This document shows positions 1 through 64,000 of a DNA stretch of 64,000 bases, piece after piece. Origin of the DNA: Alistipes sp. (GTDB taxonomy: Bacteria > Bacteroidota > Bacteroidia > Bacteroidales > Rikenellaceae); the NCBI GenBank assembly GCA_017623505.1, contig JAGAOZ010000007.1, positions 1 to 64,000 of the forward strand, read 5' to 3'. The notes below the pieces were generated by a model. The model did not search any database, was not told the DNA's origin, and worked only from the letters and a program-made list of their open reading frames with translations. A program made the translations under genes and the position numbers. Within the stretch, counting starts at the first letter, position 1. Each line of letters begins with the position of its first letter.

Positions 1-542
1 ACGGTCTGGGTAAGGACGCTGCGAAGATTATCTCTCGTATCAATGGCTTTACCTATGTTGAGACTAAGTTCGACTACTATACAGGCGAGGTAGCAGAGGT
101 TGCACAGACTCCATATTCTGACGGTTTGCGTGCAAAGGTACGTTGCTACGGTGCTGACGATGTTCGCGAGGGCGTTGCTATTATGTGGAAGGAGGACGTT
201 GATGTATCTATCACAGGTAACTCAACCAACCCAACACGTTTCCAGCACCCTGTTGCAGGTACCTATAAGAAGGAGCGTGTATTGGCAGGCAAGAAGTACT
301 TCTCAGTAGCATCAGGTGGTGGTACAGGTCGTACATTGCACCCAGATAATATGGCTGCAGGTCCTGCATCATACGGTATGACCGACACACTCGGTCGTAT
401 GCACTCTGACGCTCAGTTTGCTGGTTCTTCATCAGTTCCTGCACACGTTGAGATGATGGGCTTCCTCGGTATGGGTAACAACCCTATGGTAGGTGCTACA
501 GTAGCTGTTGCAGTGGCTGTTCAGCAGGCTATGACCGAGTAA
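1..542 (+). CDS. GGGtGRT family protein (5' truncated by window edge)
   Basis: The reading frame is open from base 3 to the TAA at 540-542, so only the C-terminal ~179 residues are visible. The diagnostic stretch SGGGTGRTLHP, followed by a conserved SYGMTDTLGRMHSDAQF segment and a Gly/Ala/Val-rich tail, matches the GGGtGRT family (Pfam name from the motif). That family is conserved in Bacteroidota, Firmicutes and archaea and has no established biochemical role that I know of. No signal peptide or membrane segment is visible in this part. A strong intrinsic terminator follows 25 bases after the stop, so this is the last gene of its transcript. Family assignment is good; function is unknown. 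Confidence 0.85.
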   Translation, partial: GLGKDAAKIISRINGFTYVETKFDYYTGEVAEVAQTPYSDGLRAKVRCYGADDVREGVAIMWKEDVDVSITGNSTNPTRFQHPVAGTYKKERVLAGKKYFSVASGGGTGRTLHPDNMAAGPASYGMTDTLGRMHSDAQFAGSSSVPAHVEMMGFLGMGNNPMVGATVAVAVAVQQAMTE

Positions 543-567
543 ACAAAACTCAATATAAATAGTAAGA

Positions 568-598
568 GGCTGTCGCAAATGTTGCGACAGCCTTTTTT
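568..598 (+). terminator. Rho-independent terminator of the GGGtGRT gene
   Basis: An 11-bp perfect stem (GGCTGTCGCAA at 568-578 with its complement at 582-592) closes a 3-base loop and is followed by six T residues. The rest of 599-752 shows nothing coding. Confidence 0.9.
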
Positions 599-752
599 AC
601 CATCTATTCACAACTTTATTTTTAGTTATTCTCTAACCAAGAGTAATATTTCTCATTGCGACTTAAGCAACCCTAAATTCCCTATCCAAAACCTGCCTCG
701 CCAGCCCTTTAGTATCCCTTAATAACCTTTACACCCCCCTACACTCCCTCCC

Positions 753-788
753 CAAAAAAGCAATGCGGGTAGCGTTTTACTACCCGCA
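753..788 (-). terminator. Rho-independent terminator of the Asp/Pro/Asn-repeat lipoprotein gene
   Basis: A 9-bp stem (TGCGGGTAG at 764-772 and its complement at 780-788) is followed on the minus strand by a run of six T (A-run at 754-759). It lies about 50 bases past the stop of the minus-strand gene ending at 837. Confidence 0.75.
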
Positions 789-836
789 CTACCATTTTCT
801 TGTTATACTGAATATCAATCCTTTGCTTTGCTGATA

Positions 837-2495
837 TTAGAAGTTGTGCATTAGGCTAATATTATATACTTGTGGCAAACTGATAGGAGGAGCACCCTCC
901 ACAGTAGTGGCTATTAAATAACCAAAATTGCCATCTTCCTCGTAAAATACTACAGGATCGTCCGTTGTGATATACGGATGCAATTGTGAGCCGCTAGACA
1001 CAATAAATTTATCTCTAACGAGTTCTTCAAGATCCTTATGTATTCTATAGAACAAACGCTGTAAAATCTGTGATACCCACCCGTATATGTCATTATCATA
1101 TTCTTCCGGAAAATTAGCATCGTGCCCAACTGACATAAATTCATAACTGAAACTGCTTGGCAAATACCAATCGTCAGGAATACTCCTCTTATAATTTTCA
1201 ATATCATTTATATGAACAGTGCCAATATGTCCTGATGTGATTCTACCGTGGTAGCCCTCACCTGTGACATAGTACACCCAACCTTCATTCTTACCATCAT
1301 TATACCAATCACCGACCTTATACGGGCCGTGGGTTATTTTATCTACATCAACAATGCCTCCGCCACCGGTGTTGTCGTCATCATCGTCATCGTCCGGACC
1401 AGGATTTGGGTTATCTGGGTCCGGATTTGGGTCATCCGGGTCCGGATTTGGGTTATCCGGATCTGGATTTGGGTTATCTGGGTCCGGATTTGGGTTATCC
1501 GGATCTGGATTTGGGTCATCCGGATCTGGATTTGGGTCATCCGGGTCTGGATTTGGGTTATCCGGATTGTCTGGGTCGTCAGGATTATCCGGATTATCTG
1601 GATCATCAGGATTATCTGGATCATCAGGGTTGTCCGGATTATCTGGGTCGTCAGGATTGTCTGGGTCGTCAGGGTTGTCCGGATTATCTGGGTCATCAGG
1701 GTCGTTGCCGCTACCGCCGCCACCCAACTCTCCAAAGTCGTGTGTCAGACAAATATTCGCAGAGCCGTTGTGTCCCTGACTATCAGCTACATAACACTCC
1801 ACCCAGCCGCAATTTCTTCCTTCAAAAACTATATAAGCACCCTTATCTTCATCCATATACGCATAGTACATGTATTGTCCTGGTGAGAATGACTCGGTTG
1901 GAGATTTTAGTTCATCTTTAAGTGGGAATAAATTTCTCGGATTGTTGATAAATGCCTCAGGGTCTTGTGTAAATTCACCCCACTCCTCAACGGTCGGTAA
2001 TTTCCAACCCTCGCCTCGCGACTGAGGAATTGCCTTGGCGTGCTCATAAGATGTAGCATAACCCAGGTGGTCGGTCATAATTTTTCCCGCATAACCATCC
2101 TGCTCGACATAGTATACCGTACCCTGGTTTGTACCGTCGCTATACCAATCTCCAACTTTATAAGGTGCCGATGTTATTTCATCATTCGGGTCATCAGGGT
2201 TGTCCGGATTATCTGGGTCATCAGGATTATCTGGGTCATCAGGATTATCAGGATTATCAGGATTATCAGGATTATCAGGGTCGTCCGGATTATCTGGATT
2301 GTCCGGATTGTCAGGGTCATCCGGATTATCTGGATTGTCTGGGTCGTCAGGATTATCTGGATTGTCTGGGTCGTCAGGATTATTTGGCTGCTCGTTAGGC
2401 TGCTTATTAACCTCAGGCTCGGTCACATCCTTACCGCAATATGATAGCGTCATCAGCATACCTATAAGAATAATTGTAAAAATTCTCTTTGCCAT
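837..2495 (-). CDS. Putative secreted lipoprotein with two DUF1566/Lcl-like domains and Asp-Pro-Asn repeat linkers
   Basis: 552 residues. The N-terminus is a hydrophobic signal ending LSYC-GKD (Cys20), so it is probably a lipoprotein, although Tyr before Cys is an unusual lipobox. Residues of about 39-104 and 266-375 are near-pure DNPDDP/NPDPD repeats. Each precedes a related domain that opens PYKVGDWY and continues with a VYYV strand and a WxLP segment (about 112-262 and 392-552), reminiscent of DUF1566/Lcl or Fibrobacter-paralogous domains. The architecture is therefore linker-domain-linker-domain, which suggests internal duplication. The linkers are highly acidic and probably extended, and could bind Ca2+ or space the domains from the surface. 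Function unknown. The repetitive DNA is a likely place for copy-number change. Confidence 0.8.
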   Translation of the reverse strand: MAKRIFTIILIGMLMTLSYCGKDVTEPEVNKQPNEQPNNPDDPDNPDNPDDPDNPDNPDDPDNPDNPDNPDDPDNPDNPDNPDNPDDPDNPDDPDNPDNPDDPNDEITSAPYKVGDWYSDGTNQGTVYYVEQDGYAGKIMTDHLGYATSYEHAKAIPQSRGEGWKLPTVEEWGEFTQDPEAFINNPRNLFPLKDELKSPTESFSPGQYMYYAYMDEDKGAYIVFEGRNCGWVECYVADSQGHNGSANICLTHDFGELGGGGSGNDPDDPDNPDNPDDPDNPDDPDNPDNPDDPDNPDDPDNPDNPDDPDNPDNPNPDPDDPNPDPDDPNPDPDNPNPDPDNPNPDPDNPNPDPDDPNPDPDNPNPGPDDDDDDDNTGGGGIVDVDKITHGPYKVGDWYNDGKNEGWVYYVTGEGYHGRITSGHIGTVHINDIENYKRSIPDDWYLPSSFSYEFMSVGHDANFPEEYDNDIYGWVSQILQRLFYRIHKDLEELVRDKFIVSSGSQLHPYITTDDPVVFYEEDGNFGYLIATTVEGAPPISLPQVYNISLMHNF

Positions 2496-2871
2496 AGTTA
2501 TATGTATTTTGCGTTAATATTCAAAAAGTTGTTGAGCCATATAGACTTTTTGCTACATTGTCCTGCATCTTTCGAATAGTATAAAATATTGTCAATCAAA
2601 TATATATATTTTTTTCGTAACACCGCATATCATAGCGTAAAATTTTGCAACTTCATCTGCAACATTTCTCAACGCCCCACACCCTCTCCTCGGTAACGCG
2701 GGTAACCAAATGGTTACCCAGAATCTTTTGCCGTTTTACCAAAGGTGCAAATTATAATCTCACTTTCTTTTGCAAAACTTTCATCACTTTTTATCCTTCA
2801 GTTTTCGCATTTCGCTAACTTTTCCTACCTTTGTAAGATAGAAGTGAATTTATAATTAAAATATACCGACT
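2496..2871. other. Divergent intergenic region between the repeat lipoprotein gene and ppa
   Basis: 376 AT-rich bases without a plausible gene. It must hold promoters for both flanking genes; only the ppa -7 box (2826-2833) could be recognised. No inverted repeat or riboswitch-like structure stood out. Confidence 0.6.
2826..2833 (+). promoter_or_regulatory. Bacteroidota -7 box (TACCTTTG) upstream of ppa
   Basis: A perfect TAnnTTTG match 38 bases before the ppa ATG. The sequence 19 bases further upstream is TTTC, close to the -33 consensus TTTG. Confidence 0.7.
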
Positions 2872-3561
2872 ATGGGAAATAAAATTAATGACCCTATTGC
2901 ACGATTGATGGGTTTGCGTTACAAGGCACATCCTTGGCACGGTTTGGACGTAGGCGACAAAGCCCCTGAGGTTGTAAACGCATTTATCGAGATGGTACCT
3001 ACCGATACCATTAAGTATGAATTAGACAAGGCAAGCGGCTATATCCGCATCGACCGCCCACAGAAATACTCTAACGTAGTACCTGCTCTTTATGGCTTTA
3101 TTCCACAGAGCTATTGTGGCGACAATTTAGCCTCATACTGTATGGAGCGCTGTGGCAGAGAGGGCATCAAGGGCGATGGCGACCCATTGGATATCTGTGT
3201 ATTGACCGAGCGCACTATCTCTCACGGTGATATACTCGCTACGGTAAAACCTATCGGTGGCTTCCGCATGTTGGATGGTGACGAGGCAGACGACAAGATT
3301 ATCGCCGTATTACGTCACGACGCAACATATCGTGGTTACGAGGATATCTCTGAGTTGCCACATATCATTGTGGACCGTCTTAAGCACTATTTCCTCACCT
3401 ATAAGGATATGCCTGCATCGGACCGCGAGAGTATGCAGGTCAAGACCGTAGAGATTGTCGCTACGTATGGCCGCGAGGAGGCATACGAGGTTATCAACCG
3501 CTCGTTGGAAGATTATCGCGACCACTTCAATAGTTTGGAAGAGATTTTGAATCACGTATAG
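2872..3561 (+). CDS. ppa: Inorganic pyrophosphatase (family I)
   Basis: 229 residues. This soluble cytoplasmic enzyme hydrolyses PPi to two phosphates and so drives nucleotide and tRNA-charging reactions. The family I core is clear: KYELDKASGYIRIDRP around residues 48-63 and the metal-binding GDGDPLDICVLT at 101-112, followed by the DDKIIAV strand. It carries an N-terminal extension of about 40 residues relative to E. coli Ppa, which is common in Bacteroidota sequences. It is the first gene of a likely transcript with sdaA (13-base gap) and has its own -7 box. Identification is confident. Confidence 0.95.
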   Translation: MGNKINDPIARLMGLRYKAHPWHGLDVGDKAPEVVNAFIEMVPTDTIKYELDKASGYIRIDRPQKYSNVVPALYGFIPQSYCGDNLASYCMERCGREGIKGDGDPLDICVLTERTISHGDILATVKPIGGFRMLDGDEADDKIIAVLRHDATYRGYEDISELPHIIVDRLKHYFLTYKDMPASDRESMQVKTVEIVATYGREEAYEVINRSLEDYRDHFNSLEEILNHV

Positions 3562-3574
3562 TAAACCGAAAACT

Positions 3575-4780
3575 ATGCAATCACTCAAAGAACTATACAA
3601 AATAGGCAATGGCCCTTCATCGAGCCACACTATGGGACCGAAGAAGGCTGCCGAGCAGTTTCTGCTTCGCGCCCCCAAAGCCGACTCATACCGCGTAACG
3701 CTCTATGGCTCACTCGCATCCACAGGTAAGGGCCACCTTACCGACATAGCGATACGTGCCGTATTGGAGCCCATTGCTCCCGTAGAGATTCTGTGGCGTG
3801 GCGATATCGTTCACGAGTTTCATACCAACGGAATGTTATTCGAGGCCATTCAAAATGGTGAGGTTGCAGATAGTTGGTTAGTTTATAGCGTCGGAGGAGG
3901 TAGCATCGCAAGTCCCGATATGCCATACGAAATTAAAAATGACATCTACCCTATGTCGCACATTGAGGATATTCTCCGTTGGTGCGACAGCGAAGGCAAA
4001 ACCTTATGGGAGTATGTTGGCGAGTGCGAGGATGATGATATTTGGGATTTCCTCGACGAGATATGGACCGCTATGCGTCGCACTCTTGACAACGGACTCA
4101 ACAACGATGGCGTCCTGCCTGGCTGTCTGAAGGTCGCACGTAAGGCCGGCACCTATTGGGTTAAGTCTAAGGAGTATGGCACAAATGTAAGCAACCGTTC
4201 ACGCCTCTACTCATACGCTCTTGCTGCATCGGAAGAGAATGCATCGGGCGGTGAGGTCGTAACAGCCCCTACGTGTGGCTCTTGCGGAGTATTGCCAGCA
4301 GTGTTACACCATTTAGAGAAACTCAATGACTACCGTCGCATCCGCATCCTGCGAGCATTGGCTACCGCAGGTTTGATAGGTAACATTGCCAAAACCAACG
4401 CATCAATTTCTGGTGCCGAGGTTGGTTGTCAAGGCGAGATTGGCGTGGCGTGCGCTATGGCCGCTGCTGCCGCCTGCCAGCTTATGGGTGGCACACCCGC
4501 ACAGATTGAGTATGCTGCCGAGATGGCTTTGGAACACCATTTGGGACTCACCTGCGACCCTGTTTGCGGATTGGTACAGATTCCTTGTATCGAGCGTAAT
4601 GCCGTAGCCGCTGCCCGTGCTATCGACTCCGCTACATTCGCTATCCTCTCGGATGGCAAACACCACGTATCATACGACAAGGTGGTCGCCGTTATGAAGG
4701 AGACAGGACACAACCTTCCAAGCCTTTACCGTGAGACTGCCGATGGTGGTCTTGCAAAACACTACGAGTTTAAGAAATAA
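3575..4780 (+). CDS. sdaA: L-serine ammonia-lyase (serine dehydratase), single-chain iron-sulfur type
   Basis: 401 residues. It converts L-serine to pyruvate and ammonia with an oxygen-sensitive [4Fe-4S] cluster. The substrate-binding GPSSSHTMGP lies at 13-22. The cluster cysteines are in APTCGSCG (about 230) and DPVCGLVQIPC (about 327-338). Alpha and beta domains are fused in one chain, as in E. coli SdaA, and the length fits a slightly short member. It follows ppa by 13 bases and precedes the pRiA4b-like gene by 17, so the three are probably cotranscribed. An intact cluster motif suggests an anaerobic lifestyle. Confidence 0.94.
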   Translation: MQSLKELYKIGNGPSSSHTMGPKKAAEQFLLRAPKADSYRVTLYGSLASTGKGHLTDIAIRAVLEPIAPVEILWRGDIVHEFHTNGMLFEAIQNGEVADSWLVYSVGGGSIASPDMPYEIKNDIYPMSHIEDILRWCDSEGKTLWEYVGECEDDDIWDFLDEIWTAMRRTLDNGLNNDGVLPGCLKVARKAGTYWVKSKEYGTNVSNRSRLYSYALAASEENASGGEVVTAPTCGSCGVLPAVLHHLEKLNDYRRIRILRALATAGLIGNIAKTNASISGAEVGCQGEIGVACAMAAAAACQLMGGTPAQIEYAAEMALEHHLGLTCDPVCGLVQIPCIERNAVAAARAIDSATFAILSDGKHHVSYDKVVAVMKETGHNLPSLYRETADGGLAKHYEFKK

Positions 4781-4797
4781 AACTAAACTAAAAAGAT

Positions 4798-5316
4798 ATG
4801 TCACTCATCTACCGTTTCAGAATGTTAAGCGACGAAAACGACAATTTTGTCCGCGATTTTGAGGTTCCAGCGAACTATACGCTTCTTCAACTGAACGATT
4901 TTATACTAAAAATGCTCCATTATGAGCCTTGTATGGCGTCATTTTTCACATCAAACAGTGAGTGGGAGTGCCTTAAGGAGTATACTCTTATGGATATGGG
5001 CGAAGGCTTTGGAGATGAGCAACTTAACCAGCCTGAGCCAATGGAGAAGGTGCGTCTTGACGAGGTGCTTCACTACCTCAATGACCGCCTTATCTATCTG
5101 TTCGACCCTATCAACGAGCGAGCGTTCTATATGGAAGTCATTGAAGCCTCTGAGCCTCAAGCAGATATGACATATCCACGTCTACAGTTTGAGCACTCTC
5201 CTGCCCCTGACCAATACGACCCTGAGGCTAATGAAGAGAGTGGCTCAATATTCGATGAGATGATGGGCGACTATAACGATTTCGACGGTGACGACTCATA
5301 CGATGACGAGTATTAA
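4798..5316 (+). CDS. Plasmid pRiA4b ORF-3-like family protein
   Basis: 172 residues, no signal peptide. The N-terminal two thirds (YRFRMLSDEND, then TLLQLNDFILKMLHYEP) resemble the pRiA4b ORF-3 / IS1096 passenger fold, a family found both in mobile elements and as a chromosomal gene of unknown role. The C-terminus from about residue 120 is very acidic and disordered in appearance (ending DDSYDDEY). Here it sits directly upstream of miaA (14-base gap) in a housekeeping operon and no transposon ends are visible, so a resident cellular function is more likely than mobility. Function not known. Confidence 0.75.
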   Translation: MSLIYRFRMLSDENDNFVRDFEVPANYTLLQLNDFILKMLHYEPCMASFFTSNSEWECLKEYTLMDMGEGFGDEQLNQPEPMEKVRLDEVLHYLNDRLIYLFDPINERAFYMEVIEASEPQADMTYPRLQFEHSPAPDQYDPEANEESGSIFDEMMGDYNDFDGDDSYDDEY

Positions 5317-5330
5317 ATCACTATAATTCA

Positions 5331-6248
5331 ATGTCTTGCGATAAAACACTCATATCGATTGTCGGACCTACGGGCTCGGGTAAGACCGACCTCAGCATCG
5401 CTGTGGCACAGCACTACTCTGCCCCGATTATCTCAACCGACTCGCGACAATTTTATCGCGGCATACCCATCGGCACCGCACAGCCTGATGCAGAGCAACT
5501 TACAGCAGTTGAGCACCATTTCATTGCCTCACACGAGATAACTGACGAATTTAACTGCGGAGCGTACGAAGTAGCTGCTCTTCAGCGACTTAAAGAGCTA
5601 TTTAAGCATCACAACATAGTCGTTGCCGTAGGCGGCTCAGGACTCTACATCAAGGCGCTATGTGAAGGTATGGATGAAATGCCCGAAGCTGATGCAGAGC
5701 TTCGCAAAGAGCTCGCTAATAAACTGCAACAACATGGTTTAGAGCCACTTGTAGAGCAACTCCGAGAGTTGGACGAGGTAACATATAACACCATAGACCG
5801 TAAAAATCCAGCTCGAGTACTGCGCGCTTTGGAGATTTGTCTTACGACGGGACTCCCCTGCTCTCAAATCCGTACCGGCGAGCGACACCAGCGCGATTTC
5901 AACATCGTAAAGATTGGCGTTGATATGCCACGCGACATACTATATGACAGAATAAATCGTCGCGTAGATATTATGATGCAGCAGGGCTTGGAGGCTGAGG
6001 CTCAATCGGTTGCGCACCTACGTCACTGCAACTCATTACAGACAGTAGGCTACCGTGAGATGTTCGATTATTTTGACGGCAAAACTACGCGCGAGGAGGC
6101 TGTGGAGCTGATTAAACGAAACTCACGCCGCTATGCCAAACGTCAGATGACGTGGTTTAGGCGCGATGAGGAGATAGCGTGGTTTCACCCTTCGAAACTA
6201 AGTGCCATCACAGATTATATTGATTCAAAGATTTGCACATTGAAATAA
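5331..6248 (+). CDS. miaA: tRNA dimethylallyltransferase
   Basis: 305 residues. It transfers a dimethylallyl group to A37 of tRNAs reading UNN codons. Visible features are the P-loop GPTGSGKT at 12-19, the STDSRQFYRGIPIGTAQP segment, VGGSGLYIKAL, and QTVGYREMF near the C-terminal third, all in family order. The gene ends inside the promoter of the next transcription unit, tRNA-Leu(UAA), which is itself a MiaA substrate (A37 present). The -33 element of that tRNA promoter overlaps its last codons. Confidence 0.95.
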   Translation: MSCDKTLISIVGPTGSGKTDLSIAVAQHYSAPIISTDSRQFYRGIPIGTAQPDAEQLTAVEHHFIASHEITDEFNCGAYEVAALQRLKELFKHHNIVVAVGGSGLYIKALCEGMDEMPEADAELRKELANKLQQHGLEPLVEQLRELDEVTYNTIDRKNPARVLRALEICLTTGLPCSQIRTGERHQRDFNIVKIGVDMPRDILYDRINRRVDIMMQQGLEAEAQSVAHLRHCNSLQTVGYREMFDYFDGKTTREEAVELIKRNSRRYAKRQMTWFRRDEEIAWFHPSKLSAITDYIDSKICTLK

Positions 6249-6262
6249 TTTTACTACTTTTG
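6232..6262 (+). promoter_or_regulatory. Promoter of tRNA-Leu(UAA)
   Basis: TTTG at 6232-6235, exactly 19 bases, then TACTTTTG at 6255-6262: a textbook Bacteroidota sigma-ABfr promoter. It starts 23 bases before the tRNA and overlaps the 3' end of miaA. Confidence 0.85.
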
Positions 6263-6284
6263 TGCGTCTTACCGAAGTAAGCGG

Positions 6285-6373
6285 GCTCGGATGGTGGAAT
6301 AGGTAGACACGCCGGACTTAAAATCCTGTGGCCAGTAATGGCCGTACGGGTTCGATTCCCGTTCCGAGTACCA
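6285..6373 (+). tRNA. tRNA-Leu (anticodon UAA)
   Basis: The acceptor strands GCTCGGA (6285-6291) and TCCGAGT (6363-6369) pair with a G-U closing pair. The T-loop is GGTTCGATTCC, and a long variable arm (GGCCAGTAATGGCC) is typical of type II tRNAs. The anticodon TAA is at 6319-6321 with A at position 37. The CCA end is encoded (6371-6373). Confidence 0.95.
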
Positions 6374-6378
6374 TTTTG

Positions 6379-6409
6379 AGAGGTCTTTTTAGGACCTCTT
6401 TCTTTTTTT
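6379..6409 (+). terminator. Terminator of tRNA-Leu(UAA)
   Basis: A 7-bp stem AGAGGTC (6379-6385) / GACCTCT (6393-6399) is followed by a T-rich tract, six bases after the tRNA CCA end. Confidence 0.8.
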
Positions 6410-6667
6410 GCAGCTGTCTAAGCAGATACTAAACGGGAATCGGTCAGCTTGGGCGGTGAGGACATTGATTTGGACAGAAGAGTCAAGTAATATCGCACGC
6501 GATTTTAATGTTATAGCTTGACCACTGCGTGTAAATAAATTTCCTCGCCTTGCTCAAACTATAACATCAGTCCTTCGGACTATAACTTGACTCCCTTAAA
6601 GAATTCCCGCTAACCTGTGGCAGCCGTTCGATACTGAATTACCTCATAATTCAGCCGTTCCGAGTAC
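6410..6667 (+). pseudogene. Decayed partial tRNA-Leu copy and associated inverted repeats
   Basis: Bases 6614-6621 and 6655-6667 match the variable-arm start (CCTGTGGC) and the 3' end (CCGTTCCGAGTAC) of the intact tRNA-Leu 290 bases upstream. The T-arm between them is scrambled, so this looks like a decayed 3' half. A further 11-base piece of the tRNA T-arm (AACGGGAATCG, 6431-6441) lies in inverted orientation. Between them are inverted repeats: ATGTTATAG (6508-6516) against CTATAACAT (6560-6568), and AGTCAAGT (6481-6488) against ACTTGACT (6585-6592). No ORF is supported. This could be the scar of an integrative element that once used the tRNA 3' end as its attachment site, or of tRNA array decay. 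Confidence 0.5.
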
Positions 6668-6670
6668 AAA

Positions 6671-6727
6671 GAAAATCCGTAATTTCCTAAATTATAGGGA
6701 CTTACGGATTTTCTATTTTTATTTTTG
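6671..6727 (+). terminator. Long hairpin with T-rich tail, terminator-like
   Basis: A 12-bp perfect stem (GAAAATCCGTAA at 6671-6682 and its complement at 6702-6713) with an additional inner stem is followed by TATTTTTATTTTT. No gene immediately precedes it, so it may be the surviving terminator of a lost gene. From 6728 to 7115 there is AT-rich leader sequence with no gene; no convincing promoter for the following lipoprotein was identified there. Confidence 0.6.
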
Positions 6728-7115
6728 TCTATCTACAGCCTAAACGGTGCTTTAAACCTCCATTTTAGGAGCTTGTGGAAAAGCAAAAACTCACCCACAA
6801 GCGTCAAAACTTGTGGTATTTTTTTTATTATAGAGCGAAAAACGCACCGATTTTTGCATAGGTAACCTCTCCGAATTGACAATATAGATAAACGCACAAA
6901 TTATCCACTTGTAAAGCCTTGATAATCAAAATAATACATAAGATTAGGTAATTTAGCGTAAAAAAGAAGAAAAAAGTTTGGATTTTTTGCATAAAATTAC
7001 ATATCTATGCTTGTACTATATGTAGTATAGTTCCGTGTGCTTTTATATAAGAAATAAGAATATTTGAGATTGAAAATTATAATTTTTTTACTAAAAACTT
7101 ACTAAATTCACTATT

Positions 7116-10100
7116 ATGAAAAAGATGCTTTTTTTGATGGTTGCAGCAGTGGCTATGCTCGCAGTATCTTGCTCTAAGGAGGATAGCGGCATTAGCTATG
7201 GCGACAACTTTGTGACATTCAAAGTCACTGCTCCTGAGCTCGCAACTCGTGCTATTGGTGATGGTACGACAGCTCAGACCCTTCACTATGCTGTTTACGA
7301 CGCACAGTGGAATCACATCGCTGCTTTGGACGGCACAACTTCTATCAACATCACTGCTGATGTGAAGATGGAGCTGATCGATGGTAAGGTTTACAACTTT
7401 ATCTTCTGGGCTCAGAACGCCGACGCTCCTTACACTTTCGACGCTGCCGGCAAGAAGATGACTGTAAACTACACAGACATCAAGGCTAACAACGAGAAAT
7501 TGGATGGTTTCTATGCTAAGGTTGAGAATATGAAGGTTCAGAGCGGTATCACTAAGACCGTAGAACTCTTCCGTCCTTTCGCTCAGTTGAACGTCGCTAC
7601 TTTGGATTGGGATACAATGGTTAAGTCAGGCGAGACATTCGACAAGACTGAGGTTAAGGTTAAGGCTTACAACACTTTGGACTTTGTTAGTGGCGCTGTA
7701 AGCGGCGAGGAGGTTCGTACTTTCAACTTCGAGACTATGCCAACTGAGACACTTGCTATCAATGGCAAGAACTACAAGTGGATGGCAATGAACTACCTGC
7801 TCGTAAACGAGAAGGAGTTGGTTAAGGTTACTTTCAACGCCAACAACACTGACGTTGCTGAGAAGGAGTGGGATAACGTTCCTGTTGAGCGCAACCACCG
7901 TACTCACATCTTGGGTAACTTGCTCACAAGCTCAGTTGATTTCGAGGTAATCATCCGTCCTGCTTTCGAGGAGGAGCCTGGTTACTTGTATGACATATGG
8001 GATGGCACTCAGAAGACTGTAACTCCAACAGCAGAGGGTGTATATGAGATTAAGACAGGTAGTGAGTTGGCTTGGTTTGCAAGCGAGATTACTGCTTCTC
8101 CAGCAACATTCAACAACAAGACCGTTAAGCTTATGGCTGACCTCGATATGAGCGAGCACGAGTGGACTCCTATACATACATTTGGCAAGGGCTCAAGTAA
8201 TGTCGTATTCGATGGTAACGGTCATAAAATCGAGGGCCTAAACATCAATAAGGAAGACGGCTATGCAGGCTTTATTAGCCATAATAGCATTAATTGGACA
8301 TTTAAGAATCTTACATTTATAGATCCTCAAATTTCTGTCGGAGGAAACTTCGTAGGAACAGTGATTGGTTGGACATACGGTAAGATTGTCTTGGAAAATG
8401 TTGATGTTAAGGGTGGTTACCTTGAGAGTCGCGCTAACTTAGGTATTCGCATCGGTGGACTGTTGGGCTTCTGTGCAACCCACGAGGGTACAAATCTTTC
8501 ATTTACTGATTGTGATGTGGATGGTATTACAATTCGCGGTTACCACAATTTGGGAGGTTTGGCAGGTTCTGTATTTGCATTTAAGTCAAACGGAATGTCA
8601 ACAATGGATAACTGTACCTCTACAAACAACAAGTTCATCTTGACTAATGCTAAGCAGACAACAGCTACCGAGAGTGCATGGTGGCCATTTGACTGCGATG
8701 CTTATGCAGAGGGTGCCTCTATCAAGACAAACTGTACTCACTCAGGCAACACTGCTGAGTACATAGGTCGTTCTGTTGCTACTGTTGAGGAGCTCGTAAA
8801 CGCAGTCAAGGGTGCTGCTAAGGGCGAGATTTTCAATATCGCAGAGGGTACATATCCTGTTGTTTTGGATGTTGTAGGTCAGAAGGATATTACTTTGAAG
8901 GCTAACGGCGAGGTAATTCTCGCAGGTCTTGACCATCAGACAAATGGTGTTCCTTCAACAGTAAAGGTTGAGGGTATCACTTTCGACAACTCTATCGTTA
9001 CAACACGTGCTGAGGGTGGCTGGTTTACAGGTACAGCTCAGAATATTGCTCCTTGCGTAGGTGCTTGGGGAGGTCACTTCACTTTCGATGACTGTAAGTT
9101 TATCGTTGCCGGCACATCTGGTCGCGAGACTGGTATTATGACTTGGTGGACTACTGATTTGGTTACATTCAAGTTCAACAAGTGCGTATTCGAGGGTAAG
9201 GAGAACCACGCAAGCGCACGTGCAATGCAGATTTACGGTAAGGTTGATATGGAGGTTAATAACTGTACTTTCACAACAGCTAAGGACTACTCTTTGAAGT
9301 ATGTAGCCGGTGAGGGTAACTTTGCTGTATTCAACGGTAACAAGGTTGAGAACTCTGAGAACTTCGTAGAGTTGGGTTCTTCTGCATATCCTGGCGACAA
9401 GTACACTGTTAAGATTAACAACACTACTCTTGGCACAGGTGTAAATCACTACGTAGTAGCTAACCCTGAGAATCAGACTATCTACATTGACAACAAATTG
9501 GATAAGTTGGTATCTGAGGTTGTTGAGGATGTAGCATCAGCAGAGGAGCTCACAGAGGCTATTAAGAATGTAGATGCAAGCCAAACAACCGTAATCAACA
9601 TTGCTACTGGCGAGTACACTATGCCAAGCGGTTTGAATAAGAATGTAACTCTCAACTGTGCTGAGGGCACTGTATTTACAGGTCAATCTAACTTGAACAT
9701 CAGCGGTGCAACAGTTATTGGTGCAACATTCTCTAACCCAACTGGTAGTGCGACTCGCAATACTATCAATGGTACTTTCAAGGGCTGTACCTTCGACGGT
9801 AGCAACGCATCGCGTTACAACTACGCTGGCGAGACAGTAGTATTCGAGGATTGTGTATTTAGCGGTGATGTTTACGGTATCCACTTCGACGGTGGTGAAA
9901 ATGATGTAATCTTCCGCAACTGTACTATCTCTGGTTTCAATGCTTTGGGTAGTGTTCTTACATTGGTTACTTTCGAGGGTTGTACTTTTATAGGTAACGG
10001 CAGAAGCGGTTACAACGGTGCAAACCTTTGGGGTAGCGCAAAGCTCGTTAATTGCGAGTTTACATTCGACGGCACTACTGCAAACGAGTGGATTGACTGC

Positions 10101-10244
10101 ATCGGCGCAGACAAGACTTACGAGTTTGAGAACTGTACAGTTAATGGTGTAGCTTACACAGCAGAGAACTACAAGGAGTTTGACGAGATTTTCTCTCGCA
10201 ACGATGTTGCTATTAAGATTAACGGCGTTGAGTGCGCTTGGTAA
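7116..10244 (+). CDS. Surface lipoprotein: DUF6562-like N-terminal domain plus right-handed beta-helix
   Basis: 1042 residues. The signal peptide ends in a lipobox, AVSC (Cys19), followed by SKEDS, an acidic stretch like the Bacteroidota lipoprotein export signal, so surface exposure is likely. Residues of about 25-280 form a domain with landmarks FWAQNADAPYTFD, RPFAQLNVAT and NYLLVNEKEL, shared with the lipoproteins at 10435 and 55448; I place it in the DUF6562/fimbrillin-like group. From about 310, GLUG-like strands (WTPIHTFGKG, DGNGHKIEGLN) lead into a long parallel beta-helix with recurrent NCTF/DCVF-type turns. Probably an adhesin or glycan-binding protein; ligand unknown. It is followed by its own terminator. 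Confidence 0.82.
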   Translation: MKKMLFLMVAAVAMLAVSCSKEDSGISYGDNFVTFKVTAPELATRAIGDGTTAQTLHYAVYDAQWNHIAALDGTTSINITADVKMELIDGKVYNFIFWAQNADAPYTFDAAGKKMTVNYTDIKANNEKLDGFYAKVENMKVQSGITKTVELFRPFAQLNVATLDWDTMVKSGETFDKTEVKVKAYNTLDFVSGAVSGEEVRTFNFETMPTETLAINGKNYKWMAMNYLLVNEKELVKVTFNANNTDVAEKEWDNVPVERNHRTHILGNLLTSSVDFEVIIRPAFEEEPGYLYDIWDGTQKTVTPTAEGVYEIKTGSELAWFASEITASPATFNNKTVKLMADLDMSEHEWTPIHTFGKGSSNVVFDGNGHKIEGLNINKEDGYAGFISHNSINWTFKNLTFIDPQISVGGNFVGTVIGWTYGKIVLENVDVKGGYLESRANLGIRIGGLLGFCATHEGTNLSFTDCDVDGITIRGYHNLGGLAGSVFAFKSNGMSTMDNCTSTNNKFILTNAKQTTATESAWWPFDCDAYAEGASIKTNCTHSGNTAEYIGRSVATVEELVNAVKGAAKGEIFNIAEGTYPVVLDVVGQKDITLKANGEVILAGLDHQTNGVPSTVKVEGITFDNSIVTTRAEGGWFTGTAQNIAPCVGAWGGHFTFDDCKFIVAGTSGRETGIMTWWTTDLVTFKFNKCVFEGKENHASARAMQIYGKVDMEVNNCTFTTAKDYSLKYVAGEGNFAVFNGNKVENSENFVELGSSAYPGDKYTVKINNTTLGTGVNHYVVANPENQTIYIDNKLDKLVSEVVEDVASAEELTEAIKNVDASQTTVINIATGEYTMPSGLNKNVTLNCAEGTVFTGQSNLNISGATVIGATFSNPTGSATRNTINGTFKGCTFDGSNASRYNYAGETVVFEDCVFSGDVYGIHFDGGENDVIFRNCTISGFNALGSVLTLVTFEGCTFIGNGRSGYNGANLWGSAKLVNCEFTFDGTTANEWIDCIGADKTYEFENCTVNGVAYTAENYKEFDEIFSRNDVAIKINGVECAW

Positions 10245-10267
10245 TCTTTGTATATAAACAAATATTT

Positions 10268-10301
10268 ACTGCATCCTTCTTTCGGGGAGGATGCAGTTTT
10301 A
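10268..10301 (+). terminator. Rho-independent terminator after the 7116 lipoprotein gene
   Basis: A 10-bp stem ACTGCATCCT (10268-10277) / AGGATGCAGT (10288-10297) is followed by a short T-run. Confidence 0.85.
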
Positions 10302-10335
10302 TTATATAATTACGACCAAATATCATCTGTTAAAA

Positions 10336-10367
10336 TTTGGATTTCAACAGCACATTATATAACTTTG
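10336..10367 (+). promoter_or_regulatory. Promoter of the 10435 lipoprotein gene
   Basis: TTTG at 10336-10339, a 20-base spacer, then TAACTTTG at 10360-10367. This leaves a 5' leader of about 60 bases before the chosen ATG at 10435 and argues that the two lipoprotein genes are transcribed separately. Confidence 0.7.
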
Positions 10368-10434
10368 CAATTGGGTGTATACGTATGTATTCACAGTTGA
10401 GAATTTTATCAAATTAGAACTGAAATATAACACT

Positions 10435-11328
10435 ATGAAAAAGTTCCTTTTAATGGCAGTTGTTGCAGTAGCGACACTCGCAACATCTTGTACAAAGGAT
10501 GAGTCCCTAATCAAGCCTACTCAGAAGCCTGCGGAGCAGACATCTGAGATTACATTTAACATCTCTACTTTGGAGTACTTCACCCGCGTCTACGGCTCAG
10601 GCATGCAGGCTACTGATCTGCATTGGGCTGTCTATGACCATAACACCAAAGAGATGCTTTTCTGCTCGGAGACTCCAACTACGATGAATGGATTGACTGC
10701 TCAGGTGTCAATTCCTTTTGTAAACAACTTGTCATACGACGTATTATTCTGGGCTGAGAGTGCCGATGCACCATACGCTGTTGATTGGGAGCATGCAACA
10801 TTCACCTACGACACAACTGCGCCATTGAAAGCAAATCAGGAGTCATACGACGCCTTCTTCTGCTATCATCAAGTAGGATTGGTCACAGGTCCAATCAGCC
10901 ATGAGATTACACTTAAGCGACCTTTCGCTCAGGTAAATATCGCCACAGCGGACTACGCCACAGCTGGTGTTTCGATTACGCAGACAAAGGTCGTTGTTGA
11001 GGATGTTTATACTACCTTCGACCTTAGAGCAAACAACGTCACAGGCACACCGCAGACGCTTACATTCGACTACTCGGCAATGCCAGACGGAGAGGTTAGT
11101 GTAAACTCTGCGCAGTACGACATATTGGCTTTCAACTACCTATTGGTAACCGGAGAGCAGTCGCTGGTAGACATCACATTTGGATATAAGGATAGTAGCA
11201 ATAACGAGAAGACCATCTCGTATCACGACATCCCTGTCCAGCAGAACTACAAGACAAATATTGTAGGCAACCTGCTTAGTGGTGGCACAAGTTCAGTATC
11301 AGCAAAAGCAATAGTGACTATGCAATAG
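10435..11328 (+). CDS. Short surface lipoprotein with a single DUF6562-like domain
   Basis: 297 residues from the ATG at 10435. The frame is open 20 codons further upstream, but those residues precede a perfect signal peptide (MKKFLLMAVVAVATLATSC) and lie in the leader. Lipobox ATSC is followed by TKDES, a probable surface-export signal. The whole mature protein is the domain found at the N-terminus of the 7116 and 55448 proteins, with landmarks FWAESADAPY, RPFAQVNIAT, FNYLLV and VPVQQNYKTNIVGNLL, and it stops where the beta-helix begins in those. It may be a stand-alone pilin-like or accessory partner of the larger neighbour. A hairpin follows at 11372-11400. Confidence 0.8.
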   Translation: MKKFLLMAVVAVATLATSCTKDESLIKPTQKPAEQTSEITFNISTLEYFTRVYGSGMQATDLHWAVYDHNTKEMLFCSETPTTMNGLTAQVSIPFVNNLSYDVLFWAESADAPYAVDWEHATFTYDTTAPLKANQESYDAFFCYHQVGLVTGPISHEITLKRPFAQVNIATADYATAGVSITQTKVVVEDVYTTFDLRANNVTGTPQTLTFDYSAMPDGEVSVNSAQYDILAFNYLLVTGEQSLVDITFGYKDSSNNEKTISYHDIPVQQNYKTNIVGNLLSGGTSSVSAKAIVTMQ

Positions 11329-11371
11329 GTTGCAGGTCACAAATAGGTATTTGGCGTAATACGATTCATAG

Positions 11372-11405
11372 ATAGCCAAGGGCAACAAGCTCTTGGCTAT
11401 ATTAT
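11372..11405 (+). terminator. Probable terminator after the 10435 lipoprotein gene
   Basis: A 9-bp stem ATAGCCAAG (11372-11380) / CTTGGCTAT (11392-11400) is followed by ATTATTATAT; the T-tract is poor, so termination may be partial. Confidence 0.55.
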
Positions 11406-11494
11406 TATATATAGGTATAGAGAAGCTACAACAAGAGAGCCGAGCGTGGCATAATATATGCTTTTTCCGTGGATAAATCTTAAACACAAAATCT

Positions 11495-12565
11495 ATGAAT
11501 CAAAAAAGTATTATGCTAAGCCTTTCCGCTCTACTCTATGGCAGTATATCAGCTCTGGCTTGTACCGGCATCTCACTTACGGCTGCCGATGGCTCTTACA
11601 TCCAAGCACGTACTGTCGAGGCCGCGGCGGGCGAGTTGGATAGCCGCTACGTAGTTATTCCGCGAGGCGAGAAATTCACCGCCTACACACCATTAGGTGA
11701 AAATGGTCTTAAGTTCGAGGCGCGCTATGGTGTTGTCGGTCTATCTGTTGTCAATGTTCATTTCATCACAGAAGGAATCAACGAAAAGGGCCTTTCGGCG
11801 GGATTGTTCTTCTTCCCGCACTACGGCGGATACGCAGAGTACGACCAGCGCTACGCCTCCACCACCATAGGTGATTTGCAAGTCGTTGAGTGGTTACTAT
11901 CGACTTGTGCTACCATCGAGGAGGCAAAACATGCGATACGCGAGGTTCGCGTCGTGGCTCTTGAGCAGTCGTCTGTGGTACATTGGCGCATCGGTGAGCC
12001 ATCAGGGCGACAAGTAGTTATGGAGATAGTTGGGGGCAGAGTAAATTTCTATGAGAATACGGTTGGGGTACTGACCAACTCACCAGGTTTTATGTGGCAC
12101 TTAACCAATCTTAATAACTACGTCAATCTCTTCCCGGGCAATGCTCCGCCGCAGACGCTTGGTATGCAGAAGCTTCAGCCCATGGGTGGTAACTCGGGAT
12201 TTCTCGGCTTGCCGGGAGATGCTACTCCTCCATCACGCTTTGTCAGAGCAGCATTTTATCGTGCCACAGCCCCACAGCTCGCAACGGGCGAGGCAACCGT
12301 GATGCAGTGCTTTCATCTGCTCAACAACTTCGATGTTCCTATCGGCATAGAACACCCCGCAGGCAAGGCTCCCGCTATTCCTAGCGCAACACAGTGGACC
12401 GTCGCCACTGACCTTACGGCGCGTAAAATTTACTACAAAACAATGTATAACAACACTATACGCTGCATTGACCTTATGACAATTGATTTCGATAGAGTGA
12501 AATATGGCTCATTCCCTTTGGACCAGCAGAAGGTGCAACCCGTGGAATATATAAAGATAGGTTAG
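11495..12565 (+). CDS. Choloylglycine hydrolase family protein (bile salt hydrolase / penicillin acylase-like), exported
   Basis: 356 residues. A signal peptide (1-22, ending ALA) is followed directly by Cys23-Thr-Gly. In this Ntn-hydrolase family the Cys exposed by signal removal is the nucleophile. Other family landmarks are QARTVE (Arg39, in the place of the BSH Arg18), GINEKGLSAGLF, and LTNSPGFMWHLTNLNNY, which carries the oxyanion Asn. The expected product is periplasmic and cleaves linear amides such as conjugated bile salts, penicillin V or N-acyl amides; the sequence alone does not fix which. A Glu (TVE) sits where classical Gram-positive BSHs have Asp, as in Gram-negative members. 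It runs convergently into the acyltransferase gene with a 4-base overlap. Confidence 0.88.
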   Translation: MNQKSIMLSLSALLYGSISALACTGISLTAADGSYIQARTVEAAAGELDSRYVVIPRGEKFTAYTPLGENGLKFEARYGVVGLSVVNVHFITEGINEKGLSAGLFFFPHYGGYAEYDQRYASTTIGDLQVVEWLLSTCATIEEAKHAIREVRVVALEQSSVVHWRIGEPSGRQVVMEIVGGRVNFYENTVGVLTNSPGFMWHLTNLNNYVNLFPGNAPPQTLGMQKLQPMGGNSGFLGLPGDATPPSRFVRAAFYRATAPQLATGEATVMQCFHLLNNFDVPIGIEHPAGKAPAIPSATQWTVATDLTARKIYYKTMYNNTIRCIDLMTIDFDRVKYGSFPLDQQKVQPVEYIKIG

Positions 12566-13350
12566 ACATTAGGCAACATATCCGCAAGGGCGTAACAGCT
12601 CTTGCGGATTTCTTGTGCTGCGAGGTAAGCAGAAGTATCTGAGGGCGCAACGAGCGGATTACCAAATACAATACGAAACTCTCTGCCTCGCTGCCGAAAC
12701 ATCTCATCTGCCAGCAGTAACATCTCTACGTTTGTAGCGATACCAAACCTTCGCCGCAAGGAGTGAATAGCATAAAAGCGTTGCGACAGAGCGCCCTCAA
12801 CGTATGTCGGAACTATTTTGCGAGAGAATCTCACAGCATCCCTTACAAAACGAGGACTCCACTCTCTATCCTCGACTTTGCCTTTTTGGCGTCGGGAACA
12901 AAGACCTGCCGGAAAAGTAATAACAGGTTTAGCAGAAGCAAGAGCAGAATCGTACAGCGTTCTATTTTCGTGACTTTGCTTGCCGAATTTATTTATAGGA
13001 ACAAACATCTCCCGCATCGGAGCTATATTCGTAAGCAGGTCATTTGCAATTATACAACACTCCCCTACTGCATCTGCCAACATCACGCCATCCAGTCCTC
13101 CAAGCGGGTGGTTCGAGGCAAAGATATACCTCTGATTCGGCACCGGACTAAATCCAAAGATACGATACCGAATCTGCATTTTTCGCAACGCATGAGCAAC
13201 AAACTCTCGCGGTGGCAATCCCTCTCCCGACAGAATAATCTCATTTATTTCCCGCTGATGAATAATTAGTCTTAACAAAGAGGCTATCGGCTGAGAAATC
13301 TTCTTACCACTCTTACTAAAAATGATTTCTTGTATATCAATAGCTGACAT
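12562..13350 (-). CDS. PlsC-like acyltransferase, possible glycine-lipid O-acyltransferase (GlsA-like)
   Basis: 262 residues, no signal peptide. The acyltransferase active-site block reads SNHPLGGLDG (79-88). The spacing between the His and Asp is five residues (HX5D) instead of the usual four. FPAGLCSRR around 145 corresponds to the FPEGTRS substrate block. This NHPLGGLDG variant is, as far as I recall, typical of the O-acyltransferases that complete ornithine or glycine lipids (OlsA/OlsF/GlsA group) rather than of PlsC itself. The partner N-acyltransferase (GlsB) is not in the window. Acyltransferase family confidence is high; the glycine-lipid role is an inference. Confidence 0.78.
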   Translation of the reverse strand: MSAIDIQEIIFSKSGKKISQPIASLLRLIIHQREINEIILSGEGLPPREFVAHALRKMQIRYRIFGFSPVPNQRYIFASNHPLGGLDGVMLADAVGECCIIANDLLTNIAPMREMFVPINKFGKQSHENRTLYDSALASAKPVITFPAGLCSRRQKGKVEDREWSPRFVRDAVRFSRKIVPTYVEGALSQRFYAIHSLRRRFGIATNVEMLLLADEMFRQRGREFRIVFGNPLVAPSDTSAYLAAQEIRKSCYALADMLPNV

Positions 13351-13467
13351 CTTTCAAACATTAAATTTTAATCATATTGCAAAAAAGTTGCCACCGACTG
13401 ATGAATATATCAAAAAAATTTACTAAAATTACGACGTTATATAGCAAACTATTAAATAGATAAGTAT

Positions 13468-14451
13468 ATGAAACGTGTAATTTTTACCCTTTTATTGGCT
13501 TTGCCAATATTTGTATCATGCTGTAACCAACCAGCAAAGAAAGCTGAGACTACTGCTGACCAGCCTAAAGTTTATATGACAACCGACATCTCTCCTGAGG
13601 GCCTTGTAAAGGTCTTTGAAGCATTGGGCGTCGAGCCTCAGGGCGCTGTGGCAGTAAAGATTAGCACAGGCGAGCCTGGAGGTAAGAACTATCTTAAGCC
13701 TGAGCTTATTGGTCTTTTGGTTAAGAATGTAAACGGTACAATCGTAGAGTGCAACACAGCCTATCGCGGACCTCGTTACACTACCGAGGAGCACATGAAG
13801 GTTGCTGAGGACCATGGTTTTACAGCTATCGCTCCTGTTGATATTATGGATGGCGAGGGTGACTTCGAGTTGGAGGTGCAAGATACTACCCACATCAAGT
13901 ATAACTTGGTAGGTAACCACCTCAAGAATTACAACTTTATGATTAACCTTGCACACTTCAAGGGCCATGTTATGGGTGGCTTCGGTGGCGTGCTGAAGAA
14001 CCAATCAATCGGCATTGCCTCTTCACGTGGTAAGGCTTACATCCACTCTGTTGGTAACACTGACGACATCGATGAGATGTGGAAGTATATGGGTGACCAG
14101 GATGGTTTCTTGGAGTCTATGGCAGCTGCTGCACAATCTATCCACACCTTCTTTGGCAATGGCGAGCGCATAGTTTACATCAACGTAATGAACAATATGT
14201 CAGTTGATTGCGATTGCAGCGCACATCCCGCAGACCCTGTATTGAAGGATATGGGTATCTTAGCTTCTACCGACCCTGTGGCTCTTGACCAGGCTTGTTT
14301 GGACTTGGTATTTGGCCACACCTCATCAGAGGGCGACGACAGTGAGCCACTCAAGCAGCGCATCAAGGAGCGTCACGCCACACATATCGTAGATTACGCC
14401 GAGCAGATTGGCTTGGGTAGCAAGACCTACGAGTTGATAAATATTGACTGA
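13468..14451 (+). CDS. DUF362 domain-containing secreted/lipid-anchored protein
   Basis: 327 residues. The signal peptide ends VSCC (Cys18 or Cys19), consistent with a lipoprotein, followed by a Lys/Thr-rich linker. The remainder is DUF362: an N-terminal KISTGEPGG strand-loop, a central HFKGHVMGGFGGVLKNQSIG, and the signature VDCDCSAHPADPVLKDMGILASTDP split around residues 249-273. DUF362 proteins are often linked to ferredoxin-like domains, but no CxxCxxC motif is present here. Biochemical role unknown. The next gene begins 21 bases downstream in the same reading frame, separated only by the TGA at 14449. Confidence 0.85.
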   Translation: MKRVIFTLLLALPIFVSCCNQPAKKAETTADQPKVYMTTDISPEGLVKVFEALGVEPQGAVAVKISTGEPGGKNYLKPELIGLLVKNVNGTIVECNTAYRGPRYTTEEHMKVAEDHGFTAIAPVDIMDGEGDFELEVQDTTHIKYNLVGNHLKNYNFMINLAHFKGHVMGGFGGVLKNQSIGIASSRGKAYIHSVGNTDDIDEMWKYMGDQDGFLESMAAAAQSIHTFFGNGERIVYINVMNNMSVDCDCSAHPADPVLKDMGILASTDPVALDQACLDLVFGHTSSEGDDSEPLKQRIKERHATHIVDYAEQIGLGSKTYELINID

Positions 14452-14472
14452 AAGCCAATTGAGGAATATGTA

Positions 14473-15000
14473 GTGTCGTTTCTGGAGCGTTATCCCGAAG
14501 CGACACTGCAAGACATCTACAAAGGCTCATTTCAAGACTATTTTGGACCTGCTCACGCCCTCTCCAACAGGGAGAGCGTAAGGCGTTATATCCTCTCCGA
14601 AATGGAGCAGGTAGCATCTGAGACTGAGCCTACGCTGGAGCCATGCGGTTGGCGTACCAACTACTACCGTGTCGATTTAGCATGGGTAAAGAGTGGCGCC
14701 ATTGATATTGATACGCTCGTCGATGCCTTTATGGCAAGTGCGAAGGATATAGACGTCACGCTACTGGAGAGTTGGCAACGAGAATGGAACGTAATTGAAG
14801 CTGTGGTACGAAGCGTAGCTCCCACCCTACCTAATCTTGATAACGACTCTGCAGCCATAGCAGAGATGTTAGACCGGGGAGAATACGTCGTACACCATAG
14901 CGATAGATTCAACGCCGCCTACCATCCGCATTACCGTATTATTTCGCAAAATTTTGCAACAAAAATATTTAATGAAGAATTAGCACTATCATATTTTTAA
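14473..15000 (+). CDS. Conserved hypothetical protein, GTG start
   Basis: 175 residues, soluble, no recognised domain. There is no in-frame ATG near the 5' end. GTG at 14473 is preceded at 8 bases by GAGG (14461-14464), a good ribosome-binding site, and was chosen as start. The N-terminus (FLERYPEATLQDIYKGSFQD) followed by FGPAHALSN resembles an uncharacterised Bacteroidota protein group. It lies between DUF362 and threonine aldolase genes with gaps of 21 and 3 bases, so the three are probably one operon. Function unknown. Confidence 0.75.
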   Translation: MSFLERYPEATLQDIYKGSFQDYFGPAHALSNRESVRRYILSEMEQVASETEPTLEPCGWRTNYYRVDLAWVKSGAIDIDTLVDAFMASAKDIDVTLLESWQREWNVIEAVVRSVAPTLPNLDNDSAAIAEMLDRGEYVVHHSDRFNAAYHPHYRIISQNFATKIFNEELALSYF

Positions 15001-15003
15001 ACC

Positions 15004-16029
15004 ATGCAACACTTCGATAACGACTACATGGAGGGTATGCACCCATTGATTTTGGAGCGTTTGGCCGCTACCAATATGCAGAAGAGCGTAGGTTATGGCT
15101 GCGATGAGATATGCGAATCAGCCCGTAATCGCATACGCGAGGCGTGCGATGCTCCCAATGCTGAGGTACACTTCTTAGTCGGAGGAACGCAGACCAATGC
15201 CACCGTCATACGCGCTATGCTACGACCATACGAGGGTGTTATTGCTGCCGATACGGGCCATATCGCGCTTCACGAAGCCGGAGCAATCGAAGCAAGTGGT
15301 CACAAAGTATTACCTATACCGCATTGCAACGGTAAAATCTCTGCCGATGCCGTAGATAACTATATAGCCGCTTTTCGCAATGACGAGGCTTGGGACCACA
15401 TGGTTTGGCCGGGAATGGTCTATATTTCGCACCCAACAGAGTATGGAACCATCTATACTCTTGCAGAGTTGGAGGCTCTATCGGCAGTGTGTCACAAATG
15501 GGAGATTCCACTTTTCGTAGATGGTGCTCGTTTAGGCTATGGTTTAGCGGCTGAGGGGGCAGATATTACTCTACGTGATTTAGCTCGTCTATGCGACGTA
15601 TTCTACATTGGTGGCACAAAGGTAGGAGCAATGTTTGGCGAAGCTGTCGTCATCCCTAAAGCGGGACTTATACCTCACTTCTTCACCACAATCAAGCAGA
15701 GCGGCGCACTATTGGCAAAAGGTCGTATGTTGGGTATTCAGTTCGACGTTCTTTTTACAGACGGCTTGTACTTACGCATCGCTCAAAATGCTATCGACCA
15801 AGCGATTCGCTTGCGAGAGGCTATGATTAAGAGGGGCTACGAAGTCTTTATTCCTACGCCAACCAATCAGCTATTCTTCGCACTGACGGCTGAAGAGCTT
15901 GAGCACTTGCGAGCGATTACAACCTTCAGCGAGTGGGAACATCTGCCCAATGGCAAAACCGTTATCCGACTCGCCACAAGCTGGGCCACACGAAGCGAGG
16001 ATATAGATTTTCTGATTGCGCAATTATAG
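15004..16029 (+). CDS. Low-specificity L-threonine aldolase (PLP-dependent)
   Basis: 341 residues, beta-eliminating lyase / threonine aldolase family. It cleaves L-threonine or allo-threonine to glycine and acetaldehyde. Family blocks include NDYMEGMHPLILERL at the N-terminus, FLVGGTQTNAT (PLP phosphate region), LFVDGARLGYGLA, and YIGGTKVGAMFG around 201-212, whose Lys forms the Schiff base. The start ATG lies 3 bases after the preceding stop, indicating translational coupling. Specificity among aldolase-like members is not certain. Confidence 0.88.
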   Translation: MQHFDNDYMEGMHPLILERLAATNMQKSVGYGCDEICESARNRIREACDAPNAEVHFLVGGTQTNATVIRAMLRPYEGVIAADTGHIALHEAGAIEASGHKVLPIPHCNGKISADAVDNYIAAFRNDEAWDHMVWPGMVYISHPTEYGTIYTLAELEALSAVCHKWEIPLFVDGARLGYGLAAEGADITLRDLARLCDVFYIGGTKVGAMFGEAVVIPKAGLIPHFFTTIKQSGALLAKGRMLGIQFDVLFTDGLYLRIAQNAIDQAIRLREAMIKRGYEVFIPTPTNQLFFALTAEELEHLRAITTFSEWEHLPNGKTVIRLATSWATRSEDIDFLIAQL

Positions 16030-16059
16030 AGCGAAACCACCAGCGAGGTTCATCACCAC

Positions 16060-16101
16060 AAAGCACGAGGGACTGTGTAGCAGCACAGTCCCTCTTTGCT
16101 T
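16060..16101. terminator. Bidirectional terminator between threonine aldolase and acyl-CoA ligase genes
   Basis: An 11-bp perfect stem GAGGGACTGTG (16067-16077) / CACAGTCCCTC (16083-16093) is flanked by AAAGCA and TTTGCTT, so it can serve both converging genes. Confidence 0.75.
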
Positions 16102-16117
16102 AGAGATAACTTAAACC

Positions 16118-18022
16118 CTACTTTGCAATCTTCAAAATAGACTCCAAGTTCTTCTCGTTATCATACTTCTTGCCCTCTGGGGTATATACGTAATCGATAC
16201 GATCCTTGAAGTACTCCTCAACCTTACCACGAACAACCTTCATGGTACTATTCACCAAACCATTCTGCTCAGTGAAAGGCTCGCCTACGATAGCCAACGC
16301 ACCTGGTAACCAACGGTCTGGGAACTCGTCTGCATAGACACCACCTGTGCGATACTTATCAATCTCCTCCGATATAGCCTTCGCAGCCACCTTCGCAGCC
16401 TCAGCGTCGTTCTTTCCATCCAGAAGCTTACGCATAGCCTCCTTATTTGGTACTACGATAGCCGAAGTATAAGGGCTCTGATTATTATAGATGATAATCT
16501 GGTCGATAAGAGGTGACTTATCAACGATAGCCTCCTCCATTCCCTCTGGGCTATACTTCTCGCCATCAGCCGAAATCAAAAGGCTCTTAAAACGGCCAAG
16601 CACATACAAGAAACCATCCTCGGCCATATATCCCATATCGCCCGTATAGAGCCAGCCATCCTTCACAGTCTCTGCCGTAGCTGTTGGGTTCTTCCAATAA
16701 CCGGCCATCACATTCTCACCCTTGATAACAATCTCACCCTTCTGTCCGGTAGGCATCTCACGACCCTCCTCATCCAAAATCTTTATCTCCAAAGGCTGGA
16801 TAAGTTTACCCGATGAGCCAAAACGGTGGTTTTTCTTACCGATAGAGTTTGTCGAGATGATAGGTGTAGCCTCTGACAGACCATAACCTTGATACATAGG
16901 CATACCTACTGCGTAGAAGAAACGCTGCAACTCCGAGTCGAGCAACGCTCCACCACCAACGAAGAACTGCAACTCTCCACCAAAGGCCTCACGCACCTTC
17001 TTAAAGAGAATCTTATCAAAGAGCCAAACCAATGGCTTCAACATACAACGCCATCCCTTACCCTTCGAAAAACCATCCTGGTTATATGAGTAAGATACCT
17101 TCAAAGCGAAGTTAAAGAGTTTCTCAGTTGTCTTACCCTTCTTACGGATTGAAGTCTCGATACTCTTACGGAAGTTCTTTGCCAAAGCAGGCACCGATAG
17201 CAAGAAATGAGGCTTCACCTCACGGATATTCAAAGGTATATTCTTCAACGTCTCCATTGGAGTACGGCCAACCTGTGTAGTAGCCACCGATGCTCCACAA
17301 GCAATCATAATATAGAAACCGCATACGTGAGCAAAGCAGTGGTCCAAAGGCAGGATGATGAGCGTACGATAGCCCGAAGGAATCGAGATACGGGTCAAAG
17401 CCTGCTCCACATTAGCTGTATAGTTACGGTGTGTCAAAATCACACCCTTTGGATCTGCCGTAGTACCTGAGGTGTAAGTAATAGTCGCATAATCATCATT
17501 CTGCAACGCCTCGCTGATAGCGAAAAACTCCTTCTCATTCTCCTTGAGATACTCCTCACCTTTAGCTACAACATCCTGCAACAGCATCTCGCCCTCCTGT
17601 AACTCACCGCTATACTCAAAGATAATCACTCGCTTAACGAGTGGCAGTTCCTTAAGAATCTTGCGAATCTTAGGCAACTGATACTGCGACACGATAATTG
17701 TCTCCACCTCGGCATGACGCAGACGGAACAATAGGTCATTTGCCTCCTCCAACTTAATTGAGAGTGGCACACTGATAGCTCCGGCATACAACAAACCGAG
17801 CTCCGAAAGAATCCAATTGTTACAACCCTCAGCAAGAATAGATACTGTCTGACGAGGCTTAACACCAATAGCTGCCAAACCTGCACCAATCTTCACTGCA
17901 ATCTCCTTACTCTCTGCATAGGTTGTTGGCTGAAAAGCTCCATCGTGCTTCTCCAACAAAAACGTCTTCTCTCCATATTGAGCCACCGACGACTCAAAAA
18001 GATCAATAAGGGTTTTCTTCAT
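16118..18022 (-). CDS. Long-chain fatty-acid--CoA ligase (AMP-forming)
   Basis: 634 residues. It activates fatty acids via an acyl-adenylate to acyl-CoA. The ATP/AMP-binding block YTSGTTADPKGVILTH is at 183-198. The second block GYGLSEATPIIS, then a TGDMGY block and the GRFKSLLISADGEK hinge, follow in order. No membrane segments are evident; such enzymes are usually membrane-associated peripherally. It follows lepA by 21 bases on the same strand and is probably cotranscribed. Chain-length specificity cannot be read from sequence. Confidence 0.9.
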   Translation of the reverse strand: MKKTLIDLFESSVAQYGEKTFLLEKHDGAFQPTTYAESKEIAVKIGAGLAAIGVKPRQTVSILAEGCNNWILSELGLLYAGAISVPLSIKLEEANDLLFRLRHAEVETIIVSQYQLPKIRKILKELPLVKRVIIFEYSGELQEGEMLLQDVVAKGEEYLKENEKEFFAISEALQNDDYATITYTSGTTADPKGVILTHRNYTANVEQALTRISIPSGYRTLIILPLDHCFAHVCGFYIMIACGASVATTQVGRTPMETLKNIPLNIREVKPHFLLSVPALAKNFRKSIETSIRKKGKTTEKLFNFALKVSYSYNQDGFSKGKGWRCMLKPLVWLFDKILFKKVREAFGGELQFFVGGGALLDSELQRFFYAVGMPMYQGYGLSEATPIISTNSIGKKNHRFGSSGKLIQPLEIKILDEEGREMPTGQKGEIVIKGENVMAGYWKNPTATAETVKDGWLYTGDMGYMAEDGFLYVLGRFKSLLISADGEKYSPEGMEEAIVDKSPLIDQIIIYNNQSPYTSAIVVPNKEAMRKLLDGKNDAEAAKVAAKAISEEIDKYRTGGVYADEFPDRWLPGALAIVGEPFTEQNGLVNSTMKVVRGKVEEYFKDRIDYVYTPEGKKYDNEKNLESILKIAK

Positions 18023-18043
18023 AATCTTATAATTTATCTTATG

Positions 18044-19834
18044 TTAATCCATCTTTAAGACTGCAAGGAACGCTGACTGTGGCACCTGCACCTGACCCAC
18101 CTGACGCATACGTTTCTTACCGGCCTTCTGCTTCTCCAGAAGTTTACGCTTACGCGATATATCGCCTCCGTAACACTTCGCCGTCACATCCTTACGTACA
18201 GCCTTAACCGTCTCACGAGCGATAATCTTCGCGCCGATAGCCGCCTGAATAGCGATATCAAACTGCTGTCGTGGGATAAGTTCCTTAAGCTTCTCACACA
18301 TCTTACGACCAAAATCGTAAGCATGGTCGGCATAGATAAGTGATGAAAGGGCATCCACCTGCTCGCCATTGAGCAGAATATCCAGTTTAGCCAACTTCGA
18401 AGGCTGATAACCTGTACGGTGATAGTCAAACGAAGCATAACCTTTAGATATACTCTTCAACTTATCATAGAAATCAAAAACAATCTCCGAGAGTGGCATC
18501 TCAAAATTAACCTCCACACGGTCCTGCGTGATAAAGTTCTGATTCTTCATCACACCTCGCTTATCGATACATAGCTTGATTACAGCGCCCAGGAAATCTG
18601 CTTTTGTAATAATCTGAGCATTGATATATGGCTCCTCGATAGTTGCAACCTTAGTAACCTCAGGCAATCCCGATGGGTTGTGAACCTCCAACACCTCGCC
18701 CGATGTAGTCGTAATACGATACGATACGTTAGGCACGGTGGTAATCACATCCATATCAAACTCACGATACAGACGCTCTTGGATAATCTCCATATGCAAC
18801 AATCCCAAGAAACCGCAACGGAAACCGAATCCGAGGGCCAACGAACTCTCAGGCTCAAATGTCAGCGAAGCATCATTTAGCTGCAACTTCTCCAATGAAG
18901 CACGCAAATCCTCGTACTCATCCGCCTCCACAGGGTATACACCCGCAAAGACCATAGGCTTCACATCCTCAAAACCGGCAATAGCTTCGCTACATGGGTT
19001 CGCCACAGATGTAATGGTATCTCCCACCTTTACATCCTTCGAGTTCTTAATTCCCGAACAGATATAACCCACATCACCCGAACGAATCTCGCCACGTGGG
19101 CACATCTTCAGTTTCAATACACCCACCTCGTCGGCATCGTAGTCGCTGCCGGCATTGAAGAATTTTACGTGGTCGCCCTTACGGATTGTGCCGTTAAAGA
19201 CTCTAAAATATGCAATAATACCCCTAAAAGGGTTAAATACTGAGTCGAAAATCAGTGCTTGCAGCGGTGCGTCATCATCTCCCGCAGGGGCAGGAATACG
19301 CGCTACAATAGCCTCCAGCACATCCTCCACACCCTGACCGGTCTTACCTGATGCGAGCAATATATCTTCATCCTTACAACCGATAAGGTCGATAATTTGA
19401 TCCTTAACCTCGTCAATCATCGCCGACTCCACATCAATCTTATTCAGCACAGGTACGATCTCCAAGTCGTTACCAATAGCCAAATAGAGATTTGATATGG
19501 TCTGAGCCTGAATACCTTGCGTAGCATCCACCACCAGCAATGCACCCTCGCACGAAGCAATTGCACGCGACACTTCGTATGAAAAATCGACGTGTCCCGG
19601 AGTGTCAATAAGATTCAAAATATATGTCTCGCCATCCTTGGCACGATACTCCATCTGTATCGCATGACTCTTAATGGTAATACCCTTCTCACGCTCCAAA
19701 TCCATATCATCCAACACTTGCGACTGCATCTCGCGCTGATTTAGCGTATTGGTATACTCCAACAGACGGTCTGCCAAGGTTGATTTACCGTGGTCGATAT
19801 GGGCTATAATACAAAAGTTACGAATCTTTTTCAT
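18044..19834 (-). CDS. lepA: Elongation factor 4 (back-translocating GTPase LepA)
   Basis: 596 residues, the usual LepA length. GTPase motifs are [16 protein letters not shown] (G1, near residue 10), [15 protein letters not shown] (G3) and NKIDVESA (G4). The LepA-specific C-terminal end, including [21 protein letters not shown], is present. It acts on ribosomes during initiation or stalled translocation. It is first in a minus-strand unit with the acyl-CoA ligase, with a TATATTTG -7 box on the minus strand at 19857-19864. Confidence 0.97.
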
Positions 19835-19856
19835 ATATATAATGTGTATAAGCGTG

Positions 19857-19864
19857 CAAATATA
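19857..19864 (-). promoter_or_regulatory. -7 box (TATATTTG) of lepA
   Basis: A perfect TAnnTTTG on the minus strand, 23 bases before the lepA ATG; 19 bases further upstream is TTTT, one base off the -33 consensus. Confidence 0.65.
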
Positions 19865-19915
19865 CTAATTTTTCCCGTAATATAAAATAGGATACAACCT
19901 CTCAAGTTTTTGTTG

Positions 19916-19923
19916 TATATTTG
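19916..19923 (+). promoter_or_regulatory. -7 box (TATATTTG) of the UbiA-like gene
   Basis: A perfect TAnnTTTG match 20 bases before the ATG at 19944, divergent from the lepA promoter. No clear -33 TTTG was seen. Confidence 0.55.
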
Positions 19924-19943
19924 CACCGCAAAACAATCAAATA

Positions 19944-20810
19944 ATGAATACCATCGCCAAATACGCAGGACTTGTCAAGTTCTCACATACAATATTCGCA
20001 ATGCCATTTGCATTGATGTCATTCACATACGCTATCATTAGCTCACCTATTCCCGTCAGCAACCTCTGGATTTTGCTGCTTCAGGTTGTGCTATGTATGG
20101 TCTTTGCCCGCAATGTTGCTATGGGTTTCAACCGTTGGGCAGATTGGAGAATTGACGCCGAGAATCCACGTACCGCAGGCCGAGAGATTCCCGCAGGCAA
20201 AATCTCGCCAAAGGCAGCTTTAGGGTTTGTCGCTATAAATGCTATCGGATTCATTATCACTGCTATAACCATTAACTCACTGACCGCTTGGCTCTCTCCG
20301 GTAGCACTTGCTGTTGTTATGGCGTACAGCTACTGTAAACGCTTCACATCGCTCGCGCATCTGGTACTCGGACTATCGCTCGGAATCGCTCCTTTGGGAG
20401 CATATATCGCCGTACGTGGCGAGTTTGCTTTAGTGCCTTGCATATTGGCATTTGTCGTTATGACGTGGTGCGGCAGCTTTGATATTATCTACGCTCTGCA
20501 AGATAGAGATTTTGACCGCAAACGAGGTCTGCACTCTATCCCTGCGCGGTTCTCTATTCGCACATCGCTCTACATAAGCATAGGCCTGCACATCCTGACA
20601 ATTGCGGCTTTGGCGTGGTATGTTTGGTTGCTTCCACACAATCTTTGGATATGGATTGGAGCGGCACTTTTTACCGCCATAATCATCCTCGAGCACATCC
20701 TTGTAACCCCATCCCGTCAGCGTAACATAGGCATCGCTTTCGGCACTCTTAACGGACTTGCCAGCCTTACGCTTGCCACATTTGTAATCATCGGATTATT
20801 AATAGCTTAG
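19944..20810 (+). CDS. UbiA family prenyltransferase, likely menaquinone biosynthesis (MqnP/UbiA-like)
   Basis: 288 residues with about eight predicted membrane helices. It attaches a polyprenyl chain to an aromatic acid. The two Asp-rich metal/diphosphate motifs are visible: NRWAD (63-67) and DRDFD (about 187-191). The motif spacing and the N-terminal KFSHTIFAMPFAL match the subgroup annotated as 4-hydroxybenzoate polyprenyltransferase in organisms that make menaquinone by the futalosine route, where it is called MqnP. That would mean the true substrate is a dihydroxynaphthoate; this is an inference. The EamA transporter follows by 6 bases. Confidence 0.85.
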   Translation: MNTIAKYAGLVKFSHTIFAMPFALMSFTYAIISSPIPVSNLWILLLQVVLCMVFARNVAMGFNRWADWRIDAENPRTAGREIPAGKISPKAALGFVAINAIGFIITAITINSLTAWLSPVALAVVMAYSYCKRFTSLAHLVLGLSLGIAPLGAYIAVRGEFALVPCILAFVVMTWCGSFDIIYALQDRDFDRKRGLHSIPARFSIRTSLYISIGLHILTIAALAWYVWLLPHNLWIWIGAALFTAIIILEHILVTPSRQRNIGIAFGTLNGLASLTLATFVIIGLLIA

Positions 20811-20816
20811 TCAAAT

Positions 20817-21716
20817 ATGTGGGTTAGTTTGGCTTTTCTCTCGGCTGCCCTTTTAGGCTTCTACGACGTAGCTAAGAAACAGGCTCTCAGGGAGAACTCC
20901 GTACCTATTGTTCTACTGCTGAACACCCTCTTCTCTTCGCTTATATTCCTGCCAGCAATCATCTCGGCTTCATTCTCGCTCGGATGGTTTGAGGCAACAC
21001 CTTTTGTCGAATATTCTGGCACAATGGGCGACCATCTGCTCATTATAGTAAAATCCGCCATTGTCCTTTCGTCGTGGATTTTCGGATATATCGGCATTAA
21101 ACACCTACCTATAACTATCGTAGGTCCTATCAACGCCACCCGCCCTGTGCTTGTTCTGCTCGGCGCACTTCTAATCTTCGGCGAACGACTCAATGCGATG
21201 CAGTGGATAGGCGTTGTGTTGGCTATCTTTTCGATTTTTCTACTCAGTCGCTCCTCTCGCAAGGAGGGTATAGACTTTCGCCACAACATCTGGATTTTAG
21301 CCGTTGCCGCTGCCGCTGTTATGGGAGCTGTCAGCGGACTCTATGACCGCTATATAATGACCTCATTACCACCTCTTTTCGTACAGAGCTGGTACAATCT
21401 CTATCAAGCGGCAATGATGTCTGTGGCGGTAGCTGTCATTCTTATTATTCAAGGCAAGAAATCGACACATTTTCATTGGTCATGGGCAATTCCTATGATA
21501 TCGATTTTGCTATCGGCTGCCGACTTAGCATACCTCACAGCATTGAGCCGCGACGAGGCTATGATATCGGTTGTCTCGATGATACGTCGTTCATCTGTTG
21601 TGGTATCATTTGTCTGCGGAGCTATGCTTTTCCGCGAAAAGAACCTCCGTTCGAAGGCAATAGACCTTGTGCTGATTCTTATCGGAATGATATTTTTGTG
21701 GTTGGGCAGCAAATAG
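20817..21716 (+). CDS. EamA/DMT superfamily transporter
   Basis: 299 residues with about ten hydrophobic helices in two related halves, the normal two-EamA architecture. The first repeat ends in the conserved GPINATRPVLVLLGALLIFGE-type block (about 103-123), and the second half contains a corresponding SMIRRSSVVVSFVCGAMLF block. It is an inner-membrane drug/metabolite transporter with unknown substrate. It starts 6 bases after the UbiA-like gene and is likely cotranscribed with it. Confidence 0.85.
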   Translation: MWVSLAFLSAALLGFYDVAKKQALRENSVPIVLLLNTLFSSLIFLPAIISASFSLGWFEATPFVEYSGTMGDHLLIIVKSAIVLSSWIFGYIGIKHLPITIVGPINATRPVLVLLGALLIFGERLNAMQWIGVVLAIFSIFLLSRSSRKEGIDFRHNIWILAVAAAAVMGAVSGLYDRYIMTSLPPLFVQSWYNLYQAAMMSVAVAVILIIQGKKSTHFHWSWAIPMISILLSAADLAYLTALSRDEAMISVVSMIRRSSVVVSFVCGAMLFREKNLRSKAIDLVLILIGMIFLWLGSK

Positions 21717-21740
21717 ATGCATATATTGCAGAAATTTTAG

Positions 21741-21748
21741 TATCTTTG
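21741..21748 (+). promoter_or_regulatory. -7 box (TATCTTTG) of pheT
   Basis: A perfect TAnnTTTG match 37 bases before the pheT ATG; no good -33 element at the expected distance. Confidence 0.55.
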
Positions 21749-21785
21749 TCCGTTAGAAGAAAAATTAACGCAAAAACTATATATT

Positions 21786-24251
21786 ATGGAGATTTCTTTC
21801 AGTTGGTTAAAGAAATATATCGACACCAACCTCTCAGCTGAGGAGGTTGCTCGTATCCTTACAGACATTGGTCTGGAGGTAGAGGATTTTCGTAAGATAG
21901 AGACCATCAAAGGCGGTCTTGCAGGCGTTGTCGTAGGTAAGGTACTCACTTGTGAGGACCACCCCGACTCAGACCACCTGCACATCACCACAGTTGATGT
22001 CGGTGCAGAGGAGCCTTTGCAGATTGTCTGTGGAGCTGCTAACTGCCGCCAGGGCTTAAAGGTTATGTGTGCTACGGTAGGAGCTGTGCTCTATCCCAAC
22101 GGAGGTGATGAGGAGTTCAAGATTAAGCGCAGCAAGATTCGCGGTGTAGAGTCTCTCGGTATGTTGTGTGCTGAGGACGAGTTGGGCATCGGCACCTCTC
22201 ACGAGGGCATTTTGGAACTTGCCGAGGATGCTCCTGTCGGTATGCCGGCACGCGACTTCCTCAATGTCAAGGATGACTATCTTATCGGTATTGGCCTCAC
22301 ACCTAACCGTATTGATGCTGCATCACACATCGGCGTAGCTCGCGACTTGGTAGCTTATCTGCGCAGTCGTGGCGAGGATGTTCGTCTGAAGATGCCATCG
22401 GTAGAGGATTTTAAGGTAGATAACCACGATATGCCTTTCGAGGTTGTTGTAGAGAACACCGAGGCTGCACCTCGCTATGCAGGTTTGACCGTTACAGGTT
22501 GTACAATTGCTCCATCTCCGGAGTGGATGCAGAATGAGTTGCGCGCCGCAGGTATCAACCCTAAGAACAACTTGGTCGATATCACCAACTACGTTCTCTT
22601 TGAGCTTGGTCAGCCACTCCACGCCTTCGATGCCGATAAGGTCGAGGGTCATAAGGTTGTGGTTAAGAACTGCGAGGAGGGCACAAAGTTCGTTACTCTG
22701 GATGGTGTAGAGCGTACACTATCGGCTCAAGACTTGATGATTTGCTCGGCTGAGCGACCAATGTGTATCGGTGGCGTATTCGGAGGCTTGGACTCTGGTA
22801 TCAGCGACACTACGACCAACGTCTTCCTGGAGAGTGCATACTTCAACCCTGTATCTATCCGCCGCTCAGCGAAGCATCACGGTCTGAATACCGACGCATC
22901 ATTCCGCTTTGAGCGTGGCGTAGACCCTAACATGCAGGTATATGCTCTTAAGCGTGCAGCCCTCTTGATGAAGGAACTTGCTGGCGGTAAGATTTCAAGC
23001 GAGATTACCGACTTGAATCCTACACCTGCTGAGGATTTCGTATTTGAGGTTTCATTGGACCGCGTCGATATGCTCATCGGTAAGAAGATTGAGGAGCAGA
23101 CCGTACGCACCATCCTCGACGCTTTGGAGGTTAAGATTTTGGAGGAAGATGGCCGCACATTGAAGGTTGCCGTTCCACCATATCGTGTAGACGTTCAGCG
23201 TGAGGCTGACTTGGTAGAGGATATACTCCGTATCTATGGATATAACAATGTTGAGATTCCACAGGCTGTTCACTCTACCCTCTCGTATGCACCACGCCCC
23301 GATAAGAATCGCCTTATCAACATTGCTGCCGACCACTTGGCAGCTACGGGCTACACCGAGATTATGTCTAACTCACTCACCAAGGGTAGCTACTACGAGG
23401 GCTTGACCTCTTATAAAGCAGAGAACTGTGTTCGCATCCTCAATCCGCTGAGTGCCGACTTGAATGTGATGCGTCAGACATTGCTGTTCAATGCTCTGGA
23501 GGCTATCGAGCTTAATATCAACCACCGCAACGCCGACCTCAAGCTCTTTGAGTTGGGTAACTGCTACTTCTACAATGCCGAGGCTAAGGATGAGGAGAAG
23601 CCACTGAGTGCCTACACCGAGAAGTATCGTATTGCATTGGCTGTAACAGGTGCTGAGGCGACTGCTTCGTGGAACGTGAAGGCTGAGCCATCATCATTCT
23701 ACACATTGCGCCACGCCGTAGAGAAGCTGTTGCGTCGCTTCGGTATCGACATCTACTCGCTCAAGAACGAGCCTTTGGAGAGTGACCTCTACGCTGATGC
23801 TATCGCTCTTATGCAGGGTAACCGTGCGATGGTTGAGATGGGTGTTGTTGCACCTGCTCTACTGCGCAAGATGGGTATCAAGCAGTCGGTATACTTCGCC
23901 GAGATATACTTCGAGCTTATTGTGCGCGCCGCTAAGAAGCACACTATCGCTGTCGAGGAGCTCTCGAAGTTCCCAGAGGTTAAGCGTGACTTGGCTCTGC
24001 TGGTTGATAAGGATGTAACATTTGCTCAGCTACGTCAGATTGCCTTCGCTTCGGAGAAAAAGCTCCTTACGAAGGTTACCCTATTCGACGTATACGAGGG
24101 CGACAAGCTTCCTGAGGGTAAGAAGTCATACGCTCTTGGCTTCACTTTGGAGGACAAGACGCAGACCCTCAACGATAAGACTATCGAGAAGACAATGGCA
24201 AATATAGCTCGCCAGCTTGAGCAGCGTGCCGGTGCACAGATTCGCTCATAA
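21786..24251 (+). CDS. pheT: Phenylalanine--tRNA ligase beta subunit
   Basis: 821 residues. It forms the alpha2-beta2 enzyme that charges tRNA-Phe. The N-terminal MEISFSWLKKYIDTNLSAEE and the EMAP-like tRNA-binding region (about 40-150) are followed by the B3/B4 editing domain, the B5 domain, the catalytic-like core, and a C-terminal FDX-ACB domain (about 728-820, KFPEVKRDLALLVD). Full length for the family. The alpha subunit (pheS) is not in the window, so the two genes are unlinked here. The gene has its own -7 box and a strong terminator. Confidence 0.97.
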   Translation: MEISFSWLKKYIDTNLSAEEVARILTDIGLEVEDFRKIETIKGGLAGVVVGKVLTCEDHPDSDHLHITTVDVGAEEPLQIVCGAANCRQGLKVMCATVGAVLYPNGGDEEFKIKRSKIRGVESLGMLCAEDELGIGTSHEGILELAEDAPVGMPARDFLNVKDDYLIGIGLTPNRIDAASHIGVARDLVAYLRSRGEDVRLKMPSVEDFKVDNHDMPFEVVVENTEAAPRYAGLTVTGCTIAPSPEWMQNELRAAGINPKNNLVDITNYVLFELGQPLHAFDADKVEGHKVVVKNCEEGTKFVTLDGVERTLSAQDLMICSAERPMCIGGVFGGLDSGISDTTTNVFLESAYFNPVSIRRSAKHHGLNTDASFRFERGVDPNMQVYALKRAALLMKELAGGKISSEITDLNPTPAEDFVFEVSLDRVDMLIGKKIEEQTVRTILDALEVKILEEDGRTLKVAVPPYRVDVQREADLVEDILRIYGYNNVEIPQAVHSTLSYAPRPDKNRLINIAADHLAATGYTEIMSNSLTKGSYYEGLTSYKAENCVRILNPLSADLNVMRQTLLFNALEAIELNINHRNADLKLFELGNCYFYNAEAKDEEKPLSAYTEKYRIALAVTGAEATASWNVKAEPSSFYTLRHAVEKLLRRFGIDIYSLKNEPLESDLYADAIALMQGNRAMVEMGVVAPALLRKMGIKQSVYFAEIYFELIVRAAKKHTIAVEELSKFPEVKRDLALLVDKDVTFAQLRQIAFASEKKLLTKVTLFDVYEGDKLPEGKKSYALGFTLEDKTQTLNDKTIEKTMANIARQLEQRAGAQIRS

Positions 24252-24262
24252 GGCGACATAAC

Positions 24263-24306
24263 AATAAAATAAGGAGCATTTCAATCGAAATGCTCCTTAT
24301 TTTATT
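24263..24306. terminator. Bidirectional terminator between pheT and the MFS permease gene
   Basis: A nearly 19-bp stem is formed by 24263-24281 (AATAAAATAAGGAGCATTT) and 24288-24306. The A/T-rich outer arms provide T-tracts in both directions. Confidence 0.9.
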
Positions 24307-24319
24307 ATATCTCCAACAA

Positions 24320-25597
24320 TTATTTCACTTCAGGCTGATGCTTGTAGCGGAACATAATAGCAAACATCACAGCTACAACCAACGCATAGCCTGCGAAGAT
24401 AAGCCACGTGTGGCTCCAGCCCTCAGCTACCGCAGCACCATTAGTAACGACCTTCTCGGCATTCTCAATAGTTGCAGGAACGAAGCGGTTTACGATAGCC
24501 TGTGCGCCCAAAGTACCTATGGTAGCACCGATACCGTTTGTCATAATCATAAACAAGCCCTGTGCCGATGAACGCATCTCACCACTTGTGTTATCGTTTA
24601 CATACAGCGAGCCCGAGATATTGAAGAAGTCAAATGCTACGCCGTAGACAATCATCGAGAGGATGAACATCCACAATCCTGTACCTGGATTACCCAAGCC
24701 GAACAAGCCGAAACGCAATACCCACGCAAACATAGCGATAAGCATCACATTCTTAATACCAAATCGCTTCAGGAAGAATGGGATGAGCAGGATACACAAC
24801 GTCTCCGACACCTGCGAGAGTGAGATAAGAGCATTTGCGTGGTTTGCGCCAAACGTATTGGCAAACTCTGGCAAATTCTTGAACGAGGTTATGAAACCGT
24901 TAGCGAAGCCATTGGTAATCTGCAACGACACACCCAAAAGCATTGAGAAGATAAAGAACAGAGCCATCTGCTTACTCTTGAAGAGCTTAAAAGCATCCAA
25001 ACCCAAACGTTGCGCAAACGATTTCTTACCAGAAGAGTTACTGACAGGGCAATGTGGTAATAACTGAGCATATAGAGCCAACGTAATACCAATAATCGCA
25101 CACTGATAGAACTGCATATAATTAGCCTGGAATCCTGCAAAATCGCACACCAACATTGCAACAATAAATCCTACTGTACCGAATACACGGATAGGAGGGA
25201 ACGCCTTGATTGTATCGTAACCACCCTGCTCCAATGCAGTGTATGCCACAGAGTTTGACAGCGCAAGTGTAGGCATATAGAATGCAACACTGAGCGAATA
25301 CATTACAAACATAGGTGTCAACTGATGGCTAAAGCCGAAATATCCTGCACCTGCAATAAAGAGAGCCGCCATACCGTGACAGAATCCCAAAAGACGCTGT
25401 GCTGGCACCCACTTATCAGCAATGATACCCATGATGGCAGGCATGAAGATAGACACCACACCCTGCATTGCATAAAACCAACCTATCAAGTGCTGATAAC
25501 CCTCTGCATAGAGGTAACCACCCATTGATGTAAGGTATGAACCCCAGACAGCAAACTGCAGGAAGTTCATGATAATTAGTTTAAGTTTTAGATTCAT
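24320..25597 (-). CDS. MFS nucleoside permease (NupG/XapB-like)
   Basis: 425 residues from the ATG at 25597; a GTG at 25624 would add nine residues that do not belong to the family N-terminus. Twelve hydrophobic helices are apparent. The N-terminal NFLQFAVWGSYLTSMGGYLY and the following cytoplasmic GIIADKWVPAQR loop are typical of the nucleoside:H+ symporter family. It is an inner-membrane importer of nucleosides, with exact substrate unknown. The convergent pheT terminator also serves it. A long AT-rich upstream region (25598-25790) probably carries its promoter; TATCTTTA is the nearest -7-like match. Confidence 0.87.
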   Translation of the reverse strand: MNLKLKLIIMNFLQFAVWGSYLTSMGGYLYAEGYQHLIGWFYAMQGVVSIFMPAIMGIIADKWVPAQRLLGFCHGMAALFIAGAGYFGFSHQLTPMFVMYSLSVAFYMPTLALSNSVAYTALEQGGYDTIKAFPPIRVFGTVGFIVAMLVCDFAGFQANYMQFYQCAIIGITLALYAQLLPHCPVSNSSGKKSFAQRLGLDAFKLFKSKQMALFFIFSMLLGVSLQITNGFANGFITSFKNLPEFANTFGANHANALISLSQVSETLCILLIPFFLKRFGIKNVMLIAMFAWVLRFGLFGLGNPGTGLWMFILSMIVYGVAFDFFNISGSLYVNDNTSGEMRSSAQGLFMIMTNGIGATIGTLGAQAIVNRFVPATIENAEKVVTNGAAVAEGWSHTWLIFAGYALVVAVMFAIMFRYKHQPEVK

Positions 25598-25791
25598 ATA
25601 CTTTAGTGTTTTTGAAATTTGCACCGTTTAACCTTGTAAAGATATAAAAATTATTTTTTACACGAACCGGCGCAGAAGATTTTTGACTAAAAATTTTCTG
25701 CATTAAGACCTCCCGACAGATATGCATTTTACGTATAACGCTCTATTCTGTGAAATAATTATTCGATAAAGTAATTTTTTTTCGAAAATTC

Positions 25792-25822
25792 TTTGCAGAA
25801 AAGAAATTATGTTTTACTTTTG
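25792..25822 (+). promoter_or_regulatory. Promoter of tRNA-Gln(CUG)
   Basis: TTTG at 25792-25795, a 19-base spacer and TACTTTTG at 25815-25822. Both elements and the spacing match the tRNA-Leu promoter exactly. Confidence 0.85.
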
Positions 25823-25848
25823 CAGCGTCAATCAAATGACACACATAT

Positions 25849-25919
25849 TGGGCTATGGTGTAATGGTAACACTACAGATTCTGGTCCTGTCATTCCAAGT
25901 TCGAATCTTGGTAGCCCAA
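25849..25919 (+). tRNA. tRNA-Gln (anticodon CUG)
   Basis: Acceptor strands TGGGCTA (25849-25855) and TAGCCCA (25912-25918) pair fully with the U1-A72 pair typical of tRNA-Gln. The D-arm (GGTGTAATGGTAACAC), anticodon loop TTCTGGT with CTG at 25881-25883, and T-loop (GTTCGAATC) are all present. CCA is not encoded. Only the CUG isoacceptor is in this window. Confidence 0.93.
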
Positions 25920-25920
25920 C

Positions 25921-25950
25921 AAAAAGAGCAGTCTAACGACTGCTCTTTTT
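25921..25950 (+). terminator. Terminator of tRNA-Gln(CUG)
   Basis: A 13-bp stem AAAAAGAGCAGTC (25921-25933) pairs with 25938-25950, which ends in five T. Sequence from 25951 to 26108 shows nothing coding or structured. Confidence 0.9.
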
Positions 25951-26108
25951 GTTGGTTATACCTACATTCCCTCCCCAACCCCTCCCTTTGGGAGAAAAAT
26001 AAACTCTCCCTTGTCTGCTCTCGCTCGGCATAGTGTGCAAGTACCCTCTGCCCTCACTTACTCGCAGCCTTGAGAAAGGGCGGGGCTTGGTCGCATTCTC
26101 AAGGGCAC

Positions 26109-26141
26109 AAAAAAAGAGCGGCCAAACAAATTTGACCGCTC
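26109..26141 (-). terminator. Terminator of the M3 peptidase operon
   Basis: An 11-bp stem with one mismatch (GAGCGGCCAAA at 26116-26126 against 26131-26141) is followed on the minus strand by a T-run (A-run at 26109-26115), 24 bases past the stop at 26165. Confidence 0.85.
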
Positions 26142-26164
26142 CTTGTTATCAATTATTGATTCTA

Positions 26165-28258
26165 TTATTTCAAGCCCATAGACTCAATGAGGGCCTCAGT
26201 CTCCGGCTTATGGCCACGGAACTCAACATACAACTCCATTGGGTGACGCTGACCTCCCTGCTCCAACAAATGACGGAATGCTGAGGCGGTCTTCTGGTCA
26301 AAGATACCCTTCTCAGCAAACAAAGAGAAAGCATCTGCTGCCAACACCTCTGCCCACTTATAGCCATAATATCCTGCCGCATAACCGCCTGAGAAGATAT
26401 GGGTAAATGCAGTACACATCGCCGTTCCATCAACCCATGGAGTAACCTGTACCGGTGCCATCGCCTCCTTCTCAAATGACTCTATATCGCCTGTATATGG
26501 CTCTGTGAGTGTATGCCATGCCATATCAACCATACCAAATGAGAGCTGACGAACATTCAGATACGCCGCCAAATAGTTCTTCGAAGCCACAATCTTCTCT
26601 ATAAGCTCCGCAGGGATAGGCTCGCCGGTCTGATAGTGCTTAGCCCAAGCATCCAAATACTCCTTCTCGGTTGCCCAATTCTCCATAATCTGCGATGGCA
26701 ACTCTACGAAGTCGCGATATACGCTCGTTCCATTCAATGACTCATACTTACCCTTACCCAGCATGCCATGCAAGGCGTGACCAAACTCATGTAAGAAGGT
26801 CTCCAGCTCATCAAAAGTGAGCAACGAAGGGGTTGTTTCGGTTGGCTTGGTAAAGTTCATCACCAACGACACCAAAGGTCTGGTCTCAACACCATTCTCA
26901 ATCTTTGCACCACGGAACTCAGTCATCCATGCGCCTGAACGCTTCGATGCACGTGGGAAGAAGTCGAGATACAATACAGCCAAGAACTCGCCATTGCTAT
27001 CCTTAACCTCATACGCCGTAACGTCTGGATGATATACCGTAATATCCTTATTAGGAGTAAAAGTCAAACCGTAGAGGTTTGTTGCCGCCATAAATACGCC
27101 CTCGATTACGTTATCCAACTTCAAATATGGCTTAACATCCTCATCACTGATGGCATACTTCTCAGCCTTATATTTCTCTGTATAATACGCCCAATCCCAA
27201 GGCATTACATCGCCCTTGAAGCCCTGTGAGCGAGCATATTTATTTATCATCTTATAATCCTTCTTGGCATATTTTATAGTAGCATCACGCAACTCATCCA
27301 AGAAATCGTTTACCGTTGGGATATTCTCCGCCATACGCTCCGCGAGAACATAATCTGCATGGTTCTCAAAACCGAGCAACTTAGCGATTTTCATTCTCAA
27401 CTCAACAATCTTATGGATAATAGGTGTATTATCGAACTCTCCACCCTTAGCGCGTGAATTATAGGCTTTATACAGCTGCTCCTTCAAATCGCGCTGTGAA
27501 GAATAGGTCATAAAAGGCACATAGCTTGGTGCTTGCAAAGTCACGGTCCAGCCCTGCTCGCCACGAGCCTTTGCCTCTGCGGCCAAAGCCTCACGAACAA
27601 ACTCAGGCAACTCGGCAACCTTTGCTTCGTCGGTAATATTGAGTGTAAAAGCATTTGTCGCAGCCAAAGCATTCTGACCATACATCAATGTTGCCTCCGA
27701 CAGCTCGGTAGTGTATTGACGATACAACTCCTTATCCTCATCCGAGAGTGCTGCGCCCGAACGGGTAAAGTTCTTGTAAGTCTTCTCCAGCAGACGAATA
27801 TCCTCAGCCGACAAGCCCTCACGTGAACCCTCATAGACAGCCTTTACACGCTCAAAGAGTTTAGGATTAAGGCTGATATCATTACTCAAAGCCGTCATCT
27901 TTGGCTGAATACGCAACGCAATTGCATCCATCTCGTCGGATGTATCTGCCTCACGCAAGTTATAATATACTCCTGCAATACGATTCAGCAACTTACCCTG
28001 ATTTTCCATCGCCACGATAGTATTCTCAAATGTAGGAGCCTCAGGATTGTTTACCAAAGCATCTAACTCGGCACGTGCCTCAGCAATTGCAAACTCAAGT
28101 GCTGGCTCGTAATCTCCAACCTGAATCTTATCGAATGGAGGAGTTTGGTAAGGTGTATTCCACTCCACAAGCAATGGATTTTCTCTCTGCGCCGATGCAG
28201 GCTCACCCATAGCTGTCATAATAGCTGTTACTGACATAATCAAACAAAACTTTTTCAT
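26165..28258 (-). CDS. dcp: M3 family metallopeptidase, peptidyl-dipeptidase Dcp-like (exported)
   Basis: 697 residues, the usual Dcp length. The signal peptide ends around ASA-Q (residue 23), so the enzyme is periplasmic. The zinc site HEFGHALHG lies near residue 488 with the downstream Glu in the PSQIMENWA segment. Substrate-binding blocks FSGGYAAGYYGYKWAEVLAADAF are near residues 615-637. It releases dipeptides from peptide C-termini. It is the second gene of a tandem pair with a paralogue 32 bases upstream, and probably cotranscribed with it. Confidence 0.93.
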   Translation of the reverse strand: MKKFCLIMSVTAIMTAMGEPASAQRENPLLVEWNTPYQTPPFDKIQVGDYEPALEFAIAEARAELDALVNNPEAPTFENTIVAMENQGKLLNRIAGVYYNLREADTSDEMDAIALRIQPKMTALSNDISLNPKLFERVKAVYEGSREGLSAEDIRLLEKTYKNFTRSGAALSDEDKELYRQYTTELSEATLMYGQNALAATNAFTLNITDEAKVAELPEFVREALAAEAKARGEQGWTVTLQAPSYVPFMTYSSQRDLKEQLYKAYNSRAKGGEFDNTPIIHKIVELRMKIAKLLGFENHADYVLAERMAENIPTVNDFLDELRDATIKYAKKDYKMINKYARSQGFKGDVMPWDWAYYTEKYKAEKYAISDEDVKPYLKLDNVIEGVFMAATNLYGLTFTPNKDITVYHPDVTAYEVKDSNGEFLAVLYLDFFPRASKRSGAWMTEFRGAKIENGVETRPLVSLVMNFTKPTETTPSLLTFDELETFLHEFGHALHGMLGKGKYESLNGTSVYRDFVELPSQIMENWATEKEYLDAWAKHYQTGEPIPAELIEKIVASKNYLAAYLNVRQLSFGMVDMAWHTLTEPYTGDIESFEKEAMAPVQVTPWVDGTAMCTAFTHIFSGGYAAGYYGYKWAEVLAADAFSLFAEKGIFDQKTASAFRHLLEQGGQRHPMELYVEFRGHKPETEALIESMGLK

Positions 28259-28290
28259 ATTCTATCTTCAATTAATATTGTTTCAACTCA

Positions 28291-30768
28291 TTACCGCTCA
28301 ATCTTTCCAATAGGCTCAGCGTCCAGACCCTCAAGCTGACTCAAATCCTTCTCCATTGGTGCGGTAGCCTCTGTTGCGACAGCAACCTCTTCGCCGCCAT
28401 CTACTGCAACATCTTCAGCCGGCACCTCCTCAATCAGAACTGCCGTTTCAGGCATAGCTCCAACCTCCTTGGAGTCAATCTCAATAGCCTGAGGCGCATT
28501 TGCTTTTTGCTCAGCCTCACGCTTTGCCGACTCCTCGGCGCGACGTCGGCGCGACTCCTCAGCAATCTGTCGAGCCTTTTCGCGGGTATCGACACGTGGT
28601 ATTTCTATCTCATCCAAAGAGTCAGACATAATAAGGTCATCCAAGTCGGCATCACGAATAAAACCTCGAGCCAACAGCAAAGCACGCTTATCCGGCTCAG
28701 CACCACGGAACGCCCTATACATATCCATTCCGTTACGTGTACCTCCACGAGACAGCACCTCATCACGGAACTTCTTGGCTATCTCTCTGTTAAACAGGTC
28801 GCCACTCTCAACAAAAGCCTGGAACGCATCCTTATCCAGCACCTCCGCCCAGATATAGAAATAGTAGCCGGCAGAGTATCCTCCATCAAAAATATGGCTG
28901 AAATAGGTATAGTGATAACGTGGTGAAATCTGTGGAATCAAACCACGCTTATCATTTAGTACGTTACGCTCAAACTCCGTAATATCAATCTCTTTATCCG
29001 TGCTTATCGAGTGTATCTCCAAATCAGATAACGCCGCAGCCAACAACTCAGTCATCGCAAAGCCCTCATTGAATGAAGAGCTGCGATGTATACGACGAAT
29101 CATATCACTTGGCATAACATCTCCACTACGATAATGAACAGCATATTGCTTAAGCATTGCAGAGGTAAATGCCCAATTCTCCATAATCTGCGATGGCAAC
29201 TCGACAAAATCACCCTCCACATCAGCCAAACCCTGATACTTCACATCTGCAAACAGAGCATGTAGTGCGTGTCCAAACTCATGGAAGAGTGTCTCCGTCT
29301 CATCTATTGACAATAGAGCCGGAGTTGTTGCCGTAGGGCGCGTAAAGTTACAAACGATACTTACTACCGGCGTCACACGCATACCATTCTCGTCATAAGA
29401 TTGAGGCACATAACTACCACACCACGCGCCACCGCTCTTACCCTCTCTTGGATGGAAATCAAAGAGCAAAACACCCAAGAAAGCGTCATTATCATCTATC
29501 ACCTCATAGGCCTCAACCTCCTCATGATACAGAGGCACCGTCACAGGACGGAATGTAATGCCATAGAGCCTATTTGCAAGACTGAATATTCCGCTCTTGA
29601 CATTATCCAACGTAAGATACTCTCTCACCTTCGACTCCTCAAGGCTGTAATTCTTCACTCTGACCTTCTCAGCATAATACCACCAATCCCATGGCTCGAA
29701 AGTCGCATCCGTACCATTATCCGATAGAAACATTGGCAACATATCGTTGAGTTCAGACTTGGCTGCCTTCAAAGCATCCGCCCATATTCCCTCCAAAAGC
29801 TCATAGGCCGCCTCAGGGGTAGAGGCCATCTGGTCCGAGATTACATACTCAGCATAGTTATTGTAACCCAATATCTTGGCCTTCTCGCGTCTTAACTCAG
29901 CCATACGCTTTACGACAGCTTTATTGTCGTTAGCGTTGTCATTATTACCTCGTGAGATATAGGCCTTATATATCTTCTCTCGCAGCCCGCGCTCCTGAGA
30001 ATATGTCAGGAATGGCAGCATACTCGGCTTATCGAGAGTAAACACATAACCATTCTCCAAACCCTCCGCCTTTGCTTGCTCGGCTGCCGCATCGCGTACC
30101 GTATTTGGCAATCCACCAAGTTGATTTGCCTGCAAGGTGAGTTTAAAAGCGTTGTTTTCTGCCAACAGATTATTTCCAAACTTAACTTGCAAAAGCGATA
30201 GCTCGCTATTTATCTGCTTCAGTTCGCTCTTCAGGCTATCACTAAGACGTGCGCCGGAACGGATAAATTGGTCATAAATCTTCTCAACAAGACGAAGCTG
30301 CTCCGCGTCAAGTTTCAATGTGTTACGCGCATTATACACCTGCTCAATCTTATTGAACAGTTGCTCATTCATCAATATTGCGTCGTAGTGCGCTGCAAGT
30401 TGCGGCATAACCTCTTCGGAAATCTGCTGCATCTGCGTATCGGTATTTGCAGCGTTGAGCATACCAAATACTAAATCCACACGCGAGAGCATCTTACCTG
30501 AGTTATCGTATGCCAATATCACATTGTCAAACGTAGGCTTATCCTCCGAATTAACAATAGAATCTATCTCAGCCAAATGACGCTTCATACCCTCTTCAAA
30601 GGCGGGTTTGAAGTGCTCATTCACTATGCGGTCAAACGGAGGAATACCATACGGAGTCTCCCAACTATCCTCAAAAAATGGATTTGCGGGTATCTTCTGC
30701 TCCTCACTACATGAACAAAATAGCATAAGCGTTAGAATTGATGCGAATAAATACGAAAAGTGCTTCAT
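28291..30768 (-). CDS. M3 family metallopeptidase lipoprotein with acidic C-terminal extension
   Basis: 825 residues. The N-terminal signal ends LFCSC with SEEQ after it, so it is a lipoprotein, unlike its downstream paralogue, which has a plain signal peptide. The Dcp-like catalytic domain (about 30-690) has HEFGHALHALF near residue 496 and IFDGGYSAGYYFYIWAEVL. Past about residue 690 a tail of about 130 residues follows, first a basic/acidic helix (REKARQIAEESRRRRAEE) then an Ala/Glu/Val-rich stretch, not part of the M3 family. Peptidyl-dipeptidase activity is likely. The tail could mediate envelope contacts; that is inference. It shares a palindromic overlapping promoter with rsmE. Confidence 0.9.
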   Translation of the reverse strand: MKHFSYLFASILTLMLFCSCSEEQKIPANPFFEDSWETPYGIPPFDRIVNEHFKPAFEEGMKRHLAEIDSIVNSEDKPTFDNVILAYDNSGKMLSRVDLVFGMLNAANTDTQMQQISEEVMPQLAAHYDAILMNEQLFNKIEQVYNARNTLKLDAEQLRLVEKIYDQFIRSGARLSDSLKSELKQINSELSLLQVKFGNNLLAENNAFKLTLQANQLGGLPNTVRDAAAEQAKAEGLENGYVFTLDKPSMLPFLTYSQERGLREKIYKAYISRGNNDNANDNKAVVKRMAELRREKAKILGYNNYAEYVISDQMASTPEAAYELLEGIWADALKAAKSELNDMLPMFLSDNGTDATFEPWDWWYYAEKVRVKNYSLEESKVREYLTLDNVKSGIFSLANRLYGITFRPVTVPLYHEEVEAYEVIDDNDAFLGVLLFDFHPREGKSGGAWCGSYVPQSYDENGMRVTPVVSIVCNFTRPTATTPALLSIDETETLFHEFGHALHALFADVKYQGLADVEGDFVELPSQIMENWAFTSAMLKQYAVHYRSGDVMPSDMIRRIHRSSSFNEGFAMTELLAAALSDLEIHSISTDKEIDITEFERNVLNDKRGLIPQISPRYHYTYFSHIFDGGYSAGYYFYIWAEVLDKDAFQAFVESGDLFNREIAKKFRDEVLSRGGTRNGMDMYRAFRGAEPDKRALLLARGFIRDADLDDLIMSDSLDEIEIPRVDTREKARQIAEESRRRRAEESAKREAEQKANAPQAIEIDSKEVGAMPETAVLIEEVPAEDVAVDGGEEVAVATEATAPMEKDLSQLEGLDAEPIGKIER

Positions 30769-30786
30769 TACTTAATTAATAATTGA

Positions 30787-30802
30787 TACCTTTGCAAAGG
30801 TA
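30787..30802. promoter_or_regulatory. Overlapping divergent -7 boxes forming a 16-bp palindrome
   Basis: TACCTTTG (30787-30794, + strand, for rsmE) abuts CAAAGGTA (30795-30802, which is TACCTTTG on the minus strand, for the M3 lipoprotein). The two perfect -7 boxes form one perfect palindrome. It lies 25 bases from the rsmE ATG and 18 from the peptidase ATG. -33 elements are weak (GTTG on the minus strand at 30823-30826). Confidence 0.65.
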
Positions 30803-30819
30803 ATATTTAACTTAAAGTT

Positions 30820-31542
30820 ATGCAACTATTTTACGCTCCAGAGATTAAATTAGAGCTTTACACACTCCCCGAAGAGGAGTCTAAGCATTGTATCAAAGTC
30901 CTACGTCTTAGCCAGGGCGACGTTATCCACGTCACCGATGGCAAAGGTAATCTTCATAAATGCGAGATTATTGATGCCAATGCCAAACATTGTACCGTCA
31001 AGCCGGTCGAGACTATCGAGGAGTTTGAAAAGATGCCATACGAGCTGACTATGGCTGTTGCTCCTACCAAAAATATCGAGCGTTTTGAGTGGTTCTTGGA
31101 GAAGGCGACAGAGGTGGGCGTGAGTCGATTTATCCCTATCGAGTGTGAACACAGCGAACGACGTATAATCAAATATGAGCGTGGGCTACGCGTTATTACC
31201 TCCGCTGTGAAGCAATCACTCAAGGCCTATCATCCAGTGCTCGACAACCTAACCGATGTAAAGAAGGTTATCAGCACCCCATTTGACGGTGCAAAATTTA
31301 TCGCACATTGCGACCAAACAATCGATGCTGAGTGCCAAAAAAGGGAGTATCTGCCCTCAATTATTAAAAAAAATGAAAATATTTTAATTTTAATTGGTCC
31401 GGAAGGAGATTTTTCACCCGAAGAGATTAAATTTGCACTCCGAAATGGCTTCACACCTATTACGCTGGGCAACCAACGCCTGCGTACCGAGACGGCAGCT
31501 GTTGTTGCAACAGTAATGGCAGCTACGGCAAACGCACAATAG
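30820..31542 (+). CDS. rsmE: 16S rRNA m3U1498 methyltransferase
   Basis: 240 residues. It methylates N3 of U1498 in the 16S rRNA of the 30S subunit, using SAM. The small N-terminal PUA-like domain (about 1-70) is followed by a SPOUT methyltransferase domain with GPEGDFSPEEI and the knot signature LGNQRLRTETAAVV near the C-terminus. Family length is normal. The next operon starts 44 bases later with no visible terminator or promoter, so readthrough into the hydrogenase-like genes is possible. Confidence 0.95.
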   Translation: MQLFYAPEIKLELYTLPEEESKHCIKVLRLSQGDVIHVTDGKGNLHKCEIIDANAKHCTVKPVETIEEFEKMPYELTMAVAPTKNIERFEWFLEKATEVGVSRFIPIECEHSERRIIKYERGLRVITSAVKQSLKAYHPVLDNLTDVKKVISTPFDGAKFIAHCDQTIDAECQKREYLPSIIKKNENILILIGPEGDFSPEEIKFALRNGFTPITLGNQRLRTETAAVVATVMAATANAQ

Positions 31543-31586
31543 AAGCCGGATTGTAGAGAGTAAATAACGTTAAATATTCACAGACG

Positions 31587-33575
31587 ATGTTCTACGTATT
31601 TTTATTGTTGGCACTTATGGCAATAGCAACCCTGCTATTCATTACGCCTCAACGTGCCAAAGTATGGGTAGCAACCTCGATAATCGCCGCTACCGCCATT
31701 GGGCTTGTAGTGCCGGCAGTCGGTGTTCTTACGGGTCTGCTACCGACATTCCAATACGCCATAACGAGTGCTCTGTTTGGTCAGGAGACGATTTCGATAG
31801 ATTCGTTATCGGCAATATTTATAATCATCATTGCCGTTGCGGGTATTACAACCTCAATCTACTCCAAAGGTTATCTTCAGCAATACCTCGACAAAAAATC
31901 GTCGGCGCACATCTCACTGCACTACCTTTCGCTTGTGATTCTCGTGCTGGCGATGTTTATGGTTGTTATGTCGAGCGGTGGTTTTTCATTCCTCTTCTCG
32001 TGGGAGTTGATGACCATAGCCTCTTTCGTGCTTATTCTCTTCGATGCACAGCGACGCGAGGTGACACGTGCTGCTCTGACCTACTTGGTTATGATGCACA
32101 TTGGTTTTGTGCTACTTATTGCAGCCTTCTCTACACTCTACGCCTTTACCGGCCAGGCATCTTTTGATGCTATTTCGCTCTACATATCAGACGGCAAGAC
32201 TATTCTTTTGTTCGTTCTATTCCTGCTTGGTTTTGGAATGAAGGCGGGACTATTCCCTATGCACATCTGGCTACCTGAGGCACACCCGGCAGCACCATCA
32301 CACGTCTCAGCTATTATGTCAGGCGTAATGATTAAGACCGGCGTTTATGGTGTGATGCGTGTTATATGGCAACTTAATCAGGCTAATGAGCTGTATATAA
32401 TAGGTATCATTATTCTTATTGCCGGCATCATCACCGGTCTATGGGGCATACTACTTGCCACGACACAAAACGACATGAAACGTCTGCTGGCATATTCGAG
32501 TATGGAGAACGTCGGCATCATCTTTATCGGCCTCGGTATTGCCACTCTGAGCAAGGCTTCGGGAGCTGAATCAATAGCGACAATCGCGCTCTGTGGTACA
32601 CTGCTTCACTTGATAAACCACTCGCTTTTCAAGTCATTGCTTTTCTATGGAGCGGGTAACATCTACTCCCAAACACACACTACACACCTTGACAAGTTGG
32701 GCGGCATAGCCAAACACATGCCTCTGACAGCTATTCTTTTCTTGGTTGCCACAGTTGCTATATGTGCCTTGCCTCCTTTGAATGGTTTTGTCGGCGAGTT
32801 CCTCATCTATCTTGGTATGTTCGATAGTGTACGCGACGGTATGAATACCCTACCAGCTGCCGCAGGACTTCTCAGCATGGCCCTGATTGGCGGTTTCGTA
32901 GTGCTTGCTTTCTCGAAGCTGTATAGCATCGTTTTCCTCGGTTCCCCTCGTCATCATCACGTTGCCGAGAGCCGCGAAGTGGATAATTATCGCATTGTGG
33001 CGATGGTTGTCCCTGCTATCATTATCTGCTTGATTGGTATTCTTCCACAATACTCTATCAAAGTCATTGAGGGCGTTGCACTACAATTCCTACCATCAGC
33101 CACTCCTATTTTGGAGCAATACATCACGCCAACACTCTTCTACGTATCTCTCACGGTATTGATGTTAATCATCGTTATCGCTTTGCTCTACGTTATCAAG
33201 TCACGAGCACAGCGTCGCCGTGTTGTCACTCACGGTCCAACTTGGGGCTGTGGCTTCACCTCGTCAAATATACACATGCAATATACGGGCGAATCCTTCG
33301 CCGAGGGTGTTGAGTCCATCGCAACATCAATAACCAAAAACACCATCGAAGGAAAGGCTGTCGGCAAGGGCGAAATCTTCCCTACAAAGCACAACTACGG
33401 TATTAAACATAAGGATAAGATTGACTCCTTGTTTGCCGCTTGGTGGGTTGAGTTCCTGCGCCTTATCAACAAGCGTATCATGAGTCTGCGTACAGGAAAG
33501 ATTAACCACTACATTCTCTTTGCGCTGCTCTTCTTGGTTGCAATATTTATTCTGTCACTCCTTAATCTGATATAA
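31587..33575 (+). CDS. hyfB: HyfB-like proton-conducting membrane subunit (NuoL/Mrp family) of an Ehr-like complex
   Basis: 662 residues with about 16 hydrophobic helices. Core antiporter-like residues look intact: Glu140 in SWELMTIASF, Lys219 in GMKAGLFPMHIWLPEAH with His233, and Lys250 in SGVMIKTGVYG. Further on come NDMKRLLAYSSMEN and the HLINHSLFKSLLF block. The C-terminal cytosolic segment with PTWGCGFTSSNIHMQYTG and a last helix is specific to HyfB/HycC rather than NuoL. It should translocate H+ or Na+ across the inner membrane. It is the first of six tightly packed genes (spacings 1-12 bases). See the large and small subunits for why this is not a true hydrogenase. Confidence 0.9.
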   Translation: MFYVFLLLALMAIATLLFITPQRAKVWVATSIIAATAIGLVVPAVGVLTGLLPTFQYAITSALFGQETISIDSLSAIFIIIIAVAGITTSIYSKGYLQQYLDKKSSAHISLHYLSLVILVLAMFMVVMSSGGFSFLFSWELMTIASFVLILFDAQRREVTRAALTYLVMMHIGFVLLIAAFSTLYAFTGQASFDAISLYISDGKTILLFVLFLLGFGMKAGLFPMHIWLPEAHPAAPSHVSAIMSGVMIKTGVYGVMRVIWQLNQANELYIIGIIILIAGIITGLWGILLATTQNDMKRLLAYSSMENVGIIFIGLGIATLSKASGAESIATIALCGTLLHLINHSLFKSLLFYGAGNIYSQTHTTHLDKLGGIAKHMPLTAILFLVATVAICALPPLNGFVGEFLIYLGMFDSVRDGMNTLPAAAGLLSMALIGGFVVLAFSKLYSIVFLGSPRHHHVAESREVDNYRIVAMVVPAIIICLIGILPQYSIKVIEGVALQFLPSATPILEQYITPTLFYVSLTVLMLIIVIALLYVIKSRAQRRRVVTHGPTWGCGFTSSNIHMQYTGESFAEGVESIATSITKNTIEGKAVGKGEIFPTKHNYGIKHKDKIDSLFAAWWVEFLRLINKRIMSLRTGKINHYILFALLFLVAIFILSLLNLI

Positions 33576-33578
33576 CCT

Positions 33579-34493
33579 ATGGCAGTACTACTTAATACAA
33601 TATTGATGATTGTCGTAGCATTGACAATTACCGGAGTGATTAATCGCACTCGCGCTCTTTTATCAGGACGCAAAGGCATCCCATTTCTCCAGCACATCCG
33701 CGATGTAAAGGTTCTCTGGCGCAAAGGCTCTGTCTATTCGACCACTACAACCACCCTATTCAAGATAGCCCCTGCTATCTACTTAGGAGTAAGCATCGTG
33801 GCTATGCTCTTTATCCCTGTGGCAAACCTCTATCCCCTCATCTCGTTTGAGGGCGATGTTATCTGTTTTGCCTATACATTGGCTTTGGCTCGTCTTGCCA
33901 TAATCTTGGCAGCGATGGATACAGGCAGCTCTTTCGAAGGCATGGGAGCAGCACGTGAGGCCCTCTATGGCGCACTCATTGAGCCGGCTCTGATGATGGG
34001 CTTCGCTACACTTGCAATGTTCTGTGGTTACACATCCTTTGCCGACATTTTTGAGTTCGAACAGGCTTTCGACCTTCACCATACAATCGTCATGCTCCTT
34101 ATAGCCTACCTATTTATCCAAGTAGCATTTATTGAGGCAGGACGTGTCCCTGTTGATGACCCACGCACTCACCTTGAATTAACGATGATTCACGAGGTGA
34201 TGTGCCTGGATTATAGCGGAATAGATTTGGCTATGATTAAGATAGCCGGCTGGCTGAAGACCGCCTGCTTTGCGATGATTGCCGCCAACGCGATAGCCAC
34301 TACGTGCTGTTTTTATTGGTGGTTTGCCACTCCGGTAGCCATTCTACTCACAGCTCTTGCCATCGGCATCGTCGAGTCTACACAAGCACGCAACAAGTTG
34401 GTTCGCAATATCACTTTTGTTGTCACCATCTCAGCCATGGCTACGCTGATATTCTTCATCGGCTATTTGTTACACCTAAATATCGACATATAG
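33579..34493 (+). CDS. hyfC: HyfC/HycD-like membrane subunit (NuoH family)
   Basis: 304 residues, about eight hydrophobic helices. Family landmarks are SSFEGMGAAREALYGALIEP (about 125-144) and EAGRVPVDDPRTHLELTMIH (about 186-205), the acidic loops that in complex I and formate hydrogenlyase couple the peripheral arm to ion movement; their Glu, Asp and Arg residues are present. It follows the HyfB-like gene by 3 bases and precedes the HyfE-like gene by 1. The membrane anchor of the complex appears functional even though the redox arm has lost its cofactors. Confidence 0.9.
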   Translation: MAVLLNTILMIVVALTITGVINRTRALLSGRKGIPFLQHIRDVKVLWRKGSVYSTTTTTLFKIAPAIYLGVSIVAMLFIPVANLYPLISFEGDVICFAYTLALARLAIILAAMDTGSSFEGMGAAREALYGALIEPALMMGFATLAMFCGYTSFADIFEFEQAFDLHHTIVMLLIAYLFIQVAFIEAGRVPVDDPRTHLELTMIHEVMCLDYSGIDLAMIKIAGWLKTACFAMIAANAIATTCCFYWWFATPVAILLTALAIGIVESTQARNKLVRNITFVVTISAMATLIFFIGYLLHLNIDI

Positions 34494-34494
34494 T

Positions 34495-35124
34495 ATGCTA
34501 CTCTCGTTAATTATTCTATATATCATAACCCTGACCTACCTTTCGATAGTTGAGCGTTTCCGCAACTACGTATCGGTCATCACTATCCAGGGCTGGATAT
34601 TGTTGGGCATAGCCCTGTTGCGACTCCACTCATTAGATTGGATAGAGCTCGGCTTTATCGTCACCGAGACTCTTATTTTCAAGGCTATCATCGTACCGGC
34701 TATTCTACAACGAGTAATCAAGAAGACGAAGATTAATCGTGTCCGCACGTCGGGAACATCGCAGTTCAATTCGCTGATGCTCTCTATTACCGTCCTGATA
34801 ATAAGCACTATCATCACCTACTATGTTGCCGACTCTTCGGTACACATGGTCTTCTTCGGCGTAGCGCTCTATGCTCTGCTCAGTGGCCTTATTTTGATAG
34901 TTCTTCGCTCACGCATCTTCGCCCACATGATTGGTTTCTTGATTATTGAGAATGGCGTATTCTTATTCTCTATGGCCATCGGTGTTGAGATGCCTATTTT
35001 GATTAACTCGGCTATTTTGCTCGATATTCTCATGTCGGTTTTGATGTTGGGTATGTTTATGACTAAGGTCGATAAGCAGATTCACACCGACGATAGTGAC
35101 AATCTAACCCATGTAAAAGACTAA
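34495..35124 (+). CDS. hyfE: HyfE-like membrane subunit (NuoK-related)
   Basis: 209 residues, about six hydrophobic helices, ending in a short charged tail. It matches the hydrogenase-4 component E family by size, by the HMIGFLIIENGVFLFS block (Glu in the helix) and by its place between NuoH-like and NuoN/L-like genes. It probably contributes the NuoK/J-type part of the proton path. HyfE is found in the Hyf and Ehr-type complexes and is absent from classical Hyc formate hydrogenlyase, so its presence places this operon closer to Hyf/Ehr. Confidence 0.85.
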   Translation: MLLSLIILYIITLTYLSIVERFRNYVSVITIQGWILLGIALLRLHSLDWIELGFIVTETLIFKAIIVPAILQRVIKKTKINRVRTSGTSQFNSLMLSITVLIISTIITYYVADSSVHMVFFGVALYALLSGLILIVLRSRIFAHMIGFLIIENGVFLFSMAIGVEMPILINSAILLDILMSVLMLGMFMTKVDKQIHTDDSDNLTHVKD

Positions 35125-35128
35125 CGCT

Positions 35129-36532
35129 ATGATATATATCTTCTTAGCTATATGGCTATCAATAGCCTGTGCCACATTTTTCGTCAAGCAGAAGAGCGTT
35201 GTTCGTCTACTGTGCGGATTATATATCGCCAGCCACATCGCCTTTGCTGCAACAATATTCGCCGGAGGATATTTCACCTTCTCATCGGGCTCTCTATTCA
35301 CGTTTGACCACGCAGGAACACTCTTCTACCTACTTCTGGTTATCGTGTCGGGCTTTGTTTTGATTCACTCTGAGGAGTACCTCAAGGATGATACTCTATC
35401 GAGCTATAAACAATATTTTGCACTATTGATGCTCCTTATTGCAGCCATCACAGGTGTCTATTTCGCCAACAATATTGCCGTTACGTGGATTCTTCTTGAG
35501 GCTACGACGTTGTGCAGTGCCGGTATCATCTACCACCGTCATAGCGAGGATGCACTGGAGGCTACATGGAAATATCTGTTTGTATGCTCTACGGGTATCG
35601 CAATCGCCTACTTAGGCATACTACTTCTTAGTGCCGCAGCCAACAATACATCTCTCGACTACGACCAATTAGGAACACTTATCACCCAGGGCAATCCACT
35701 CTATTTGAAGGTTGCATTCCTGCTGATATTGACCGGATATAGCTGTAAGATGGAGATTTTCCCTCTCTACACTATCGGTGTAGATGCCAACTTTGCCGCT
35801 CCTGCACCCGCGTCGGCTCTTATCTCGACAGGTCTTGTAAATGCCGGCTTTTTGGCCATCTTCCGCATCTATCGACTATACGCCGAAACAGCTATCTTCG
35901 AGTGGGTACAGCATGTGATGATTATCATTGGTATAATGAGTCTGCTGGTCGGAGCTCTCTTCTTGCGTCGAACGAATAACTACAAACGTTTCCTTTCATA
36001 CTCCACCGTCGAGAATATGGGTATTGTGGCCATAGGTCTTGGCATAGGAGGCATCGGCGTCTGGGCTGCTATTTTCCATGTTATATGCCACACGTTCATC
36101 AAGAGCAGCCTTTTCCTTCAGATTGCCGTTGTACGCCAAATCTATAATGGTTACCGTATCAACCGCATTGGTGACTATATCAGCATCAATAAGGTTGGAG
36201 CTGTGGGCTTACTGCTCGGTATGGTGGCTATATTGGCCTTCCCACCGTCACCTCTATTTATATCGGAGCTGACTATTTTGGCTAAAACGCTATTTACAAA
36301 TCAGTGGTGGCTCACAGTGATTATTACAGTGATTATGTGCATTGTTCTCTACTCTGTCTGCCTGCGCATCATTCGTTTGTGCTATCAGCCTAACCAAGAT
36401 GAGCTGCACCTATCACGCATCAATCGACGACTCTCATACAGTGCTCTGTCGCTTATGCTCGCTGCATTTGTCTTTGGTCTTTGGCAACCCGATTTCCTAC
36501 TATCTATTATTGATAAAATTGCAACATTCTAA
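35129..36532 (+). CDS. hyfF: HyfF-like proton-conducting membrane subunit (NuoN/L family)
   Basis: 467 residues with about 14 hydrophobic helices. It keeps the Glu of the TWILLEATTLCSAG helix and the Lys of GYSCKMEIFP. The usual LPDAH that follows that Lys is replaced by GVDAN, although APAPASALIS still follows. Later it has NNYKRFLSYSTVENMG and VICHTFIKSSLF. It is the second antiporter-like subunit in the operon, so the membrane arm would have two such pumps plus the NuoH-like subunit. Gaps to neighbours are 4 and 3 bases. Confidence 0.87.
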   Translation: MIYIFLAIWLSIACATFFVKQKSVVRLLCGLYIASHIAFAATIFAGGYFTFSSGSLFTFDHAGTLFYLLLVIVSGFVLIHSEEYLKDDTLSSYKQYFALLMLLIAAITGVYFANNIAVTWILLEATTLCSAGIIYHRHSEDALEATWKYLFVCSTGIAIAYLGILLLSAAANNTSLDYDQLGTLITQGNPLYLKVAFLLILTGYSCKMEIFPLYTIGVDANFAAPAPASALISTGLVNAGFLAIFRIYRLYAETAIFEWVQHVMIIIGIMSLLVGALFLRRTNNYKRFLSYSTVENMGIVAIGLGIGGIGVWAAIFHVICHTFIKSSLFLQIAVVRQIYNGYRINRIGDYISINKVGAVGLLLGMVAILAFPPSPLFISELTILAKTLFTNQWWLTVIITVIMCIVLYSVCLRIIRLCYQPNQDELHLSRINRRLSYSALSLMLAAFVFGLWQPDFLLSIIDKIATF

Positions 36533-36535
36533 GCT

Positions 36536-38050
36536 ATGATATATCACATTACAGATAATCTATCTAAAGCTATCCCATTGGCCGACATTCCGCTGGTGGA
36601 GTATGCTGCGCTATATCACGATTTGGAGCAGCGTCTACAAGACGAGCGTTATCACGTTGCACACTATTTTGCGCGCCTTGAAGAGGGACAACTCCGTTTT
36701 TATCTCATCCTACTTGACGATAAGCAACATAATATCCTGCTCAGCTCCCATGCTTTGGATTATTACGACGAGGTGACGCTACCATCTCTTACAGCACTAC
36801 ATCCGGCACTACACCCATTTGAGCGAGAGATAGCCGAGTTGTTTAGTGTCAAGTTTGGCTCTATGCCATGGCTCAAACCTCTTAGGTTTTCGGCAGATAG
36901 GCTCAACCGCAACTCTACTATCGACAACTACCCTTTCTACCACATCGAAGGAGAGTCCTTGCATCAAGTAAACGTAGGTCCTATCCATGCCGGAATCATT
37001 GAGCCCGGAGCTTTTCGTTTTATCTGCAATGGCGAGAGTGTGCTTCATTTAGAGATTGCTTTGGGCTACCAACACCGAGGTCTTGAGCGAGAGTTCTCTA
37101 ACGACAGCAACCGCCTGCGACAAACCCTCTTAGCAGAGAATATAGCTGGCGATAGTGCCGTCTCACACGCCTCAGCCTTTGCCTTAGCAATTGAGAAACT
37201 CACAGACTTTACGCCCTCTGAGGCTCTGATTATTGAGCGTCATATTGCTCAGGAGTTGGAGCGTATGGCTATGCATATTGCCGATACAGGAGCACTCTGT
37301 ATGGATGTTGGCTACCAGCTGGGACAGGTCGCTTGCGAGGCTCTGCGTACCATGACCATCAATACCACACAGGCTTGGTGTGGCAACCGTTTTGGCAAGG
37401 GACTTATCCGCCCTATGGGAACCAATAAGCCTCTTAACTCGGCTAAGATTGATATGATTCGTCAGAACGTTGCCGAGATTGCTCGTCGTTATGAGGAGGT
37501 GCGCCAAGACATCAAGACCTCACCCACACTTTTGGCTCGTTTTGAGCAATGTGGCAATGTTGGCAGAGCCGAGATGTTGCGTATCGGTGGTGTAGGTATG
37601 GCTGCCAGGGCAAGCAACGCGCCACGTGACATTCGCCTATCACATCCCTACGGTCTGTTTGGCAAAGAGCTTCAACACGAATCTGTTATCAAACGTCAGG
37701 GCGACGTCATGGCTCGTCTTATGGTGCGTTGTCGCGAGGTACTCCAGAGCGCAGAATATATACAGCAGCTACTCAATCTATACTCTACCGCTACGGCTAC
37801 ACAACAACCCGATTATGAGGCCAAATTAACCCCCGAAGCATTGTCACTATCGCTTACCGAGGGCTGGAGAGGCGAGATTTGCCACGTAGCCATTACCGAC
37901 AAACAAGGCAACATAGCAACATATAAAGTCAAAGACCCAAGTCTTCACAATTGGTTAGCTTTAGCTTTGGCTGTAAGGAGTGAGGGAATATCCGACTTCC
38001 CAATATGCAATAAAAGTTTTAACCTTTCGTACTGCGGTCACGATTTATAA
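36536..38050 (+). CDS. NuoC-NuoD / HyfG-like large subunit lacking all NiFe-binding cysteines (Ehr-type)
   Basis: 504 residues. Residues of about 1-125 are the NuoC-like domain and 145-504 the NuoD/NiFe-hydrogenase large-subunit domain. It is recognisable from YQHRGLEREF (178-187), GNRFGKGLIRPMGTN, and the C-terminal DFPICNKSFNLSYCGHDL. In a NiFe hydrogenase the motifs RxCGxC and DPCxxC supply four metal-binding cysteines. The aligned residues here are Ala204, Ser207, Ser498 and Gly501, so the NiFe site cannot form. The protein ends three residues after the second motif, so it also lacks the C-terminal peptide that hydrogenase endopeptidases remove. This fits the Ehr group, whose activity is unknown. 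Confidence 0.88.
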   Translation: MIYHITDNLSKAIPLADIPLVEYAALYHDLEQRLQDERYHVAHYFARLEEGQLRFYLILLDDKQHNILLSSHALDYYDEVTLPSLTALHPALHPFEREIAELFSVKFGSMPWLKPLRFSADRLNRNSTIDNYPFYHIEGESLHQVNVGPIHAGIIEPGAFRFICNGESVLHLEIALGYQHRGLEREFSNDSNRLRQTLLAENIAGDSAVSHASAFALAIEKLTDFTPSEALIIERHIAQELERMAMHIADTGALCMDVGYQLGQVACEALRTMTINTTQAWCGNRFGKGLIRPMGTNKPLNSAKIDMIRQNVAEIARRYEEVRQDIKTSPTLLARFEQCGNVGRAEMLRIGGVGMAARASNAPRDIRLSHPYGLFGKELQHESVIKRQGDVMARLMVRCREVLQSAEYIQQLLNLYSTATATQQPDYEAKLTPEALSLSLTEGWRGEICHVAITDKQGNIATYKVKDPSLHNWLALALAVRSEGISDFPICNKSFNLSYCGHDL

Positions 38051-38062
38051 ATCGAATAGATT

Positions 38063-38824
38063 ATGATTTTACCTAAGATAAAAGTCCTGCTCAGCCACGG
38101 CAAGCAGAATATTCCCGACTTAAACAAAGTTGAGCTAAGCGAGGAGTTTCGAGGACGTCCCGAATTGACCATAACCGACTCTACTGAAGAGTTGGAAGCT
38201 GCCGCTGCGTTATGCCCTACCAAGGCAATAACCACCTCTCCTTTTACCCTTGACTTAGGTCGTTGCATGTTTTGCGGAGAGTGCGCATTGCGAGCGCCTC
38301 AGAATATTCGCTTCACCACAGACTACCGATTAGCAACTACCCGTCGTGAGGCATTGGTGATAACCCCCGAAACGCGACAAGTAGAGTTTCACGCCGAGGA
38401 TGTAGACGACAAAAAGTCTAAACTCTTCCGCTCATCACTCAAGCTGCGTCAGGTTTCAGCCGGTGGCGACGCCTCAACCGAGATGGAGTTAAATGCTACG
38501 GGTAACGTAAACTTCGATTTCGGACGCTACGGCGTCGAGTTTACTGCATCCCCTCGCCACGCCGACGGCGTTGTTATCACAGGTCCCATCTCGGCAAATA
38601 TGGCAGAGCCTTTGCAGATATGCTACGATGCGATTGCTGAGCCAAAACTTATTATCGTATGTGGCACCGATGCCTGCTCAGGAGGTCTTTTTGCCAACAG
38701 CAAGGCTGTAAATCGCGAGTTTCTAACACGCCACAAAGTAGATTTGTGGATGCCCGGCGCACCAACCCATCCTATGACTTTTATCGACGGTGTGATGAAC
38801 TATTTGGGACGAAAGAAGCGATAA
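38063..38824 (+). CDS. Half-ferredoxin fused to a NuoB/HyfI-like small subunit without its FeS cluster ligands
   Basis: 253 residues. Residues of about 40-90 are a HycF-like ferredoxin domain. One cluster's four ligands remain (Cys51 of CP, and Cys68, Cys71, Cys74 of CxxCxxC). The other CxxCxxC is absent and its fourth ligand is Ala78. Residues of about 140-250 are the NuoB/HycG domain (PRHADGVVITGP, MPGAPTHP). All four N2-type ligands are replaced: the expected GCxxC reads GNVNF (148-151), GxCA gives Asp203, and PGCPP gives Ala233. A fused two-domain subunit with a single cluster is coherent rather than random decay, since exactly one complete set of ligands survives. Last gene of the operon. 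Confidence 0.85.
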   Translation: MILPKIKVLLSHGKQNIPDLNKVELSEEFRGRPELTITDSTEELEAAAALCPTKAITTSPFTLDLGRCMFCGECALRAPQNIRFTTDYRLATTRREALVITPETRQVEFHAEDVDDKKSKLFRSSLKLRQVSAGGDASTEMELNATGNVNFDFGRYGVEFTASPRHADGVVITGPISANMAEPLQICYDAIAEPKLIIVCGTDACSGGLFANSKAVNREFLTRHKVDLWMPGAPTHPMTFIDGVMNYLGRKKR

Positions 38825-38915
38825 AGACTCAATTTCACCCCATACAAGCGGGCATCTCACCCCAAGAATATGGTCTTTGACCATTAACTGAAAATATTTT
38901 TTGCTCTTTACGCGT

Positions 38916-38923
38916 TATTTTTG
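38916..38923 (+). promoter_or_regulatory. -7 box (TATTTTTG) of the 38959 gene
   Basis: A perfect TAnnTTTG match 35 bases before the ATG at 38959; no clear -33 element. Confidence 0.55.
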
Positions 38924-38958
38924 TGACAAGAGCAGTAAATAATCTAAAACTAAAGAGT

Positions 38959-39501
38959 ATGAAACTTAAAGTTTTAATGGCAACAGCTGCAATACTTATC
39001 AGTAGCGTTGCATTTGCACAACAAGATGTTGCACAGCAAGAGCAGAAACGCGAGGCTCCAACAGCCGAGCAGATTGCACAGAAGAAGGTCGAGTGGATGC
39101 GCAAGGAGTATCTTCTCAGCAAAGAGCAGTGTGAGAAGGTCTACAAAATCACATTGAAAAAGACCGAGAAGCAGTTAAAGCGCTGGGAGCAGGAGAAGAA
39201 GGAGCATGAGACCTTTGCCGAGGATATGAAGGGCATCCTTAATGACGCACAGTGGGAGCGTTTCGAGCAGCAACAGCAAAGACGTCATTTTGCACCCAAG
39301 GGTCGCATGCACAAAGCAGACAAGTTCAATGGCCGACGAGCTGCACGCCGACATCAACAAAAAGAGTGTACACAACAGCAGGAGTCTGCTCGCGTAAAAG
39401 GTCCTGCCGAGAAGAAAGAGTTTACCAGAGAGTTAGGAACGCATATGGAGCCTATTCAGGGTAAAGGTAAACCAAAGGCTACAAATGGTCCTCAGATGTA
39501 G
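38959..39501 (+). CDS. Secreted Gln/Lys-rich helical protein, Spy/CpxP or DUF4890-like
   Basis: 180 residues from the ATG at 38959. The open frame starts 12 codons earlier, but those lie in the leader downstream of the -7 box. A signal peptide ends VAFA-Q (about residue 20). The body has two amphipathic helical segments, LSKEQCEKVYKITLKKTEKQ and EDMKGILNDAQWERFEQQ, resembling the LTxxQ repeats of Spy/CpxP-like periplasmic chaperones or DUF4890. A basic, low-complexity tail follows. Possibly an envelope-stress chaperone, which is an inference. It has its own -7 box, so it is separate from the upstream operon. Confidence 0.72.
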   Translation: MKLKVLMATAAILISSVAFAQQDVAQQEQKREAPTAEQIAQKKVEWMRKEYLLSKEQCEKVYKITLKKTEKQLKRWEQEKKEHETFAEDMKGILNDAQWERFEQQQQRRHFAPKGRMHKADKFNGRRAARRHQQKECTQQQESARVKGPAEKKEFTRELGTHMEPIQGKGKPKATNGPQM

Positions 39502-39512
39502 AGATTAACATA

Positions 39513-39552
39513 TAAAGTAAGGGGCGATACTGAAGTACCGCCCCTTACTTTA
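39513..39552. terminator. Bidirectional terminator between the 38959 gene and the ferredoxin gene
   Basis: A 14-bp perfect stem TAAAGTAAGGGGCG (39513-39526) / 39539-39552, with an inner TAC/GTA pairing; A/T-rich ends on both sides. Confidence 0.85.
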
Positions 39553-39565
39553 TCCGCATATTTGA

Positions 39566-39733
39566 TTACTCAGCAGAGATAGCCTCTGAAGGGCAAACAC
39601 CTGCACAAGTACCACAATCGATACACTTATCAGGATCAATTACATAGATATCACCAGCTGTGATAGCCTCAACTGGACACTCGTCAATACATGTACCGCA
39701 AGCTACGCATGCGTCAGAAATTTTGTAAGCCAT
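39566..39733 (-). CDS. Small 2[4Fe-4S] ferredoxin
   Basis: 55 residues. The product begins MAYKISDACVACGTCIDECP and has two full cluster motifs, CxxCxxCxxxCP at residues 9-20 and CIDCGTCAGVCP at 37-48, so both clusters should form. It is a low-potential electron carrier in the cytoplasm, such as that used by pyruvate:ferredoxin oxidoreductase. It lies 53 bases downstream of serS but has its own promoter within the serS 3' end. It is 0.7 kb from the Ehr-like operon on the opposite strand, so a link to that complex is possible but unsupported. Confidence 0.95.
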   Translation of the reverse strand: MAYKISDACVACGTCIDECPVEAITAGDIYVIDPDKCIDCGTCAGVCPSEAISAE

Positions 39734-39773
39734 AATAGTTTATTTTAAGTGTTTGTTTATGAAATCTCTTTTG

Positions 39774-39804
39774 CAAATATAATACTTTATTTGATAATAT
39801 CAAA
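39774..39804 (-). promoter_or_regulatory. Promoter of the ferredoxin gene
   Basis: On the minus strand, TTTG (39801-39804), exactly 19 bases, then TATATTTG (39774-39781). It overlaps the 3' end of serS and leaves a leader of about 35 bases. Confidence 0.85.
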
Positions 39805-41058
39805 ACCTGTGTAAGGAATCAGCACCTCTGGGATACGGATACCCTCCTCTGTTTGATTATTCTCCAATAATGCTGCCACGATACGAGGCAATGCAAGTGA
39901 AGAGCCGTTGAGTGTATGCGCCAACTGTGTCTTCTTATTACCATCCTTATAGCGAAGCTTCAAGCGGTTAGCCTGGAATGACTCAAAGTTAGATACCGAC
40001 GATACCTCCAACCAACGCTGCTGTGCCTCAGAATATACCTCAAAGTCGTAAGTCAAAGCCGATGTGAACGACATATCGCCACCACACAGACGCAAGATAC
40101 GATATGGCAGGCCAAGCGATGCCACAATCTTCTCTACGTGTGCTACCATACCATCCAATGCCTCGTATGAGTTCTCTGGCAAAGCCAACTGCACGATTTC
40201 CACCTTATCGAACTGGTGCAGACGGTTCAAGCCACGCACATCCTTACCATACGAGCCGGCCTCACGACGGAAGCAAGGAGTGTATGCGGTCATCTTCACC
40301 GGAAAATCCTTCTCGTCAAGAATTACATCGCGGAAGATATTTGTCACAGGGACCTCAGCCGTAGGCACCAAATAGAAATTATCAGCAGTAGCATGATACA
40401 TCTGGCCCTCCTTATCAGGCAACTGACCTGTACCAAAGCCCGACGCCTCGTTTACCATTACAGGTGGCTCTACCTCCTGATAACCTGCCGCTGTGTTGCA
40501 GTCGAGGAAGTAGTTAATCAAAGCGCGCTGCAAACGAGCACCCTGACCCTTATAGACAGGGAAACCTGCTCCTGTCAGCTTCACGCCCAAGTCAAAATCG
40601 ATAATATCATATTTACGAGCCAACTCCCAGTGTGGAAGCGGGTTCTCTGGCAACTCAGTATAGTTCTCCACCAACTTAACCACCACGTTATCCTCTGCGG
40701 TCTTACCCTCAGGAACAATATCTGCTGGGAAGTTTGGCAACAATACGATTTGTGCCTGCAACTCTGCATTTACCTTTTGGTGCTCAGCATCCAACTCCGA
40801 TGAACGAGCCTTGAGTGAAGCAACCTGCTGCTTCATCTGCTCAGCCTCATCACGCTTACCCTGTCCCATCAGGGCACCAATCTGTTTTGCCGCTTTATTC
40901 TGCTCGGCAAGGCAGTTATCCAATTCAGCCTGGATAGCTTTACGCTTATCATCCAGCTCTTCTATCTTAGCGATGATAGGTGCCGCATCCACACCCTTCT
41001 TAGCCAGGCGAGCAATCGCCAACTGCTTATCATCACGAAGTTGTTTTAGTGTCAGCAT
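39787..41058 (-). CDS. serS: Serine--tRNA ligase
   Basis: 423 residues, normal length. The N-terminal antiparallel coiled-coil arm (about 1-100, rich in Lys/Gln/Glu) is followed by the class II catalytic core: FRREAGSYGKDVRGLNRLHQF (motif 2 region, about 270), SFTSALTYDFEVYSEAQQRW, and motif 3 HTLNGSSLALPRIVAALLEN near residues 380-399. It charges tRNA-Ser and tRNA-Sec. Minus-strand -7 box TACCTTTG at 41091-41098. Confidence 0.97.
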   Translation of the reverse strand: MLTLKQLRDDKQLAIARLAKKGVDAAPIIAKIEELDDKRKAIQAELDNCLAEQNKAAKQIGALMGQGKRDEAEQMKQQVASLKARSSELDAEHQKVNAELQAQIVLLPNFPADIVPEGKTAEDNVVVKLVENYTELPENPLPHWELARKYDIIDFDLGVKLTGAGFPVYKGQGARLQRALINYFLDCNTAAGYQEVEPPVMVNEASGFGTGQLPDKEGQMYHATADNFYLVPTAEVPVTNIFRDVILDEKDFPVKMTAYTPCFRREAGSYGKDVRGLNRLHQFDKVEIVQLALPENSYEALDGMVAHVEKIVASLGLPYRILRLCGGDMSFTSALTYDFEVYSEAQQRWLEVSSVSNFESFQANRLKLRYKDGNKKTQLAHTLNGSSLALPRIVAALLENNQTEEGIRIPEVLIPYTGFDIIK

Positions 41059-41090
41059 AAACTTATAACGTTAATTCGGTTTACAACTCA

Positions 41091-41098
41091 CAAAGGTA
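41091..41098 (-). promoter_or_regulatory. -7 box (TACCTTTG) of serS
   Basis: A perfect minus-strand TAnnTTTG, 33 bases before the serS ATG; -33 element not obvious. Confidence 0.6.
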
Positions 41099-41204
41099 AG
41101 AAAAAACTCGATTGGTTATTCTCTTCAAGGCCTATTTTTTACAAACAAACACATCACATAACAAAAAGATTGCACAAAGCGCTACGATTTGCCACTTTCT
41201 TTAC

Positions 41205-41212
41205 TATTTTTG
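41205..41212 (+). promoter_or_regulatory. -7 box (TATTTTTG) of the U32 family gene
   Basis: A perfect TAnnTTTG match 16 bases before the ATG at 41228, which implies a very short leader. Confidence 0.55.
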
Positions 41213-41227
41213 CATTAAAGTTTTACC

Positions 41228-43054
41228 ATGCAGAAAAAGCGCTCCATAGAGTTACTTGCTCCGGCAAAGAATGTAACATGCGCCAAAGTCGCTATCGACT
41301 CTGGTGCCGATGCCGTATACATCGGAGCCCCATCGTTTGGAGCACGCAAAAGTGCCGGTAACACTATCGAGGATATTGCCTCGGTTGTGGCATACGCTCA
41401 TCAGTTCGGAGTACGTGTCCATGCTACGATGAACACCGTTCTATATGACAACGAATTGGCAGCCGCCGAACATCAGGCCAGAGCCCTCATTGATGCGGGT
41501 GTCGATGCCCTTATCATCCAGGATATGGCTCTGCGCGCGATGAACCTCCCCATAGAGCTACACGCCTCAACGCAGGTCGGCATAGCCTCCGCAGAGGATG
41601 CACGTTTTTATGAGCAATGCGGTTTTTCGCGCCTTATTTTGGAGCGAGCCTTGTCTTTAGAGCAGATTCGCGCCATTCGCGAGGCTACCACTGCCGAGTT
41701 AGAGTGTTTTATCCACGGTGCAATCTGTGTCGGCCACAGTGGTCGTTGCTTTCTCTCACGTACCACCTCGCAACGTAGCGGTAATCGTGGCGAGTGTTCA
41801 CAACCTTGTCGCCTACCATACGATTTAGTGGACGCCTCAGGCAGAAAAATCCTCTCCGGAAAACATCTTCTATCGGTACGTGACTTTAACCTTTCGGCAA
41901 GCATTGAGGAGCTGATTGATGCAGGAGTCAGCTCTTTTAAGATTGAAGGCCGACTCAAGGATGAGAGTTATGTTCGTAACGTTGTCAGCCACTATCGCTG
42001 CCTGTTAGACAGCATTATTGCACGCCGCGAGGAGTTTGTCCGCCCATCATCAGGTCGCTCTATTATCGACTTTACGCCTAATCCCGATAAGAGTTTTACC
42101 CGCGGAGCATCCAGCTATATGCTCTATGGTAAGCAACAAGGCGTTGCCTCCTTCAATACCCCCAAAGCTATTGGAGAATATGTCGGCAAAGTGACACAAA
42201 CCTCGCGCTCCACTTTTACGATTGACTCTGCAACGGAACTTGCTGCGGGCGATGGTATTTGTATCATCAAGAATCAGCAGATAATAGGCACCAATATAAA
42301 TAGTGTGGATGGAAAAGTTATCACACCCAACCGCATGGACGGCATTGTAACAGGTGACAGCATATACCGCAATTATGACCACCGCTTCACGGTGGCCCTC
42401 ACGCGCTCCCGCACTCGACGCGTCATAGATGCTTCGGCTACGCTCCACCTACAAGAGAGTGGTGCCGAACTAACGATAACAGATTGTGATAAAAATAGTT
42501 GCACGATACAGCGGGAAGTGAAACTTACCCCTACTACCAATGCCGAGAAGATGATTCAAACCGCCACCAAAACCATCAATAAGAGCGGCGGAACAATCTT
42601 TGAGCTCACAGATACTCACATCAACGGTAGCGAATGGTTTATCCCTGCCAGTATCCTCAGCGATATGCGACGCGAGGCGTTGGAGCAACTAACACAGATT
42701 CGTTCCCAACAAGAACCCACAAAACGTATCGCTCCTGACAATGGCACAGCTCACTTCCCTCGCAAGATTGTCAGTCGCTACGAGAACGTAACAAACCGTC
42801 TTGCACGAGAGTTCTACCTTCGTCATGGCGCAGAGCAGATAGAGCAAGCTTTGGAGACTAAATCGACATACGGCGAGCGCGTTATGCTTTCAAGCTACTG
42901 CATCCGTCGCGAGATTGGCGAGTGTTTGCTTCAGAATCCGACGCTCAAGGGTGAGCTATACATCGAGCACGGCACCTCTCGCTACAAACTTGAGTTTGAC
43001 TGCGCACGATGTATGATGGCGCTTTATGACCAAACCCAGCAAAACAAACAATAG
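41228..43054 (+). CDS. Peptidase U32 family protein, RlhA/TrhP-like RNA hydroxylation candidate
   Basis: 608 residues, cytoplasmic. The U32 signature is clear: ECFIHGAICVGHSGRCFLS (about 157-175) followed by NRGECSQPCRLPYDL with the conserved cysteines. The TIM-barrel-like N-terminus (LLAPAKNVTCAKVAIDSGAD) is typical. Length and a C-terminal domain ending with two further cysteines suggest the U32 plus DUF3656 layout of RlhA, which hydroxylates C2501 of 23S rRNA, rather than the shorter TrhP (tRNA hydroxylation). The collagenase label used for this family is probably wrong for bacteria of this type. The methyltransferase gene follows by 2 bases. Confidence 0.85.
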   Translation: MQKKRSIELLAPAKNVTCAKVAIDSGADAVYIGAPSFGARKSAGNTIEDIASVVAYAHQFGVRVHATMNTVLYDNELAAAEHQARALIDAGVDALIIQDMALRAMNLPIELHASTQVGIASAEDARFYEQCGFSRLILERALSLEQIRAIREATTAELECFIHGAICVGHSGRCFLSRTTSQRSGNRGECSQPCRLPYDLVDASGRKILSGKHLLSVRDFNLSASIEELIDAGVSSFKIEGRLKDESYVRNVVSHYRCLLDSIIARREEFVRPSSGRSIIDFTPNPDKSFTRGASSYMLYGKQQGVASFNTPKAIGEYVGKVTQTSRSTFTIDSATELAAGDGICIIKNQQIIGTNINSVDGKVITPNRMDGIVTGDSIYRNYDHRFTVALTRSRTRRVIDASATLHLQESGAELTITDCDKNSCTIQREVKLTPTTNAEKMIQTATKTINKSGGTIFELTDTHINGSEWFIPASILSDMRREALEQLTQIRSQQEPTKRIAPDNGTAHFPRKIVSRYENVTNRLAREFYLRHGAEQIEQALETKSTYGERVMLSSYCIRREIGECLLQNPTLKGELYIEHGTSRYKLEFDCARCMMALYDQTQQNKQ

Positions 43055-43056
43055 AT

Positions 43057-43953
43057 ATGAACCAACTGCTTACACCACACTTCCCCGACTACGAACTTAT
43101 CGATTCGGGTGATTTCGAGAAATTGGAACGTTTCGGCGAGTTCGTAACTCGTCGTCCTGAGCCACAAGCTATATGGCATAAGTCGCTTAGCGACCAGGAG
43201 TGGCAACAACGCTCCGATGCATCTTTCCTACGCGCCTCTACATCTAAGAGCGACGAGCGAGGCGAGTGGCACAACAAGCCCCACATGAAGGAACGTTGGT
43301 GGATAAGCTATGATTATAAGCAGATGCACCTAAAGATGCGTCTTGGACTCACCTCATTCAAGCATGTCGGCATCTTCCCTGAGCAGGGTGCTAATTGGAA
43401 CTACATCTACGACCAGATTGAAAAGCAGAAAGCTGACGGCTCAACGCCTAAGATACTCAACCTATTTGCTTACACAGGCGGAGCTACTCTTGCAGCACGT
43501 AGTGCCGGAGCAGATGTCACACACGTCGATTCCGTCAAGCAGGTCGTTAGTTGGGCACGTGAGAATATGGAGCAGAGCGGTTTGGATGGCGTAAGATGGA
43601 TTGTCGAGGATGCCCTCAAGTTTGTTCGTCGTGAGGTGCGCCGCGGCAACCGCTATGACGGCATCATTCTTGACCCTCCGGCATACGGCCGTGGAGCAAA
43701 TGGTGAGAAGTGGGTTTTGGAGGAGAATATCTGCGAGATGCTGGAGTGCTGCGCTCAGCTTCTTGACCCCAAGAGAGGTTTTCTGGTCCTAAACCTCTAC
43801 TCTATGGGGCTCTCGGCGACACTTGCCCGCACAGCACTTCGTCAAACCTTCGGAGATACAGGTCAAGAGGAGTTGGGTGAGCTATACTTCAAAGATAGCT
43901 TCAATAAGGAGCTGCCACTTGGTACATTCTGTCGTTTCTCAAGGATGAAATAG
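43057..43953 (+). CDS. Class I SAM-dependent methyltransferase, RlmI/RlmK-like
   Basis: 298 residues. SAM-binding motif I reads ILNLFAYTGGATLAA (about 133-147). The catalytic-region motif is DGIILDPPAYGRG (about 200-212), the NPPY-like form seen in rRNA cytosine/guanine methyltransferases such as RlmI and the K domain of RlmKL. No PUA or THUMP domain is present. Coupling to the U32 gene (2-base gap), itself RNA-modification related, supports an rRNA substrate; the exact base is unknown. Confidence 0.85.
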   Translation: MNQLLTPHFPDYELIDSGDFEKLERFGEFVTRRPEPQAIWHKSLSDQEWQQRSDASFLRASTSKSDERGEWHNKPHMKERWWISYDYKQMHLKMRLGLTSFKHVGIFPEQGANWNYIYDQIEKQKADGSTPKILNLFAYTGGATLAARSAGADVTHVDSVKQVVSWARENMEQSGLDGVRWIVEDALKFVRREVRRGNRYDGIILDPPAYGRGANGEKWVLEENICEMLECCAQLLDPKRGFLVLNLYSMGLSATLARTALRQTFGDTGQEELGELYFKDSFNKELPLGTFCRFSRMK

Positions 43954-43957
43954 TGAT

Positions 43958-44500
43958 ATGAAAAAATTTGCGGAGTTGTTTTGGTCCTTCTTTAAGATTG
44001 GACTCTTCACTTTCGGCGGTGGCTATGCAATGATATCCATCATCGAGAGAGAGGTCATACGCCGCAAAGGATGGATTGAGCAGAAAGAGTTTTTAGACCT
44101 TCTAACTCTCGCACAATCGGCCCCCGGTCCTATCGCGCTGAATACATCTGTCTTCGTAGGCTATAAGATGTATGGCTATCGTGGTGCACTCTCGGCGCTG
44201 TTAGGTGTTGCACTCCCCTCTTTTCTGATTATTTTATTGATAGCCATATTCTTTGCTCAGTTCCGCCACAACCCCGTTGTTGATGCAGCATTCAAAGGTA
44301 TGCGCCCGGCCGTTGTAGCCCTCATTATTGCACCGATTCTTGGATTCACTAAAGGGATGAAGTGGTATCTGCTTGCCGTAGCAGCCGCCGTTGCTTTGGC
44401 CGTTTGGTATTTGGGCATATCACCTATATACATATTATTGGCAGCTGCCCTCATTGGTTTGACCATAGCAGCACGCCGCGGAAAGGAGGTTGAGCAATGA
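43958..44500 (+). CDS. Chromate transporter family half-protein, first of a pair
   Basis: 180 residues, about five hydrophobic helices. It carries the CHR signature FTFGGGYAMISIIE near the N-terminus and QSAPGPIALNTSVFVGYKMYG (split near 49-69). It is a half-size (about 180-residue) member; full-size ChrA has two fused copies. A partner half follows with a 4-base ATGA overlap, so the two probably form a heterodimer. Family members export chromate, but for gut bacteria the physiological anion is unknown. Confidence 0.88.
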   Translation: MKKFAELFWSFFKIGLFTFGGGYAMISIIEREVIRRKGWIEQKEFLDLLTLAQSAPGPIALNTSVFVGYKMYGYRGALSALLGVALPSFLIILLIAIFFAQFRHNPVVDAAFKGMRPAVVALIIAPILGFTKGMKWYLLAVAAAVALAVWYLGISPIYILLAAALIGLTIAARRGKEVEQ

Positions 44501-45054
44501 TTTACCTTCAACTCTTCATCAGCTACCTTAAGATAGGTTTCTTCGGCTTTGGCGGAGGATATGCTATGCTATCACTCATACAGAATGAGGTTGTCGTACA
44601 AAACCAATGGCTGACCAACGCTGAGTTTACCGATATTGTCGCTGTCTCACAGATGACCCCTGGCCCCATAGCCATCAACTCTGCCACCTACGTTGGCTAT
44701 GAGGTTGCAGGCTTTTGGGGAGCTGTAGTTGCTACTTTTGCGGTCTGCCTTCCTGCGCTTACCTTGATGATTCTACTTACGAAATTTTACCTAAAACTTC
44801 GTAAAAATCGCTATATGCAGACCACTATCGGTGCTATGCACCCTGTTATTATCGGTATGATTCTCGCAGCCGCACTGATGCTTATCTTCCCCGACAGCAC
44901 CGATGCTGCAAGTTTTATAGATGGCTGGAGTTGGCTGCTTTTCTTCGGAACGCTTGTAGCTTGTTATAAAAAAGTAAACCCGATATTGCTTATCGCATTA
45001 TCGGGCGTTATGGGAATCGTCATTTACTACCTCCCGTCACTACTCTGCATATAG
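44497..45054 (+). CDS. Chromate transporter family half-protein, second of a pair
   Basis: 185 residues, about five hydrophobic helices. GFFGFGGGYAMLSLI and SQMTPGPIAINSATYVGYE are the counterparts of the first half's motifs. Its ATG overlaps the stop of the first half (ATGA), indicating coupled translation. Paired half-size proteins are expected to insert with opposite topology. The 3' end overlaps the convergent DUF1343 gene by 15 bases and no terminator is visible between them. Confidence 0.88.
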   Translation: MIYLQLFISYLKIGFFGFGGGYAMLSLIQNEVVVQNQWLTNAEFTDIVAVSQMTPGPIAINSATYVGYEVAGFWGAVVATFAVCLPALTLMILLTKFYLKLRKNRYMQTTIGAMHPVIIGMILAAALMLIFPDSTDAASFIDGWSWLLFFGTLVACYKKVNPILLIALSGVMGIVIYYLPSLLCI

Positions 45055-46248
45055 CAGATATTGACGACGCAGAGCCTTATACTCCTCCAGCTCTGCTTGC
45101 CACTTCGCCTCAATCTCTTCAGCGCTATGACCGGCAATAATCATCTCCTTGACGTAACCGACACCTACCAATAGGTCAAACATTCTATTAAAGAACTTTT
45201 CGCCTATTGCTAAATTGCGATAAGCATCTATCACATACTCAAGATTAAAACCACTCTCGATTACCTGCTCATCATCTATCTCTCTCAAATCCACACCCCA
45301 ACACTCTACATCTTTTAATGGTGGATTCTTAGCTCCCGCACGCGAGCGAGGGGTAAAACTAAACTTGGAACCTTTATAGTCGGGATGACCATAAACCTCA
45401 AAAGGCATATCTGTTCCTCTACCCAACGAGCACACCGTACCTTCAAACAGACATACCGACGGATATAGATATATGGAGTGCTGTGTAGGCAAATTTGGCG
45501 ATGGTGCATACGGCAACACATATCGTGTCGTGTGCGTATAGTTCTCACAAGTCACTACCTCCACATCACACTCCTTGACCCAACCTTCTCCTACCGCCAT
45601 TTGGGCTATCTCTCCCATCGTAAGGCCATGCACAACAGGAATAGGTAACGCTCCGACACCCGACTTATACTTCATATCGAGTATCGGTCCTGCCACATAC
45701 ATACCGTTAGGATTAGGTCTATCCAAAACAATCACTTTCAAGCCATACTCTGCACACGTATCAATCATGCGAATCATAGAGATATAATAGGTATAGAAAC
45801 GCAATCCCACATCCTGCATATCGACCAACAACACATCAAACTGACGCATCACATCATCCGACGGGCGATTTGTTTTACCATCATACAACGACCAAATCTG
45901 CACACCGGTCTTCTCATCCACCGAGTTTGCAACATGCTCTCCCGCATCTGCGCCACCTCTAAAGCCATGCTCAGGAGCAAATATTCCTTGTAAATCAACA
46001 CCTTTCTCGCATAACATATCTACCAAATGTTGCTCGCCAACCATAGCTGTATGGTTTGCCAGCACCGCAACGCGCTTGCCTTGTAGTTTGTCGATATACT
46101 CCTCCACTCGCTCAGCCCCGACTTGCACCTGTGGCTGCGACTGTGCATCCGTCTGAGGTTTCGTCTGAGGTTTAATCTGCGTTGTGCCACACGCCACCGT
46201 CGAAAGTAGCGTGAAGAGAATAATAAAATATGTTGCTATTGATTTCAT
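45040..46248 (-). CDS. DUF1343 lipoprotein, exo-beta-N-acetylmuramidase NamZ-like
   Basis: 402 residues from the ATG at 46248. The frame also has a GTG at 46260, but the ribosome site GGAGG directly abuts that GTG and is well spaced (10 bases) for the ATG. The signal peptide ends STVAC (Cys20), so it is a lipoprotein, with a Gln/Pro/Lys spacer. The catalytic domain opens KRVAVLANHTAM and carries FAPEHGFRG and VDMQDVGLRFYTY. DUF1343 members include Bacillus NamZ (GH171), which removes terminal MurNAc from peptidoglycan fragments. It probably serves cell-wall recycling. It follows prfB without a gap. Confidence 0.87.
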   Translation of the reverse strand: MKSIATYFIILFTLLSTVACGTTQIKPQTKPQTDAQSQPQVQVGAERVEEYIDKLQGKRVAVLANHTAMVGEQHLVDMLCEKGVDLQGIFAPEHGFRGGADAGEHVANSVDEKTGVQIWSLYDGKTNRPSDDVMRQFDVLLVDMQDVGLRFYTYYISMIRMIDTCAEYGLKVIVLDRPNPNGMYVAGPILDMKYKSGVGALPIPVVHGLTMGEIAQMAVGEGWVKECDVEVVTCENYTHTTRYVLPYAPSPNLPTQHSIYLYPSVCLFEGTVCSLGRGTDMPFEVYGHPDYKGSKFSFTPRSRAGAKNPPLKDVECWGVDLREIDDEQVIESGFNLEYVIDAYRNLAIGEKFFNRMFDLLVGVGYVKEMIIAGHSAEEIEAKWQAELEEYKALRRQYLLYAE

Positions 46249-46249
46249 A

Positions 46250-47363
46250 CTACGACGCACCTCCGAACTGCATCAGATACTCCTTAATGAATCCGTCCAA
46301 GTCGCCATCCATCACAGCATCAACATTCGAGGTTTGAAAACCTGTACGATGGTCCTTCACTCGCCTATCATCAAAGACGTATGAACGAATCTGCGAACCC
46401 CACTCGATACGTTTCTTTGTCGCCTCCAACGCCTGCTGCGTCGCCATACGCTTATCCAACTCGCGCTGATAAAGTTTCGAACGCAAGATACGCATCGCAT
46501 TCTCACGGTTCATCAGCTGTGAGCGCGTCTCGCTATTCTCGATAAGGAACTCCACCGCCTCGCCTGTGTCGGCATCCTTACCGTGATAACGCAGACGTAC
46601 AGCCGTCTCGACCTTATTTACATTCTGACCTCCTGCACCACTCGAACGATATGTATCCCACTCGTAATCCGACGGATTTATAACCACCTCGATACTATCA
46701 TCTACGGCAGGAGTCACAAATACCGATGCAAATGTTGTTTGACGTTTATTGTTGGCATTAAATGGCGAAAGACGCACCATACGATGCACGCCATTCTCAC
46801 TCTTTAGATATCCGTATGCATACTCTCCCTCTATCTCCAGCGTACAGGACTTCACGCCGACCTCATCGCCCGCCTGATAGTCCATCATACGATACTTATA
46901 ACCTCTGGAGTCGCACCAGCGGGTATACATTCTCAGCAGCATCGAAGCCCAATCCAGAGCCTCCGTACCACCCGCGCCGGCATTTATATCAAGAATAGCC
47001 CCCATCTTGTCCTCTTCGCCACGCAACATATTACGTAGCTCCAAGGCCTCGATAAGTTCGATTGCTTTAGCATATTGGGCTTCGACCTCCTCCTCTGACG
47101 CAAGTCCTGCTTCAATAAATTCCGGCATTAGGTTGAGTTCCTCGACAGCCTTACACACAGCGTCGTAGTCATCCACCCAACTCTTTATACCGGCCACTTT
47201 GCGCAACTGCTTCTGTGCTGCGTCAGCATCCTCCCAGAAATCGGGAACTTGCGTCTTCTCCTGCTCGTTTTGCAGGTCTATTCTTCGCTGTTCGATGTCA
47301 AAGACACCTCCCCAACGAATCCTGTCGTCTTATAGCCTCTTTAATATGTTCCTCAGCAATCAT
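46250..47363 (-). CDS. prfB: Peptide chain release factor 2 with +1 programmed frameshift
   Basis: It starts at ATG 47363 and encodes 21 residues (MIAEEHIKEA...RCL) before an in-frame TGA at 47300-47298. The site reads CTT-TGA-C, preceded by GGGGAGGTGT, a Shine-Dalgarno-like stimulator: the classic autoregulatory RF2 frameshift, in which low RF2 lets ribosomes slip +1. The new frame continues DIEQRRIDLQNEQEK and runs to the stop at 46250, for about 370 residues in total. The anticodon-like SPF tripeptide (for UGA) is near residue 199 and the catalytic GGQ near 244. It releases peptides at UGA and UAA. DUF1343 follows directly. Confidence 0.95.
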
Positions 47364-47388
47364 TTATCTATCTTATTTGTCTTAAACT

Positions 47389-47430
47389 ACTTGGCGTAAA
47401 TGAGCATTTTGAGGGCAAGCGTAAGGTTGC
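47389..47430 (-). repeat. Fragment of the 60.7-61.1 kb intergenic repeat, downstream of cysS
   Basis: Within the 162-base gap between cysS and prfB, the plus-strand stretch CTTGGCGTAAATGAGCATTT and the following GAGGGCAAG match the third repeat copy at about 61008-61036 at roughly 26 of 30 positions. Nothing else was seen in this gap. Confidence 0.5.
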
Positions 47431-47525
47431 GATTAAGCCATACGCATAGGCTGCTTGCAGACTATGATATGGCGGAGCAACCAAAAGGAACTTAACGCCG
47501 AAATCACCCATTAGAAGCATTTATA

Positions 47526-49004
47526 TTACTCTATCTCCCAATCAACCCCATCCTTACGATCCTTCACACGAATACCAATCTCGGTGAGTGAATTACGAAT
47601 CTTATCCGATGTAGCCCAATCCTTATTAGCTTTAGCCTCCTGACGAATTGCAAGCAACATATCCACGAGTTGTGGCACCATATTGTTGCCGCCTGCACCC
47701 TCCTGCTTCTCGTTACGCAGACCAAGCACATCGAATACGTAGAGGGTTACCACGCGACGCAACTCATCCAAATCCTCAGCCGATATAGTCTGCTGACCCT
47801 CAGCTATCTGGTTAATCAGGCGCACCCAATCAAACAGAGCCGAGATAACCATTGGAGAGTTCAAATCGTCATTCATAGCATCCTGGCAACGCTTCTCCAA
47901 CTCCTTCACATCCACAGTTGATGTAGCCGAAGCCTTCAACTTACCGAGTGTCTCCACGCCCTTCATCAAGCGGTCATAGCCCTTCTCGGCAGCCAGCAGT
48001 GCATCATTCGAGAAATCCATTGTCGAACGATAATGTGCCTGCAACACAAAGAAACGCACCGTCATAGGCGAATACGCCTGATTGAGCAATGGGTGTGTAC
48101 CACCAAACATCTCCTCCAGCGTGATAAAGTTACCGTACGACTTACCCATCTTGCGACCCTCGATAGTAATCATGTTGTTATGCACCCAATAGCGAGCCGA
48201 ATCCTTACCCAACGCTGCCGTAGCCTGAGCTATCTCGCACTCGTGGTGTGGGAACATTAAGTCCATGCCGCCACCATGAATATCGAACTGCTCACCCAGA
48301 TACTTGCAACCCATAGCCGAGCACTCCATATGCCAACCTGGGAAACCCTCACTCCAAGGTGAAGGCCAACGCATGATATGCTCTGCCGATGCTTTCTTCC
48401 ATAGAGCAAAGTCGTAAGAGTGCTTTTTATCATCCTGACCATCGAGATTACGTGTATTCTCCACTATATCGTCAAGATTACGTCCTGATAGCTTACCATA
48501 GTGGTAGTCCTTGTTGTACTTCTCGGCATCGAAATATACCGAGCCATTTGACTCATAGGCATATCCCGCATCAAAAATCTTCTTTACGAACTCAATCTGC
48601 TCGATTATGTGTCCCGAAGCGTGTGGCTCAATCGAAGGAGTCAAAACATTCAACTCATCCATTGCACGGTGGTAACGCTCCGTATAGTAGTGCGCCACCT
48701 CCATAGGCTCCAACTGCTCCAGACGAGCCTTCTTAGCAATCTTATCCTCGCCCTCATCCGCATCGTGCTCCAAGTGACCTACATCGGTAATATTACGCAC
48801 ATAACGCACTTTGTATCCCAATGCCTTGAGGTATCGGAACATCAAATCGAAGGTTACAGCAGGACGGGCATGTCCCAGATGTGGGTCGCCATAAACGGTA
48901 GGACCGCACACATACATACCGACATGCTCTGCATTAATAGGTACAAACTCCTCCTTACGACGAGTCAGGGTGTTGTATAAGAATAGTTTAGAATCCATAG
49001 TCAT
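47526..49004 (-). CDS. cysS: Cysteine--tRNA ligase
   Basis: 493 residues from the ATG at 49004 (an ATG two codons later, 48998, is equally possible); the open frame upstream is non-conserved leader. Class I motifs are the HIGH-like DPHLGHARP near residue 39 and KMGKS in [11 protein letters not shown] near residue 275, with zinc-binding [16 protein letters not shown] and HHECE segments. Full family length. It has a minus-strand -7 box, TACTTTTG at 49016-49023, very close to the start. Confidence 0.95.
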
Positions 49005-49015
49005 ATAATTTTCCA

Positions 49016-49023
49016 CAAAAGTA
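49016..49023 (-). promoter_or_regulatory. -7 box (TACTTTTG) of cysS
   Basis: A perfect minus-strand TAnnTTTG, 11 bases before the chosen start, implying an almost leaderless transcript or a start at 48998. Confidence 0.5.
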
Positions 49024-49160
49024 ACTATTTTTCCCCGAATAAAAACCTCTTCGGCAAAATCTTTTCTTTTCAAACACTCTTAACCCCCATTTATGCTCTA
49101 ATATTTTATGGATTAACCCATATTTTCCAAAATATTACCGTTGGTTTAGCGTTAAATTAC

Positions 49161-49168
49161 TATCTTTG
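49161..49168 (+). promoter_or_regulatory. -7 box (TATCTTTG) of the DUF2723 gene
   Basis: A perfect TAnnTTTG match 40 bases before the ATG at 49209; the -33 element is poorly matched. Confidence 0.55.
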
Positions 49169-49208
49169 CCTAATATTATCGAATCTATAAATTAGAAACT
49201 ATAAAGAT

Positions 49209-52200
49209 ATGACATTTAAGGGATGGAACAGAGTTGTCGGCTGGAGCGTCTTCGCTATCGCGCTGCTGACCTATCTGCTCACTATGGAGCCTGTGGCAAG
49301 CCTTTGGGACTGCTCGGAGTTTATTGCAACATCTTATAAGCTGGAGGTTGGCCACCCACCGGGAGCACCGCTCTTTATGTTACTGGCACGTATTGCGGCA
49401 ATTTTTGCTCCATCACCGGAGTATGTTCCACATATGGTCAATGGCATGAACTGTTTGGCAAGTGCTTTTTGTATCTTGTTTCTCTTTTGGAGCATCACTC
49501 ATATCGCTCGACGTATCGCCATGCAGGGACAGAGTGTAATGACCACTGCCACTCGAATAGCTATTTTAGGTGCCGGAGCAGTAGGTGCATTGGCCTACAC
49601 CTTTACCGACACATTCTGGTTCTCGGCTGTCGAGGGTGAGGTATATGCCCTGTCGTCGATGTTTACGGCTCTTGTTGTTTGGTTGATGCTCAAGTGGGAG
49701 GAGCATGCTGACGAGCCGGGTGCAAACCGCTGGATTCTGCTTATTGCATACCTTATGGGACTCTCCATAGGTGTCCACATCCTCAACCTGCTGACTATCC
49801 CTGCATTGGTATTCATCTACTATTTCCGTAAGCACTACAAGTCAGACAGGGTGAATTTCCTCGGAATGGTTATTGCCACCCTCTGTGCATTGCTTATTTT
49901 AGGTGTTATCAACGGCATCATCATCCCATATACAGTCTACATAGGCGCGATGATTGACGTATTCTTTGTCAATGTAATGGGTGCTCCGGTTAATTCGGGT
50001 ATCATATTCTACGCATTGTTTGTTCTTGCGAGTCTATCCTTCCTTATCTTCATTACACATAAGTACAAGCTACGCCTGCTGAACTTCATAACTTTGTGCT
50101 TGACGATGATTCTTATCGGTTTCTCGTCGTACGCCACTGTCACCATCCGCGCCGTAGCCAACCCTCCGATGAATAGTAACAACCCCGACAATCCACACGC
50201 TTTGTTGGCGTTACTGAATCGTGACCAATATGGTAATCGTCCATTGCTCTACGGCCCTCAAGTCACTTTTGTCGAGGAGATAGACCAGCAAACGGGCGAG
50301 AAGAGACTTTCGCCATATAGCGCTGCTAAGGGTGTTACAGAGGAGGAGACATACAGCTATAACCCCGAAACCGGCAAATACGATGTTGTCAAGAAGTTGG
50401 TAGATTACGATTACTACAATGAGAGTATGAGTTTCTTCCCTCGTATGTGGAACACCACCAAAGCTAACGAATATAAAGTTTGGGGTGCATACCGCGAGGA
50501 GGAGATAACCCAACGCGACCAATATGGTAATGCTCAACAAGTTACCGTAAAGGTCTTTGGCGAGCAGGTCGATAACCCTTTATTTACCAACAAAAAAGAG
50601 CGCTACGAAGATACGCCACGAAAGATTATTGAGCCTACATTTGGCGAGAATCTCAATTTCTTCTTCAAGTACCAACTCAACTACATGTATTGGCGCTACT
50701 TTATGTGGAACTTTGTAGGTCGTCAGGATGATATTCAGGCCGGTGAAGATACACTTCTACACGGCAATTGGATTTCCGGTATCGAATGGATGGATAGTGC
50801 GCGTTTAGGGCCTCAGGACAACCTGCCTAAAGAGATGCAGAACAACCCTGCGCGCAACACCTACTTCTACCTTCCACTCCTGCTCGGATTGCTGGGTATG
50901 CTCTATCAGTTGCTGCGTGATGGACGTTACTTCATTGTCGTCTTGACCCTCTTTGTTATGATGGGTATTGCGCTGGTGGTCTATTTCAATACAGGCCCAT
51001 CCGAGCCTCGTGAACGTGACTATGTATACGCCGGCTCATTCTACGCCTTCTGTATATGGATAGGTTTGGGAGTGCTTACCTTACGTGATTTCATCTCTGT
51101 CGTATGTCGTAACCGTGCTAAAGTCACCGCTTCGGTTTGCGCCACCCTTTTAGGACTTGGTATACCGACTATATTAGCTGCACAAAACTGGGACGACCAT
51201 GACCGTTCGGGTAGAACATACTCCCACGATATAGGTTGGAATTACCTGGCCTCTACCCCTAAGAATGCCATTATCATCAACTACGGTGATAACGACACCT
51301 TCCCTCTTTGGTACGCTCAAGAGGTCGAGGAGTACCGCCCCGATGTACGCATCATGAACTCATCGTACCTGAGTGGCGACTGGTATATCGACCAGATGAA
51401 ACAAGCGGCCAACAAAGCCCAGGGTGTTCCATTCTCACTTCCTCGCAGCAAATATGTAGGCGACGAGAACAACCACCTCTATATTATTCCACCAAGCTAT
51501 TGGGGTGGCAATGATGACGAGGCGTGGTACATCCAAGATGCTATCGATTTTGTCAAGAGCGACGAGGAGTATACCAAATGGGATTTCGGCAACAACGAAA
51601 AGCTCGATTTCCTCCCTACTCAGCACCTCATCCTGCCTGTCAATAAGCAGAATGTTCTCGATGCAGGCATCGTGAAGCCGGAGGACGAGGACCTCATCCT
51701 CGACGAGATTGTCTTTACAATCAAGAAGGACCACATCCTCAAGAGTGAAATGATGCTCTTGGATATGTTGGCAAACTTTGATTGGAAACGCCCTATCTGT
51801 TTCACTCAAGTATATGTTCTTGACAATCTGGGCCTTTTGGATTATCTTCAGTTTGATGGTTTCTCATATCGTCTTGTTCCAATCCGCACGCCATACTATT
51901 CATCATGGGATATTGGCCGTATTGATACCGACTTGACTTATGATTTAATGATGAACAAGTTCCGTTATGGTAATCTCGCCGACGAAGATGTGCTTGTAGA
52001 CTACTTTACAACCTACAATATGGCAGCATCTAAGACGCGCGAAGGCTTTGCCCGCTTAGCTAAGGCTTTAATTAACGAGGGTGACAACGAGAGAGCCCGC
52101 AAGGTTCTGAAGAAGGGCCTCGAGGTCTACCCTATTGAGAAGGTTCGCTACTCCGACGCCAACACCATACCATTCATCGAGAGCTACTACCTGATGGGGG

Positions 52201-52736
52201 ATAATCAGGCTGGTGATAAGATGTTGCGCGACTACGCCAACCATTTGATGGAGCATTTGAACTACTATCTCCGCTTCCCTGCGCACCAGCAGGAGCTTAT
52301 CCTGAGCGAGATTGCAAGCAAAGAGAACAGCATTGAGAATCTGCTCTACAACGTCGCTATCAAGCATAATCGCCAATCTATGGTCAAGACTCTACAAGAG
52401 CAGCTCACTTCGTATTACGCCAAGGCTAAATACGACACCAATGAGATACCATATCTAATTGCCGAGAGCTATTATTACTACAATAATGTGAACCAGGGCG
52501 ATGTGCTATGTCAAGAGATCTTCGACAAGAGTGCTGCTGTTATCGACGCCTTCGCACTCCTTCCTGAGGATGCTCTGACCACCCCTGCACAGGAGCAGCA
52601 AGTCGTAGATGCAATGATAACTTTGGAGAGCACCTATTCAATGGTCAAGAAGTATGGCCGTGAGCAGCTCACTCAGATCCTCTACACCTATCTTCTCTCA
52701 TTGGGCTATGAGGATGCAGACTTGCAGAGCTTATAG
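49209..52736 (+). CDS. DUF2723 membrane protein, putative protein O-mannosyltransferase-like (GT-C fold)
   Basis: 1175 residues. The first part (about 1-330) has about nine hydrophobic helices with the signature SLWDCSEFIATSYKLEVGHP, where an Asp-Cys-Ser-Glu loop is the likely GT-C catalytic loop. More helices follow at about 545-660. The rest is soluble with helical repeats resembling TPR near the C-terminus (about 930-1170). The family is widespread in Bacteroidota and is thought to glycosylate exported proteins or make surface glycans, but its donor and acceptor are unknown. Monocistronic between terminators. Confidence 0.85.
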   Translation: MTFKGWNRVVGWSVFAIALLTYLLTMEPVASLWDCSEFIATSYKLEVGHPPGAPLFMLLARIAAIFAPSPEYVPHMVNGMNCLASAFCILFLFWSITHIARRIAMQGQSVMTTATRIAILGAGAVGALAYTFTDTFWFSAVEGEVYALSSMFTALVVWLMLKWEEHADEPGANRWILLIAYLMGLSIGVHILNLLTIPALVFIYYFRKHYKSDRVNFLGMVIATLCALLILGVINGIIIPYTVYIGAMIDVFFVNVMGAPVNSGIIFYALFVLASLSFLIFITHKYKLRLLNFITLCLTMILIGFSSYATVTIRAVANPPMNSNNPDNPHALLALLNRDQYGNRPLLYGPQVTFVEEIDQQTGEKRLSPYSAAKGVTEEETYSYNPETGKYDVVKKLVDYDYYNESMSFFPRMWNTTKANEYKVWGAYREEEITQRDQYGNAQQVTVKVFGEQVDNPLFTNKKERYEDTPRKIIEPTFGENLNFFFKYQLNYMYWRYFMWNFVGRQDDIQAGEDTLLHGNWISGIEWMDSARLGPQDNLPKEMQNNPARNTYFYLPLLLGLLGMLYQLLRDGRYFIVVLTLFVMMGIALVVYFNTGPSEPRERDYVYAGSFYAFCIWIGLGVLTLRDFISVVCRNRAKVTASVCATLLGLGIPTILAAQNWDDHDRSGRTYSHDIGWNYLASTPKNAIIINYGDNDTFPLWYAQEVEEYRPDVRIMNSSYLSGDWYIDQMKQAANKAQGVPFSLPRSKYVGDENNHLYIIPPSYWGGNDDEAWYIQDAIDFVKSDEEYTKWDFGNNEKLDFLPTQHLILPVNKQNVLDAGIVKPEDEDLILDEIVFTIKKDHILKSEMMLLDMLANFDWKRPICFTQVYVLDNLGLLDYLQFDGFSYRLVPIRTPYYSSWDIGRIDTDLTYDLMMNKFRYGNLADEDVLVDYFTTYNMAASKTREGFARLAKALINEGDNERARKVLKKGLEVYPIEKVRYSDANTIPFIESYYLMGDNQAGDKMLRDYANHLMEHLNYYLRFPAHQQELILSEIASKENSIENLLYNVAIKHNRQSMVKTLQEQLTSYYAKAKYDTNEIPYLIAESYYYYNNVNQGDVLCQEIFDKSAAVIDAFALLPEDALTTPAQEQQVVDAMITLESTYSMVKKYGREQLTQILYTYLLSLGYEDADLQSL

Positions 52737-52759
52737 TAGTGCATAGCTACAATACAAAT

Positions 52760-52795
52760 TAAGAGCCTGTCCAACACATGTTAGACAGGCTCTTA
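52760..52795 (+). terminator. Terminator of the DUF2723 gene
   Basis: A 12-bp perfect stem TAAGAGCCTGTC (52760-52771) / GACAGGCTCTTA (52784-52795) with a 12-base loop; the AT-rich stretch after it may also serve the convergent nuclease gene. Confidence 0.8.
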
Positions 52796-52814
52796 ATTAT
52801 ATATAGGGTATATC

Positions 52815-53588
52815 CTACTTATAAATCTCCTCCAACAGGAACGCCAGACGCACACCGGCCTTCAACAGCTGACGCTCAACGACTGGCGCATAATAAGCCA
52901 CCTCGTCGTACGATAGGTTTTTACCCTCTGGTATCTCCTCATAGATTTTTTGAGCCTCTGCTACCGTCTCGGCAAACCAATCCTCTACGGTTCCCTTGCA
53001 AATCTCGTCTATCTCCTCCTGTGAGAGGCGGTCAATCTGCTGCTGCCACTCGGTGTAGCTCCAAGCGTGTGCCGACTCCAAAATCTGGCTATCCCACACG
53101 CGGTGCAAGTTTGTATTCTTGTTGAAGAACTTAATCTGCACACGGTTGCCACCCACATCGCTCTTACGACCTGCGTGCATTGGGCAGTGCATGTCGCCTA
53201 CCAAGTGGATAAGCATACGCACAGCCTCATTCTCCTGCTCTGCTGTGAGCTCGCCGCTGCAAAGCTGTGTAACGATAGACTTCACCGCACCCACTACGTC
53301 GCCCTTCTCGTTGCGAGGCATTGTCTCGTAGGTGTAGCCCTCATCCACATTTGCATAGTGCCAAGTCGATGTATAGGCATATTTTGGCGTGTGGCTTGCG
53401 TTATCGAGCCAGTTGGCATAATATACCAACGAGTGACCCTCCAACACGTCTGTAACCTTCTGTGCCACCTTCTTTGAAAGGTGCTGCTCGGCAATATATG
53501 CCGCGATGTCGTGGCCCTTCTGTCCCCAGCCAAACACCTGTGTCGTGCAGAGCAGAGCCACGCTAAGTAAAAATAACGCTTTCTTCAT
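52815..53588 (-). CDS. S1/P1 family zinc-dependent nuclease, exported
   Basis: 257 residues. A signal peptide ends VFG, giving a mature N-terminus WGQKGHD (Trp21, His26). In this family the Trp amino group and His coordinate zinc, so exact cleavage matters. Further zinc ligands are in STWHYANVDEG, LIHLVGDMHCPMHAG and NLHRVWDSQIL. It should cut single-stranded RNA and DNA in the periplasm or outside the cell and so scavenge phosphate and nucleosides. It follows rho by 13 bases on the same strand. Confidence 0.93.
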   Translation of the reverse strand: MKKALFLLSVALLCTTQVFGWGQKGHDIAAYIAEQHLSKKVAQKVTDVLEGHSLVYYANWLDNASHTPKYAYTSTWHYANVDEGYTYETMPRNEKGDVVGAVKSIVTQLCSGELTAEQENEAVRMLIHLVGDMHCPMHAGRKSDVGGNRVQIKFFNKNTNLHRVWDSQILESAHAWSYTEWQQQIDRLSQEEIDEICKGTVEDWFAETVAEAQKIYEEIPEGKNLSYDEVAYYAPVVERQLLKAGVRLAFLLEEIYK

Positions 53589-53601
53589 TTTCGTATCTTG
53601 T

Positions 53602-55263
53602 TTATTGGTTCATTGTCGCTAAGAACTCCTCATTATCCTGAGTCATTCCCATCTGTTTTTGCAGGAACTCCATCGCCTCTACGGTTGTCATCTCCGACAA
53701 GTACTTACGCATCACCCACGTACGGTTCATCACCTCACGCGAGAGCAGCAAATCCTCGCGTCGTGTACCCGACGAAATCACATCCACCGCAGGATATACA
53801 CGTTTGTTCGAGAGCTTACGGTCGAGCTGCAACTCCATATTACCCGTACCCTTGAACTCCTCGAAAATCACCTCGTCCATCTTCGAGCCGGTGTCTATGA
53901 GGGCTGTCGCTATTATTGTCAGCGAGCCCTTCTCCTCGGTGTTACGTGCTGCACCGAAGAAACGCTTTGGTTTGTGCAGTGCGTTGGCATCCACACCTCC
54001 CGAGAGCACCTTACCCGACGCTGGCTGCACCGAGTTGTACGCACGTGCCAGGCGTGTTATCGAGTCGAGGAATATCACCACGTCGTGTCCGCACTCCACC
54101 ATACGTTTTGCCTTCTCGAGCACCATTTCAGCCACCTTCACGTGGCGTGATGCCTGCTCGTCAAATGTCGATGCTACCACCTCTGCCTTCACGTTACGTG
54201 CCATCTCGGTAACCTCCTCGGGTCGCTCATCTATGAGCAGCACAATCATATACACCTCGGGGTGGTTATCTGCTATTGCGTTTGCTATCGACTGCAGGAG
54301 CATTGTCTTACCCGTCTTGGGCTGTGCCACGATAAGTCCTCGCTGACCCTTTCCAATAGGCGAGAAGAGGTCTACCACACGATTTGAGAGTGAGTTATGT
54401 CCTTTTCCCGTCAGGTTGAACTTCTCGCTTGGGAAGAGCGGTGTCATATACTCAAACTGCACGCGGTCGCGGATATACTCTGGCGAGAGTCCGTTTATCT
54501 CGTTCACACGCACCAGAGGGAAATACTTCTCGCCCTCCTTTGGTGGGTGTATCACTCCGCTTATGGTGTCGCCTGGCTTCAATCCGAAGAGCTTAATCTG
54601 CGATGGCGACACATATATGTCGTCGGGCGAGTTCAGATAGTTATAATCTGCCGAACGCAGGAATCCGTAACCATCCTGCATCACCTCCAACACGCCTTCG
54701 CCTATTATCTCGCCTGCGAAATACTCTTTCTGAGGCTCTTTCGGCTGTGTGGGAGCTTTCGCTGCGGGCTCTGCTACCGCCTCTTCGGCTACTGCGGGCT
54801 CTGCTTTTGGCTGCTCCACCGTTTGCGACGCTTGTTGATTCTTCGGCTTTCTGCCACGACGTTTTGGCTCGGGCTTTGGCTCGTTTGCAGATTCCGCTTT
54901 TGACTCTGACTGCTGCTGTGCTGCCTCCATATTTTGCTTTGGCTCGGCTGTCTGCTGCTCGGCAGTCGCCACGGGCTCTGCTATCGTTTTTTCTACTTGT
55001 GGCTCTGACTGTGGCTTATTCTCCTCCACACGCACCGAGCTCATTCGTGGGCGGCGACCACGCTTCGCCTGCTGTGGTGCAGCCTGCTGTGGCACAGCCT
55101 CACCACCCGTTGCAGCCTCCTCTGCGGGCTCCTGCATTGCCACCTGCATAATACGCTCCAATAACTCGCGTTTCTTTAGCGTCATATCGGTTATACCCAA
55201 CACTTTCGCTATCTCACGCAATTCTCCGGCGGACTTACCCTCGAGAGCTATCTTTTCTTGCAT
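53602..55263 (-). CDS. rho: Transcription termination factor Rho
   Basis: 553 residues, longer than E. coli Rho (419) because of a Gln/Glu/Pro/Ala-rich insert of about 120 residues (about 60-175) between the N-terminal helical domain and the RNA-binding cold-shock domain. Such inserts are typical of Bacteroidota Rho. RNA-binding [19 protein letters not shown] is near 198-216. The ATPase P-loop is VAQPKTGKT near residue 312 and Walker B is [16 protein letters not shown]. It terminates untranslated transcripts. A minus-strand promoter lies about 60 bases upstream. Confidence 0.97.
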
Positions 55264-55324
55264 AATAAAAGTACTTTAGTTCTGATTTTAACGGATGATC
55301 GAACGACCACCACCATTGACACTG

Positions 55325-55354
55325 CAAATATAATACATTTTTTTATTTTGCAAA
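55325..55354 (-). promoter_or_regulatory. Promoter of rho
   Basis: On the minus strand, TTTG (55351-55354), an 18-base spacer, then TATATTTG (55325-55332). Confidence 0.75.
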
Positions 55355-55387
55355 AAAATCTCCCTCTCACTCACCCCACCCCTCACA

Positions 55388-55425
55388 CAAAAAAAAGACT
55401 GCGTTCCCTCTCGGAAACGCAGTCT
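55388..55425 (-). terminator. Terminator of the 55448 lipoprotein gene
   Basis: A stem of 10 bp plus an inner 3 bp (AGACTGCGTT at 55396-55405 with AACGCAGTCT at 55416-55425) is followed on the minus strand by a long T-run (A-run 55388-55396). Confidence 0.88.
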
Positions 55426-55447
55426 AATATTATATGGGGTAACAACC

Positions 55448-58400
55448 TTACTGAATATTTACACCATCAATTACAAGTGTACCTGTGCCAGATGGAACGA
55501 AACGACCGTAGTAGTGACGCTTTGCATCACCCTCTGGAGCTGTCTTACCAACCTGCTCCAAAGTGTTACCGCTCTCAGTGATGTTCTTAATCACACACTG
55601 ACCGTTGTTTGCAGTACCAACTACAACACCTACTCTCCAACCACCATCATCGGTTGAGATAAAGTGGTTGTTTGTAACTGTACAATTCTCAATAGTAGTG
55701 AATGTTGCAGCATTAGCTCCTGCATGACCGCAAATACCACCAATTGAACCAAAACCCTTAATTGTACAACCTACAACAGAGCAATCCTTAATAGTGATGT
55801 ATGAATCTACTGGACCATCGTTCTGATTATTGTAACCAGCAGTCCAACCTACCAAACCACCGATACGAGAGCTATTAGCACCATCATTTGGAGTAATGAT
55901 TGTAGAGTTCTTCAAGTGGCAGTTGATAAGAGTAATCTCATCCATTGAGTCTGCACAATTTACAAATGCACCATAACCCTGAGTGTTATCAGCAACGATT
56001 GTAGCATCCTCAATTGTCAAATCCTTGATTACAATACCAGAGCCACCTGCGAAACCGCCTGCAAACAAAGCACCCTTAAGACCCTTGATAGTAGCATTGT
56101 TACCATTCAAAGTTACAATATCAGCACCGTTATAACCATCAACCTTGATTGGAGTCCAATCTGCTGGAGCTTCGTATGTACCCTCAGCAAACTCAATTAC
56201 TGTGTTACCTGCACCAGCTGTACCTGCGTCTACCAAGGCCTCCTTCAACTCTTCTACTGTACTTACCTCCTCGATAGTAACAACAGTACCCTCAACCTTA
56301 ACATTAGCACCATTTACAACGACCTTTGCTGCGTGAGCCTTAGAAGCCTCGTCAACCCATACTGCAAACTCAGTATCAGCAGCAACTGCTGTAATGTCAA
56401 TCTCAGATACGTTAATCTCAGCACCAGCTACTGACTTAACCAAGATAGCAGCCTTCTCCTCAGTCTTGAATACAGTCTTCGATACGTTCAAGATAACCTT
56501 CTCAGGAGCACTTACATACTGCTCGTCAATCTTGATACCGCGACCATCTGAGCAGTCGAGCATATCGATTGTACAATCTGTGAGAGTTACAGTCTGTCCG
56601 TTAGGCTGAATCCACAAAGCGTAAGTGTCAGAAGTGTTCTTATCGTTGATAGTAACCTTATTCAACTTACCACCTGCCTTCAAAGCAATAGCCTTGTCAG
56701 AGAATACATTATCGAGCTCTACATCGCAAGCGAAGTTCAAGTCGTGGCGATTCCAAGGACCGTCGTTATAACCTGCGTTAGTAAGTGTAGCATTCTTAAT
56801 GATAAGCTTAGCACCATTAGCAACTGTGATATTGTTCCAATCGCTGTTTGTCTGGTTGAAAGTAAGCTTCTTATCGTTACCCTCGATAGCAATAGACTTA
56901 GTCTTATCACCACCAAAAGCCAATGTTTCCCAAGCTGTAACATCAACTGTTGCATTCTCAGCCAACACGACATTGATATTCTCAACATTCTGCTTCAGTG
57001 CAAAATTCAACGCCTTATTATTAACCTGGTTCTTGATTGTTACATTTGAAGCCTGGCAAGAAGACAAGTCAACACCCTTACTGTTACGACCTACGATCTC
57101 ACCTGCGTTGAAAGCCTTATCCTCCTTATAAGCAACGCTCTGGTCAGCGATAACAGTTACGTTCTCAACCTTGCCATTTGTAACAACAGCAGCCTTGCTA
57201 CCAGTAACAGTACCAACCAAACCTGCAACATCACGATATGCAGATACAGTAAGATTCTTTACAGAACAATCCTTAACAGATGCAGTAGTCTCTGCAGAGA
57301 GATAACCTACGATACCACCTGCGTGGTTACCGTCATCCTCGTTGAGAGGAGTAATAACGATACTACCACCATCTACGTGGCAATTCTCGACGTGTGAGCA
57401 CAAACCATCACCAACGATAGCACCAGCCTTGTAGTGACCTACGATATCTACGTTCTTAATTGTTACATTCTTAATCAAGCCACGAGACTTTGCAAACAAA
57501 CCTACAGGGCTCTTATCAGTTGCAACAACCTGGAGGTTAGAGATAGTCTTACCGTTACCATCAAAAGTACCACGGAATACTTTGCTGCCAGATGCGATTG
57601 GAGTCCAAGCCTCACCAGCCAAATCCATATCAGCACCCAAAACAACCTTGTAACCCTTGAACTCACCACCGTTTGTGTCGAAAGTAGCCTCAGCACGAGT
57701 TACACCGTCAGTCTGCTCTGCAAACCACTTCAAACCTGCTACAGAAGTAAGAGTATAAGTCTTCTCTACGATGTTGTACAACACACCCTTAGCAACCTCA
57801 ATAGCATCGCTATCATACTCATCTGCGAAGATAGGATTAATCTCGATAGTGAAGTCGTAAGTGCTTGTCAACAAGTTACCAATGATATTGGTCTTGTAGT
57901 TACGCTGCAAAGGTACATTGTTGTAAGTGAACTCCTCCTCAAATGTGCCGTTCTTTACTGTGAACTTTACAATCTCCAACTCCTTAGCATTTACCAACAA
58001 GTAGTTCATTGACAAGAGGTCATACTTCTTACCACCTACCTCGATAGTCTCGCCAGTGAGGATGTCAGCCATAGCGTAAGTACGCTCTGCCTCGTCAGCT
58101 ACTGAGCCATCTACAAGGTTCAAAGTCTTGTAAGCAGGAACAACAACCTTTGTCTGCTTAACTACCAAACCGCCATCAGCAGCCTTCTGAGTGTCAGCAG
58201 TAGCGATGTTGAGCTGAGCAAAAGGACGTGTCAAAACAATAGTCTGGGTGCGTGGACCAGCTACCTCAGCAATAGTCTCGTACTTGTAGAAAGCATCGTA
58301 AGCCTCCTGGTTTGCTGTCAAAGCATCAGCCACGGTAACCTTCTTCGCAGCCTTGTTAAATGTGTAAGGTGCACCTGGAGCCTGTGCCCAGAAGATTACT

Positions 58401-58696
58401 GCATACTTCTTACCATTTACCAGTTCAATCTCAACATTAGCCTTCAATGAAGAGAAAGCACCAGCCTTAGAGCCACTCAAAGCCTCAAGATAAGTGCCGT
58501 CCTCAGCATAAACTGCCCAAGACAAATCAACAGCAGTAGTACCATCGCCCAATGCACGGGTAGCCATAACCGGAGCCTCAACGGCGAAAGTAACTGTCGA
58601 CGTCTCACCACCTACAACAGTAGAGGCGTCGTCCTTTGAACAAGATGTTGCAAGCATAGCGATAGCTGCAACAGCTACAAAAAACAGTTTTTTCAT
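55448..58696 (-). CDS. Surface lipoprotein: DUF6562-like domain plus GLUG/beta-helix repeats
   Basis: 1082 residues from the ATG at 58696; a longer open frame begins at 58813 but its 39 extra residues precede a good signal peptide and lie inside the promoter. Lipobox ATSC (Cys19) is followed by SKDDAS, a surface-export type signal. The N-terminal domain (about 30-280) shares FWAQAPGAPYTF, RPFAQLNIAT and NYLLVNAKEL with the proteins at 7116 and 10435. It continues with a GLUG-like section (WTPIASGSKVFRG, DGNGKTISNL) and several beta-helix runs, ending in a second GLUG-like group. Probably an adhesin or surface-binding protein; ligand unknown. It is a paralogue of the 7116 protein. Confidence 0.83.
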   Translation of the reverse strand: MKKLFFVAVAAIAMLATSCSKDDASTVVGGETSTVTFAVEAPVMATRALGDGTTAVDLSWAVYAEDGTYLEALSGSKAGAFSSLKANVEIELVNGKKYAVIFWAQAPGAPYTFNKAAKKVTVADALTANQEAYDAFYKYETIAEVAGPRTQTIVLTRPFAQLNIATADTQKAADGGLVVKQTKVVVPAYKTLNLVDGSVADEAERTYAMADILTGETIEVGGKKYDLLSMNYLLVNAKELEIVKFTVKNGTFEEEFTYNNVPLQRNYKTNIIGNLLTSTYDFTIEINPIFADEYDSDAIEVAKGVLYNIVEKTYTLTSVAGLKWFAEQTDGVTRAEATFDTNGGEFKGYKVVLGADMDLAGEAWTPIASGSKVFRGTFDGNGKTISNLQVVATDKSPVGLFAKSRGLIKNVTIKNVDIVGHYKAGAIVGDGLCSHVENCHVDGGSIVITPLNEDDGNHAGGIVGYLSAETTASVKDCSVKNLTVSAYRDVAGLVGTVTGSKAAVVTNGKVENVTVIADQSVAYKEDKAFNAGEIVGRNSKGVDLSSCQASNVTIKNQVNNKALNFALKQNVENINVVLAENATVDVTAWETLAFGGDKTKSIAIEGNDKKLTFNQTNSDWNNITVANGAKLIIKNATLTNAGYNDGPWNRHDLNFACDVELDNVFSDKAIALKAGGKLNKVTINDKNTSDTYALWIQPNGQTVTLTDCTIDMLDCSDGRGIKIDEQYVSAPEKVILNVSKTVFKTEEKAAILVKSVAGAEINVSEIDITAVAADTEFAVWVDEASKAHAAKVVVNGANVKVEGTVVTIEEVSTVEELKEALVDAGTAGAGNTVIEFAEGTYEAPADWTPIKVDGYNGADIVTLNGNNATIKGLKGALFAGGFAGGSGIVIKDLTIEDATIVADNTQGYGAFVNCADSMDEITLINCHLKNSTIITPNDGANSSRIGGLVGWTAGYNNQNDGPVDSYITIKDCSVVGCTIKGFGSIGGICGHAGANAATFTTIENCTVTNNHFISTDDGGWRVGVVVGTANNGQCVIKNITESGNTLEQVGKTAPEGDAKRHYYGRFVPSGTGTLVIDGVNIQ

Positions 58697-58783
58697 ACGT
58701 AAAATTAATTTAAAAAATAAAAAAGTTAAAATGTATAAAATGTGTAAAAGTATATGCACACTTTTGGTATTAATAAGGTTTAG

Positions 58784-58814
58784 CAAAGTTAAACATTTTT
58801 TCATTAACTGCAAC
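58784..58814 (-). promoter_or_regulatory. Promoter of the 55448 lipoprotein gene
   Basis: On the minus strand, GTTG (58811-58814, one base off TTTG), a 19-base spacer and TAACTTTG (58784-58791); leader of about 80 bases. The remaining gap to 59055 shows no gene. Confidence 0.65.
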
Positions 58815-59055
58815 AGTAATTTGCAATAAATTTTTCATTTTACCCCCCCTATAATTTTAGTGCTGAATATCAATTATTTAGCCAAAAAATTATTTTGAAA
58901 TATTTTTTCATTTTGAATGATAAAAATGCCAAAAAATGCTATAACCTCCCCTATTTCGCCTCTCCGCCTTCCTGGCAAGCCACTTAAACGCATAGCCAAA
59001 ATTTCTAAACAAACCCACCATTTTGGAGCAAATCTCCACACCTGCCTATACCGAC

Positions 59056-59093
59056 AAAAAAAAGAGCCGCCTGACCGCAAAGTCAAACAGCTC
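59056..59093 (-). terminator. Probable terminator of the 59136 gene
   Basis: An interrupted stem (GAGC and TGAC arms pairing with GTCA and GCTC across 59064-59093) is followed on the minus strand by a T-run (A-run 59056-59063). Confidence 0.55.
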
Positions 59094-59135
59094 CCGATAG
59101 CTACAAATATAGTACTAAATTCTCTCGACGAATCT

Positions 59136-60632
59136 TTATTTCGCCATCACAGGACGGATTGGACGAGCGTAGTTTCGCTCAACACCAAATATAGATGGTC
59201 GTTTGAAGCCCGTAGACTCATTAATCTGCATTTCACGCAGCGAATAAGAGTCATAGGCTACACCCCAATCCAGATATGGCTGCACCGAGGAAGTCCAATA
59301 AAAACAGTGTTTGTTATCATCATTAGGGAAATCATCCCACCGCAACGTGCCCGAAGAATAGTTGCCGGCAGCAGGGAGGAAAATCCAGTTACCATTGATG
59401 CGGCTTGTGATTCTAAATCCGTAACGACCGCTCATCATGACAATCTCCCAGTCGCAGTTATTAGCGAGCTCGACTAACTGTGCCTTGGTAGGTGTCTGCC
59501 ATCCGTCACCCCACTGTGCGGTAGCCGCATCGTAAGCAGGGTTGGCTGTAATATCTTTTATATCTCTGTTTTGGTGAAGATTGTTACGTTTGCGAACAGG
59601 AGTAAAAATATCTTTAGGCTCTCCCCACTGGAAGTAGAGACCATTTGCATCTGGATATTCAGCACCTATGTTACAGGTTGCCCACTTAGTACCCGAAGGC
59701 AGGCCCAAATCCACCCACGCGTGACCATTGGTCTCTCCCGAGGCAGGACAATCAATGTGGTCGGGCTTACTCAGCACCGCACGCACCGAGTTACCATAGT
59801 AACGTGAAGCACCACCCATCTCACCCAGAGCAGCACCATAGTGATAACTGAAAGCTCCGGTGAAACCGTCAGCTGTCGATGTCCAATAGTTACCGCAGGT
59901 GGTAGCGTTACTTGTTGAAGTACCATCCTTAAATCCGGCAGCAGGAAGAACAATACTGCGACCATTAATCATACTTGTAATAACGTGAGCATAACGACCG
60001 CCTACTTTCTCATACTTTGCGAAGCTGTAACGTAGCAACTCGGCGAACTCTACGTTTGTCGGCATACGCCATCCGTTACCCCACTTGGCAGCAGCCACAT
60101 CGCTACTCTTGTCGTTAGAAATCTCCCATACATCCTGATCGTGTGTCTTACTGTTAGACTCTGTGTATGAGCTCTTGGTCGCAACCTCACCCCACGCATA
60201 GTGTCCTCCTGGCTGCTCGGGCGATGTAGCACCAATGTTGCAGGTTGCCCACAATGTTCCCGAAGGCAGACCCATATCTACCCACGCGTGACCGCCCGTA
60301 GTACCTGTCTCGGGACGCTTTGGCTCCGGCTTCATCGGAGAGGTCACAGGCTGCAAATCATTATTCACACCTTTAGTCTGACCACTCTGATTCTGAGCCT
60401 GATTTTGATTTTGAGCCACAGCCTGCTTTGTTGGCTGCTCAGCCTGCTTTGCAGAAGCCTCTCCCCAATTTGACTGCTCAGCCTGCTGATGTGATTGTTT
60501 AGGCTCTGAATTCACCGCTTTGGCGACCTCATTCTTCACAGCCTTACCCAATCGCTTGAGCAATCCTTGTGCTGATGTATCTGCCGCACCCGCCAATAAC
60601 ATAACCAATGCGACTACTAAAAACTTTCTCAT
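59136..60632 (-). CDS. Secreted protein with two Fibrobacter succinogenes major paralogous domains
   Basis: 498 residues. A signal peptide ends TSAQ (about residue 22), followed by a Gln/Asn/Ala-rich linker (about 35-110). Two copies of a domain that opens GHAWVDMGLPSGTLWATCNI (about 114-133) and GHAWVDLGLPSGTKWATCNI (about 302-321) follow, each with FxWGE/YAWGE, a WGxGWxxPT segment and a C-terminal VRAVL/IRPVM. This matches the FISUMP (fib_succ_major) family, beta-rich domains found on secreted proteins of gut Bacteroidota; their binding partners are not known. No lipobox, so periplasmic or secreted. Confidence 0.88.
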   Translation of the reverse strand: MRKFLVVALVMLLAGAADTSAQGLLKRLGKAVKNEVAKAVNSEPKQSHQQAEQSNWGEASAKQAEQPTKQAVAQNQNQAQNQSGQTKGVNNDLQPVTSPMKPEPKRPETGTTGGHAWVDMGLPSGTLWATCNIGATSPEQPGGHYAWGEVATKSSYTESNSKTHDQDVWEISNDKSSDVAAAKWGNGWRMPTNVEFAELLRYSFAKYEKVGGRYAHVITSMINGRSIVLPAAGFKDGTSTSNATTCGNYWTSTADGFTGAFSYHYGAALGEMGGASRYYGNSVRAVLSKPDHIDCPASGETNGHAWVDLGLPSGTKWATCNIGAEYPDANGLYFQWGEPKDIFTPVRKRNNLHQNRDIKDITANPAYDAATAQWGDGWQTPTKAQLVELANNCDWEIVMMSGRYGFRITSRINGNWIFLPAAGNYSSGTLRWDDFPNDDNKHCFYWTSSVQPYLDWGVAYDSYSLREMQINESTGFKRPSIFGVERNYARPIRPVMAK

Positions 60633-60690
60633 AACAAACGATATATTGTTTATATTTCTTTATCTAAATCTCACTTTTGGAGTATCACCA

Positions 60691-60807
60691 CAATTTGACA
60701 GCTACTCGAAGTCCTCGGAAGCGGAGCATACTCGGCGTATGTGAGCATTGCGAGGGCAAGGCAGATGCCGAAGGAGTGCCGCTTAGAGGATTTCTCACAA
60801 TTAAATA
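60691..60807 (-). repeat. Intergenic repeat, copy 1 (family of three, plus fragment at 47389)
   Basis: The core of 36 bases at 60758-60793 (AAGGCAGATGCCGAAGGAGT then GCCGCTTAGAGGATTT) is identical in copy 3 and differs by one base in copy 2. The unit also contains a short palindrome CATACTCGGCGTATG and ends CACAATTAAATA. It is non-coding. Confidence 0.8.
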
Positions 60808-60842
60808 AGCCCCTCTCCGCAGTAGAAATTCTATAAGTGGTA

Positions 60843-60960
60843 CTAATTTGGTAGCTGCTCGAAGAGAACAAAACCGCAGTTTACTTGGGGTAAATGAGGA
60901 TTTTGGGCTCAAGGCAGATGCCGAAGGAGTGCTGCTTAGAGGATTTCCCACAATTAAATA
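60843..60960 (-). repeat. Intergenic repeat, copy 2
   Basis: Core at 60911-60946, one base different (GCT for GCC). It starts with AATTTGGTAGCTGCTCGAAG, matching AATTTGACAGCTACTCGAAG of copy 1, and ends CACAATTAAATA like copy 1. The central palindrome is altered to TTACTTGGGGTAA. Confidence 0.8.
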
Positions 60961-61072
60961 GAGTGCGTAAGTACAAGGCTTGCGAAAATGCGACAAGCGG
61001 AGCATACTTGACGTATGTGAGCATTTCGAGGGCAAGGCAGATGCCGAAGGAGTGCCGCTTAGAGGATTTCTA
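60961..61072 (-). repeat. Intergenic repeat, copy 3, reaching into the cyclophilin gene
   Basis: Core at 61034-61069 is identical to copy 1; palindrome CATACTTGACGTATG. The last three sense codons and the stop codon of the cyclophilin gene (61059-61061) lie inside this core. Confidence 0.8.
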
Positions 61073-61490
61073 CAGAGAGGATAAGGTCGCCCGGACGTAT
61101 ATCATCAATCACTTCCAACCCCTCAACCACCTTACCAAAGCAGGTATGAACACCGTCAAGGTGCTGAGTATTAGTTCGGTTATGACAGATAAAGAATTGA
61201 GAGCCACCGGTATCTTTGCCACGATGAGCCATTGAGAGTACTCCACGGTCGTGATACTGACGTGGGGCAGAGGTCTCACACTTAATGGTGTAGCCAGGAC
61301 CACCTGCACCGTTGCCGATAGGGCAACCGCCCTGAATCACAAAGTCGGGGATAACACGATGGAAAGTGAGTCCATCATAGAAACGGCTCTCGGCGAGCTT
61401 GATAAAGTTTGCCACGGTGATAGGTGTCTCTTTCTCGTAGAGTTCCACCTTCATATCACCCTTCTCAGTCGAAATAATTGCGTATTTCAT
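61059..61490 (-). CDS. Cyclophilin-type peptidyl-prolyl cis-trans isomerase
   Basis: 143 residues, no signal peptide, so cytoplasmic. It is a compact cyclophilin: [20 protein letters not shown] (about 28-47), [18 protein letters not shown], then [18 protein letters not shown] (about 86-103) containing the GSQFFI catalytic strand. It interconverts Pro peptide bonds. The last three sense codons and the stop are supplied by the third copy of the intergenic repeat, yet the C-terminus LILSVEIL is of a normal type for the family. Its own promoter is perfect. Confidence 0.94.
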
Positions 61491-61512
61491 AGGCGATTCG
61501 TATTTATAACAT

Positions 61513-61543
61513 CAAAGGTAATGATTTATTCCCAGAAATCAAA
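61513..61543 (-). promoter_or_regulatory. Promoter of the cyclophilin gene
   Basis: On the minus strand, TTTG (61540-61543), exactly 19 bases, then TACCTTTG (61513-61520); leader of about 20 bases. Confidence 0.85.
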
Positions 61544-61578
61544 CGATTATCACCTACAAATTTTCGCCTTTAATCGTC

Positions 61579-61866
61579 TTATCTCACTCCAATATAACTC
61601 TTCAGCGACTCGACATACTCCTCAAAGGCTGCGATGCCCTGCTCTGTGATACGGCACGTAGTGCAAGGCATCTTGCCCTTAAAGCCCTTCTCCACAGTAA
61701 TATAACCCGCCTTCTGGAGTTTATCTATCTGCACACTCAGATTGCCAGCCGAGGCCCCTGTCTGCTCACGCAAGAAGACAAAGTCGGCACTCTCGACACC
61801 GACAAGTATCGACACCACAGCCAAGCGTAACTCGGAGTGTAGCAGAGGATTAAGCGACTTAAACAT
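61579..61866 (-). CDS. Winged-helix transcriptional regulator (HTH_34 type)
   Basis: 95 residues, a single winged-helix DNA-binding domain: LHSELRLAVVSILVGVESAD then LREQTGASAGNLSVQIDKLQ (recognition helix region, about 33-52) and the wing GYITVEKGFKGKMPCTTCRIT. The type is close to HTH_34 (PF13601). Two cysteines in the wing (CTTC) could sense metal or redox state, but this is speculative. The start overlaps the stop of the upstream membrane protein by one base (TAATG), so the pair is translationally coupled and the regulator may act with, or on, that protein. Confidence 0.87.
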   Translation of the reverse strand: MFKSLNPLLHSELRLAVVSILVGVESADFVFLREQTGASAGNLSVQIDKLQKAGYITVEKGFKGKMPCTTCRITEQGIAAFEEYVESLKSYIGVR

Positions 61867-62465
61867 TACTCACTGAATTTATGATTAAGAATATGTCCTG
61901 GGATAACCATCATCACCAAGAATATCGCCGCAAAGATAAGAATATCCCAGCCAAACCACAAATCGGGCATAAATTTATCAATAGCAGGGAAGATAAGCGA
62001 GGTAAGCATACCGATAAAGCCTCCCCACATTGTTACTTTGTGGCTGATAACCAGACCTGTGATAAGTGTTCCCATACCCATCGTCAGCACCACCAAGAAT
62101 AGCAGAGGTATTTGATATACCAAAGCTGCAAGGTACAACCACACGAACGACACACCAAAGACAATCCATATTGCCGACACCACCCTATCCAGATAGTTTC
62201 GACCTCCTCTCTCACGGTCGTTCTTACGACAGAAAATCATCATAAGTAGCCAACCCAAAATCGGAATAGCAAACCAACCAAACAACAAGATTTTTGGCAA
62301 GTTGCAATACAGAACAAAAAATTCAAAAATAGAAACCAAAACTGCGATATAACCCCAAATCAAAAAAGGTGTACCGGAATTACGCGCGAGACGATGACGC
62401 GAATCGTTAATCATCTGCGAAATCAGCGAGAGGCTCTGGGCCTCGTTCATCTTCAAGTTTTCCAT
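61866..62465 (-). CDS. Conserved membrane protein coupled to an HTH_34 regulator
   Basis: 199 residues. After a polar N-terminus (about 1-30) come about five or six hydrophobic helices (from FLIWGYIAVLVSIFEFFVLY onward). There is no catalytic motif I recognise. Small membrane proteins of this type are commonly encoded immediately upstream of HTH_34 regulators in Bacteroidota, so a regulatory or sensor role is plausible. Minus-strand TATATTTG at 62564-62571 may be the -7 box. Confidence 0.75.
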   Translation of the reverse strand: MENLKMNEAQSLSLISQMINDSRHRLARNSGTPFLIWGYIAVLVSIFEFFVLYCNLPKILLFGWFAIPILGWLLMMIFCRKNDRERGGRNYLDRVVSAIWIVFGVSFVWLYLAALVYQIPLLFLVVLTMGMGTLITGLVISHKVTMWGGFIGMLTSLIFPAIDKFMPDLWFGWDILIFAAIFLVMMVIPGHILNHKFSE

Positions 62466-62563
62466 ACGAAACAGAGGTTTTAAGTTACCAAATCAACATT
62501 TTTACGAACGAAACGAGGTGTTTTAGGTACCATTTCACACCCAATTTGCCGCCTTTTCAATTG

Positions 62564-62571
62564 CAAATATA
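62564..62571 (-). promoter_or_regulatory. Possible -7 box (TATATTTG) of the membrane protein/regulator pair
   Basis: A perfect minus-strand TAnnTTTG about 100 bases upstream of the ATG at 62465; no good -33 element. Confidence 0.4.
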
Positions 62572-62638
62572 AAGTAGTTTATTTTATAAACCTAATAAAA
62601 TGGGCAAAAATTTTAGGGGTGGATGAAAATTTTTACGA

Positions 62639-62725
62639 AGCAAGGGCAGGCAGTGAAGATGGCAAGGGCAGGCGGTGGAGATGGCAAGGGCAGGCGGTGG
62701 AGATGGCGAGATTGGTGGCTGGGAT
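62639..62725 (+). repeat. 22-bp tandem repeat, about four copies
   Basis: Units at 62639-62660, 62661-62682, 62683-62704 and a diverged 62705-62725 share GGCAAGGGCAGGCGGTGGAG followed by AT; copies 2 and 3 are identical. No gene covers it. The rest of 62466-63032 is AT-rich and holds no supported gene. Confidence 0.8.
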
Positions 62726-63032
62726 GGCAAAGCCGTTAGGAGAATAAATTCTAAAGGCCAATAAAAATAAAAAACCAAAACAGCAATTATATATTAAAGT
62801 AATGCCAACAAAAGATGGGAAAATACAGCGCCATAAACACAATGTATAAAAAAAGAGGGCTGGACTCACGCATCCCCCTCCTATGTCATATTCCTCGCAA
62901 ATGAGTGCCTTGGCGTGAAATGAGCCATTCCCAATAATGGAATATTGACATCGCAAAAATAAATAATAAAAACTATAAAAACAATAAACGGCGGTGAAAC
63001 GGCGGTAAGATACACGCAGAAATCGGTTAGCA

Positions 63033-63206
63033 ATGTCAAACAACAAGAACATAGCAGAGGATGGTAGGGCTACACGATTTTCGTCAACTAATCAACCAGC
63101 CAATAGGGGACGTAAGAAGTCGCTATACAAGCGATTGAAAGAGTTGGTAAAGAAAAACGATGTTCAGCTCACAAAGGAGGATTTCTGTAAAATTGAGTGT
63201 GTTTGA
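63033..63206 (+). CDS. Small 57-residue protein, DUF5681/phage-packaging-like N-terminus
   Basis: Starts MSNNKNIAEDGRATRF and contains NQPANRGRKKSLYKRLKELV, a basic segment like the start of DUF5681/terminase-small-subunit-like proteins, whose N-termini carry an F-x-x-x-NQ-x-x-GR pattern. It is much shorter than those and stops at TGA 63204-63206, so it may be a truncated relic or a small independent gene. No clear ribosome site or promoter. On the plus strand, against all neighbours. Confidence 0.5.
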   Translation: MSNNKNIAEDGRATRFSSTNQPANRGRKKSLYKRLKELVKKNDVQLTKEDFCKIECV

Positions 63207-63255
63207 TATGTCTAAGATACAAATTCAAAAGCAAATTATAGTATAAGGTATGGCG

Positions 63256-63708
63256 TTACAGCATCATAGCCAGTATTGGGATGGGGAGTTTGCCGGAGAG
63301 GGTGAGCAAGATATCGCTCGAATAGGTGGAGCGGCCACGGTAGATGTGCTTGGAGTCGATAGTATAGAGCGTATCGCTTGAATAGGTCGAACGGCCTTTA
63401 TAAAGGCGTAAGCCATCCCACGTAAGGACCACATCGCTCGAATAGTTGGAACGCCCACGATAGATATATTTTCCGTCCCAAGTAGCCAATATATCACTCG
63501 AATAGGTGGAGTTACCTTGATAGAGATATTTGCCGTCCCAGGTGTATAAAATATCGCTTGAGTAGGTTGAATTACCGCGATAGAGATGCTTGCCGTCCCA
63601 CGTATAAAGCACGTCAGACGAATAAGTTGAATTGCCACGATAGACCCTACTCTGCGCAAAGCCACAAAGCGGAATCAAGGCAAACAATATGAGCAGAAAC
63701 TTTCTCAT
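63256..63708 (-). CDS. Secreted protein made of six 20-residue repeats (YRGxSTYSSD type)
   Basis: 150 residues. A signal peptide ends GFAQ (about residue 19), followed by six head-to-tail repeats of exactly 20 residues, consensus xxYRGNSTYSSDILYTWDGK, and a 10-residue hydrophobic tail. The DNA repeat unit is 60 bp, with copies diverged enough that selection on protein sequence is visible (YSSD kept in all six). The repeat looks like a beta-hairpin unit that could form a solenoid or propeller-like fibre. I do not recognise the family. It lies 23 bases downstream of another small gene and is probably in an operon with it. Confidence 0.8.
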   Translation of the reverse strand: MRKFLLILFALIPLCGFAQSRVYRGNSTYSSDVLYTWDGKHLYRGNSTYSSDILYTWDGKYLYQGNSTYSSDILATWDGKYIYRGRSNYSSDVVLTWDGLRLYKGRSTYSSDTLYTIDSKHIYRGRSTYSSDILLTLSGKLPIPILAMML

Positions 63709-63731
63709 AGTGCAGTCATACTACCCAAAAA

Positions 63732-64000
63732 CTATTGTGGTTTTTTCATACAATAGCTCTCTGCAACATAGTACTTACCGTCGTACTCATGGATACTCAG
63801 CTCCACACGTTTTCTCCTATCTCCATCTTGATAGAAATGAGCCTCATAAACCTTCTCCTTTTCCCAAATACCCTCGACGATATCCTCTCCCTCAGGGATT
63901 TTCTTATTTTGTGGGTCTGCCGTATAGTTAGGGTTATTGTTAAACTCATCAAGCATATCATTGAATAGTTTTCCTACCTCATCTGCTGTACACATATACT
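63732..64000 (-). CDS. Hypothetical protein, 5' end cut by or close to the window edge
   Basis: The frame is open from the stop at 63732 to the window end; an ATG at 63995 would give 87 residues without a signal peptide, so the gene probably begins outside. The visible part is polar and acidic (FNDMLDEFNNNPNYTAD, then a C-terminal VELSIHEYDGKYYVAESY). No recognised domain. It precedes the 20-residue-repeat protein gene by 23 bases, suggesting an operon of small secreted or envelope proteins. Confidence 0.65.
   Translation of the reverse strand, partial: YMCTADEVGKLFNDMLDEFNNNPNYTADPQNKKIPEGEDIVEGIWEKEKVYEAHFYQDGDRRKRVELSIHEYDGKYYVAESYCMKKPQ

Follow-up and report, generated by a model that had tools for sequence, protein, structure and literature searches.

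A predicted variant Ehr complex of Alistipes sp. without ligands for either the NiFe site or the proximal iron-sulfur cluster

What can a complex related to hydrogenase 4 and complex I still do when its catalytic subunit has no ligands for a NiFe site? The question is raised by an operon in a window of 64,000 nucleotides (the whole stretch analyzed, positions 1 to 64,000 of contig JAGAOZ010000007.1) from Alistipes sp., which an earlier note had read as a member of the energy-converting hydrogenase-related (Ehr) complexes. We found that a second metal site, the proximal (N2-type) cluster of the small subunit, has lost its ligands as well. This loss escaped the earlier note and is the main point of the present analysis.

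The operon consists of six open reading frames on one strand (31587 to 38824) with intergenic gaps of 1 to 12 bp, in the order B-C-E-F-G-I for HyfB-, HyfC-, HyfE-, HyfF-, HyfG-, and HyfI-like products (Table 1), whereas the Hyf operon of Escherichia coli runs from hyfA to hyfJ. The Pfam and NCBIfam matches agree with the six adjacent Hyf-type genes named in the earlier note, except that its HyfI, although HyfI-like, is really a fusion of a ferredoxin domain with NuoB. The HyfB-like protein also matches the NCBIfam hydrogenase 4 subunit B family (8.5e-157, below the family cut-off), and a Pfam scan of the HyfE-like protein gave no match. In a survey of ion-path charges, which listed only positions conserved in >95% of the rows, E140, K219, K250, K349, and E404 of the HyfB-like subunit were conserved at 99 to 100% (85 clade rows), with the same residues in E. 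coli HyfB, and E124, E144, K207, K286, K325, and E380 of the HyfF-like subunit at 100% (93 clade rows) and also present in E. coli HyfF. Seven positions of the HyfC-like subunit (E135, E186, D193, E200, E206, D211, and E266) held an acidic residue in every one of 88 clade rows.

Table 1. Coordinates of the operon genes, the former metal sites, and a downstream transporter pair
Feature	Position	Strand	Basis or remark
HyfB/NuoL-like antiporter-type membrane subunit, 662 aa	31587..33575	+	PF00361 (Proton_antipo_M) 1.7e-58
HyfC/NuoH-like membrane subunit, 304 aa	33579..34493	+	PF00146 (NADHdh) 3.2e-26
HyfE-like membrane subunit, 209 aa	34495..35124	+	NCBIfam hydrogenase 4 membrane subunit 1.6e-12, below cut-off; synteny
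HyfF/NuoN-like antiporter-type membrane subunit, 467 aa	35129..36532	+	PF00361 (Proton_antipo_M) 5.4e-40
HyfG-like large subunit, NuoC+NuoD fusion, 504 aa, without NiFe ligands or maturation tail	36536..38050	+	PF00329 (Complex1_30kDa) and PF00346 (Complex1_49kDa)
Former NiFe site 1, Ala204-Gly-Asp206-Ser207 replacing CxxC	37145..37156	+	alignment with HycE/HyfG/NuoCD
Former NiFe site 2, Ser498-Tyr-Cys500-Gly501-His502-Asp503-Leu replacing DPCxxC, at protein end	38027..38047	+	alignment and conservation
Small subunit, N-terminal ferredoxin domain with one [4Fe-4S] motif and NuoB/HycG-like domain, 253 aa	38063..38824	+	weak Fer4 and Oxidored_q6
Sole remaining cluster motif, Cys51-Pro ... Cys68-x2-Cys71-x2-Cys74	38213..38284	+	conservation
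Former N2 ligands 1 and 2, Asp136 and Thr139, motif GGDxSxExE with Glu140 and Glu142	38468..38488	+	N2-bearing relatives: GGCNGCELE or similar
Former N2 ligand 3, Asp203, GTDA versus GACA in N2-bearing relatives	38669..38671	+	alignment
Former N2 ligand 4, Ala233, PGAPTHP versus PGCPPHP	38759..38761	+	alignment
Two-gene chromate-family (Chr) transporter pair, 43958-44500 and 44497-45054	43958..45054	+	PF02417 1.6e-54 and 3.1e-51; 5 kb downstream; system membership doubtful

An alignment of the large subunit with HycE, HyfG, and NuoCD of E. coli, to which 18 other group-4-type hydrogenases were added, placed Ala204, Ser207, Ser498, and Gly501 at the positions of the four NiFe cysteines, just as the earlier note had stated. 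Among 117 distinct clade sequences (rows with at least 70% coverage), position 204 is Ala in 112 (Ser in 2, Thr in 2, Cys in 1), and D206, S/T207, S498, Y499, G501, and D503 occur in all 117, with C500 in 115 and H502 in 108. Because the same replacements recur across these sequences, the loss of the NiFe ligands is no sequencing error. The absence of a C-terminal maturation peptide was likewise confirmed, since the protein terminates at residue 504, three residues past the last NiFe position, and HycE and HyfG continue for 32. HypD, the one Hyp gene covered, was found in none of 27 Ehr-bearing genomes, the window's own included, with E. coli as the positive control. The missing cysteines, tail, and HypD rule out a true hydrogenase. 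The formate hydrogenlyase (FHL) subunit HycE is the best PDB sequence match (7z0s_E, 2.7e-29) and the top fold match of the AF2 model (pLDDT 87.0). A structure search recovered NuoC/D-type and NuoB-type folds for the large and small subunits, respectively. H151, kept in 117/117 large subunits, lies near the position of the NuoD-like His, one of the His/Tyr residues that we take to form the quinone site of NuoD; the Tyr position was not confidently placed in the alignment.

In the small subunit, the cysteines of the proximal cluster are replaced by Asp136, Thr139, Asp203, and Ala233, leaving 0/4 Cys. Counted over distinct sequences with duplicate loci removed, 118 relatives carry D (114) or E (4) at position 136, D (68), E (48), or A (2) at position 203, and N (67), A (47), or T (4) at position 233; Cys never occurs at these three places and is found at position 139 in 45/118. 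E140 and E142 are invariant (118/118). The four cysteines of the ferredoxin domain are intact in the same 118 relatives and in 120/120 N2-less rows when a second N2-less lineage is included; the VIA-align list spans residues 115 to 253 of the small subunit, the ferredoxin part lying outside it. All four N2 cysteines are retained in 48 distinct NiFe-less relatives, and these N2-bearing sequences, with 2 further truncated rows, make the mapping of the former N2 positions unambiguous.

Phylogenetic analysis shows that the window subunits nest in one NiFe-less clade (SH-aLRT 100 in both trees), whose members are the relatives fetched here, with no named reference Ehr such as Geobacter GSU0739-45 among them. 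This clade groups near FHL/Hyf with support of 86 and 99 in the two trees and lies outside the true hydrogenases. The branch uniting the window clade itself is weakly supported (88 in the first tree and 73 in the second). N2 was probably lost twice, since parsimony gave two losses (2 changes), but an AU test did not reject a single N2-less origin (p 0.132). L257 and L259, whose rows are masked or incomplete, are absent from both trees; the second tree also omits the long-branch rows L258 and L276, and in it L336 carried no N2 state.

By the published description, in which Ehr complexes are related to group 4, have antiporter-like subunits, and lack NiFe ligands (PMC6349859, PMC7304191, and PMC10284858), the operon is classed as an Ehr complex, as the earlier note had proposed; the shared features are group-4-like large and small subunits, antiporter-like and NuoH-like membrane subunits, and the absent NiFe ligands. 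On the alignments it represents a variant Ehr subgroup, in which the N2-type motif held by the 48 NiFe-less relatives is missing, and the order B-C-E-F-G-I recurs in many of the N2-bearing relatives. The passages of the Ehr literature consulted call the function of the family unknown and do not mention an N2 loss or a link to SulP or SbtA transporters; the founding paper, reportedly that of Marreiros in 2013, lies outside this coverage.

The nearest hydrogenases in the trees are the group 4a enzymes formate hydrogenlyase and hydrogenase 4 (Hyc, Hyf), HycE being the best solved relative of the large subunit. They share the HyfB-, C-, E-, and F-type membrane arm, but the window operon has no NiFe cysteines, proximal cluster, maturation tail, or HypD, has ferredoxin and NuoB fused, and has fewer genes. 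Complex I (Nuo) shares the NuoC/D and NuoB folds and a homologous membrane arm; the window operon differs in its missing N2 ligands, its Hyf-type gene content, and its separate branch. In the MBS/Mbx sulfane-sulfur reductase, NiFe function has also been lost from a complex I-type machine, but MBS is described as reducing polysulfide at a proximal [4Fe-4S] cluster held by three Cys, and the absence of this cluster here rules out an MBS-like sulfur reductase. DAB/MpsAB shares the NuoL-like PF00361 channel subunit, of which the window operon has two, and is reported to work without redox chemistry and to be linked to CO2/HCO3-. This is a likeness of working only, without kinship of the whole complex; the partner DabA/MpsB (PF10070, with a zinc site) gave no match among the six operon proteins and two flanking proteins scanned, and a complex I-like peripheral arm is present instead.

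The large and small subunits are retained together. G also occurs in each of the 36 other family genomes that have an I ortholog, although where the genome is fragmented, as in G073, G068, and G033, only parts of G were matched, and in G072, G025, and G013 the two are both present yet separate in the genome. Some loci have I without an adjoining G, but with a G match somewhere in all 36 I-bearing genomes searched, a stand-alone small subunit was rejected. Six of six genomes picked for an absent I had only complex I-like matches.

We mined the neighborhoods of 117 Ehr loci (115 distinct, as two pairs come from one genome each), a set without L032 to L099, which are mostly from Alistipes, and without the five re-fetched duplicates L297 to L301. 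SulP was the second most frequent nonoperon family, lying within four genes of the operon in 12/117. In the second N2-less lineage, SulP or SbtA stands directly downstream of I in 6/6 loci, with SbtA replacing SulP in L255 and both present in L254 (Sbt_1, E values of 1.8e-112 and 4e-121), compared with 0/22 hydrogenase and complex I control loci. The best PDB match of the SulP protein in L252 is 6ki1, the BicA transporter. SulP was near 6/52 N2-bearing loci, and in the window clade near 1/59 (L128, where a fragment of 181 aa gave no Pfam match), where SbtA was not found near any of the 59. This neighborhood hints at inorganic-carbon handling in some relatives, but weakly in the window's own clade. 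SbtA, SulP, and one Chr transporter have been reported to carry HCO3-, and the NuoL-like MpsA together with MpsB to rescue an E. coli carbonic anhydrase mutant.

Which reaction, then, drives or uses the ion movement? The proximal cluster is described as donating electrons to the substrate in both complex I and MBS (PMC7684303), and in the window complex hydrogenase, quinone, and MBS mechanisms would all be without their donor cluster. Of the two guesses in the earlier note, a quinone-like reaction of the usual kind thus loses ground, and coupling to a conformational or other nonredox event becomes the more likely. Redox chemistry at the old site has probably ceased. Starting from what was observed (the anatomy, the residue conservation, the nesting in the trees, and the joint retention of G and I), we tentatively favor an Ehr-type ion-translocating complex that would be nonredox at its old active site and tied to inorganic carbon. 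For this explanation speak the lost N2 ligands in the 118 relatives scored, the retained ferredoxin cysteines, and the conserved charges shared with E. coli Hyf. The NiFe site would have been lost first, before the divergence of all Ehr sequences analyzed, and the proximal [4Fe-4S] site next, in the ancestor of the window subgroup. What remains would be an ion-translocating membrane arm (B, C, E, and F) with its key charges and a peripheral module made up of G plus the NuoB portion of I; in this module the former metal pocket appears rebuilt with invariant Asp/Glu and Ser/Thr, and one ferredoxin-type cluster is left. A small substrate may bind or be converted there with proton uptake or release, and the conserved charged axis may link this event to the movement of H+ or Na+, by analogy with the way DAB/MpsAB links a NuoL-like channel to CO2/HCO3- supply, while the remaining ferredoxin-type cluster would be structural or a redox gate. 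The role in inorganic carbon supply, either driving or using CO2 hydration or providing a Na+/H+ gradient for HCO3- uptake, is itself a tentative suggestion; the second lineage and some N2-bearing relatives are likelier candidates for it than this genome.

It is possible, though we lean against it, that the complex is still redox driven, a ferredoxin or a formate dehydrogenase (FDH)- or NuoEF-type module reducing the lone cluster, which passes electrons to quinone or another acceptor at a new place and so powers the pump. The invariant ferredoxin cysteines suggest that electrons still matter, and some Ehr operons adjoin fitting genes, as in L238 of the window clade, with NuoEF-like genes (PF01512, PF01257) and an MFS transporter beside the operon and a molybdopterin-enzyme-like ORF, named by eye, further upstream. 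An FDH-Ehr hypothesis has been published, and the Geobacter Ehr, whose N2 state lies outside our comparison, is reported to reach a higher abundance with formate than under conditions that include hydrogen, which together with such neighbors points to redox. Across 101 family genomes, Ehr and complex I are found separately more often than chance predicts, as if either could stand in for the other (37 and 27 genomes, 4 with both; Fisher p 0.009, uncorrected for kinship, with G005, which has a short I-like fragment, counted under neither). However, neither a proximal cluster nor a NiFe site lies between the lone cluster and the old substrate chamber, and visual inspection of the ORFs on either side of the operon within the window recognized no such module.

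Rather unlikely, in our judgment, is a redox-gated or ungated Mrp-like cation/proton antiporter, with the peripheral arm as a lid or sensor and the membrane arm exchanging Na+ for H+. The ion-path charges of B, C, and F and NCBIfam matches of the antiporter-like subunits to Mrp families suit it, and it would explain the SulP/SbtA neighbors, as Na+ extrusion by an antiporter has been proposed to feed BicA-type Na+/HCO3- uptake (PMC7784846). A mere lid, however, would give no reason for residues of the former active sites to be so strongly conserved, and all 27 Ehr-bearing genomes searched already have Nqr/Rnf-type pumps.

We consider it improbable that the rebuilt, carboxylate-rich pocket (D136, D/E203, and N/A233 in I; D206, C500, H502, and D503 in G) binds a new cofactor or metal, whether for redox chemistry or not. 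Both N2-less lineages place Asp, Asn, or Glu at three of the four Cys positions, the pattern being D,x,D/E,N or A for the window clade and N,x,E,D for the other lineage; provided that the losses were independent, this resembles a parallel change. But C500 and H502 are not universal and also occur in some N2-bearing Ehr, position 233 is Ala in 47/118 including the window, and the AF2 loops at or beside the candidate sites (496 to 501 in G and 144 to 147 in I) are of low confidence. That the operon is a decaying hydrogenase relic heading for loss is scarcely credible, because, despite the loss of both metal sites and the absence of an I ortholog from 8 of a set of 18 same-genus genomes that includes the window's own, open frames and residue-level conservation persist across the order Bacteroidales and in genomes of other phyla, and G and I are retained together, the unlinked cases included.

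With both of its inner metal sites gone, this six-gene machine, common to many gut and other bacteria, probably has a job other than the usual electron chemistry. The boldest form of the nonredox reading, in which a branch of the complex I superfamily gave up electron transfer and runs on a nonredox CO2/HCO3- reaction (vectorial hydration or gradient-coupled bicarbonate accumulation) in a carboxylate-lined pocket gated by the lone cluster, is a speculation that we would not bet on; if true, the complex would amount to an analogue of DAB/MpsAB with a complex I-like build, perhaps reached twice independently, in Bacteroidales and some other bacteria. It has long been asked how complex I couples redox chemistry to the pumping of ions, and a natural, conserved relative that kept the ion machinery and lost both terminal redox sites sets the two halves apart and makes coupling testable without the usual electron transfer. 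For the Ehr family, inorganic carbon is a testable lead, and cultured bearers exist among gut bacteria.

We did not take the Chr pair as proving that the Alistipes complex is linked to bicarbonate. Of the 34 loci with Chr on the stretch (some being the same genome twice), 31 have it no further than 0.4 kb downstream of the small subunit, and L056 to L058 have it 5 to 7 kb off, but the family is present in 82/101 family genomes with or without Ehr, so the adjacency may be inherited synteny. No trade-off between beta-carbonic anhydrase and Ehr was seen, and the enzyme is rare (13/101 genomes, 6 of them Ehr bearing), which speaks against the carbon link; in its favor, the gene (2.8e-40) lies 1.15 kb downstream of the operon on the opposite strand in L322 of the window clade. 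An HTH-EIIA gene, found beside 0/59 window-clade operons, adjoins the operon in 27/52 N2-bearing loci.

Where hydrogenases have their four NiFe cysteines, the large subunit of the energy-converting hydrogenase-related (Ehr) operon carries Ala204, Ser207, Ser498, and Gly501, as the earlier note had read them; the alignment included HycE, HyfG, NuoCD, and 18 other hydrogenases. The protein ends 3 residues past the last of these positions. Throughout 117 distinct relatives, position 207 is serine or threonine, 498 is serine, and 501 is glycine, and Asp206, Tyr499, and Asp503 are invariant; position 204 is alanine in 112, with a single lone cysteine among the rest. HypD was found in none of the 27 Ehr-bearing genomes searched, the window's own included. 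In the small subunit, a one-cluster ferredoxin domain is fused to a NuoB-like domain in which the four cysteine positions of the proximal [4Fe-4S] cluster, N2, are replaced. Because the NiFe site and the proximal cluster are both absent, the electron path of hydrogenases, complex I, and MBS would stop at the ferredoxin domain in the N2-less subgroup holding this operon (the window clade). The charged positions of the membrane arm conserved in >95% of 85 to 93 clade rows include ones common to E. coli HyfB, HyfC, and HyfF, a conservation that argues for strong constraint on the ion-moving part next to a dismantled redox part. Ehr complexes are already known, and the literature consulted describes their function as unknown or at most suspected. 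That literature, to which the founding Ehr paper did not belong, contains no mention of proximal-cluster loss in Ehr or of an association with SulP or SbtA.

Two large-subunit trees, of 72 and 88 rows, place the NiFe-less proteins in one clade (support of 100 in both), which FHL/Hyf adjoins (86 and 99). N2-bearing Ehr, whose small subunits comprise 48 distinct sequences with all four cysteines plus the truncated L248 and L286, surround the window clade. The closest N2-bearing neighbor is locus L225 (support of 99 in both trees); the window clade as a single branch is weakly supported (88 and 73). A second N2-less lineage, L252 to L258, has N, V/G, E, and D at the four N2-ligand positions. Parsimony requires two events of N2 loss; an approximately unbiased (AU) test did not reject a single origin (p 0.132). 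Some N2-bearing operons (L227, L229, L324, L330, and L332) have two consecutive HyfB-like genes.

Features in the window and at locus L322
Feature	Coordinates	Strand	Remarks
1042-aa protein	7116-10244		matches nothing below 1e-8 except DUF6562, an uncharacterized family
Tandem peptidase-like genes	26165-30768		products of 697 and 825 aa, judged Dcp-like on inspection; the larger bears a charged C-terminal extension
Ehr operon	31587-38824	+	six tightly packed genes; HyfB-, HyfC/NuoH-, HyfE-, HyfF-, HyfG- (NuoC+D fusion), and HyfI-like products
Half-size chromate-family (Chr) transporter pair	43958-45054		5 kb downstream of the small subunit
Two complete Ehr operons in tandem, one genome	L322:583-15156		small subunit of the first operon N2-bearing but lacking the ferredoxin part; that of the second N2-less

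We investigated the distribution of the operon. Among the matches listed, its closest named relatives are from Alistipes and other Rikenellaceae. The cultured relatives Alistipes montrealensis kh20 and Millionella massiliensis (L063 and L122) have the full set of six genes, as does a genome titled Alistipes senegalensis (L070). Large-subunit relatives are encoded in at least 568 stretches of named genomes, and the names among 80 of these are 78 Bacteroidota, 1 Spirochaetes, and 1 Phycisphaerae. Small-subunit matches below 1e-70 occur in 67 of 295 genomes of the order, the window's own included (1 of the 67 is partial), and 37 of the family's 101 genomes have an ortholog. The order rsmE-B-C-E-F-G-I (the letters standing for the Hyf-like subunits, with G the large and I the small) is found in 16 of 20 fetched family loci, with a dcp-like gene preceding rsmE in 14 of the 16; in three, G and I are ~1.5 to 3.3 kb apart. 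The large subunit is present in all 36 other family genomes with the small one, also where the latter has left its vicinity (G072, G025, and G013), and the Ehr of the window clade looks, from its genes, like a working complex. In the window's assembly (2.0 Mb, 93.7% complete), the sole match to PF00346 (49-kDa subunit) is the operon's own large subunit, which means that none belonging to complex I turned up there; there are two Nqr/Rnf-type matches. All six family genomes chosen for lacking the small subunit gave only complex I-like matches. Ehr and complex I tend to be mutually exclusive in the family: with labels taken from the rows of the family-genome search and kinship uncorrected, they occur in 37 and 27 of 101 genomes, both in 4 and neither in 41 (Fisher p 0.009), and in 27 and 20 of the 58 better genomes, both in 4 (p 0.005).

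The most likely reading is that this N2-less Ehr would work by non-redox coupling at the rebuilt pocket. Its best-supported role may be in inorganic carbon, by analogy with DAB and MpsAB, in which NuoL-like channels are reported to operate without redox. We mined the neighbors of 117 Ehr loci (115 distinct; 59 window clade, 52 N2-bearing, and 6 second lineage). SulP lies within 4 genes of the operon in 12 loci, 6 N2-bearing, 5 second lineage, and 1 window clade. In all six second-lineage loci, SulP (5) or SbtA (1), a Na+/bicarbonate transporter, is encoded directly 3' of the small subunit, and L254 has both. The closest structure to the SulP of L252 is 6ki1, which we take to be that of BicA. 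Of the 22 loci for hydrogenases or complex I that served as controls, none has SulP or SbtA. Downstream of the operons of L322, a window-clade locus, are a beta-carbonic anhydrase and a formate/nitrite channel on the opposite strand; the anhydrase likely has a signal peptide, as judged by eye. In Rikenellaceae, Chr genes were on the stretch at 34 loci, and at 31 of these they lie no more than 0.4 kb past the small subunit; a Chr transporter has been reported to carry HCO3-. Against a carbon role, nearly every genome of the host's family encodes Chr proteins, independently of Ehr (82 of 101), beta-carbonic anhydrase is rare there with no trade-off with Ehr, and only 1 of the 59 window-clade loci has a SulP-like neighbor, a fragment.

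A close second to non-redox coupling is that the ferredoxin cluster, where the path would end, still feeds a redox reaction, for example with electrons from formate dehydrogenase. A formate dehydrogenase-Ehr link has been proposed, and published Geobacter proteomics of Ehr favors a redox role, as do the gene neighbors at L238. Third comes a plain antiporter.

An HTH-PTS-EIIA gene adjoins the operon in 27 of the 117 mined loci, all N2-bearing (27 of 52), and other non-operon families besides this and SulP reach at most 6 loci each. These neighbors suggest that Ehr may be under phosphotransferase control. The HTH-EIIA fusions (L226 to L231, L240 to L250, and L324 to L334) mostly stand directly before HyfB, and at L233 a SulP-STAS-EIIA fusion is located between the large- and small-subunit genes.
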